Origin: Kangiellaceae bacterium
GTDB taxonomy: Bacteria; Pseudomonadota; Gammaproteobacteria; Enterobacterales; Kangiellaceae
Direction of reading: 5' to 3'
Length of the DNA stretch: 34,624 bases
Assembly (NCBI GenBank): GCA_026196875.1
Contig: JAPHTP010000149.1
Span: 1 to 34,624, forward strand
Under the pieces are notes generated by a model, which did not search any database, was not told the origin of the DNA, and was given only the letters and a program-made list of their open reading frames with translations. Below, in pieces: positions 1 through 34,624 of the stretch; position 1 is the first letter of the stretch, and every line of letters starts with the position of its first letter. The position numbers were made by a program, and so were the translations under genes.

Positions 1-441
1 ATAGGTATCCCTGATGAAGAAACGCGTCATGGTTTAGTTGATTTTTTGATGGAATTTGATTCGGATCTAGCGCCGGTTGTTGGGCAGCAAATTACATTGA
101 ACGCTGGTAATGCACAATCGACAGAAACCAGAGTCGACTTTTTGATTGAAAGAGCGAGCACCAATTTTATGTCTAAAATTCTTGGTGGCGGAGTCAAGGA
201 ATGCGATTTAATAGCCAATGGTAATATTGGAAATGAAATGCGAGGTTTTCTATTCCAGCCGAGCACTAGTGACTTTGTATCTGATCGTTCATCTGAGAAT
301 AGTTTAAGTATAAATGAGTTAAAAGCCTTAGCTAAGCAAGAAGGTAATGGTCTGACTTTTACCTGTCAGGTGCCAGGAATGGGGTATCAGATGGCACTTG
401 ATAGGGATTTAGATGGTGTTTTAAATAGAGATGAAACCTAA
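1..441 (+). CDS. C-terminal part of a large protein of unknown function (partial)
   Basis: The frame is open to the left window edge, so the gene begins upstream and only its last 146 codons are present. The visible part begins IGIPDEETRHGLVDF and continues with FDSDLAPVVGQQITL, a segment I associate with the C-termini of large secreted or outer-membrane beta-propeller/cytochrome-like proteins. That association is from memory and is not proven here. The end, LDRDLDGVLNRDE, is an EF-hand or thrombospondin-type-3 style D-x-D-x-D-G loop, which suggests calcium binding and an extracytoplasmic location. Two cysteines, in KECDL and TFTCQ, could form a disulfide. An internal TTG-ATG at position 46 is not a convincing start, because similarity to the tail pattern runs through it. 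Function unknown. Confidence 0.7.
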   Translation: MGIPDEETRHGLVDFLMEFDSDLAPVVGQQITLNAGNAQSTETRVDFLIERASTNFMSKILGGGVKECDLIANGNIGNEMRGFLFQPSTSDFVSDRSSENSLSINELKALAKQEGNGLTFTCQVPGMGYQMALDRDLDGVLNRDET

Positions 442-472
442 TTAATACCTCTCCCTTGTGATTAGTGACGGT

Positions 473-508
473 TAAGGAAATGGCTTGCCGTTAGCTTTTT
501 ATTCCTTA
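473..508 (+). terminator. possible weak terminator after the partial gene
   Basis: TAAGGAA (473-479) and TTCCTTA (502-508) form a 7-bp inverted repeat around a 22-nt loop that itself contains a small GGC-TT-GCC hairpin. TTTCTTAT follows. It lies 32 nt after the stop of the preceding gene. The stem is AT-rich and the U-tract is imperfect. Confidence 0.3.
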
Positions 509-662
509 TTTCTTATATCGACGATAGCGAATGGATAAGGCTATATAGTGGGTGGAAGTCGTTTGGTTTTGCGGAGTTAATTTGCTTCTTTCATCTTAAC
601 TTATTGAATTTAAATGAGTTATTTTTAAAGGTTTGTAATTATATTCAGGAAATCTCATTAAT

Positions 663-692
663 TACACTTTTTATGAGACAGTAAAAAGTGTA
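663..692. repeat. perfect 10-bp inverted repeat
   Basis: TACACTTTTT (663-672) and AAAAAGTGTA (683-692) are exact reverse complements separated by a 10-nt loop. The element lies just upstream of the interrupted ORF at 708. It could be a bidirectional hairpin or an operator. There is no GC-rich core, so it is a poor intrinsic terminator. Confidence 0.45.
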
Positions 693-707
693 GGCTAGTG
701 AAAACAA

Positions 708-1067
708 ATGAATTTTACTGATTGGGTCGTACTTCCTCCAATTTCATTGGCATTTGGTGTGATCAATAAATTGTTATAGCAACAAAGGCAAAATGTTAGG
801 AATTTATTAGTGCCAATTGTTCACCCTGAGCCGGAGTTTAGGATTGTTTTGAAGCAATCTGAACAGCAGCCATCTTTGGCAGAACTGAAATCTCTCAGAG
901 AAGCTGATGTTAATGCAAGGGATTTGAGAATCTCTGAATTGAAAGAAGAAATCACGAGGGCTGGAGTTTGGACTTCAGAAGCTTTAGAACATTTTGATGC
1001 CAGAGACTATCTAAAAAAATTAGAAGGTTCAACTTGGCAAATTAATATTGAGACAGTCGAGCTATAA
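708..1067 (+). pseudogene. interrupted gene: short membrane anchor plus coiled-coil tail, in-frame amber
   Basis: ATG at 708 opens a hydrophobic 23-residue segment (MNFTDWVVLPPISLAFGVIN KLL) ending in TAG at 777-779. The same frame then stays open without another stop to 1067. The continuation (GTG at 810 is its first start-like codon) is charged and helical (LAELKSLREADVNARDL, ISELKEEITRAG), with no ribosome site of its own. One membrane helix followed by a cytoplasmic helical tail would make one protein of about 119 residues, so I read this as a single gene broken by a nonsense mutation. Alternatives are two unrelated small ORFs or programmed amber readthrough. No family is recognised. The upstream ribosome site is weak. 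Confidence 0.4.
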
Positions 1068-1083
1068 CAAGAAATTGAAGAAT

Positions 1084-1108
1084 ATTCAGGTTAAACTACA
1101 ACCTGAAT
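1084..1108. repeat. perfect 9-bp hairpin
   Basis: ATTCAGGTT (1084-1092) and AACCTGAAT (1100-1108) are exact reverse complements with a 7-nt loop, 17 nt after the stop at 1067 and just before the next gene. No U-tract follows, so terminator function is doubtful. Confidence 0.45.
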
Positions 1109-1139
1109 TATTGAGTTGAGCGGTACCTACAGAAATAAG

Positions 1140-1478
1140 ATGATCAAGAAATTTGACGAACTAACATCAATTATCGAGAAATCAGAATGCTATTACATTT
1201 ATGATTTTAAATACGATATTATCGATTCAAAGCTAGAAATGTCATTATGTGAGAATCCAGATGACTACAATGTAGAGTTAAACATTGTATTTCTCGAAAT
1301 TGAGAAGCTATCTAATAATCGATTTCATGATCCTAGTGACAGATGTTTGGCGGAGATGTCAAACTATGACTTCAAGGAAATAGACGGTAAAGTATCAACC
1401 AGAATTAATACTGGTGATTCTGTTCTAGAATTTTTAACTAGAGTGGAACCATTGGTAAAAAAGGTAATAAGACAATGA
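1140..1478 (+). CDS. hypothetical protein, about 112 residues
   Basis: An acidic, soluble-looking protein with no signal peptide or membrane segment. It begins MIKKFDELTSIIEKSE and contains aromatic and charged stretches such as YYIYDFKYDI and a C-terminal helix (VLEFLTRVEPLVKKVI). A TTG at 1116 would add eight residues. Neither start has a clear Shine-Dalgarno site, so I prefer the ATG at 1140. I recognise no family. Its size, acidity and place among decayed small genes are compatible with an immunity-like or orphan accessory protein, but that is only inference. Its stop codon overlaps the ATG of a following frameshifted remnant (TGA 1476-1478, ATG 1475-1477). Confidence 0.5.
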   Translation: MIKKFDELTSIIEKSECYYIYDFKYDIIDSKLEMSLCENPDDYNVELNIVFLEIEKLSNNRFHDPSDRCLAEMSNYDFKEIDGKVSTRINTGDSVLEFLTRVEPLVKKVIRQ

Positions 1479-1554
1479 AAGTTGAAGCATTGAAAGACAT
1501 GCTCAATTTGTTTCGGCGTTATACGAAAAATTAAATGAGCAAATTAAGCCCTAA
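1475..1554 (+). pseudogene. short frameshifted remnant
   Basis: ATG at 1475 overlaps the preceding stop and starts MKVEALKDM, but that frame ends at TAA 1532-1534. From about 1498 the neighbouring frame reads HAQFVSALYEKLNEQIKP and stops at TAA 1552-1554, which looks more protein-like (amphipathic helix) than the frame it leaves. A single-base deletion around 1490-1500 would explain the switch. At about 26 codons the evidence is thin, and chance cannot be excluded. Confidence 0.2.
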
Positions 1555-1801
1555 ACAGAAGGAGCTGTTCAAGAGAATTTCAAGAGTTCTTTAGAAGGAT
1601 TGAGACCCGATTGGTGTTTACAATCCTGAGGATGAGTGGGATGACGAATGCGATTCGTACGTACCTCACTTATTCAGACTCGCTATCGAAGATAAAGATG
1701 CTTTTCACATTGCTCCGAGTTTGAACTCAACCGCGACTCAAAACATCGGATTAGGAACTGATAAAGACAAAGATATGATAGTTGCGACTTTTATCATCTA
1801 G
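1535..1801 (+). pseudogene. small 'WDPIGV...YDSYVP' family gene killed by two Trp-to-stop changes
   Basis: The frame from ATG 1535 reads MSKLSPKQKELFKRISRVL, TAG (1592-1594), K-D, TGA (1601-1603), then DPIGVYNPEDEWDDECDSYV PHLFRLAIED and on to TAG at 1799. A widespread small protein family (DUF1871-like in my recollection; name not certain) carries LWxxWDPIGV followed by DEYDSYVPxxxxLL at exactly this spacing. Both stops sit where the family has tryptophan, and each is one G-to-A step from TGG (TAG and TGA). The rest of the frame is intact, so the inactivation appears recent. The function of the family is unknown to me. Confidence 0.65.
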
Positions 1802-1916
1802 GCGAAGAAAGAGATTGTTGGTTAAATGAACAAGTCCTATAGCAACAAAGCGATGCAAAAAACGCAACTCTGCTTAAAGCGTTAAACAGCACAAAACTTT
1901 CTTTCCAGGAGAAAAG

Positions 1917-2330
1917 ATGCGAACTTCCATTAAGCTACTTTCAATATTCAGTATATTTGTACTTGCACTCTGGACACACGGAGCCGTATCCGAGGCTTCA
2001 AATGTTTCCTCTGATAACAAAGTGAAACAAAAGCTATTTGCTGTAGAAATCAAAGTCGGTTCAAATTGGGATAAATCAAAGTCACCCAGTGAACAGAGAT
2101 TTTTCAAAGAACACTCCGTGAATCTGCAACAGCTACGCAAGGCTGGACACATCGTAATGGGTGCGAGGTATTCTGACATTGGGCTTATCATTTTCTCTGC
2201 AAATTCAGCCGACGAAGTTAAAGCTTTTATGGAAAAAGATCCATCTATGTCGGCGGGCACGTTCAAGTACGAAGTGCATCCATTGAACGTTTTTTATCCC
2301 GGTATGGTTGGAACCAAGCGGAGCAATTAG
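1917..2330 (+). CDS. secreted YciI-like (YCII-related domain) protein
   Basis: 137 residues. Residues 1-27 form a signal peptide (positive n-region MRTSIK, hydrophobic LLSIFSIFVLALW, then a small-residue cleavage area near AVSEAS). The mature part follows the YCII fold pattern: a first strand KLFAVEIKVG, a helix with FFKEHSVNLQQLRKAGH, a second strand pair with MGARYSDIGLIIFSA, a helix SADEVKAFMEKDP, and a last strand FKYEVHPLNVFY. YCII proteins are ferredoxin-like dimers whose cellular roles are mostly unknown. An exported member is less usual than the cytoplasmic YciI. AGGAG at 1907-1911 sits well before the ATG. It is a single gene followed by a convergent hairpin. Confidence 0.75.
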   Translation: MRTSIKLLSIFSIFVLALWTHGAVSEASNVSSDNKVKQKLFAVEIKVGSNWDKSKSPSEQRFFKEHSVNLQQLRKAGHIVMGARYSDIGLIIFSANSADEVKAFMEKDPSMSAGTFKYEVHPLNVFYPGMVGTKRSN

Positions 2331-2340
2331 TTATTTTATC

Positions 2341-2377
2341 GCCTTACACACTTCTCTGTGAGTAAAGTAGGTAAGGC
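2341..2377. terminator. hairpin between convergent genes
   Basis: GCCTTAC (2341-2347) pairs with GTAAGGC (2371-2377), and an inner ACA/TGT pairing extends the structure. It lies 11 nt after the yciI-like stop and 20 nt from the end of the minus-strand operon, so it probably serves both directions. U-tracts are modest. Confidence 0.5.
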
Positions 2378-2396
2378 ATTTCTAATATCGAAAATG

Positions 2397-2591
2397 TCAT
2401 TTGGATTTCCAAGATTCAGGATTGTAGAAGCAGCTTAAAGCTAAAACTAACCATCCGCCAACAGTAACCCAATAAAGAGTAGGTTCTTCATTTCGATAGA
2501 CAAAGTTAAACAGTAAGGTATAACCATGATATAAGTCCCACGCTACCCAACCAAGCAGTAATACTCCGATAACTCGCCAGAAATTTTTCAT
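2397..2591 (-). CDS. small membrane protein, 64 residues
   Basis: Two predicted transmembrane helices: FWRVIGVLLLGWVAWDLYHG near the N-terminus and LYWVTVGGWLVLALSCFY near the C-terminus, joined by a short polar loop with RNEEP. No family is recognised. It is the last gene of a minus-strand operon, 14 nt downstream of the 75-residue membrane protein and behind the fatty acid hydroxylase gene, so an accessory or membrane-scaffold role for that enzyme is a guess from context only. The spacing pattern and strong hydrophobicity argue that it is a real gene. Confidence 0.6.
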   Translation of the reverse strand: MKNFWRVIGVLLLGWVAWDLYHGYTLLFNFVYRNEEPTLYWVTVGGWLVLALSCFYNPESWKSK

Positions 2592-2605
2592 AATCTTTTG
2601 TACTC

Positions 2606-2833
2606 CTAAATTACTCCAACTAGTCTTAACATCAACACTTCAAGTGATCCTAAGACCACGAACACCAATAGCATATGAACCCAAGTGACTTTTGGGCTTT
2701 TGGCCAGTATTCCTTCAGTCCAACACCAGATAAAGATAAAGCCAAACCAAATCCAATTAGAGGCAATAGGAATGCTGATTAATGCAAACAAGACAATGGC
2801 AAATAGACCATTAACTATTACCAGACTTTTCAT
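2606..2833 (-). CDS. small membrane protein, 75 residues
   Basis: About three hydrophobic segments: LVIVNGLFAIVLFALISIPI, WIWFGFIFIWCW, and VHMLLVFVVLGSLEVLMLRL. A short loop with KSPKVTW lies between the last two. It starts 10 nt after the end of the fatty acid hydroxylase gene and ends 14 nt before the next small membrane gene, so all are probably co-transcribed. No family is recognised. The pair of tiny membrane proteins after the hydroxylase may form a small complex with it (inference). Confidence 0.6.
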   Translation of the reverse strand: MKSLVIVNGLFAIVLFALISIPIASNWIWFGFIFIWCWTEGILAKSPKVTWVHMLLVFVVLGSLEVLMLRLVGVI

Positions 2834-2843
2834 TTGGCCTGGT

Positions 2844-3728
2844 TCATTTTCTAGGTTCCCAACCAGGCGGTTTTACAATGAACTTAACTGCATCTGAAAA
2901 TGATTTGGCTGAGAACACTTGAGCAAATAACTTAACGAAACCATGGAAGAATACTTTAAAAGGATTGACCGAATTCAATGGTGTAGTAATTCCATAAACA
3001 ACCTTTTCTCCTTCAGGTTCAAAAGTGCCAAACATCTTGTCCCAAATAATTAGAATGCCTGCGTAGTTTTTATCAATATACTGGGGGTTTGAACCATGAT
3101 GTACTCTATGATGAGAAGGTGTATTCATCACCGCTTCAAAACACTTCGGCAGTTTTTTCACAACTTCAGTATGCAGTGCTGTTTGATAAAGCTGTACGAC
3201 AGTTTCTGCAAACAGAATAATAAAGGGGTTAAAACCTAAAGCTGCCATTGGTAGGTGGAATAACAAAGGCATGATGCCGTCTAGTGGACCAAAGCGATAA
3301 GCTACCGATATATTAAAGTGTGGAGAACTATGATGAACCGTATGAGTCGCCCAGCCTATTCCCACTCGATGCATAAATCGATGTTCCCAATAATAAATAA
3401 AGTCAGCTAGTAAAATTGCAATAGCTATGGTCCAGGGGGAAATGGGTAATTGGATTACACTAAAATACTCATAAACCGCATACAAGCTTCCAAAATAAAT
3501 TCCAAAGAATACTAAGGCGATTCCGAGAAATGCGGCTAGGGTGATAAAGTTGGTAATAGTATCGCCAATTAACGACAGGTTAATTTTCTTCTTCACCGCC
3601 AGGACGATAATTTCAAATAACAAAAAAGCCATAGCGAAGATAAAGAAGTAACTATCTAACAATGTCTCCCAGTAATGAATTAAATCTTCACTAAACTGCA
3701 TTTGTAACCAATCGATCATTGTAATCAC
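2844..3728 (-). CDS. sterol desaturase / fatty acid hydroxylase family membrane enzyme
   Basis: 294 residues, an integral membrane di-iron oxygenase. N-terminal helices occupy about residues 25-115, followed by the family's histidine clusters HRFMH (116-120), HTVHH (129-133) and HHRVHH (206-211), with H186 between them. These bind the two irons. The family hydroxylates or desaturates lipid acyl chains, sterols or carotenoids using O2. The substrate here cannot be told from sequence. The GTG start at 3726-3728 overlaps the TGA of the upstream DUF2141 gene (GTGA), which indicates translational coupling. An ATG nine bases later is the alternative start. It is the second gene of a four-gene minus-strand operon facing a TetR regulator. 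Confidence 0.9.
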   Translation of the reverse strand: MITMIDWLQMQFSEDLIHYWETLLDSYFFIFAMAFLLFEIIVLAVKKKINLSLIGDTITNFITLAAFLGIALVFFGIYFGSLYAVYEYFSVIQLPISPWTIAIAILLADFIYYWEHRFMHRVGIGWATHTVHHSSPHFNISVAYRFGPLDGIMPLLFHLPMAALGFNPFIILFAETVVQLYQTALHTEVVKKLPKCFEAVMNTPSHHRVHHGSNPQYIDKNYAGILIIWDKMFGTFEPEGEKVVYGITTPLNSVNPFKVFFHGFVKLFAQVFSAKSFSDAVKFIVKPPGWEPRK

Positions 3729-4174
3729 CAGTAATACATTTTGATATTGATGGTTTTGGATTGCGGGCCTAGTTTAATGCTCGCCCTGTCAAAACCTGGT
3801 TCATCAAACTTACTCATTGCTCTTGATGTTCCGTAGCCCTCCAATGGAATTTTACTTCGCTTTAGATTCAGCAGATTGTCATTATTTTCATCATGAAATA
3901 GCGATACAGCATAATCGCCTGGAGGAATGTCATGGAGAGTAACGGCCTGTTTCCCGGCGAGGGATTTCATGCTAACCGATGCGAATGCTTCAGCATGTTT
4001 TGAAGCCGAAAAAGCTTCTGCGACATCGTAAACTAAGATCTGTATTTTTCCATTGTTGTTTTTGATATTGGAAATATTAATCTCTAGATCAGCCGCCTGA
4101 AGGGGGAATATCCCCGCTAGGCCAATCGCGCATGTAAATAGAAAGCTATTTAAATATTTATTTAAATCAATCAT
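3725..4174 (-). CDS. secreted DUF2141 family protein
   Basis: 149 residues with a signal peptide (hydrophobic FLFTCAIGLAGIF, cleavage near LQAADLE). The mature part fits DUF2141: a beta strand LEINISNIKNNNGKIQILVY, a central VTLHDIPPGDYAVSLFHDEN with the typical G-x-Y-A-V-x-x-x-H-D-E-N motif, then NNDNLLN, GYGTSRA and a final strand. DUF2141 proteins are small periplasmic beta-sandwich proteins often found beside membrane lipid enzymes. Their biochemical role is unknown. It is the first gene of the operon with the fatty acid hydroxylase, overlapping it by 4 nt. The promoter must lie in the 4175-4269 spacer shared with the TetR gene. Confidence 0.85.
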   Translation of the reverse strand: MIDLNKYLNSFLFTCAIGLAGIFPLQAADLEINISNIKNNNGKIQILVYDVAEAFSASKHAEAFASVSMKSLAGKQAVTLHDIPPGDYAVSLFHDENNDNLLNLKRSKIPLEGYGTSRAMSKFDEPGFDRASIKLGPQSKTINIKMYYW

Positions 4175-4190
4175 TTAGTGGTATCTACAA

Positions 4191-4245
4191 GTAAATTGTC
4201 AAAAAAGATAATTTACAGGTTAGCGATAACTTGATAAATTGTCAA
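4191..4245. promoter_or_regulatory. candidate TetR operator pair
   Basis: The half-site TAAATTGTCAA occurs twice in the same orientation, at 4192-4202 and 4235-4245. Each copy is embedded in a dyad: GTAAATTGTC (4191-4200) faces GATAATTTAC (4207-4216) with one mismatch, and TTGATAAATTGTCAA (4231-4245) is a 15-bp near-palindrome. The sites sit between divergent genes next to a TetR gene, the classic place for an autoregulatory operator. Confidence 0.55.
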
Positions 4246-4269
4246 TATTGATTATTTATGGAGGGGCTA

Positions 4270-4851
4270 ATGCCGCGTCCTAGTTTAAAAGCCAAACGTA
4301 CCGAAGAGATCTTAGATGCATTGGAGATCTGTGTGATTCGAGATGGGGTTAATGGGGCTACTCTCGAAAAGATTGCCGATGAGGCCAATATGCGACGCAG
4401 TCTTTTACGCCATAATATTGGCAATAGAGAACAACTTATCGAAGCCTTTCTGGACCGTTTTTTCGAGAGTTCTAACCAGGAAATCGAGCAAATGTTCGGA
4501 CTTCTACCTGCTGAAAACAGGGTAAAGGTATTGCTTGATTTTTTATTTGACGAAAAATATGCCAATACACAATTATCTTTGCTTGCCATGGCACTGACTT
4601 CTGCTGCCGTGACTGATGAATCGATAAACAGAAGGCTTGGAGAGTGGAACGCTCATTTCATTAAGTTAATCGCGAATGAGTTACATCAGTCTTTCAAGTG
4701 TTCTTCAAGTGATGATTGTCACGCGGTTGCGACTGGACTAGTCGGTATCTATTTTAACTCGGAGTCTCTCAGCGTGTTTAATGGACTAAAAAATATACGA
4801 TGTGACTCAAAAGGCGCTGCTAAACGTTTAATCAGTACATTGAACGCTTAG
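4270..4851 (+). CDS. TetR family transcriptional regulator
   Basis: 193 residues. The N-terminal TetR_N helix-turn-helix covers about residues 8-60, with EEILDALEICVIRDGVNGAT, LEKIADEANMRRSLLRHNIG and NREQLIEAFLDRFF. The usual F/Y-x-x-F-x-x-K recognition end is diverged to LLRHNIGNREQL. The C-terminal two thirds would bind a ligand and form the dimer. I chose ATG 4270 rather than the in-frame ATG 4258 because GGAGGGG (4261-4267) lies between them and is the obvious ribosome site. The gene is divergent from the DUF2141/fatty acid hydroxylase operon across a spacer with repeated TAAATTGTCAA sites, so it probably represses both directions and responds to a lipid or fatty acid (inference). Confidence 0.85.
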   Translation: MPRPSLKAKRTEEILDALEICVIRDGVNGATLEKIADEANMRRSLLRHNIGNREQLIEAFLDRFFESSNQEIEQMFGLLPAENRVKVLLDFLFDEKYANTQLSLLAMALTSAAVTDESINRRLGEWNAHFIKLIANELHQSFKCSSSDDCHAVATGLVGIYFNSESLSVFNGLKNIRCDSKGAAKRLISTLNA

Positions 4852-4866
4852 TAAATAGCTTACTCT

Positions 4867-5169
4867 ATGACGAGTCGAGAATTTAAAACCGGAATTAAAT
4901 CACTTCTGTTGCGCTGGAAGAGTCTTCTGGCAATCGGCTTGGTTATTCTTGCAGTTGTTCTTGACCTTGTTTTTATTTGGGGAATTTTCTTTTGGTTTTG
5001 GGCTATAGAAAATACTAGAACCGGCGAAGCCTACTTTGTAGAAAGGATAGAAAGAGAAAATGAGCCGATATTATATTGGCTAATAATAATTATTTTGTTG
5101 TTGATTGGAGGGTATTACTTTTTCTTTGACGAGTATGTTTATTCATTTTTATATCATTTACTTTTTTGA
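4867..5169 (+). CDS. two-helix membrane protein of unknown function
   Basis: 100 residues with two strong transmembrane helices: LLAIGLVILAVVLDLVFIWG with FFWFW, and LYWLIIIILLLIGGYYFFF. A charged loop (RTGEAYFVERIEREN) separates them. It begins 15 nt after the TetR stop, suggesting co-transcription, but the ribosome site is poor. No family is recognised. The loop resembles RNEEP-LYW in the 64-residue membrane protein at 2397-2591: both have an acidic turn followed by LYW and a helix, so the two may be distant relatives within the same lipid module. Confidence 0.6.
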   Translation: MTSREFKTGIKSLLLRWKSLLAIGLVILAVVLDLVFIWGIFFWFWAIENTRTGEAYFVERIERENEPILYWLIIIILLLIGGYYFFFDEYVYSFLYHLLF

Positions 5170-5375
5170 CCGAATTTTGCAGGTTCAAACATCTCATATT
5201 TCTCTCCTATCTAACCGCCTTAGTTATTCGATTCCTGTTAGCGAGAGTTATCTATAAACTGCAATAAAAAAATATTGAATTTGCCTTTCAACATCTCTTC
5301 TCGGTATAGATTCGATTCAATTTAAATTAAAACAGATATATTTAATTTATCTTAGAGAAATCTGCGCTTTTTAAA

Positions 5376-6557
5376 ATGAATCAAGACGCTCTACAGGGAA
5401 AGGCCCGAAACCGAATCCAATCTATCGATTTACTCCGCGGTTTAATCATCATTATTATGGCGCTTGATCATACTCGCGCTTTCTGGGGAAAAACGCCTTT
5501 TGAGCCAACCGATTTAACCCAGGCTGATGCAAGTTGGTTTTTCACCCGTTGGATCACTCACTTTTGTGCACCATTATTTGTTTTCTTATCTGGAATAAGC
5601 GCGTACTTGTACTACCAGAAATGTAAGTCTAAAACTCAATTAAGGAATTTTCTTTTAACTCGAGGGATTTGGATTATTTTTCTCGAAGTAACCCTAATTA
5701 ATTTTTCTTGGCAATTTGCTTACTACGCAGTTTTCGTACAAGTACTTTGGGTAATCGGTTGGTCAATGATAATTCTGGCATTAATGATTTATTTACCGAG
5801 GACGTGGATTCTTGTTATTTCATTGACCGTGATTGGATTACACAACGCAGTAAATGATACCTGGATGACAGAAGTATTCGGCTCGACCATGTGGAGTCTG
5901 CTTCACGTACAAGGCTGGATTCCGATAGGTGAGCAAGGCTTCGGTATGTTCGTCATGTACCCATTGATCCCATGGTTTGCGGTTATGTCGCTTGGCTATA
6001 TATTTGGCGATCTGTATTTACTCAACTATCAACGCAGAAAACAATACCTGCTTTTGTTTGGAGTTACTGGCATCCTATTGTTCTTGCTGCTGAGATTGGT
6101 AGCAGATTACGGAGACCCTCTGACTTGGAGCTTTGCGGCAAAAAACAGCTTCCTGGAGATCTTTAATACTACCAAATATCCACCTTCTCTTCAGTTTTTG
6201 TTGATGACCATTGGACCGGGATTGGTAATATTAGTATTTTTGGAAAAATATCAAGCAGTGTTTGAGCCCCGCAAAATTTATCAATGGACATTGACGATAG
6301 GCAAGGTTCCGATGTTCTTCTATTTGCTTCATGTTCCACTTATCAATTTTAGCGCTCAGCTCTACACTTGGCTTAAGTTTGACCGGGCCATCAATTTCAA
6401 TATGGTTCCACCCAATAGTTGGCCACAGGAATATACTCCTAATCTGTTGGTTGTTTACCTGGCGTGGATCGCAATAGTGTCTATATTGTACTTTCCTTGC
6501 CGAAAATATTCTCAATATAAACAAGTAAATAAGAGTCCATGGCTCTCTTATGTTTAA
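5376..6557 (+). CDS. DUF1624 / heparan-alpha-glucosaminide N-acetyltransferase-like membrane protein
   Basis: 393 residues with about ten transmembrane helices. The N-terminus RIQSIDLLRGLIIIIMALDH TRAFW is the signature of the DUF1624/HGSNAT-type acyltransferase family, where the conserved D-H after the first helix is thought to take part in acetyl transfer across the membrane. Further family features are PLFVFLSGISAYL and FYLLHVPLI near the end. Relatives transfer acyl groups from cytoplasmic acyl-CoA to periplasmic sugars, and the substrate here is unknown. The gene stands alone. The region before the ATG is AT-rich with no good Shine-Dalgarno site, so the start is supported by the family N-terminus rather than by a ribosome site. 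Confidence 0.8.
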   Translation: MNQDALQGKARNRIQSIDLLRGLIIIIMALDHTRAFWGKTPFEPTDLTQADASWFFTRWITHFCAPLFVFLSGISAYLYYQKCKSKTQLRNFLLTRGIWIIFLEVTLINFSWQFAYYAVFVQVLWVIGWSMIILALMIYLPRTWILVISLTVIGLHNAVNDTWMTEVFGSTMWSLLHVQGWIPIGEQGFGMFVMYPLIPWFAVMSLGYIFGDLYLLNYQRRKQYLLLFGVTGILLFLLLRLVADYGDPLTWSFAAKNSFLEIFNTTKYPPSLQFLLMTIGPGLVILVFLEKYQAVFEPRKIYQWTLTIGKVPMFFYLLHVPLINFSAQLYTWLKFDRAINFNMVPPNSWPQEYTPNLLVVYLAWIAIVSILYFPCRKYSQYKQVNKSPWLSYV

Positions 6558-6603
6558 TTTCGAATGCGAGTCGATTCAAAAAATCACCGATTTGATTAAC
6601 CCC

Positions 6604-6632
6604 AAAGATAGCTTATAACGTTTTATATCTTT
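6604..6632 (+). terminator. weak AT-rich hairpin
   Basis: AAAGATA (6604-6610) pairs with TATCTTT (6626-6632) across a 15-nt loop, 46 nt after the DUF1624 stop. The stem is weak and no run of T follows. It may instead belong to the 5' leader of the next gene. Confidence 0.25.
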
Positions 6633-6678
6633 ACTTAGATAATTTGCAACCTATGTCTATCTAGTAAGGATATAAACT

Positions 6679-7281
6679 ATGAAATATATTTATTTAATAC
6701 TCGTAACTCTTTTATTTTTGGCTCCGTCTCTTACAGAAGCAAAGAGCAAAAATGTTAAGCATGTTAACGAAAAACATTATTCGCTTTCTATTGAAGGTAA
6801 GAAAATCAAACTAACTAAACTTCTGGATTCTGTTAGTGAACGGACCGATAAAAATTTTCTGTTACACGCAAATAGTCGAGCAGAAGTTGTTGCCTATGGA
6901 GTCGATTTAGATAAAGTTTCATATGCTGATTTACTTACTATTATCGACCTTAATGGAATGGCTGTTATTGATATTGATGGCGTGGTTAATATTGTTCCTG
7001 TAAAAAGCATAAAACAGTATCCGATTCCATCGATTCAGGATGGAGACAAGGTTGAGCACGGTAGCCTTTGGGTCAGTAAAGTTATTGATGCAGGTAACAA
7101 CAATGTTAATCAATTGCTTCCCATTCTAAGAGCACTAGTAAGATACAATGGACATATGGCTACCCATCAACAAAGTAATTCTCTAGTTTTGGTTGCACCC
7201 TATAATTCAGTAATGCGAATCGAAAAAATTATTAAGGAGTTGGAGCAAGCAACCTCTAAAAAGTCGAAAGAAAAGGCATAA
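6679..7281 (+). CDS. periplasmic protein with secretin-type N0 and N1 domains, no channel
   Basis: 200 residues. A signal peptide at 1-21 is followed by an N0-like domain (about 33-108: YSLSIEGKKIKLTKLLDSVS, NFLLHANSRAEVV, IIDLNGMAVIDIDGVVNIVP) and an N1-like KH-fold domain (about 125-190: NVNQLLPILRALVRYNGHMA, SNSLVLVAPYNSVMRIEKII). This is the order seen at the N-terminus of GspD-type secretins, with the conserved LR-LV and N-x-L-V/I positions. The protein then ends in a Lys-rich tail without any secretin beta-barrel, so it cannot form a pore alone. It could be a standalone adaptor for a secretin encoded elsewhere. TAAGGA precedes the ATG at good distance. Confidence 0.75.
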   Translation: MKYIYLILVTLLFLAPSLTEAKSKNVKHVNEKHYSLSIEGKKIKLTKLLDSVSERTDKNFLLHANSRAEVVAYGVDLDKVSYADLLTIIDLNGMAVIDIDGVVNIVPVKSIKQYPIPSIQDGDKVEHGSLWVSKVIDAGNNNVNQLLPILRALVRYNGHMATHQQSNSLVLVAPYNSVMRIEKIIKELEQATSKKSKEKA

Positions 7282-7297
7282 GCTGGTTTACTTCAAG

Positions 7298-7334
7298 GAA
7301 TTGTTATCTTAAAGATTTTTTAAGGTAACAATTC
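7298..7334. terminator. long hairpin between convergent genes
   Basis: GAATTGTTATCTTAA (7298-7312) pairs with TTAAGGTAACAATTC (7320-7334): 14 Watson-Crick pairs and one T-G wobble around a 7-nt loop. It occupies almost the whole spacer between the stops at 7281 and 7336 and probably ends both transcripts. Confidence 0.6.
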
Positions 7335-7335
7335 G

Positions 7336-8085
7336 CTATGGTAACAAGCTCCATAAGGTCTCAAAAGACAAATTCATCGCTTCACTAATCGCTTCCGACT
7401 CGATGACTACAGCACTTGGATAATTACCTTCTTGTAAAGAAATCATTGCGCATTTAGGCGGATAAATTGCAACATAACTTGCCTGGCTTCCGTTATGTTT
7501 ATCGCCAATCCATTTTCTTTCTGATAAAGGAGCTTCTTCACCTCCAGGGCCGATCGCAATAGCCTTTACTCTAATGTTTCGTTTAATTCTCTGGATAGTG
7601 TAGTTGGGGAAGGGCCTATATAAATGCTGACGAATTGCTTGAGAAGAATAAACGTTGTAGCTTCTATTTGCGCTTTTTTCGGTGGTATTAAGAACATCTT
7701 TTAAAACACTTTCAATCCCATCATCACCTTCGTAATACGTGACTTTAGGGGAATCTGAACCGGGCTTTAAGCGGTTTAAACCGGGTATAACTTCATTGGC
7801 TAGTTGCAAAGAAGCGTGACGCAGAGCTTCCTGTTTTTCACTTGCTAAAGTGAGCAGCTTGTCTGGATCCTCTGCACAGAAATGGCGCCTTTTTCCCTTC
7901 GGAAAATAGCTGACAATCCCCCGCTTAACCATCTTTTTCAGTAATTCATGGGTAGTGCCGCGATTGACTCCCGCTTTGTCTGCTACATCTCGAATTGAAG
8001 CATTTCCAAGCGAAAGTAATGCGCAGTAAATGTCGACTTCTCGTTCTTCGAAATCCAGCTGTTTTAACACGGATTTGATATGCAT
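7336..8085 (-). CDS. TrmB-family helix-turn-helix transcriptional regulator
   Basis: 249 residues. The N-terminal winged helix (about 1-70) reads LKQLDFEEREVDIYCALLSL, ASIRDVADKAGVNRGTTHEL, LKKMVKRGIVSYFPKGKRRH F, the pattern of TrmB/MarR-like regulators. A helical linker (about 80-108) precedes a C-terminal ligand-type domain with VTYYEGDDGIESVLKDVLN, as in TrmB and related sugar-responsive factors. TrmB proteins are best known from archaea, where they control sugar uptake and metabolism. It is divergent from a GlmS-type enzyme across a spacer with palindromes, which suggests control of amino-sugar synthesis, perhaps by a sugar phosphate (inference). The ATG is supported by the domain N-terminus. 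Confidence 0.8.
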   Translation of the reverse strand: MHIKSVLKQLDFEEREVDIYCALLSLGNASIRDVADKAGVNRGTTHELLKKMVKRGIVSYFPKGKRRHFCAEDPDKLLTLASEKQEALRHASLQLANEVIPGLNRLKPGSDSPKVTYYEGDDGIESVLKDVLNTTEKSANRSYNVYSSQAIRQHLYRPFPNYTIQRIKRNIRVKAIAIGPGGEEAPLSERKWIGDKHNGSQASYVAIYPPKCAMISLQEGNYPSAVVIESEAISEAMNLSFETLWSLLP

Positions 8086-8122
8086 AAGATTTACGGTGAC
8101 TTGATGAATTAATAAAAAATGT

Positions 8123-8233
8123 CAATAAATTGCTGACAATTGCTCTTCTGTTGATATTAACACTTCGCTAGGATTGCGCAACTTGAAGTTAATAATCTGT
8201 TTTATATTGAATTGTTTGTTCAATATATGAACA
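8123..8233. promoter_or_regulatory. palindromic sites in the trmB-glmS spacer
   Basis: The divergent spacer contains TGTTCAATATATGAACA (8217-8233; 6-bp perfect arms), TGTTGATATTAACA (8149-8162; one mismatched pair) and TGTCA/TGACA arms nine bases apart near 8120-8138. The TGTT...AACA pattern shared by the first two makes them candidate operators for the adjacent regulator. No convincing -35/-10 pair with normal spacing was found. Confidence 0.45.
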
Positions 8234-8279
8234 GGGACAATCGAAAGATCTAAGTTAAACGTCAGTGGAGATATGACAA

Positions 8280-10052
8280 ATGTGTGGAGTATTTGGCTAT
8301 TTAGGACAAAATAGTTCGTTAGGAGAAGTCGTAGAAGGACTTAAGAAAATGGAGTACCGAGGTTATGACTCCTGGGGAATGGCCTTTCCCCTAGAAGATA
8401 AAATCGAGACCTTTAAGTCACTGGATTCGCTGCAATCGACAAACAGTGAGCAATTTGACCTCAGTGTAGAATTTGCTTTAGGACACACTCGCTGGGCAAC
8501 ACATGGTGCAGTCAATTTAACTAATTGCCATCCTCATTCCTCTTTGTGCGGCCGTTTTGCATTAGTACATAATGGCGTGGTTGAAAATTTTCAGCAGCTT
8601 AAAAGTGAATTAATTGAGCAAGGTATTGGATTTAGTTCAGATACGGATAGCGAAGTTATTTTACGTTTGCTAGAAAAACAACTTACACAACAAGCCAGTA
8701 GAAGTTATCGAAAAGCATTAAGTTCTGTTTTTAAGCAGCTGAAAGGGCATAACACATTAGTCGTTATCGCTGTAGACAAACAGCTATTGCTTGGTATCAG
8801 GAACGGTTCTCCATTAGTCGCCGGTAGAACAGGAAAAGATGTGTTTCTCGCTTCGGATTGTAATGCTTTCGCCAGCCAGACTCGGGATTGCTTGTTGCTC
8901 GAAGAGAAACAAATGATCATATGTGAAGCTCAACAGGTCTGTCTGTATGATTTGGAGCTAGATAGCTATGTTGATTGCAATTGGCAAGTGTTGGACAACG
9001 AAATCGAAATGCCCGACAAGCAGGATTTCCCCCATTTTATGCTTAAAGAAATTAGCGAGCAATGGCGAACGGTAACTCAAGCTACCCAAGTTGATACAGA
9101 GTTAATGGAGGAGTTGGTTGCATCAATCCGCAAGCCGAACCATGTATACATTACAGGTGCTGGTGCGGCATATTTTATCGGAGAACAAATTGGTTGGATG
9201 CTGCGAAATTTAGCAAAGGTTAAAGTGACTTGTGTACCTGCTTACGAATCACAAGATTATCTTCCTCACATGCAACAAGGTGATGTGTTACTCGCAATAA
9301 GCCAGAGCGGAGAAACTGCCGATACGTTGCGATTTATCCAAAGTGCAAAACAGCAAGGAATATTAATCGCGAGTGTAGTTAACATGCAGGGCGCGATGAT
9401 GAGTCGGCTATCAGACTTTGCATTCTATAGCTATGCAGGTCCGGAAATTTGCGTACTGTCGACCAAGTCAGGAACTTCACAGCTGGTTTTTGGTTATCTG
9501 CTAGCGGCACAATTCGAAAATCGATTGACGCAAGCAAAGGCTGAAATAGAACGGTTACCAAGTATTCTTAGCCGGTATCTAGATCAAGATAGTCAGCAGG
9601 ACTTTATTGAAATAGCTGACTCAATTAAAGGCGAACATTTATACTTGCTCGGAAGAGGAGAGTACCTGGCTGCCGCAAAAATCGGAGCACTCAATATTAA
9701 AGAAGCTAGTTACGTACACGCGGAAGCATTTAGTGCTGGTGAACTTAAGCATGGCGTTATTGCTCTGATAGAAAAAGGCACGCCCGTAATTTGCTTTGCA
9801 GACGACAAAAATCAAGATTATATGACTGCTATTGCATCTGAAGTGAAAGCTCGTGGTGCTTATGTTATCGGTATAGGTGAAAGTAATAATGTTGCATTTG
9901 ACAAGTGGATCAATCTTCCTTCTTTAGAAAGTAATCTATCAATAGTGAGCAATATTATTCCTTGCCAGCTGCTGGCTTATTTTCTTGCAGTAAGCAAAGA
10001 GATAGATCCGGACCGGCCTAGGAATTTAGCTAAAAGTGTTACCGTAATCTAG
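8280..10052 (+). CDS. glmS: glutamine--fructose-6-phosphate aminotransferase (isomerizing)
   Basis: 590 residues. Converts fructose-6-phosphate and glutamine to glucosamine-6-phosphate in the cytoplasm, the first step of UDP-GlcNAc and cell-wall sugar synthesis. The N-terminal Ntn glutaminase starts with the catalytic Cys right after Met (MCGVFGYLG), followed by HTRWATHG, HNGVVENF and SDTDSEVI. Two SIS domains follow: SQSGETADTLRF and STKSGTSQL in the first, and the catalytic HAEAFSAGELKHG near the end. The C-terminus DPDRPRNLAKSVTV is canonical. The first SIS entry is GAGAAYFIG rather than the usual G-T-S motif, and the protein is about 20 residues shorter than E. coli GlmS, so it may be a divergent or second copy. 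GGAG (8267-8270) supports the start. Probably controlled by the divergent TrmB-type regulator. Confidence 0.9.
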   Translation: MCGVFGYLGQNSSLGEVVEGLKKMEYRGYDSWGMAFPLEDKIETFKSLDSLQSTNSEQFDLSVEFALGHTRWATHGAVNLTNCHPHSSLCGRFALVHNGVVENFQQLKSELIEQGIGFSSDTDSEVILRLLEKQLTQQASRSYRKALSSVFKQLKGHNTLVVIAVDKQLLLGIRNGSPLVAGRTGKDVFLASDCNAFASQTRDCLLLEEKQMIICEAQQVCLYDLELDSYVDCNWQVLDNEIEMPDKQDFPHFMLKEISEQWRTVTQATQVDTELMEELVASIRKPNHVYITGAGAAYFIGEQIGWMLRNLAKVKVTCVPAYESQDYLPHMQQGDVLLAISQSGETADTLRFIQSAKQQGILIASVVNMQGAMMSRLSDFAFYSYAGPEICVLSTKSGTSQLVFGYLLAAQFENRLTQAKAEIERLPSILSRYLDQDSQQDFIEIADSIKGEHLYLLGRGEYLAAAKIGALNIKEASYVHAEAFSAGELKHGVIALIEKGTPVICFADDKNQDYMTAIASEVKARGAYVIGIGESNNVAFDKWINLPSLESNLSIVSNIIPCQLLAYFLAVSKEIDPDRPRNLAKSVTVI

Positions 10053-10113
10053 CATGAACCAAGGTGTCAGGTAAAAAGGTATCAAGGAAAAAAAAGAACC
10101 AAGTAAATGAGTG

Positions 10114-10252
10114 TTTTGGGCGGTTATGAAAAGTAGCGTCGGGTCTTACGAGTGCCGTTATAATCAATTGATAATTGCGCCCAGAACTTTAAAAACAGAA
10201 CGCCCAAAAGCTGACTTCAAATAGTGAGAGTTTTTCAAGTTCTAAGTTCTGG
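10114..10252. repeat. nested inverted repeats in a convergent spacer
   Basis: TTTTGGGCG (10114-10122) matches CGCCCAAAA (10201-10209), and CCAGAACTT (10181-10189) matches AAGTTCTGG (10244-10252). The two pairs interleave, so they cannot both form as simple nested stems. GCGCCC at 10178-10183 offers the first arm a second partner, and ATCAATTGAT lies between. The block sits between the ends of glmS and the cysteine-synthase-type gene. It could be a terminator pair, a small RNA or a mobile-element remnant. Confidence 0.45.
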
Positions 10253-10313
10253 CTGAAATGTATTACAATTATTTTAAACTTTTTAGTAGAGGCATCAATT
10301 TAGATGCTTTATT

Positions 10314-11291
10314 TTACTCCCATAAATCAGTGCTCATATATTTGAGACCACAATCATTAATAATGATCACTATGGTTTTACCTTTCATTTGAGCATTAAG
10401 AAGCTCTAAAGCGGCATTAATATTGGCGCCCGATGAGAAACCCGCAAAAATTCCTTCAGTTTTTGCCAGTAGCCGGGCGCCCTTTATTGCAGACTCATCA
10501 GAGACTTTTAAATATCCATCTATATATTTTGTATTAAGCGATTTTAGCTCGGTTTTCGAATAACCTCCGCCCTGTATTCGGTGGCGGGGATCGTTACCAG
10601 GAGTTCCTGATAGCACAGCGGCATTTTGAGGTTCAACAACAAAACATTGAATTCCAGAGTTGTGTTGCTTAAATGCGGCCGCGCAACCAGCAAATGTGCC
10701 ACCTGAGCCAACAAAGTCGCAAAAAGCTTCAAAGTTTCCCTGACTCTGTTCAATTATTTCTTGGCCGGTATGTAAAAAATGTGCTCGAAAATTACCGTCC
10801 AGTCTAAATTGATCTGCTCGAAATGCATTTCTCTGTTTAACAATTTGTTGGGTTCTTAGTTCTACTTGCTCCAAGTCTCCACCTGATACTTGACCTGGGA
10901 TTGAGTCTTTCAACTGATTGACTAGCACCACTTCAGCGCCTAGTGAAGACATCATTCTCCGTCTTTCTTCTGAATTGCCCTTGGACATAACTGCAACAAA
11001 TGGATAGCCTTTAACTGCGCAAACAATCGCTAACCCTGTTCCAGTATTGCCACTGGTTAACTCTACAATTGTTTGGCCTGGGGCTAATTCACCGGAAGCT
11101 TCCGCATCTTCAATTAGTTGCTTAGCTATTCGGTCTTTCTTTGAAAAACCAGGATTAAGGTATTCGAGTTTGGCAAGAATTCGACCGCCGTCAGGCACAC
11201 CTGCATGCTTCGTTAAGCGACTAAGCTCAACCAGGGGTGTCATACCGATGGTTTCTATCACTGACGGTAAAATGGATCTTTCTTTGTTCAT
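10314..11291 (-). CDS. cysteine synthase-family PLP-dependent enzyme
   Basis: 325 residues of fold-type II PLP enzyme (CysK/CysM/cystathionine beta-synthase group). Visible motifs are IGMTPLVELSRL, the PLP-lysine region NPGFSKKDR (Lys52 by alignment with NPxxSxKDR), the substrate loop TSGNTGTG (79-86), the phosphate-binding GSGGTFAG, and C-terminal GFSSGAN and DCGLKYMSTDLW. Family members make cysteine from O-acetyl- or phosphoserine, or perform related beta-replacements. The unusual PGFSK, in place of PGGSV, and the short C-terminus leave the exact substrate open. There are no sulfur-assimilation neighbours. It is a monocistronic minus-strand gene. Confidence 0.8.
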   Translation of the reverse strand: MNKERSILPSVIETIGMTPLVELSRLTKHAGVPDGGRILAKLEYLNPGFSKKDRIAKQLIEDAEASGELAPGQTIVELTSGNTGTGLAIVCAVKGYPFVAVMSKGNSEERRRMMSSLGAEVVLVNQLKDSIPGQVSGGDLEQVELRTQQIVKQRNAFRADQFRLDGNFRAHFLHTGQEIIEQSQGNFEAFCDFVGSGGTFAGCAAAFKQHNSGIQCFVVEPQNAAVLSGTPGNDPRHRIQGGGYSKTELKSLNTKYIDGYLKVSDESAIKGARLLAKTEGIFAGFSSGANINAALELLNAQMKGKTIVIIINDCGLKYMSTDLWE

Positions 11292-11486
11292 AGAAAATTA
11301 TTCCAATACACACCTTTTGAATGTAGCACGTTCCCGTAGCAGCTGCGTATTTAAATCTTAACCAAATGTTTTGATAGTGGGGAAATGGCGTATTTATTTA
11401 CATTCTACTAAGCTGTTAAATAACTCATTGAATATCGTTTCAGAAGCTTGATTCACTATGAATAGAACCTCCGTTGGGATTAACAA

Positions 11487-12002
11487 ATGAACCTAGATGA
11501 TACTGCTAATATCGCCGAAATTGTGAGTATGATAGTCGTAGTTGGAAGCGTCATTTTTGGTTTGAAGCAATTACAACATTTTCGTTTACAGAGGAAAACT
11601 CAAGCAGCAATGGAGTTGGGAAGGTATTTCCATAATCCCAAGTTTGTCGTCTCGTTACGAATTTTGATGTCGCTTTCTGAGGAGGAATATAAAAACAACC
11701 TCAAACATAAGGGAACAGAGTATGAAGATGCAGCAATGTTAGTCAGTTTAACTTTTGAGTCGATAGCAATAATGGTTCACCGGCGCATGTTAAGGATAGA
11801 AGATGTTTGGGAATTGATGGGCGGTGTCCTTTCTGATGTTTGGTTGAGGCTTTATCCTTGGGTAAAAGACAAGCGAGAACTTCAGCAGTCGGAAAAATTC
11901 AATGAATGGGCCCAGTGGCTAGTTAACCAGTTTAAGAGTTTTGCAGTTGAAGAACATTGCATTCCTGCGCATAAAAAATACTCGAATTGGAAGCCATATT
12001 GA
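11487..12002 (+). CDS. DUF4760-like single-helix membrane protein
   Basis: 171 residues. One N-terminal transmembrane helix (about 9-27: AEIVSMIVVVGSVIFGLKQL) is followed by a helical cytoplasmic part with QRKTQAAMELGRYFHNPKF, FESIAIMVHRRMLRIEDVWE and WLRLYPWVKDKRE. This arrangement matches small DUF4760-type proteins, whose function is unknown. My family assignment is from pattern memory and is moderate only. It stands alone between a divergent cysteine-synthase-type gene and a LytTR regulator. The Shine-Dalgarno site is weak. Confidence 0.55.
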   Translation: MNLDDTANIAEIVSMIVVVGSVIFGLKQLQHFRLQRKTQAAMELGRYFHNPKFVVSLRILMSLSEEEYKNNLKHKGTEYEDAAMLVSLTFESIAIMVHRRMLRIEDVWELMGGVLSDVWLRLYPWVKDKRELQQSEKFNEWAQWLVNQFKSFAVEEHCIPAHKKYSNWKPY

Positions 12003-12114
12003 TTTTAGAAGTTTTTACTAAAGAAAAAACTTATATTAAATAAGGAAATCTGATTTAATTCATATCCCCAATGACACTTGTGTAAATCACCAATAATCCA
12101 GTGTTGGAGACTTC

Positions 12115-13029
12115 ATGAACTGGAATATTCTTCTTAAAGAGTCCATTTTTCACTTGCCTTATTCCGATGTTCGGAAAGTATATTCTGGTATAGCCATATT
12201 CCTGTTTAGTTTTCTTATTTTATTCAGACCGTTCAGTTTAGAACACTCTTCCTTATCCGATTTAATTTCTGTTGCGCTGCTTTCTGCATTCGTGTTTGTT
12301 ATTTTAGGGCTAAGTTTGTTTCAATTTGGTCAATTATTGATCTCGAACTACTCAGTGCTCAGAAATAGGATATTTCTAGTTGAAATTACTTACCTGTTGG
12401 TATTTGTGGTTTTGAGTGGTGTGTCAATTTTTGTTGCGCGTGTAGCAATGAATAAAATGAGCTTTAACTTCGAAAACGCGCTCACATTTCAAGGTTTCGC
12501 ATTTGCTGTTTCGCCCCTCATTCTTTTAATAAGTCGCGGAGCTCTTTATATCCGTTACTTAAACCGGAATCTAGCAAGTCGAGAAATTCAAGCTTCCCAA
12601 CTGTTTCTAGCAGAAAAAATTGTTAGAGCCGGGGGGAGTGCGGATGGCGAGTACGATTTAGACCACGACAAAAGATACATCTTACTTGATGATATTGAAG
12701 GGCAAGAAAAGTTTAACCTCGACATACAGAGCTTCTATTACGCTAAAGCGGAAGGAAATTATGTAAACTTACGCCTTTTATTGAATGGAAAAGCTACAAA
12801 TGTTTTGATACGAATCACTCTAAAGAATCTTCTAGAAAGCCTTCAAAGTTTCGGTTTCATTTATCAATGTCATCGTTCTTACCTGGTCAATCTGTCTAAA
12901 GTTGTTCAGACTAAAAAATATGGAAATAAGCTGAGCTTAGTCCTTACGGAGTTAAACGAGCAAGTTCCGGTTTCCAGAGGACGTCAAAATCAAATAGCTG
13001 AGAGAGTCAATAAAGCCTCAAGGTTTTAA
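12115..13029 (+). CDS. membrane-bound LytTR-family DNA-binding regulator
   Basis: 304 residues. Four predicted transmembrane helices occupy about 25-145 (GIAIFLFSFLILF, ISVALLSAFVFVILGLSLF, FLVEITYLLVFVVLSGVSIF, FAFAVSPLILLI). A C-terminal LytTR domain covers about 200-300: FYYAKAEGNYVNLRLL, LIRITLKNLLESL, FIYQCHRSYLVNLSKV, LVLTELNEQVPVSRGRQ. LytTR domains bind DNA through a beta fold. There is no receiver domain, so the signal is probably sensed by the membrane part or a partner. GGAGA (12106-12110) precedes the ATG. The secreted hydrolase 160 nt downstream, behind a terminator, is a candidate target (inference). Confidence 0.85.
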   Translation: MNWNILLKESIFHLPYSDVRKVYSGIAIFLFSFLILFRPFSLEHSSLSDLISVALLSAFVFVILGLSLFQFGQLLISNYSVLRNRIFLVEITYLLVFVVLSGVSIFVARVAMNKMSFNFENALTFQGFAFAVSPLILLISRGALYIRYLNRNLASREIQASQLFLAEKIVRAGGSADGEYDLDHDKRYILLDDIEGQEKFNLDIQSFYYAKAEGNYVNLRLLLNGKATNVLIRITLKNLLESLQSFGFIYQCHRSYLVNLSKVVQTKKYGNKLSLVLTELNEQVPVSRGRQNQIAERVNKASRF

Positions 13030-13089
13030 ACCTCTAAAGTCCTAAAACTCTAAATTCCTAGATCTCTAATACCATTCGCCACAAATCAG

Positions 13090-13116
13090 AACAGTTCGTC
13101 CCAAACGACTGTTTTT
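13090..13116 (+). terminator. intrinsic terminator after the LytTR gene
   Basis: AACAGT-(T)-CGT (13090-13099) pairs with ACG-ACTGTT (13105-13113), with one bulged T and loop CCCAA, and the stem ends in a T-run. It lies about 60 nt after the LytTR stop and before the next gene. Confidence 0.6.
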
Positions 13117-13190
13117 ATTAGGAGTTTTTCGCTTTACTTAGGCATTCAAATAGATTGTTTTTGATAAGCTCTAGAAAGGTAAGTAATTGG

Positions 13191-14105
13191 ATGTTTAAGA
13201 TTCTAAAGTGGTTTTCCTTTGGTATATTTTCCGCAGTTTTAATTTCCGTTGTTGGAGGGTATATCTACCTCTATGTGTTACCAAAAGGTCCTGAACTGAC
13301 TGGTTCAAGTATAGTCAACCCTGGAAAAAGTAGTTTTGTTATCAACGCGTATACTGACAGTACGCGTAAACGTATTCGAGTTTGGACGTTTAAACCAGAG
13401 TCCTGGAAAGATGGCGGTTCAATACTCTTTGTAATGCATGGCATGGCGAGGAATGCTGAAGACTATCTTGATGCTTGGGTGGAAATAGCTAAACGAAAAA
13501 ATATTTTTCTTGTTGCTCCTGAATTTGAAAGTGAATTCTACCGGATTACAACGAATGATTATCAGGAAGGTAACTTAAAATCATTTTTTGGATGGTCCAA
13601 TCCTGAGTCTGAATGGGCCTATACCGTAGTAGAAAACATCTTTGACCACATTGTCAGTACCAATAATTTTTCCAATCAAAACTACAATATATTTGGCCAT
13701 TCGGCGGGAGGGCAGTTCGTACACCGAATGCTTCTGTTAAAACCAGACGCTCGAATTGCTCAGGCAATCGCGGCAAATGCAGGCTTTTATACTTTTCCTG
13801 ATACAGAAACAGATTATCCATATGGCTTAAGAAGCATTGCTACTAGTTTAAACAAGTCACTTCAAATGAAACTGGTGATTCTACTGGGTGAAAAAGATAA
13901 TAACTCCAATAGTGGAGTACTTCGCCAAACAGAACTGGCAATGAAACAAGGGAAGCACCGGTTAGCTAGGGGAGAGAATTTTTTTCTATCCAGCAAGGGA
14001 TACGCAGAACAGGCTAATTTAGATTTTAACTGGCGGCTAATTAAAGTTCCTCAGGTTGGACATAATTATAAGAAGATGGCGTTAGCTGCAGCTGAAATGC
14101 TTTAA
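13191..14105 (+). CDS. exported or membrane-anchored alpha/beta hydrolase
   Basis: 304 residues from ATG 13191. A TTG at 13155 would add 12 residues, but AAGGTAAG about 10 nt before 13191 favours the ATG. An N-terminal hydrophobic segment (FSFGIFSAVLISVVGGYIYL YV) is a signal anchor. The hydrolase domain shows the oxyanion region ILFVMHGMARNAEDY, the nucleophile elbow GHSAGGQ, ILLGEKDNNSNSG as the acid-bearing strand, and VGHNYKKM with the catalytic His. The layout resembles polyhydroxyalkanoate-depolymerase or feruloyl-esterase-like hydrolases of small esters. The substrate is unknown. Confidence 0.8.
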   Translation: MFKILKWFSFGIFSAVLISVVGGYIYLYVLPKGPELTGSSIVNPGKSSFVINAYTDSTRKRIRVWTFKPESWKDGGSILFVMHGMARNAEDYLDAWVEIAKRKNIFLVAPEFESEFYRITTNDYQEGNLKSFFGWSNPESEWAYTVVENIFDHIVSTNNFSNQNYNIFGHSAGGQFVHRMLLLKPDARIAQAIAANAGFYTFPDTETDYPYGLRSIATSLNKSLQMKLVILLGEKDNNSNSGVLRQTELAMKQGKHRLARGENFFLSSKGYAEQANLDFNWRLIKVPQVGHNYKKMALAAAEML

Positions 14106-14130
14106 AAGAAGGAGACAATGGCAGACTGAC

Positions 14131-14156
14131 AAAAAAGGCCTCTCGTGGGAGAGGCC
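14131..14156 (-). terminator. strong terminator for the subtilase gene
   Basis: GGCCTCTC (14137-14144) and GAGAGGCC (14149-14156) are exact complements with a 4-nt loop. Read on the minus strand the stem is followed by six T residues (14136-14131). It lies 24 nt beyond the protease stop. Confidence 0.85.
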
Positions 14157-14180
14157 AAAACAGGGAACTCAAATATCTAA

Positions 14181-16007
14181 CTAATTCCACTCACCCGATA
14201 AAGTAACACCAGAGAAGTAAAATCCTCTTGCCTTAACTCCTATGTGCCATGTGCCAGCTTGGGGATTAGAAATAGTACAAGTCTCACTATTTCCGCTGCT
14301 ATTGGATCGACAGTCATAGCTTGATGTAGATGGCGCTGAACCATGTCTCAAATAAAGATCAGCACTTCCAGATCCGCCTTCGGTGGATACTGTTAGAGAA
14401 GACATCCCTGCAGGTATTTCAATAGTTTTACGGTGCCAACCCCACCACCAGGCAGATAAGCCTGTATCTTCGAAACTATCGCCACCAGTGCTGCCCGAAG
14501 AAACATTGATGACTCTACTTTCACTTCCTGTTGCACTTGCATCGTCTGTGACAGTAAGAGTTACCGTATAGCTTCCATCCGCACTATAGGTATGTGAAGG
14601 GGAAGCACCGGTTGCGCTGTTTCCGTCGCCAAAGTCCCAGCTGTAAGAAACAATTGTGCCATCGCTATCGTTACTCGATGAAGCGTCAAAGTTACAGCTT
14701 AATTCTGTGCAACTGTCGGTGAAGCTAGCATTAGGTGGAATGTTTCCACCACATCCGGCGTCGGCAAGATAGTCATACATGTTTTTAGCACGAACTAATC
14801 CATAACCGTAGGATTCGTCTCGGCCTGATGCACCAAGATCCTCAGCTGTAGCATTCATAGCATTGCGAATTTCTGCCACATTACATTCAGTGAAATTACT
14901 CCATACTAATGCCGCAACACCTGAAACGTGCGGAGTAGCCATGGAGGTACCTGACCAGGCATCATAAGAATTATTCGGTAGAGTTGACTCGACACCAACT
15001 CCAGGAGCCGCTATTTCTACCTGGCTATTTTTTTGCGACCAAGACGCAATGTTTTTGCTGCTGTTAAGTGCGCCAACCGACATAACCACATCATAAGAAG
15101 CTGGATATGAGTATGCATCATTACCGCTTGAAGTTCCGTCATTGCCCGAAGCCGCAATGCTCAAAACACCTGTATCGTATGCATCTTCAAACGCATTTCT
15201 TTCTGCGTTACTCGACGCGCCACCGCCCAAACTCATGCTAATAACGTTGGCACCAGCATCCACACACTGGTTGATAGCGGCAACAAGGTCGGAACCGTAC
15301 CCCCAACGACCAGAATTATTAAACACTTTTACAATGTGGAGTCCAATTTGGTTACTACGGTTAACCCCAATAACACCTACGCCGTTTCCGCCGTGAGCTG
15401 AAATCGTACCCGCCACGTGAGTTCCATGGCCGTGACCATCTTCAAACCAGTCTCCAGTGTCACTACCTGCCCCGTTGTTATCATCGCCGTCGATATTACT
15501 ACCGGTATAAGGTCGTAAGTCTTCATGATTGCCATCATAGCCAGTGTCTGTGATACATACTTTGCGGTTGCCGCTGTTTGCATCGCTAACCTCTAGCGCT
15601 TGTACCATATCTATTCCATATGGCGTATCTTCGGCGAAGATCGTTACGGCATTGGTTTCAACGGGTTCAATCAAGTATCTGCGTGGATCTTCTTCAATAT
15701 ATTCCGCAATATTTAGTTTTTTGAATTCAGCTAATTGCTTTGCCGTAAGTTCAGCTGCTACAGAGTTGCTGTGAATTAACGAACGTTTAACTTTTCCGCC
15801 AATATTTCGGATTTGTTGCATATTATGCTGAGCACGAAGTTCTTTCTGAGAGTTACTCATCAGTGAGTATGGCGTATCGTTTCCGTCCAACCCTGATTTC
15901 AATTTGATGATATAGCGATTATCAGCGGCACTCACCGAGCAAGCGCCACATAAAAGAGATGCTATTACCGTCTTTTTAAAAACTGGATTCATTATTATGT
16001 TTTTCAA
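14181..16007 (-). CDS. secreted S8 (subtilisin-like) serine protease with PKD and PPC domains
   Basis: 608 residues. Signal peptide about 1-28 (VIASLLCGACSVSAA), inhibitor-I9-type propeptide about 30-115, then the S8 catalytic domain about 130-415 with D154 (CITDTGYDGN), H194 (GHGHGTHVAG), oxyanion N289 (AASGND) and nucleophile S355 (SGTSMATPH). A PKD domain (about 425-505; SYSWDFGDGNSATG) and a pre-peptidase C-terminal (PPC) domain (about 515-605; LYLRHGSAPS) follow. Family members are secreted by the Sec/type II route, and the C-terminal domains are often removed or used for substrate binding. The start is TTG at 16007: CTCC at 16015-16018 is a GGAG ribosome site 7 nt upstream, while the in-frame ATG at 15992 has none. 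A strong terminator follows. Confidence 0.95.
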   Translation of the reverse strand: MKNIIMNPVFKKTVIASLLCGACSVSAADNRYIIKLKSGLDGNDTPYSLMSNSQKELRAQHNMQQIRNIGGKVKRSLIHSNSVAAELTAKQLAEFKKLNIAEYIEEDPRRYLIEPVETNAVTIFAEDTPYGIDMVQALEVSDANSGNRKVCITDTGYDGNHEDLRPYTGSNIDGDDNNGAGSDTGDWFEDGHGHGTHVAGTISAHGGNGVGVIGVNRSNQIGLHIVKVFNNSGRWGYGSDLVAAINQCVDAGANVISMSLGGGASSNAERNAFEDAYDTGVLSIAASGNDGTSSGNDAYSYPASYDVVMSVGALNSSKNIASWSQKNSQVEIAAPGVGVESTLPNNSYDAWSGTSMATPHVSGVAALVWSNFTECNVAEIRNAMNATAEDLGASGRDESYGYGLVRAKNMYDYLADAGCGGNIPPNASFTDSCTELSCNFDASSSNDSDGTIVSYSWDFGDGNSATGASPSHTYSADGSYTVTLTVTDDASATGSESRVINVSSGSTGGDSFEDTGLSAWWWGWHRKTIEIPAGMSSLTVSTEGGSGSADLYLRHGSAPSTSSYDCRSNSSGNSETCTISNPQAGTWHIGVKARGFYFSGVTLSGEWN

Positions 16008-16459
16008 GGTAGTTCTCCATTTAATGGTTTGTTGTTTTAGATGGTCCTAATTGATACCTGAAATTTTCAATTTGTAGTTTTAGACCGAATACTTGAAAAT
16101 CAGGTACGGCAATTAAACTGCCGTTCAGAGCCTAGCAATCAACGGAGAAATCGATTTGACTTAAAGTTTCAAATCTTTGTCGAAGCGTTTAACTTTGACA
16201 AATTTAGCGTTGTGAGTAATTGTTTATCTCGTTTAAGGATTGCTTTTATTAAAGCGCATTAGTGTTATTTGAAATATGTTGCTTAGTTGTAGAGAGCTCG
16301 AGTTGAATATAAAGATTTGCGATTTTGCCGATAGTAAGTTGAATTTAGCTAAAACTAAGAAGCTCAGTATTGAATTAATATTTGTCTCTATCATCTACTT
16401 GGAAAAATTGCTAGAGTCAGCAGCTTTGAGATACCTTCTTCTTTCGTTATTTTATCTTT
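16008..16459. other. intergenic region with three hairpins between divergent genes
   Basis: No convincing gene. It contains ACGGCA/TGCCGT (16106-16111, 16119-16124), GATTTGA/TCAAATC (16153-16159, 16169-16175) and TTTGTC/GACAAA (16176-16181, 16197-16202) in tandem. It must hold the promoters of the subtilase (minus) and the hybrid regulator (plus). An ORF from 16276 to 16503 runs into the regulator gene in another frame, has a low-complexity hydrophobic translation and no ribosome site, and I do not call it. Confidence 0.5.
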
Positions 16460-19400
16460 ATGTCCTCACCCTGTTGTCGAAAAGAAACATTAGTGTGTTT
16501 TAAATGGATTATTCTTTCGTTACTGGTTTCTTTTTATTCAAATTACACTTTTGCTGCCTTTGTAAACGCGGGACCTCCGATCACTCGAATTAATCATGTC
16601 GGTGAAGTAAAAACAGACTCAATTGGCTTTGCAATGCAAGATAGCCAAGGATTTTTGTGGCTCGTTAAATCCACAGGATTGTTTCGTTATGATGGTCTGA
16701 GGGTGAAGCAACCTCCTGGTTTGGAACCGTTTAATGCAGGTAATGTCACTGCGCTCTTAGAAGGGCGTGCAGGCAATGTTTGGATTGGCACGAAAAACCA
16801 GGGTTTAGTAAATTACAACCCAAGAACGATGGCCGTTTCCTATCACGATTTAAATGAGCAGTTTGGATTGGATTCCGGTCGAAATAAGGTAGATACGCTT
16901 TATTACCGCGCAGGAAGGCTCTTTCTAGCCAGCGGCCATCAAGTAATTGTTATTGACGAAGAAACGCTGTCAACCATTGAGCAGATCAATATTCCGTTAC
17001 ACAAGAATGATTATTTATTTAGATTAATGGTTGATTCTAAAGGCACAATTTGGGGGGCCAGCGTAAATGAGTCAGGCCTTATCAGGTATGCAGATGGCAA
17101 TCTGAAAATATTTAAACACGATGTTAAAGATCCAAAAAGTTTGAGAAACCAATTCGTTGTTAACTTTTTAGAAGATAGTCAAGGACGATTGTGGCTCGGG
17201 ACTTTGGCCGGATTAGAGCGCTTTGAACCAGAAACTGAAAGTTTTGTTCATTTCCAGTTGTTAGACAAATCCAGCAAGTTCTTTCAATCAAAAGGCGCAA
17301 TTGCCAATTTGACCACTAGCCTAGTGGAAGATTCAGAAGGGAACTTATGGCTAGGAACTCAATTTAGCGGTCTGTTTAAATTTGACCCGAAAACTGAGAC
17401 TTTCCAACATTTCCCCAAGGTGAAAGGGGCAGAGTCAACAATTTCGAGCAATATTATTTATGGTGGATTACTGCTTGATCGCGATCAAAGGCTTTGGATG
17501 ATGACTCATTTGGGAATAGCGCAGTTAAGTCTTGAAGAACGTAATGCAAATCATTGGATAAATCTCGGTGAGCAAGACTGTTCTCCATTGAGAATGCTCG
17601 AAGTTGGAGACTCATTCATGTTTGCTTGCCAAAATAAGCTCATGCGCTTAGATGGTGAGCAAAAGGTCGCGGTTCTTAAGGAGTTTCAAGAAAATATTTT
17701 GACCATTGCTGCGGATCTGGAAAGTCGACTTTGGATCGGTACTGCCGGTGGTGGCATCTATAGGCTAAGCCAGACTAACGATAGTTCGACCGGGTATTCA
17801 TTTAAGAGTGATAAAAAGTCACCGCTAGGTGTTAACGCCATAATGCAATTAAAAATAGGCGTTGATGGAGAGCTGTATGGATTGTCGCTTGAGCATACTG
17901 AAGCAGAAGGATCCGCATTACTCCGTTTCGATTCAAAAACCGATAAATTTAGCCAATTCAGGGTTGGAACCAGGATCTCGGATTTCGTTGATATTGATAA
18001 TCGAAGCTTATTATTAGTTGCTGATCATACTTTAAACCCAGAAAAAACACTTTTTATATTTGATAAACAAACTGAATCTGTTACGCAACTACCCCATTTG
18101 GTTGGCCAAGTATTTGCTGCGATTTATTGGAAGGGCGGCCTATGGGTTAGTAGTGAAAAACTCGGACTCATTGTACTGGACCATGTCACAGGAAGCATTC
18201 GAAAGATTGAATCGAAGCAGCTTAAAGCTATCAGTGGCTTTTACATCAATGGCTCGGATGAATTGCTACTATCTAATACGCAAGAGCTGCATCTTTTTGA
18301 AGGCGTAGCGGATGATGTGATTAAGACTCATTGCCTGAGTTGTTCTCTCAGCTTCGACGAGTATGAGCTCAATCATGGCCAGAGTGCTCAATTGTTCAAT
18401 CGCAACGCTTGGGTTTTTTCGCGTGATCAGTTTTTTATTGGATCACTAAATAAATTAGTAAGCTTCGACTTAACCAAGTTTAAACGGAGTCCTGAATCCA
18501 TCTCTGAACCAACACCGAGAGTCGGCAAGTTATTGCTGACTGATTTTAAGGTGATGAATCGTTCAGTGATGCCTGCCAATCATTTTAAGGAAAGATTTCA
18601 AAAAGAAAAAACGCAGCCAGAAGAAACTGGCAGTTATCAAAATAACCAAGTCATACCTTTGACTGAAAGTATCGAAACGATATCTAAAATAACTCTAGCT
18701 CCGGAAACGCCGATGTTTTCATTATACTTTGGGCGGTTAGGATTTAAGAATAGAAGCAGGATTAAATATGTCTACCAAATGCAAGGACTGAGCGAAGAGT
18801 GGATAGAGGCGGAGTCCTCAGATCCAAAAGCTGTTTTCTCCGAACTTAATCCTGGAAACTATACTTTTAATGTCAAAGCAAGCGATTCGCTGGGAAACTG
18901 GAGTGGTCTTGAAGCACCATTATCGGTTGCGATCGAGGTATTACCGCCTTGGTGGCATACCTGGTGGGCTTATACCTTATACATCTTGTTTGGACTCGGA
19001 GTATCTGCGCTTTTTATTCGCTTGTATGTCCGACAGAAAATAGCGGAGAGTGCGCGTCAAAGTGCGCTTGAACTCACCGCAACTAAAGAACAGCTGTTCG
19101 CCAATTTATCACATGAGTTTCGAACGCCGCTCACATTGATTTTGGGCCCGGCTGGTTCGATTAAGCGAGCTACGCGGGATGAAAATTCTAGTCAGAATGA
19201 AAAGATTAGTCAGAATATTTCGTTGATTGAACGAAATGCCCGTCGACTATTATCCATGGTCGATCAGCTGTTGTCGCTTGCTAAGCTCAAAGAAGATCAA
19301 AGCAATCCCGTGGTTATTCAGCAAGTGCAACCTGTCTGTAGTTTTGCCCTTGAGTCATTTAGTTCAATTGCAGTTGAAAAAGACATTGAAATAACCCAAC

Positions 19401-20845
19401 AAGGCGAGTTGGAAAGTAATATTTGGGTTAAAGCGACAGAGCAGGCTCTCGAAACGATTCTATTTAATTTGCTAGGTAATGCAATGAAGTACACGCCGCA
19501 GGGCGGACGGGTTTCACTTCAAATCGAATGTCAGCTTCAAATGGTCGAATTTCAAGTCTCCGATACTGGCTGTGGTATCGAGTTGGAGCAACAAGCTTTG
19601 GTATTCGAACGATTTACTCGACTCGATGCTCACTCTTCGCAAATACCCGGTGCAGGAATTGGACTCGCGCTAGTTAAAGAACTAGTTACTTCATTAGGTG
19701 GAAATATAAGCTTAAATAGCGGGCCGGGGCAGGGTAGTTGCTTTAAATTCACATTGCCTTCAGCTTCTGAATTTGAAATTGATGAATTCAAGAATCGAGC
19801 ACGAACTAAACGGTTATCACCCAATGGCTCAGATGACCTGTCTATTCGAACTGCCGCAATCGATTTGATTGGCTCTTTTAACCTTGAAACCAAAGGCTCT
19901 AGTTCAATAGAGGTTTTTTCCGAACCAGTAGATAATTTTTCACAAGATAAAAGTGAAGGCCGCCCGAGCCTTTTGATTGTCGAAGATAATCCTGATTTAC
20001 GAAACTTTTTACGGCGAAGTTTTGAAGACAAATATCAAGTTTTTGAGGCCAATGACGGTAAACAAGGATTTGATACCGCGCTTTCCCAATCCCCCGATAT
20101 CATCGTTTCTGACGTAATGATGCCGGTATTGGATGGCTTCGAACTATTAGAGGCGGTGAGAAATGAAATGGCGATTTGCCATATTCCCGTTGTATTACTT
20201 ACCGCAAAAGGTGACAAGGAGAGTAAGCTGAAAGGCATATCCGGGTTGGCTGATGACTATATTACAAAACCATTCGATATCGATGAGCTGAGTCAAAGAC
20301 TTGAAAATCTGCTCGGAATTCGTTCCGTTCTTCAATCGCGGTTTACTAAAAACGGATTAAATGCTGGATTAAACACCGATGATTTTCGTATGGGATCTCA
20401 GCAAGAGTCTGCGAGTAGAAAACACACAGAATCAGTAAAATTAGAATTAGCTCCCATGTTAGGCAAAAAAACTCATAATGGTCTGATGTTAGATAAAGAC
20501 GCTGCCTTTTTCGATCGGTTTACTCAAGTGGTCAGTAATGAGTACGCCGATCCCGAGCTCAGTGTGTCCAGAGTTTCTGTCCAGCTAGCAATGAGTGATC
20601 GCCAACTTCAAAGAAAACTCAAAGCCGTGATAGGCTCAAGTTTTAGTGATCTTCTAAGAGAGTATCGACTCGAACAAAGCTGTGTGTTACTCAAAGCAAG
20701 TTCAAACAGCGAAATGCAAATCGCAGTGATAGCCGACAAAGTTGGATTTCGCTCTAGTAACTATTTTACTCGTTGTTTCAAGGCCCGTTTTGAATTGACA
20801 CCAAATGAGTTTCGCAAGGCTCATGGTGACACTTGCGAAGTGTAA
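16460..20845 (+). CDS. hybrid one-piece two-component regulator (propeller - Y_Y_Y - kinase - receiver - AraC)
   Basis: 1461 residues, the HTCS architecture. A signal or anchor segment (FKWIILSLLVSFYS) is followed by a periplasmic two-bladed propeller (about 40-710) with repeats such as GNVWIGTKNQGLVNYNP, GRLWLGTLAGLERFEPE and GNLWLGTQFSGLFKFDP. Next come a Y_Y_Y domain (about 750-825), a membrane helix (about 833-858), a HisKA domain with phospho-His H885 (LSHEFRTPLT), a HATPase (NLLGNAMKYTP, DTGCGIE, GAGIGLALV), and a receiver (VEDNPDL; D1218 in VSDVMMPVLDG; K1270). The AraC helix-turn-helix (about 1355-1460) reads LAMSDRQLQRKLK and GFRSSNYFTRCFK. It senses a periplasmic ligand and binds DNA directly. 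The start may instead be GTG 16493, since neither has a clear ribosome site. Its neighbours suggest peptide or protein degradation products as signal. Confidence 0.93.
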   Translation: MSSPCCRKETLVCFKWIILSLLVSFYSNYTFAAFVNAGPPITRINHVGEVKTDSIGFAMQDSQGFLWLVKSTGLFRYDGLRVKQPPGLEPFNAGNVTALLEGRAGNVWIGTKNQGLVNYNPRTMAVSYHDLNEQFGLDSGRNKVDTLYYRAGRLFLASGHQVIVIDEETLSTIEQINIPLHKNDYLFRLMVDSKGTIWGASVNESGLIRYADGNLKIFKHDVKDPKSLRNQFVVNFLEDSQGRLWLGTLAGLERFEPETESFVHFQLLDKSSKFFQSKGAIANLTTSLVEDSEGNLWLGTQFSGLFKFDPKTETFQHFPKVKGAESTISSNIIYGGLLLDRDQRLWMMTHLGIAQLSLEERNANHWINLGEQDCSPLRMLEVGDSFMFACQNKLMRLDGEQKVAVLKEFQENILTIAADLESRLWIGTAGGGIYRLSQTNDSSTGYSFKSDKKSPLGVNAIMQLKIGVDGELYGLSLEHTEAEGSALLRFDSKTDKFSQFRVGTRISDFVDIDNRSLLLVADHTLNPEKTLFIFDKQTESVTQLPHLVGQVFAAIYWKGGLWVSSEKLGLIVLDHVTGSIRKIESKQLKAISGFYINGSDELLLSNTQELHLFEGVADDVIKTHCLSCSLSFDEYELNHGQSAQLFNRNAWVFSRDQFFIGSLNKLVSFDLTKFKRSPESISEPTPRVGKLLLTDFKVMNRSVMPANHFKERFQKEKTQPEETGSYQNNQVIPLTESIETISKITLAPETPMFSLYFGRLGFKNRSRIKYVYQMQGLSEEWIEAESSDPKAVFSELNPGNYTFNVKASDSLGNWSGLEAPLSVAIEVLPPWWHTWWAYTLYILFGLGVSALFIRLYVRQKIAESARQSALELTATKEQLFANLSHEFRTPLTLILGPAGSIKRATRDENSSQNEKISQNISLIERNARRLLSMVDQLLSLAKLKEDQSNPVVIQQVQPVCSFALESFSSIAVEKDIEITQQGELESNIWVKATEQALETILFNLLGNAMKYTPQGGRVSLQIECQLQMVEFQVSDTGCGIELEQQALVFERFTRLDAHSSQIPGAGIGLALVKELVTSLGGNISLNSGPGQGSCFKFTLPSASEFEIDEFKNRARTKRLSPNGSDDLSIRTAAIDLIGSFNLETKGSSSIEVFSEPVDNFSQDKSEGRPSLLIVEDNPDLRNFLRRSFEDKYQVFEANDGKQGFDTALSQSPDIIVSDVMMPVLDGFELLEAVRNEMAICHIPVVLLTAKGDKESKLKGISGLADDYITKPFDIDELSQRLENLLGIRSVLQSRFTKNGLNAGLNTDDFRMGSQQESASRKHTESVKLELAPMLGKKTHNGLMLDKDAAFFDRFTQVVSNEYADPELSVSRVSVQLAMSDRQLQRKLKAVIGSSFSDLLREYRLEQSCVLLKASSNSEMQIAVIADKVGFRSSNYFTRCFKARFELTPNEFRKAHGDTCEV

Positions 20846-20895
20846 CGTTTCCGAAACAACACTCTTTTTGAACATTATCTAGTCAAAAATATAAT

Positions 20896-20928
20896 TTAGG
20901 CGTCAGAGTACTATTATCTGTCGCCTAA
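20896..20928 (+). repeat. stem-loop after the hybrid regulator
   Basis: TTAGGCG (20896-20902) pairs with CGCCTAA (20922-20928), and CAGA/TCTG (20904-20907, 20917-20920) continues the stem after one T-T mismatch, leaving a 9-nt loop. It lies 51 nt after the stop. No U-tract follows, so it may be an mRNA-stabilising or processing hairpin rather than a terminator. Confidence 0.45.
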
Positions 20929-21058
20929 GTGCTACCAGTAACTCTTTGTTTTTCATGATAATTATTGCCAGTGAACTAAGAACAGTTGAGCAACTCATAT
21001 TTGCGCTGCTCTCAGTCTTGAATTGATTATTTGTATTAGACAAAGGATGAGTAAACAA

Positions 21059-23164
21059 ATGAAGTCAAGTTTTAGTCAGATTTTTGTTGTATTAATTATT
21101 ATGCAACTTATCGCGTGCGGTGGCGGAAGCGGAGCGGCTACTGAGCCGGATCCAATTCAAGATCCCCCAACAGCTATTGCCGGCGACGATCAACATGTGA
21201 AAGTTGGCGAGTTAGTTCAGTTAGATGCACGACTGAGTCAGTCTTCGCAGGGTGAGCTGGATTATTTTTGGGAACTAGAAAGTCAGCCTCCAGAGAGTAG
21301 TGTAGTTATTGATGATGCTCTGAAGTTACAAGCCTATTTCGTGGTCGATAAGCCGGGCGATTATCGGGTCAAACTGACGGTTACCGATCAAAATGACCAA
21401 ACTTCGGGTGATAGCTTGATGATTATTGCGAGCAGTGAAAATGAGAATGCCGTCCCTATTGCGAGAATTTCCGCAGACGCTCAAACGGCTAATACCGATC
21501 AGAAGGTAAATCTAAGTGCGGCGGAAAGCAGTGACGCAGATGAGGAGCCGCTGAGATATGCGTGGTCAGTTTTATCGCAACCAGCTAACAGCAACGCGAA
21601 TTTCTCCAGTGAGACTGCTATCGATACCGAATTTAGCGCTGACGTCGAAGGCCGTTACCTGATTGGACTCAAAGTTATGGATGAAGAAAGCAGTGGCGAA
21701 ACCTCAATCGAGCTCAATTTAATTAATGGAAACCAACCTCCAACCGCAGTGGCTGGTGATGATCAGGATGTTGTCTTAGGTGAAACTGTGGTACTTGACG
21801 GGGGCGAGAGCTCAGATCATGAAAGTGAGCATTTAATATTTGAATGGTCAATTTCTAACCAACCATCAGGTAGTGCTACTCAACTGGATGATCCGTCAAT
21901 TGAAAAACCAACTTTCTCTCCCGATTTAGTTGGAGAATACCTAATCCAGCTCCGTGTTTCAGATGGAGAGTTATACTCTGAATATGATCAAGTATTAATA
22001 AAAGTCGAAGAAAATCAGGCGCCGGCCGCGATGGCAGGTGAAGACTTGCAGGTGGAAACCGGAAAGACTGTCAAACTCGATGGTGGGGATAGTTTTGACC
22101 CGGAGCAAGACCAATTAACTTACGAGTGGGAATTTATCGAAAAGCCTGCCGGTCACGATACGACACTCCACTTTGCAGATACCCAGACGCCAGAGTTTGA
22201 TACCTACCTTGAAGGCCGTTATATCGTGCAATTGATCGTGGACGACGGTTTCCAGAAATCAATTCCAGATACAGTTACTATTGAAGCTAAAAAGAATCAT
22301 ATTCCTGTGGCGGTGATAGATGGCGAAACTGATCAACATGGACAAGTTGATCAAAGAGTCACTTTTAACGGAGGCAATAGTTACGATCCGGAAGGGAAAT
22401 CATTGACTTATCAATGGACGCTAACACTTGTTGAAAATAGTAATGCAGTTCTTGAAAGCCGCGATGGCGAAACGACTAGCTTCACACCCGATTTGCCAGG
22501 TGTTTACTTGCTTAAATTAGTTGTGATGGACGACATTCAAGAATCTCACTACGACCTGGTTCGATTAACAGTGTACCCGGCCGAAGAAATGATTGATGTG
22601 ACTCTGACTGGAGCTTTGCTCGATAATGGCAATAACCCATTAGAAGAGATCTTGGTTTATCGAGAAGGGACTTTTGATGGCACCGCTACAGATCAAAGTG
22701 GTGAGTTTACTTTTGATTTCAAGGTACCGAAAAGTGAGCTGAACTCTGTTAATTTGCTCCTTGCAGATTCGAACCGAATTCCGCGCGTAAAGCTAAACGT
22801 AACCGATTTTACTGAAAATAATACTAGCGTAAGCATTGGTCAGCGCCACTTACCTAGGTTGCAGAGAAAGGATTTAGCTGTTTGGTCTTGTGATGAATAT
22901 TCCGGTCCGGAAGATGTTGATATTAACTTTCAATTGTCCGTTTCTGATTACGACGATATGGAGTTTGATTACGATCATACCAAGACTTTTAAGCCTCGTT
23001 TGAACACTTACATTCAATACTTACCAGCAACTGCCACAATTAAGATGAGTTCTGAAGCGGCCAAGGTGACAGTGGGGATTAACGACACTGAGTGGATTCA
23101 CCAATACCAGGAAAATGACGAATCTCCCGACGTGGTTATTATTGATGTTTGCAATAAGGACTAA
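21059..23164 (+). CDS. lipoprotein with five PKD-like repeats
   Basis: 701 residues from ATG 21059. In-frame ATG 21047 and TTG 21023 lie upstream, but AAAGGA at 21042-21047 serves 21059. The signal peptide ends in a lipobox, LIAC, followed by GGGSG, so the mature protein is lipid-anchored. Five tandem Ig-like PKD-type repeats follow, each beginning near A-x-A-G-x-D (PPTAIAGDDQHV, PPTAVAGDDQDV, APAAMAGEDLQV) and containing L-x-Y-x-W. Two are more diverged (PIARISADAQT, PVAVIDGETDQ). A carboxypeptidase-regulatory-like domain (about VTLTGALLDNGNNPLEEILV) and a unique C-terminus complete the protein. It is an adhesive or substrate-binding surface protein, with no catalytic motif. Position between a sensor regulator and an amidohydrolase suggests a role in capturing extracellular polymers. 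Confidence 0.85.
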   Translation: MKSSFSQIFVVLIIMQLIACGGGSGAATEPDPIQDPPTAIAGDDQHVKVGELVQLDARLSQSSQGELDYFWELESQPPESSVVIDDALKLQAYFVVDKPGDYRVKLTVTDQNDQTSGDSLMIIASSENENAVPIARISADAQTANTDQKVNLSAAESSDADEEPLRYAWSVLSQPANSNANFSSETAIDTEFSADVEGRYLIGLKVMDEESSGETSIELNLINGNQPPTAVAGDDQDVVLGETVVLDGGESSDHESEHLIFEWSISNQPSGSATQLDDPSIEKPTFSPDLVGEYLIQLRVSDGELYSEYDQVLIKVEENQAPAAMAGEDLQVETGKTVKLDGGDSFDPEQDQLTYEWEFIEKPAGHDTTLHFADTQTPEFDTYLEGRYIVQLIVDDGFQKSIPDTVTIEAKKNHIPVAVIDGETDQHGQVDQRVTFNGGNSYDPEGKSLTYQWTLTLVENSNAVLESRDGETTSFTPDLPGVYLLKLVVMDDIQESHYDLVRLTVYPAEEMIDVTLTGALLDNGNNPLEEILVYREGTFDGTATDQSGEFTFDFKVPKSELNSVNLLLADSNRIPRVKLNVTDFTENNTSVSIGQRHLPRLQRKDLAVWSCDEYSGPEDVDINFQLSVSDYDDMEFDYDHTKTFKPRLNTYIQYLPATATIKMSSEAAKVTVGINDTEWIHQYQENDESPDVVIIDVCNKD

Positions 23165-23392
23165 GACCAAACTCAATACTTTTGAGGTGGCTTTCGAGCT
23201 GCCCTACTTGATTAAAGTGGCTCTGTCACTCTGCATCACAGTTTGTCATAGATAGTTGATAATCGAGCGCACCGTCAATTTTTCATACTATTCATCTAAC
23301 ACTTCTATTCCAACACTTCTAATTGTGCCTTGTTAATCCTCCTGTTAGTCTTTAGGTACATCTGCGTAAATTAATAAAATAAAGGCGAAAAG

Positions 23393-24700
23393 ATGATGCG
23401 AATGCTGAAGTTTATAATCCTCATGTTTTTCTCACTTAATCTCATGGCCAACCAGCCGCTTCATGACGAAGTAAAAGAGCTACCTAAGTTAATCAAAGCA
23501 AAAGCCTATGTGGATGTGGCTGAAGGTAAGTTGATTTCACCGGCAAACATTCTAGTGAATAATGGCCTGATTATGTCAATAAATTCCAAGAATCTACCGA
23601 AAGAAGTTGAAGTCATCGACCTTCCAAATAAAGTGCTACTGCCTGGTCTGATGGATATGCATACTCATCTTGATCTGGATTTCGATGGAACCTGGGATCA
23701 TATTTTAACCAAAGAAAATGCTAGCAAGGGGGCGATTAGAGCTGTTCGAAATGCAGAGCTTACTTTGATGGCGGGCTTTACTACGGTTCGAAATATTGGA
23801 CAAGGACATATAACTCAGGAATTAGTTAACGTGGCCGTTGCTGAGGCTAACAATGAAGGATGGATTAAAGCCCCCAGTATTTTTCCAGCCGGACATATGA
23901 TTAGTATTGAAGGCGGACACGCCGATTTATCCATGGGTTATAGCGAAGGGTTGATTGAAGTCGGGCCTAATCACGGAATTGTTAATGGCGTTGATGACGT
24001 TATTAAAGCCGTGAGGTATCAGATCAAACATGGCGCAAAAGTTATTAAAATTCATGCGACTGCCGGTGTCTTGTCTTTGGAAGAGTCAGTTGGTGCCCAG
24101 CAACTGAGTGATGCAGAAATGAAAGCTGCCGTTGAAGAAGCACATCGTCATCATGTGAAAGTTGCTGCACATGCTCACGGAACAAAAGGAATCATTGCGG
24201 CAGTCAAAGCAGGTGTGGATTCAATTGAGCATGGCTCATTGATTGACAAGAAGGCAATTCGATTAATGAAATCGAGCGGAACTTACTTAGTGCCAACCAC
24301 GGGGTTAGTAGAATACATGCAACCCCTGTTGGAAAAAATGAACCCTAAGATGCGAGAAAAGTCAGAATATATTCTACCCATAGCTCAAAAGAGGTTAAGG
24401 CAGGCGATTGAGTCAGGAGTCAAAATCGCAATGGGAAGCGACTCGCCACTTATTCCTCATGGAAAAAATGCGGCTGAAATTGTCGCGCTTGTTAAGCGAG
24501 GTATGACAAACAAGCAGGCGTTGCAAGCTTCAACAATAAATTCTGCGGAGCTATTAGGGGTTGATGATCGCGGGCAGATTAAAATCGGTTTGCTAGCAGA
24601 CATCATTGCAGTAAACGGAAACCCTTTGCAAACAATAGAAGTGGTACAAAATGTCGACTTTGTAATGAAGGCCGGCGCGGTTATAAAACATGAAGAGTAG
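23393..24700 (+). CDS. secreted amidohydrolase (imidazolonepropionase/Xaa-Pro dipeptidase-like)
   Basis: 435 residues. A signal peptide (residues 1-19, LKFIILMFFSLNLMAN) exports it. Metal ligands of the amidohydrolase superfamily are visible: H90-x-H92 (LMDMHTHLD), a probable carbamylated K219 (KVIKIHATAGV), H260 (VAAHAHG), H280 (SIEHGSLID) and D350 (MGSDSPL). The group includes bacterial prolidase-like enzymes that cleave Xaa-Pro or Xaa-Lys/Arg dipeptides, as well as imidazolonepropionase-like hydrolases of unknown substrate. With the upstream secreted subtilase and PKD lipoprotein it suggests a peptide-degradation chain (inference). AAAGGCGAAAAG precedes the ATG. It is a single-gene unit, 228 nt after the lipoprotein gene. 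Confidence 0.87.
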   Translation: MMRMLKFIILMFFSLNLMANQPLHDEVKELPKLIKAKAYVDVAEGKLISPANILVNNGLIMSINSKNLPKEVEVIDLPNKVLLPGLMDMHTHLDLDFDGTWDHILTKENASKGAIRAVRNAELTLMAGFTTVRNIGQGHITQELVNVAVAEANNEGWIKAPSIFPAGHMISIEGGHADLSMGYSEGLIEVGPNHGIVNGVDDVIKAVRYQIKHGAKVIKIHATAGVLSLEESVGAQQLSDAEMKAAVEEAHRHHVKVAAHAHGTKGIIAAVKAGVDSIEHGSLIDKKAIRLMKSSGTYLVPTTGLVEYMQPLLEKMNPKMREKSEYILPIAQKRLRQAIESGVKIAMGSDSPLIPHGKNAAEIVALVKRGMTNKQALQASTINSAELLGVDDRGQIKIGLLADIIAVNGNPLQTIEVVQNVDFVMKAGAVIKHEE

Positions 24701-24733
24701 AGTTTTTACACTAATAACTCCTGGTTAAATTAT

Positions 24734-24761
24734 TTGCAACTTACTAATTCTGTGGTAGTAT
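24734..24761 (+). promoter_or_regulatory. sigma-70-type promoter of the EF-G paralog leader
   Basis: TTGCAA (24734-24739) and TAGTAT (24756-24761) are separated by 16 nt. Transcription would begin near 24768, just before the ribosome site of the leader peptide, which is the layout expected for an attenuator. Confidence 0.6.
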
Positions 24762-24786
24762 CCACTCAAAATTTCTGAGGAATCTT

Positions 24787-24885
24787 TTGACTACTAGTAT
24801 GAGTAATTCTACAAACAACAAATTTACAGACAAGAACATCGTGTGCGACTGTGATCGTTCAGCGATTTTTACTCTATATATGTAG
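24787..24885 (+). CDS. leader peptide 1 of the EF-G paralog (32 residues)
   Basis: TTG at 24787 begins a 32-codon ORF (MTTSMSNSTNNKFTDKNI, then VCDCDRSAIFTLYM). AGGA (24778-24781) stands 5 nt before the TTG, an ideal distance. The in-frame ATG at 24799 is 17 nt away and less likely. The stop TAG (24883-24885) overlaps the first base pairs of the antiterminator hairpin, so a ribosome finishing the peptide would cover that strand, as in classical attenuation. The peptide has no run of a single amino acid that would mark a biosynthetic operon. A stalling motif may lie in the Cys-Asp-Cys-Asp-Arg or C-terminal part. Recognised by position and signals, not by family. Confidence 0.65.
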   Translation: MTTSMSNSTNNKFTDKNIVCDCDRSAIFTLYM

Positions 24886-24906
24886 CCTCTAATTATTTAG
24901 GAGGCT
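24884..24906 (+). promoter_or_regulatory. antiterminator hairpin of the EF-G paralog leader
   Basis: AGCCTC (24884-24889) pairs exactly with GAGGCT (24901-24906), with TAA/TTA possible inside. The second strand is the same sequence that forms the 5' arm of the downstream terminator, so the two structures exclude each other. The first strand overlaps the stop codon of leader peptide 1. Confidence 0.6.
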
Positions 24907-24928
24907 GTAGGCCTCTTGCGTTTTTTTT
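24899..24928 (+). terminator. attenuator terminator 1
   Basis: GAGGC (24901-24905) pairs with GCCTC (24911-24915) over a TGTAG loop, extended by an outer G-T and A-T pair, then TTGCG and eight T residues (24921-24928). It competes with the antiterminator for GAGGCT. Confidence 0.7.
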
Positions 24929-24962
24929 AACCCCGTTGGCCGAAAGCTTCCGGGGTTTTTTA
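24929..24962 (+). terminator. terminator 2 in the EF-G paralog leader
   Basis: AACCCCG (24929-24935) and CGGGGTT (24951-24957) enclose a 15-nt loop and are followed by a T-rich run. It directly abuts the U-tract of terminator 1. GGAGGCT (24900-24906) can also pair with AGCTTCC (24945-24951; one G-T wobble), which would disturb this stem. Confidence 0.7.
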
Positions 24963-25006
24963 TTTGTTTTTTTACAAACTAATTTTAAAGTATTTTGGAT
25001 ATTCAC

Positions 25007-25090
25007 ATGAGAACTTTCGATAAATTGCTATCAGCAATATTTCCCGGCCAGGGAAAGGAGTTCTCGTGCCTGCCCTCTGGTGCCGATTAA
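25007..25090 (+). CDS. possible 27-codon ORF crossing the three-way junction
   Basis: ATG 25007 to TAA 25088 encodes MRTFDKLLSAIFPGQGKEF then SCLPSGAD. It spans the entire structured element at 25009-25065, so a ribosome translating it would melt the stem that hides the next ribosome site. Its own Shine-Dalgarno site is weak, and it may be chance. It overlaps the following upstream ORF by 25 nt in another frame. Confidence 0.3.
   Translation: MRTFDKLLSAIFPGQGKEFSCLPSGAD
25009..25065 (+). promoter_or_regulatory. predicted RNA three-way junction masking a ribosome site
   Basis: The outer stem GAGAACT (25009-25015) pairs with AGTTCTC (25059-25065). Inside are two perfect hairpins, ATTGCT/AGCAAT (25024-25029, 25033-25038) and TTTCCC/GGGAAA (25040-25045, 25051-25056). 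The 3' strands of the second hairpin and the outer stem contain AAAGGAG (25054-25060), the ribosome site of the GTG at 25066. All pairs are Watson-Crick. Folding is by eye, not by energy calculation. Confidence 0.6.
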
Positions 25091-25176
25091 AGCAGCAAGC
25101 TTTATTTAAAGATCGAGTAACTCTATGCTCTTGCTATTCAAGGGCGAGTAAATTTTTAAAAAGGAAAAAGAAATGA
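25066..25176 (+). CDS. leader peptide 2 / upstream ORF translationally coupled to the EF-G paralog (36 residues)
   Basis: GTG 25066 follows a perfect AAAGGAG by 5 nt. The ORF encodes MPALWCRLKQQALFKDRVTL then CSCYSRASKFLKRKKK and ends in TGA (25174-25176), which overlaps the EF-G paralog ATG (25173-25175) as ATGA. Such an overlap is typical of translational coupling. The strong ribosome site is buried in the three-way junction, so exposure of that site would switch on both. The Lys/Arg-rich end coincides with the A-rich EF-G ribosome site (AAGGA, 25161-25165), so its composition may simply reflect that. No family is recognised. Confidence 0.6.
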   Translation: MPALWCRLKQQALFKDRVTLCSCYSRASKFLKRKKK

Positions 25177-27221
25177 AACTCGATAAATTAAGAAATATTG
25201 GTATTGTTGCTCACGTTGACGCTGGTAAAACGACTTTAACAGAACGTTTATTATTTGTAGCGGGCGCTACTCATTATATTGGTAATGTTGATAGTGGTAA
25301 TACGACCACAGATTCGAGTGCGCAAGAAAAAGCGAAAGGGATCACCATCTCTAGTGCGGCAGTCTCTGTAGACTGGAATGATAGTCGAATTAATATCATC
25401 GACACTCCAGGGCACATTGACTTTCATGTGGAAGTACATCGTTCATTACGCGTGCTTGATGGTGCGGTCTTTGTTTTCGATAGTGTTGCTGGCGTTGAGC
25501 CTCAGTCAGAAGCCAATTGGAGGCTAGCAGAACAATATAAGGTCCCTAGAATTGCATTGGTCAATAAAATGGATCGCATTGGTGCTGACTTTGAAAAAGT
25601 TCTAGCAATGATCGATGAAAGATTAGGCACGAATCCGGTTGCAGTTCAATTACCGATTGGTAATGAACATAATTTCCAAGGCGTGATTGATCTCGTTTCA
25701 ATGAAGGCTCTAGTTTGGAATGACGATTCAAGTACTGGTTTTGAAGAGCGAGAAATCCCTGATGCTTTAATTTCTAAAGTAAAGGAATATCGTGCTTATC
25801 TTGAAGAGCAAGTCGTTGAACTTGATGAAGAGGCATTACTCGATTGGTTGGCGCATGGGAATTTGGAGAATGAAGTTTTAGAGAAGCTTGTTCGACAAGC
25901 AACTTTGGCTAGACATTGTGTTCCAGTTCTGTGTGCATCGGCTTTTAAAAACAAAGCGATCCAGCCGGTATTGAATGCAGTAGAGAAGTTCTTGCCATCA
26001 CCCTTGGAAGTTGAAGCAATATCAGCTACAAAAATTGACAGTAAAGAGACGATAACTCTAGGAGTTAGTTCCTCTGAAGAAGTATCTGCTTTGGCATTTA
26101 AAGTTGTGAATGACTCTCACGGAAGTTTAACTTACTTGCGAGTTTATAGTGGAACTTTGAAAACTGGTGATAAGTTGCTAAATACATCAAAAGGTAAGCT
26201 TGAACGGATCGGCCGAATCTACCAAATGCATGCTGACAAAAAAGTTGCCAGAGGCCAAGCTTCGGCAGGTGAAATTGTTGCCATAATGGGAGCAAAGGTT
26301 ACAGGGACTGGTGATACATTATGTTCGCAAAGTCTTCCTATACTTTTGGAACGTATTGAGATCCCTCGTTCGGTGATAGACATTGTTATTGAAGCAAAGT
26401 CGAAAGAAGATGCAACTAAATTGTCTCACGCATTAGATAAAATGCTTGCTGAAGATCCTAGCTTGAAATTACAAGTTAATGATTTAGGGCAGTCGGTTTT
26501 GTCTGGTCTTGGAGAGCTTCATCTTGAAATCGTGGTTGATAAATTGAAGACAGACTTTAATGTCGAAGCTCTAACTGGACGACCACAAGTTGCTTATCAA
26601 GAAACTTTAACTAAATCGGTTGAAGTTACATATAGACATAAGAAACAAGATGGAGGCCCAGGGCAATTTGCAGTTGTTCGAATCTTATTTGAATCAATTG
26701 ATTCTGATGAGATCAAATTTGAGAACAAGATTGTCGGTGGCACAATTCCTAGGGAGTTTATCCAAGGCGTCGAAAAAGGTATCCGTGAGGCAGCTCAATC
26801 TGGAGTTGTTGCTGGTTATCCATGTAAAGGATTCGAAGCGACATTGATTGATGGTGAAACTCATGAAAATGACTCTTCGTTGTTAGCTTTCCAAATCGCT
26901 GGAAAAGAAGCTTTCAAGAAGGCTGCCGTGCAAATGGAACCAGTTCTTATGGAGCCAGTAATGAAGGTCGATGTGGTCACACCGCTAGGCTATATTGGAG
27001 ATTGTATTGGTGATTTGTCCTCCAAACGAGGAATGGTGACTGGACAAGAGGCCAATGGAGCTAATGTTGTAATCACTGCAAGTGTGCCTTTAGCCGAAAT
27101 GTTTGGTTATATCGGGCACCTTAGGTCGTTAACTTCTGGTCGCGCAAGCTTTTCGATGGGTTTTGAAAAGTATGCTCGAGTACCTAAGGATTTGGTCAAT
27201 AAGATCATTGGAGGTAAATAA
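25173..27221 (+). CDS. elongation factor G paralog (translational GTPase)
   Basis: 682 residues, slightly shorter than the housekeeping EF-G (about 700). EF-G catalyses tRNA-mRNA translocation and, with RRF, ribosome recycling. The G domain shows AHVDAGKTTLTERLL, KGITISSAA, DTPGHIDF (catalytic His81) and NKMDR. Domains II-III follow. Domain IV has the GGPGQFAVV loop and THENDSS with His564, which aligns with the translocation-critical His583 of E. coli EF-G. Domain V ends in FGYIGHLRSLTSGRASFSM. All catalytic residues are kept, so it should be active. It lies alone, without rpsL/rpsG/tufA, so it is not the str-operon copy. Resistance to an EF-G or ribosome inhibitor, or a stress role, is inferred from its attenuator leader. 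It is closer to EF-G than to Tet(M), though the leader logic is similar. Confidence 0.9.
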   Translation: MKLDKLRNIGIVAHVDAGKTTLTERLLFVAGATHYIGNVDSGNTTTDSSAQEKAKGITISSAAVSVDWNDSRINIIDTPGHIDFHVEVHRSLRVLDGAVFVFDSVAGVEPQSEANWRLAEQYKVPRIALVNKMDRIGADFEKVLAMIDERLGTNPVAVQLPIGNEHNFQGVIDLVSMKALVWNDDSSTGFEEREIPDALISKVKEYRAYLEEQVVELDEEALLDWLAHGNLENEVLEKLVRQATLARHCVPVLCASAFKNKAIQPVLNAVEKFLPSPLEVEAISATKIDSKETITLGVSSSEEVSALAFKVVNDSHGSLTYLRVYSGTLKTGDKLLNTSKGKLERIGRIYQMHADKKVARGQASAGEIVAIMGAKVTGTGDTLCSQSLPILLERIEIPRSVIDIVIEAKSKEDATKLSHALDKMLAEDPSLKLQVNDLGQSVLSGLGELHLEIVVDKLKTDFNVEALTGRPQVAYQETLTKSVEVTYRHKKQDGGPGQFAVVRILFESIDSDEIKFENKIVGGTIPREFIQGVEKGIREAAQSGVVAGYPCKGFEATLIDGETHENDSSLLAFQIAGKEAFKKAAVQMEPVLMEPVMKVDVVTPLGYIGDCIGDLSSKRGMVTGQEANGANVVITASVPLAEMFGYIGHLRSLTSGRASFSMGFEKYARVPKDLVNKIIGGK

Positions 27222-27274
27222 AGTATTGGGGGAGGGCTTCTGCTCTTCCTCAGTTCTCGACAAAAGAAACCCAG

Positions 27275-27292
27275 TATCTATCATAATAGATA
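27275..27292 (+). terminator. AT-rich hairpin after the EF-G paralog
   Basis: TATCTAT (27275-27281) and ATAGATA (27286-27292) are exact complements with loop CATA, followed by TTTAATTATAAAAA. It is 54 nt past the stop. It could assist termination, but the stem is AT-only apart from one C-G pair. Confidence 0.35.
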
Positions 27293-27787
27293 TTTAATTA
27301 TAAAAATCGATAGTTTGTTGAGGTGGGGTTTTGGTGACTGAAGTACGATAGAAAGGAATATATTTAAATAAATACTTTAAAAACAATAAGATAAGAGGGA
27401 TTTGACGAGTGGGAAGCTAGAGTCTCGATTTCTGGCATATTGGTTGCTGTCCCTTTGTTTCAAAGAACATGTATTGATAGTGCTGAGAGGTTATAGGATA
27501 CACCGTGAGGCTTAAGAGTAATTTCCGAATTTGTCTCCAAAACAGAAAAACGTCTTGCTCTTTACTTTCCCAAGTTTATTCGCTTCTTTTTCGACGCGCT
27601 AAATTGAGCGAGACAAGAATGTCGTAACTTCCAAAGCAAAGATTAATAAAACAAGAAGTAAACATCTCCCAGATAGAAGGCGAAGAAGAACTATACAAAT
27701 GTGACTATATTCAGTAACCAATTATGAGGCCGATTATGCACAGCTTACCTTCGGTCAAAAGATCCAGACAAGTATGAGCGTGGAGTT

Positions 27788-27823
27788 AGGCTTGAGGAGC
27801 GTTTTAAGCCTGTTCTTATTTTT
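27788..27823 (+). terminator. terminator-like hairpin in the non-coding region
   Basis: AGGCTT (27788-27793) pairs with AAGCCT (27806-27811) and is followed by GTTCTTATTTTT. No gene ends nearby, so if it works it would end an unannotated transcript from 27300-27780. Confidence 0.4.
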
Positions 27824-27985
27824 AATACTTGCTTACAACGCATGATCGTTTTTATCAAAAAATAAGGGAAATAAAAAGTAAGCTGAAGCGTTTTGTTGGA
27901 AGGGAAAGAACCATTGCAATTAAGTTAAAAGTTGCTTTAGGACGAGTGCAATGATTTGCTTTAGTAGAAGTATAAGGAAGTAAAT

Positions 27986-28564
27986 ATGGAAAAAAATAAA
28001 AATATTCTGATGGAAAAAAGCGAGAAGATTGAAAAGGCAGTCGACTCTATTATGCTGGAATTAAAAAAAGAGAATAAGGCCTTGAAAAGAGGCATTGGAA
28101 TTAGAAAAAGCTCCTTTCATAATGAGCGGGGGATCGAGTTACGTGATTTTTTGAAAAATAGACTCGTGACTCTCTGTATGGAGTACGAAATTGGACAGGA
28201 AACTCTTTCAGAGGGAGAAAGTAAACCACGAATGAGAGGTGATTTTATCACCGCCTTAGATAAGATTTTAGAGAGCTACTATTCTAACAGTTCTACTAAA
28301 GTCAGAGATATCGCTTCGAGTCTTGCGATGAGTGAGCGTCAACTATACCGCAAAATAAAGAACTGTCTGAATTTGACTCCAAGTGAATATTTAAAGCTGT
28401 TTCGTTTAAAAAAAGCAAAATGTTTATTATCGCGAGGCGGAGTGGTCAACAGCGTGGCTTTTGAGGTAGGTTTTAATTCGCATGCATATTTCAGCCGTTG
28501 TTTTAAAACGCAATTTGGAAAACTACCTTCGGAATTTAAGAGGCGTGGTGAAACTGCGAAATAA
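27986..28564 (+). CDS. small AraC-type transcriptional regulator
   Basis: 192 residues. The C-terminal AraC double helix-turn-helix (about 95-188) reads KVRDIASSLAMSERQLYRKI, LTPSEYLKLFRLKKAKCLL, VAFEVGFNSHAYFSRCFKTQ FGKLPSEFK. It strongly resembles the output domain of the 1461-residue hybrid regulator in this window (shared LAMSxRQLxRKxK and GFxSxxYFxRCFK). The N-terminal 90 residues are not a cupin sugar-binding domain but a charged, probably coiled-coil region (EKIEKAVDSIMLELKKENKA LKR). It may be a detached HTCS output module or respond through a partner. AAGGAAG (27974-27980) supports the ATG. It is 114 nt upstream of, and in line with, the Ntn hydrolase gene. Confidence 0.85.
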   Translation: MEKNKNILMEKSEKIEKAVDSIMLELKKENKALKRGIGIRKSSFHNERGIELRDFLKNRLVTLCMEYEIGQETLSEGESKPRMRGDFITALDKILESYYSNSSTKVRDIASSLAMSERQLYRKIKNCLNLTPSEYLKLFRLKKAKCLLSRGGVVNSVAFEVGFNSHAYFSRCFKTQFGKLPSEFKRRGETAK

Positions 28565-28678
28565 AACCTATTTAGGCTAGCATTTGATTAACTCAAATTA
28601 AGTGAGAGGCGGCTCGAAACATAAGGAAACGAGTGGTTTACGCTCTATACGATAAGAAAGAAAAAAGTTGAAATAATC

Positions 28679-29626
28679 ATGAATAAAATACAAGTTGATC
28701 TGGGGAGTTGTCCTGTTGATAGATGGAGATTGGAGGAAAAACTTGTTCGACAAACAAAGGAACTTATTAGTTTTTATCTAGATGACATAGGACTGAGTGG
28801 TGATGGACTAGCATTAATCGATGATGCTCTCCTCAGTATAATTCCAGGCGACTATTTAAATGAAATTGAAGGTTTGGCAAGACAATGTGAGCTATCTTCA
28901 AAGGAACTAGTTGCTGGAAATCTTTACTATGATTTTATGAAAATGGTTTTCGGGTGTACCGCTTTTAGTGCTCCAACACCTGATGGACCGTTTCACTGCC
29001 GAAATCTTGACTGGTTGGCTGAAGAAAGAGCCCTATCTCGCTTTACACTAGTGACCGAATTTATCAATGGCCCTTGTGGAAAATTTATAACCGTTGGTTG
29101 GCCGGGAGTTGTTGGTGCCTTGTCTGGAGTCGCCAACGGTAGATTCGCAATTACTTTGAATGCAGCAATGAGTAGTGACAAGGTCGATATGGGTTTTCCT
29201 ATTGCATTTCTAATTCGAAGTGTTTTGGAAAGGGTAACAAGCTTTGATGAGGCAGTTGAGATACTTTCTCACACAGAAATTCCATGTGATTGCCTTTTGT
29301 TGATAACGGGAATAAATAATAAGCAAGCAGTTGTGATAGAAAGAACTCCCAAAAGGTTTGCACATCGTTGGGCAAAAGACGGGAAAGTAGGCGTTACGAA
29401 CGATTTTCATATATTGGAGAATTATTCGGCGGTGGATATTTCTGATAATGAACTGGTTGCGACCTCTTGTGGGCGTTTCAATCGGACTAATGAGCTACTA
29501 CAAACTCAGTTACCTAAGAGCTTTGCTGATTGTTATGATTTTTTAAGTGATGAAAAGGTGAAAATGCAGATCACCGAGCAGCAGATGGTGTTTCAAGCTT
29601 CAACCGGAAGAGTAGATGTTAGATGA
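28679..29626 (+). CDS. C45-type / acid-ceramidase-like Ntn hydrolase
   Basis: 315 residues. The motif FGCTAFSAPTPDG followed by FHCRNLDW matches the penicillin-V acylase/acid ceramidase/C45 acyltransferase branch of Ntn hydrolases. There autoproteolysis before Cys93 would free the nucleophile, while R108 and D111 (RNLDW) complete the site. NGRFAITLNA and VTNDFH are further family elements. The N-terminal 92 residues would be the small subunit. Members hydrolyse or transfer fatty acyl amides (N-acyl-ethanolamines, ceramides) or penicillin side chains. The substrate here is unknown. No signal peptide is seen, so it is cytoplasmic. It follows a small AraC regulator and may be its target. Confidence 0.8.
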   Translation: MNKIQVDLGSCPVDRWRLEEKLVRQTKELISFYLDDIGLSGDGLALIDDALLSIIPGDYLNEIEGLARQCELSSKELVAGNLYYDFMKMVFGCTAFSAPTPDGPFHCRNLDWLAEERALSRFTLVTEFINGPCGKFITVGWPGVVGALSGVANGRFAITLNAAMSSDKVDMGFPIAFLIRSVLERVTSFDEAVEILSHTEIPCDCLLLITGINNKQAVVIERTPKRFAHRWAKDGKVGVTNDFHILENYSAVDISDNELVATSCGRFNRTNELLQTQLPKSFADCYDFLSDEKVKMQITEQQMVFQASTGRVDVR

Positions 29627-29833
29627 GGAGAGAATATGACTCTTCCCTTCCAATTTAAAGTCTTGTGTGATTAAGGTCTTGCAGGACTATGGTTGGTTTA
29701 AAATAATTGGATCAGTAATCTTGTCGTTTTGAGCGATATAGAATATTGCCACTTCACTTCGATGCCAGGGTAAAAGTAGAACTAACTCTTAAAAAGCAGC
29801 TATGCTTATAACAATTGATTTGAGGCTTTCTAC

Positions 29834-30058
29834 ATGAGATTAATAAAGGCTAGTTTATTTTTCTTGGCATGTATGCTGTTAGCTGCTTGCTCAGAAGGAA
29901 AATACGGCAATCTGACAGACGCCGAATTGCGAGAAAAGAAACGTCACTGCGATAGTATCCCTAAGAAATCCCCTGTATTTGCGACGGGCTGTGAGAATAT
30001 CAAAAAGGAACTTAAACGTCGCAAAGATGAGAGGAAGAAGCGCAGTAAGAGGTCTTAA
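29834..30058 (+). CDS. small lipoprotein, 74 residues
   Basis: Signal peptide MRLIKASLFFLACMLLAAC with a canonical LAAC lipobox, so it is processed to a lipidated protein of about 56 residues. The mature part is short and very basic (KKELKRRKDERKKRSKRS at the end) with two cysteines (RHCDS, TGCEN) that could form a disulfide. A preceding segment YGNLTDAELREKKRHCDS resembles other small gammaproteobacterial lipoproteins of unknown function. A GAGG lies about 9 nt before the ATG. It is probably monocistronic. Confidence 0.7.
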   Translation: MRLIKASLFFLACMLLAACSEGKYGNLTDAELREKKRHCDSIPKKSPVFATGCENIKKELKRRKDERKKRSKRS

Positions 30059-30213
30059 TTCATAGCTTTGTCGCCTTTATATTTTCACGCTGCGACGCTG
30101 GTTTAAATAACCCATGGTAGCGCTTTCTTTACACCATTGGTAATTCACTATCTCTTTAACTAATATTAACTACTGTAGCACTCGATAAATATGAGTCTAT
30201 ATTTGGAGTTAGT

Positions 30214-31005
30214 ATGTTGAAGCACCTGGCAGTAAAGGTTTTATCTATCGTTTTGGTTAGTCTATTCATTCCTACGGATGGGCTGGCTCAAGCAAAGGTT
30301 AAAAATACTGCGGAAACTTGTCAATTAGTCATTGGATGGCATCATTGGCCACCTTTCCAACATCTAAACGAAAGTAACCAGCCTGTGGGATTTCAAATCG
30401 AGTTAGCCAAAAAGCTCGCTACTATGGCAAATTGCAAAGTCAGCTTTTTGCAGCAAACTTTCGAGAAAAATTTGGAAGGCATGAGGAAGGGAAGAATTGA
30501 CGTCGTTTTTGATATTACTCCTACCGAGCAGCGCACAAAGTATGGCCATTTTTCGATCCCTTACCGAAGGGAAATGTATGTTCTATATGTATGGCCAGAA
30601 TATTTTGAGAGATGTCGTTCTAGTGGACTTGATGAGTTAATTGAAGGTGGCTTCAGATTAATGCTTAACGGAGGAGTGATTTATGGTGATGATATCTCCG
30701 AGCTCCAAAAAAATGACTCGCTTCGCCGTTTGATTCAATATGAACCTAGCAATGCTCGACTGCTAAACCTTTTTATCACAAAAGAGATAGACGGAATTGT
30801 AGAAGACCCTATGGTTATGGCGTTTAATAAACGAACGGAAGAGAAGTTACGGAAAGCTAGAGCATGCCATATTTCGGTGAATACTGAGTTAGTATCTATT
30901 ATGTTTAGTAAACAAACCGTTTCGCCGATTATCGTTGAAAAGTTTAATCAAGCAATTGAAAAGGCGAAAAAAGCACCTGGATATTTACAGATTTGGGGAA
31001 TATAG
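30214..31005 (+). CDS. orphan family-3 solute-binding protein
   Basis: 263 residues. A signal peptide (LSIVLVSLFIPTDGLAQA) precedes a bacterial extracellular solute-binding protein family 3 domain: LVIGWHHWPPFQHLNE, VGFQIELAKKLATM, MRKGRIDVVFDITPTEQRTK and a C-terminal IEKAKKAPGYLQIW. Such proteins bind amino acids or related small ligands in the periplasm. No ABC permease or ATPase gene is adjacent, so it may serve a sensor or signalling role, or work with a transporter elsewhere. Two cysteines (ETCQL, ANCKV) may pair. TTGGAG precedes the ATG. Confidence 0.85.
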   Translation: MLKHLAVKVLSIVLVSLFIPTDGLAQAKVKNTAETCQLVIGWHHWPPFQHLNESNQPVGFQIELAKKLATMANCKVSFLQQTFEKNLEGMRKGRIDVVFDITPTEQRTKYGHFSIPYRREMYVLYVWPEYFERCRSSGLDELIEGGFRLMLNGGVIYGDDISELQKNDSLRRLIQYEPSNARLLNLFITKEIDGIVEDPMVMAFNKRTEEKLRKARACHISVNTELVSIMFSKQTVSPIIVEKFNQAIEKAKKAPGYLQIWGI

Positions 31006-31098
31006 AAGGTAAGTTTAACTTAAACTGCTCACCTAATTTAAAATTGCTGAATTTCGCCGGATTCAAAGTTTTCGGCATCTTTTTAGGTTGAATTGCCC

Positions 31099-31104
31099 TA
31101 TAAT
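31099..31104 (+). promoter_or_regulatory. -10 element before the SEC-C gene
   Basis: TATAAT at 31099-31104 is a perfect -10 hexamer, 46 nt before the ATG. The -35 region is not clear. Confidence 0.4.
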
Positions 31105-31149
31105 TAGCGCGCTCGGCTCACTTCCCACCAATTTATAAGGCGATAATTC

Positions 31150-31485
31150 ATGTCTAAGTTCTTCTATCACGGCACGGCAAGCAAAAATAACGAAAGAGGC
31201 AGTTCTTCCTATGGCGGCAACAAGGCTGTGAGATTAGGAACTAAAAAAGCTCCGGCTGTTATCATTGTTCAGACAGAAGAGCGAAAGCAAGAAGTGGAGT
31301 CCGTTTTATTGGAAAATAAATGGGTCGGCGAAATAACTGTCGACGCTGAGAAAGAAGAGAATACTCGAGATTTAGATATTTTACAGAGTAAGACGGCAAC
31401 TGTTAAAAGTGAGAAAAAGGCTAGCCGAAATGACCCTTGCCCCTGTGGTAGCGGGAAGAAATATAAGAAATGCTGCGGTCAATAG
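31150..31485 (+). CDS. PBPRA1643-type SEC-C/SWIM metal-binding protein
   Basis: 111 residues. It ends in a textbook SEC-C zinc motif, [18 protein letters not shown] (C-x-C-x8-C-C). The N-terminal part ([20 protein letters not shown], then [20 protein letters not shown]) matches a small family, named after a Photobacterium protein, that is widespread in marine gammaproteobacteria. Its function is unknown. SEC-C motifs generally mediate zinc-dependent binding to SecB-like or other proteins. It lies upstream of two other small conserved gammaproteobacterial genes, but 71 nt away, so co-transcription is only possible. AAGG (31137-31140) is about 9 nt from the ATG. Confidence 0.85.
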
Positions 31486-31556
31486 TAATTTGAAAGCCTC
31501 TTAATTTTTTAATAATTTAAACTCTACTCAAGCTTCGGTTTGGTATCAGGAAATAC

Positions 31557-31838
31557 ATGAAAAAGACATTCAACCTTGTTCATCCCAAAATAAAGGTCGC
31601 TCGTATGGTCGACTCTGTTAAACACGAAATCAAAAAGTATTTGAAGAGAGAACGAAACAAACCATTGCCAGAAGACGCTGGTTACTGGGATTTTGATTGT
31701 CGTTTCGGCCCAACCGAGGAAAATACTTCACCGATTCATGTTACAGAGATTAATAAAAATATTGATAAAGCAGAGGCGGATGGTTTGACATCTTTTTACG
31801 TTGAGATCCTGGCTAAACCAGGCAAGAAGAAAAGCTAG
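31557..31838 (+). CDS. DUF6172 family protein
   Basis: 93 residues. The start MKKTFNLVHPKIKVARMVDS and the core EDAGYWDFDCRFGPTEENT with FYVEILAKPGKK match a compact conserved family of marine gammaproteobacteria (DUF6172). The family has no known activity. It is basic overall with a conserved Trp/Asp/Cys centre. AGGAAA about 5-10 nt before the ATG serves as ribosome site. It is followed 13 nt later by the VF530 gene, and the two are probably co-transcribed. Confidence 0.75.
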   Translation: MKKTFNLVHPKIKVARMVDSVKHEIKKYLKRERNKPLPEDAGYWDFDCRFGPTEENTSPIHVTEINKNIDKAEADGLTSFYVEILAKPGKKKS

Positions 31839-31851
31839 CTATATCTACTAT

Positions 31852-32094
31852 ATGAACCATCAAAATTCAAATGACTTATTGCATGGTGTTAAATTAGAAG
31901 CCATCGTTTCAAAGTTGGTTGAATATTACGGTTGGTCACAGTTGGCCAGCCAGATCGACATAAAATGCTTCAAAGATAATCCTTCGGTTAAATCGAGTTT
32001 AAAGTTTTTGCGTAGAACTTCTTGGGCGAGACAAAAAATTGAGCTCCTATATCTTGAAACTTTTAGTTCAAATAACCCTTGGGGGTCAACCTGA
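31852..32094 (+). CDS. VF530 family DNA-binding protein (DUF2132)
   Basis: 80 residues from ATG 31852. Upstream in-frame codons to 31801 overlap the previous gene and do not belong. The sequence NDLLHGVKLEAIVSKLVEYY GWSQLASQIDIKCF and PSVKSSLKFLRRTSWARQKI ELLYL is the VF530 signature, a small all-alpha SAP-like fold that binds double-stranded DNA. The precise cellular role is not known. The acidic/Asn tail SSNNPWGST is variable. It probably forms an operon with the DUF6172 gene. Confidence 0.8.
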   Translation: MNHQNSNDLLHGVKLEAIVSKLVEYYGWSQLASQIDIKCFKDNPSVKSSLKFLRRTSWARQKIELLYLETFSSNNPWGST

Positions 32095-32294
32095 ACTTAA
32101 CTACAAATTTTCCGGTGTGTTAGTAAGTTCAGTCTGCTTGTATCGCTCTATAATCAATACGAAAATCTTAGCAAACATCTTTGATGTTGGTCTCTTTGGG
32201 AGAGCTAAGTATTGGTTGGGTTACTCGCTTGACATTCCGTTGTAAAGATAATTAAAGTTGTGAAATCGAAAAGCGAGAATGTTCCTTAAAAGAT

Positions 32295-32975
32295 ATGAAA
32301 CACTTTCTACTTTTATTCTTTGTGACGTTTATCACCAACCCCGCAGAAGCTGATGGGAATTTACCTGCAGTTTTTAATGCATTAAATTATCTAGATAGAG
32401 AGGAAATAGTAAGTCGAAAGATATCACAAGTCACATTAACCATTTCACTCTATGATCACGACAACCCAAATTTCGACGAATCGATGAGCGAAGAGGAAAT
32501 TGAAGACGTAGTGACTTCCTGCTTTAAGCTACTCAACCGATTCGATATGAAGGGGAATTTAGTTGGCCACACTATTCAACGAGTCGGTTCATGGGTGGTA
32601 TATCAGTATGATGATTATAACAATATCACTCGATTTGGTTGGTGGAACAAAAGTGATGGAACGCTTAAACTCGCAGCGAAAGATCCCAAAGATTTATTGG
32701 ACACTCAGCGTCAGTATGAAAAGGACTTATCGCGTAAGTCGCAGTTATTGAGGCCACACGAAAGCACTATTGTCGATAATTGTTCAAGTGTTGATGGTAT
32801 TTATTTGATTCACGATGGAATTTTTGAGTCTGGTTTGCCGAAACAAGCCAAAGCGAAGTTGCTTAGAAATGCCAAGGTGATGTTTAAAAGAGAAGAATTT
32901 AGATCACCGGAGATGTTGTATATTTATTTTGAGTATGAGGCTGATAATTATCTTGAGCTGAATTGGGGAGAATAA
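32295..32975 (+). CDS. secreted hypothetical protein, 226 residues
   Basis: A signal peptide (MKHFLLLFFVTFITNPAEA) is followed by a hydrophilic, mostly acidic protein. Segments such as EEEIEDVVTSCFKLL, YQYDDYNNITRFGWWNKSDG and DPKDLLDTQRQYEKDLSRK suggest a mixed alpha/beta fold. The YDDYNNIT...W stretch recalls the Y-D-x-x-G-N repeats of RHS-like proteins, but a single copy is not evidence. Two cysteines (TSCFK, DNCSS) may pair. No family is recognised. It stands alone. The stretch 32095-32294 before it has no convincing gene. Confidence 0.6.
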   Translation: MKHFLLLFFVTFITNPAEADGNLPAVFNALNYLDREEIVSRKISQVTLTISLYDHDNPNFDESMSEEEIEDVVTSCFKLLNRFDMKGNLVGHTIQRVGSWVVYQYDDYNNITRFGWWNKSDGTLKLAAKDPKDLLDTQRQYEKDLSRKSQLLRPHESTIVDNCSSVDGIYLIHDGIFESGLPKQAKAKLLRNAKVMFKREEFRSPEMLYIYFEYEADNYLELNWGE

Positions 32976-33025
32976 GTTATGATAATTTTCCTCAGACCAG
33001 CGGATTTGACTGCTATGAATAAGTG

Positions 33026-33072
33026 GGGGCAGAGCCAATAAGCTCGTTCCAGAGATAATTCAATTCTGCCCC
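33026..33072. repeat. solitary inverted repeat, possible transposon or REP remnant
   Basis: GGGGCAGA (33026-33033) and TCTGCCCC (33065-33072) are exact complements separated by 31 nt, with an inner GAGC/GCTC. The element stands out as GC-rich in AT-rich surroundings. Its form resembles the palindromic ends that accompany REP-associated tyrosine transposases in gammaproteobacteria, but no transposase is present. It could instead end the convergent transcripts. Confidence 0.45.
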
Positions 33073-33104
33073 TAGTTAAAGCCTCTCATTCAAGAGACAA
33101 CCGA

Positions 33105-34085
33105 TTAGTTTTTATCCTTAGTAATCATCCCCATCAACCCAACAAGTGCAGCAAATAAAACTGCTCCAACCGGCCAGATAATCCAAGTAACATCCCATCT
33201 CATTGTCCAGAAACTCCAACCCAGATAAATAGCAACTAATAGCGGCCAATAGAAAGCTGCAAGGGCTTCAATATTTTTCATTTTTTCCTTCTCGCGAGGA
33301 TGATAGTCCCCCTCCTTGATAAGAAGGCTATAGGCGTTATATTGTGCTGACGCTGGGATAATAATATACAAGCCTGTCGCAATCATAAAAAACAGTACGC
33401 AAAGCATCTTCAAAATTAAACCAGTTTCCCCATTGGTAATTGCGACAAATAAAAATGGCACTACGCTTAAAATAAACAGGCCGACCCCGATAGATAATTT
33501 TTGATGATAGTTTGGCGTCATTAGCTCCAGCTTTTCTTTAAAGATACTCCTTACCCCATATTCCAGTTCAAACTCATCTTTTTCGATCATTGCAATTTCG
33601 TTCGAAAATTGATTGGTTCTTACGAAAAAGCTAACTGCTAAAGCCACCATAACTAGCATGGTGATAATACCTGAAACAGTAGCGTTGCTTGAAGTCAGGT
33701 TCATTTGCCCTGTTTGAGCCATAGAGAGTAGCAAGAATAAAGGCACCACAGAACACACGCATAAAAGAACACCTTTGACAGTGATGCGACTAATGATGTC
33801 CTTACATTCCACATATCTGTTGGCCTGATCTAAACTGACGCTATTGATCTCAGACTCAACCTCGCCATTAATTGATTCAATTGATTCTTTATCGTCTTTT
33901 AACAAATAATCGGTAGTAACCCCAAATATTTCCGCCAACTTAATGATTTTGTTTAAATCAGGAATGCTATTTGTGCTTTCCCACTTAGAGACTGACTGTC
34001 TAGAAACCCCCATTTTTTCCGCGAGCTCTTCTTGAGACCATCCAAATTGTTTTCTTAGTTTGATAATTTTATCGGCAAGTATCAT
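33105..34085 (-). CDS. XRE-family regulator with C-terminal membrane domain
   Basis: 326 residues. The N-terminal Cro/XRE helix-turn-helix (about 1-62) reads [53 protein letters not shown], a sequence style typical of Firmicutes. It is followed by a linker and about six transmembrane helices ([101 protein letters not shown]). A DNA-binding domain tethered to the membrane suggests direct sensing of envelope stress or a lipophilic signal. GAGGA on the minus strand about 9 nt upstream supports the ATG. No partner gene is adjacent. Possibly acquired by transfer. Confidence 0.85.
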
Positions 34086-34397
34086 TTAATCGATTCCTCT
34101 GTCTGTGTTTGTAGGCAGAATAGAAAAATGGATGGTTGCGCACTACCAATCAGGGGCGGAATTTTGTCAACCAGTGGTTGCAATTTAGATTATTTAAGCG
34201 AAATACACAATAAAAATGGCTTTATTTCAAAGTGTTAGATAGAAAAGACGAACAAAGCAAAATTTAGGAGCGAGTGTCTTTAAAGGAATTGCAATTTACC
34301 CAATGAGGTGACCGCTACATCATTCGCCAGTATTAATAATCGTCGCAAATATATCTACAAAATTCTGAAACCTTCAAGTGAAAGGTAGATTGCATCC

Positions 34398-34418
34398 AAA
34401 AATCCCTTAGGGGTTTTT
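34398..34418. terminator. symmetrical terminator-like hairpin
   Basis: AAAAATCCC (34398-34406) pairs with GGGGTTTTT (34410-34418), nine pairs with one U-G wobble and a TTA loop. T-runs lie on both strands, so it could end transcription in either direction. Confidence 0.45.
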
Positions 34419-34445
34419 AAAATCTGTCCAGCTTCAGCCAAAATG

Positions 34446-34483
34446 CTCGTAGTTAAATACTGCTGTATTTAGTGAACTGCGAG
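34446..34483. repeat. long imperfect hairpin, REP-like
   Basis: CTCG (34446-34449) pairs with CGAG (34480-34483), and TAAATAC (34454-34460) pairs with GTATTTA (34465-34471) around TGCT. The bases between give further partial pairing. No gene lies in it. It may be an interspersed palindromic repeat. Confidence 0.4.
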
Positions 34484-34520
34484 TTGCAGCTTAATCATAA
34501 TGCACTTTCTACAGATATAA

Positions 34521-34547
34521 AAAAACCTGCCGAATAGGCAGGTTTTT
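34521..34547 (-). terminator. terminator of the tRNA-Met transcript
   Basis: AAAAACCTGCC (34521-34531) and GGCAGGTTTTT (34537-34547) are exact complements with loop GAATA. On the minus strand the stem is followed by a run of T. It lies 6 nt past the tRNA 3' end and could also act on the plus strand. Confidence 0.85.
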
Positions 34548-34553
34548 ATAAAA

Positions 34554-34624
34554 TGGTAGCAAGGAGTGGAGTTGAACCACCGACCCCATCATTATGAGTG
34601 ATGTGCTCTAACCAACTGAGCTAC
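34554..34624 (-). tRNA. tRNA-Met (elongator, anticodon CAU), 5' end cut by the window
   Basis: Read on the minus strand: D-arm TAGCTCAGTTGGTTAGAGCA, anticodon arm CATCA-CTCATAA-TGATG with anticodon CAT, T-arm GGTGG-TTCAACT-CCACT, acceptor 3' strand CCTTGCT-A and encoded CCA. The D and anticodon arms match the elongator tRNA-Met of E. coli, not initiator tRNA. tRNA-Ile2 (lysidine-modified CAU) is the alternative but fits less well. Six bases of the 5' acceptor strand lie beyond the window edge. Confidence 0.9.

Follow-up and report, generated by a model that had tools for sequence, protein, structure and literature searches.

We found that the EF-G gene described here, a spare copy, is probably controlled by a tandem leader-peptide attenuator, of which the structured RNA just ahead of the gene would form the second half. 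The window (the whole stretch of 34,624 nucleotides that we analyzed, contig JAPHTP010000149.1 of a Kangiellaceae bacterium) has two short open reading frames, uORF1 and uORF2, upstream of this gene, together with the other elements listed in Table 1. Comparison of 14 leaders, including that of the window, supports, at the level of sequence, the two-peptide layout, the competing strands, the terminator after uORF1 and the distinct EF-G paralog. From these we infer the direction of the switch, the signal, and the role of the three-way junction.

Table 1. Features of the leader and of the gene that it precedes (positions in the window).
Feature	Positions	Strand	Remarks
Likely promoter of the leader	24734..24761	+	TTGCAA, 16 nt, TAGTAT; read by eye, putative
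uORF1 (leader peptide 1)	24787..24885	+	Ends in CDCDRSAIFTLYM before the stop codon; probable TTG start at 24787; in-frame ATG at 24799
Attenuator 1 strands	24886..24918	+	A 24886-24890, B 24898-24906, C 24910-24918; A:B and B:C are competing helices
Intrinsic terminator hairpin and T run	24929..24961	+	Strands D and E, 24929-24957; by folding; behind attenuator 1
Three-way-junction RNA inside uORF2	25006..25068	+	By folding, in the window and G019; closing stem pairs the uORF2 start codon
uORF2 (leader peptide 2)	25007..25090	+	MRTFDKLLSAIFPGQGKEFSCLPSGAD, then stop; ATG 25007, 27 codons; conserved peptide
GTG ORF overlapping the EF-G ATG	25066..25176	+	Present; judged a by-product, not a conserved gene
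Possible attenuator 2 strands	25094..25146	+	A 25094-25099, B 25126-25135, C 25139-25146; weak T run; p 0.02 and 0.04
EF-G, third full-length EF-G of the genome	25173..27221	+	682 aa; NCBIfam TIGR00484; the regulated gene

Relatives of the window EF-G were found in few genomes. In a set of 61 genomes (that of the window and 60 relatives), a close relative (62% identity) was present in G019 alone; the others had matches of 50% or less. EF-G searches of 369 genomes of the class gave G636 and G399, and then G681. From 398 genomes of the phylum, G1090, a genome of the same class, was picked by eye, its EF-G aligning from residue 1 at 57%. G1297 and G1358 came from 150 genomes of the order of G1090, and 155 relatives of G1358 yielded 10 genomes at threshold, seven of them new and three already known. 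A second draw of 383 genomes from the class gave no additional member of the EF-G clade, and no clade member was recognized in 40 genomes of the order of G636 or in three of the order of G399. At most 2 or 3 EF-G candidates were scored per genome in the large draws, and a third EF-G could be missed there. Matches of ~51-56% in the phylum draw and in the search of the order of G636 were classed as ordinary FusA, and the leader comparison covers neither these nor 32 loci (42-50% identity) found by scanning genome contigs with the window EF-G. Outside one family, the distribution of the spare EF-G is therefore rare and patchy. We also looked in mobile elements. The uORF2 peptide of the window had no match in phages and the peptide of G636 had none in phages or plasmids. 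Viral contigs contained no junction core and, by the patterns used, no EF-G relative. In plasmids every EF-G match was below 60% identity (leaders there left unopened).

The EF-G encoded in the window matches TIGR00484 in a profile search with 852.6 bits (cut-off 659.4) over residues 1-679, and the two further full-length EF-Gs of the same genome are only 49% and 47% identical to it. In a tree of 44 rows (the 14 members and 30 others picked from many more matches), all 14 leader-bearing EF-Gs fell on one 100/96 branch with one leaderless row, L083 of G681. Ordinary EF-Gs, including both from the window's genome and both from G399, were separate from the 14-member clade. The P-loop and DTPGH are retained in the first seven members that we found, and an alignment of these seven largely retains the GTPase motifs and two domain IV loops. 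Of 196 near-invariant EF-G columns, defined on 19 other EF-Gs, 144 were kept in all seven and 7 were lost in all seven. As regards translocase activity, the GTPase motifs and the loop residues of domain IV appear mostly intact in these members. The positions that differ in all seven were tabulated; none was tied to any drug. Residues 83-90 read DF[HN][VI]EV[HN]R in the first seven members and in L083, and DFTIEVER in the three ordinary EF-Gs shown. L083 itself (G681:C1:1724958-1727000, minus strand) is a same-clade EF-G with no leader visible by eye in the stretch upstream. Its first domain IV loop is altered, reading VRPVAGAMQF where the other rows shown read [KRV][KR]Q.GG.G.

The genes around the clade members are mostly not shared. 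Comparison of ~10 kb of the window with the corresponding locus of G019 (L078) matched only the EF-G, kinase-type domains (27-34%) and one small protein, and the ORF lists surrounding the other members differ by eye. Because the neighbors mostly differ, the sequences suggest, without proving, that the leader and the EF-G are one unit. The small protein (31801-32094 in the window, 17861-18364 in L078) is 46% identical over 67 residues. It lies downstream of the EF-G in both genomes, 4.6 and 5.9 kb off, and the genes between differ.

The leaders of the window and G019 could be aligned along their entire length. At the candidate promoter, AAATTATT and TATCC are common to both. The candidate has 8 of the 12 letters of the promoter consensus; it was not among the sites returned by a promoter scan. 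uORF1 of the window probably starts at the TTG at 24787, because GAGGA (24777-24781) ends five bases ahead of it and G019 has an ATG there. At the equivalent place, G019 has MNINVNTNNIKAERNTVCDRSAISVF, followed by the stop codon. We found uORF1 in 12 of the 14 leaders. That is, 12 leaders have two short ORFs ahead of EF-G and the remaining two, those of G399 and G1411, have one. These two leaders, and the leaderless clade member in G681, are points against a tandem attenuator. The uORF1 peptides resemble one another only loosely. Their C-termini include, besides that of the window, TVCDRSAISVF, VVSDRAYILVLID, RVCGADRAMIAVSG and RVCGADHALLAFHT, each followed by the stop codon, and a [DN][RH][AS] motif was seen by eye near the end in several leaders.

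We searched downstream of each uORF for competing strands, in which A starts no more than 11 nt past the stop codon, B pairs with A, and C pairs with B. The helices of attenuator 1 in the window had p values of 0.027 and 0.043 in two versions of the scoring. In the first 13 modules, competing strands were scored in 11 (Fisher p 2e-10 against dinucleotide shuffles, the relatives not being independent of one another). With one mismatch allowed, all 12 leaders with uORF1 had such strands after it, 8 of them at p <0.05. The letters of the strands vary by group (GGAGG, GGAAGG, AGCGGAAGG and others). The best C strand was not always the nearest one, and in G019 it was located in the terminator. The C strand of G1090 has a further partner in the terminator, whose 5' arm it pairs with (CCUGCCGGG with CCCGGCAGG), and shorter pairing was seen elsewhere by eye.

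A terminator-like hairpin with a T run was found by script after uORF1 in 11 of 12 leaders, and in G1417 one was seen by eye. The best site chosen by the script was the B:C hairpin in the window, rather than the hairpin at 24929-24957, and a repeat in G1358. In the leader of G1358 (L130, ~1095-1205), an inverted repeat of the CCCCCTTTTTGAAGGGGG type between attenuator 1 and uORF2 resembles by eye a small repeat insertion. Equilibrium folds of all 12 uORF1 modules, inspected by eye, contained the terminator hairpin both with strand A free and with A masked; for attenuator 1 of the window, the entire fold was identical in the two cases. Because the terminator is kept in 12 of 12 modules, we lowered our confidence in the tandem attenuator. 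Because masking A brings no change at equilibrium, the proposed switch must act during transcription, and would need co-transcriptional kinetics.

The tandem attenuator would work as follows. Ribosomes that finish uORF1 would cover strand A just behind the stop codon, allowing B:C and the terminator to form, and transcription would stop. If elongation fails on uORF1, or if uORF1 is untranslated, A:B would form during transcription and C would invade the terminator. RNA polymerase would then continue to a second checkpoint at uORF2, and from there into the EF-G gene. Production of the spare EF-G would thus respond to impaired translation, perhaps to a defect in translocation itself. Candidate signals are a translocation inhibitor, low EF-G, or generally slow elongation.

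uORF2 was found in all 14 leaders. In 12 of these it contains an ungapped block of 25 codons ending in Gly25 (for example, MRTFDKLLSAIFPGQGKEFSCLPSG in the window and MRTYDKLIATIRSSQGKGGLRPSFG in G1410). G636 and G399 have a variant, GRG...AKGY[VL]CLGVFR. Past codon 25 the sequence varies, and the length of the peptide ranges from 27 to 58 residues. Over the 25 codons, the window and G019 differ at 2, 3 and 8 sites in codon positions 1, 2 and 3, respectively. Mean pairwise differences among all 12 block members were 6.3, 5.56 and 8.3, so that position 3 exceeded the other two modestly.

Attenuator 2 appears, from the leader sequences, to be a weak module. Competing strands were found after uORF2 in 12 of 14 leaders (none in G019 or G1407), and in 5 of the 14 at p <0.05. 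A terminator-like hairpin after uORF2 was found by script in 6 of 14 leaders, and G1411 has one by eye. In two leaders (L137 and L138, of G1415 and G1408) uORF2 has 58 codons and spans the place where other leaders carry attenuator 2. We also considered whether RNA 3' of uORF2 sequesters the EF-G ribosome site, and rejected this. In the window the site was predicted to be open (0.86 unpaired), and at 37 C it was 0.86 to 0.92 unpaired whether or not a ribosome occupied the uORF2 stop. An earlier note on this DNA had proposed a complete translational on/off switch here; on this prediction, sequestration of the EF-G ribosome site is not apparent in the window. The EF-G ribosome site of G019 was predicted to be paired (0.27-0.28 unpaired) and was unmoved by masking.

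In the window and G019, the start of uORF2 folds into a three-way junction. The three stems described in the earlier note are present: stem 1 is perfect over 7 bp (25009-25015 with 25059-25065), and our fold extends it, partly by G-U pairs, to 25006-25017 with 25057-25068. Stem 2 pairs 25024-25029 with 25033-25038 and stem 3 pairs 25040-25045 with 25051-25056. The closing stem pairs GTG 25066 with the CAU of the upstream ATG at 25007, which the note leaves unmentioned. Energy-based folding of 24985-25180, the check proposed in the note, gave an unexceptional result for the whole region (z -1.32, with 16 of 200 shuffles folding as well), but the 70-nt fold stood out at -25.4 kcal/mol, where shuffles gave -12.9 +/- 2.7 (z -4.69, with none of 200 reaching it). 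Against 1000 synonymous recodings of the start of uORF2, z was -4.27 in the window and -3.41 in G019; the value for the window indicates that the fold exceeds both chance and what the peptide demands. The corresponding z in the other 12 leaders lay between -0.79 and +2.48, and their minimum-energy folds had no junction, leaving the junction in 2 of 14.

The junctions of the window and G019 are identical in 62 of 80 columns, with one pair changed on both sides. A covariance model built on these two sequences found 6 of the 12 other leaders at uORF2 with scores of 10.9 to 20.4 bits, compared to 102.5 and 104.8 for the two themselves, and we read the weak scores as shared codons. A search of other genomes with this model, also proposed in the note, returned the junction only in the window and G019, both among 394 genomes of the order (E 0.01) and among 40 of the family (E 1). 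We took a further match of 21.8 bits in the window's own genome as chance; by eye it resembles coding sequence. Also set aside was a 36-bp stretch of this genome that matches the leader. It lies just downstream of the C69 EF-G gene, between that gene and another, and has by eye the look of a terminator. The uORF2s of the window and G019 have identical codons at 14 of 20 positions, compared to 8.1 expected from the EF-G genes (P 0.0034). Codon identity is not by itself evidence for the junction, because three of four other close pairs, all lacking a junction, had a similar excess (P 0.0032, 0.026 and 0.017; the fourth, 0.13). Taken together, the sequences and the folding predictions indicate that the junction is probably selected, local to the lineage of the window, and overlaid on a conserved peptide. 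The earlier suggestion of a structured RNA behind a transcriptional attenuator holds.

The fold would also affect the loading of ribosomes. AUG 25007 was predicted to be 0.51 unpaired when 60 nt had been transcribed and 0.00 at 65 nt; in G019 the values were 0.52 and 0.05. Pairing of the AUG alone is not special, because the uORF2 AUG is also paired in G1090 and G1297, which lack the junction. In the lineage of the window, the junction overlaps uORF2 and would close its AUG only once transcription has proceeded about 60-65 nt. The probable effect is to restrict uORF2 to fast-loading ribosomes, so that uORF2 could act as a timer for free ribosomes; this is the weakest step of the proposed mechanism. 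If true, one RNA stretch has been selected simultaneously as peptide and as structure in this lineage.

The earlier note had interpreted the same region differently, in that the junction would mask the ribosome site for an ORF starting at the GTG, and the ATGA overlap would couple this ORF to EF-G. Every piece of this arrangement is present in the window. AAAGGAG lies at 25054-25060 with the GTG five bases on, the frame has 36 codons, and its TGA overlaps the ATG at 25173. There is also a precedent for a GTG-started second leader peptide in another frame, ermBL2 (PMC8274638). The comparison, however, leaves this reading very improbable, and we rejected the GTG ORF as a gene. A frame at the GTG position overlaps EF-G in only 1 of 14 leaders, and 12 of 14 keep the EF-G gene and lack both the stems and the GTG ORF, the outcome that the note itself had set as a refutation. 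G019 has the GTG, but there the frame runs for only 13 codons and leaves 82 nt to EF-G. AAAGGAG is accounted for by codons GGA-AAG-GAG of the conserved ATG frame. Thus the note was right that a second upstream ORF precedes EF-G, and mistook its frame, which begins at ATG 25007. Nor is the stop/start overlap as unlikely by chance as had been argued. Such overlaps arise readily, because 6 of the 13 other leaders have some short frame (at least 10 codons, at places other than GTG 25066) whose end lies no more than 15 nt from the start of EF-G. In one of the six, that of G399, the overlap is of a similar kind, and some other downstream frame may be coupled to EF-G in single leaders.

It is also unlikely, somewhat less so than coupling through the GTG, that the junction serves to bind a ligand or a protein (as a riboswitch-like element, or as a target of EF-G or of a ribosomal protein) and overlaps uORF2 only secondarily. 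The strong stability of the fold in two leaders after correction by synonymous recoding, and the one compensatory pair, would fit such an element, which the note had also raised. Against it, the fold was not seen in 12 of 14 homologous leaders and no Rfam family matched at threshold. Over the whole window only a tRNA matched Rfam; in 24700-25250 nothing reached the gathering score, and the best weak match (25088-25175) had 20.9 bits compared to a gathering score of 49.9. A slightly smaller chance goes to uORF2 encoding a small trans-acting protein, with the leader layout incidental. The ungapped block (25 residues in 12 of 14) is what one would point to in its favor. Variation past codon 25, the wide range of lengths and the quite different uORF2 of two members speak against a trans-acting product, as does its occurrence here only ahead of this EF-G clade, although it was sought in that way. 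The arrangement of a stop codon followed by competing strands suits a cis-acting leader. We therefore prefer the tandem leader-peptide attenuator. A more specific version of it can be offered only tentatively: both peptides might read the translocation state of the ribosome, in an inducible target-replacement circuit in which the divergent EF-G replaces an ordinary EF-G that has failed or is blocked, with the RNA of uORF2 also timing loading.

By analogy, the layout matches ribosome-mediated attenuation as in vmlR and hflXr, doubled as in mgtCBR. In the vmlR leader of Bacillus subtilis, stalling on a uORF is described as blocking an anti-antiterminator, which lets an antiterminator form and a factor that protects translation be produced, with transcription and translation attenuation combined (PMC9226507). 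The account of vmlR names a single uORF and an ABCF product in a Gram-positive host, whereas here there are two peptides and a full EF-G in genomes of the class Gammaproteobacteria (PMC9226507). The hflXr (lmo0762) leader rli80 of Listeria likewise precedes a homolog of a translation factor and is reported to use ribosome-dependent transcription attenuation at a 14-aa ORF; it has an RLR macrolide motif and one attenuator, and none of the 26 leader peptides here has an RLR motif (PMC6310831). The mgtCBR leader of Salmonella is likewise double, and each of its two consecutive short ORFs is linked to attenuation and responds to a different signal. As described, however, these ORFs answer to ATP and proline-charged tRNA, and control mgtC and the Mg2+ transporter gene mgtB (PMC3641672). 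Attenuators before fusA in the str operon concern the operon copy and are discussed, in the source cited, as ribosomal-protein leaders, unlike the stand-alone paralog with leader peptides found here (PMC2965389). Staphylococcal fusB resembles our case in having a leader peptide before a gene that acts on EF-G, but FusB is described as a small EF-G-binding protein and here the product is EF-G (PMC12561750). A uORF and a proposed attenuator have also been described upstream of obgE, with no EF-G involved in that account (PMC8297930). The kind of mechanism is known. Among the titles and opening lines of abstracts listed by our search of limited, mostly open-access literature, none described an EF-G paralog under leader peptides, two-peptide and other tandem leaders included, and the same literature gave no mention of the leader peptide strings CDRSAI, RTFDKLL, GREFSCL, GKEFSCL, IFPGQG, GYVCLG, KGYLCLG, GYVCLGVFR, CLGVFRG or CLGVFRA.

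Many bacteria carry extra EF-G genes of unclear role. Duplicated EF-Gs are the subject of a study that describes EFG I, spdEFG1, spdEFG2 and EFG II, with lateral transfer and some copies outside the str operon, a likeness to the genes found here (PMC3150367). The parts of that study drawn on here describe no leader peptides, and our clade may correspond to one of its groups, e.g., its recent beta/gamma EFG I copies (PMC3150367). A leader-bearing EF-G clade would provide a handle on the purpose of an extra EF-G, as whatever stalls the peptides would be the stress that is answered. In addition, MRT[FY]DK...QG...S[SF]G and [DN][RH][AS] are candidate new ribosome arrest sequences. MRT[FY]DK may resemble the macrolide-stalled ErmBL peptide, given the Asp-Lys likeness. 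For ErmBL, stalling at Asp10 and residues R7-K11 are described (PMC8274638).

Two other genes of the window were noted in passing. The one at 28679-29626, just 3' of an AraC-type regulator, encodes a C45 family autoproteolytic acyltransferase, for which we saw no link to EF-G. The one at 16460-20845 encodes a large hybrid two-component regulator with propeller, kinase, receiver and AraC domains.
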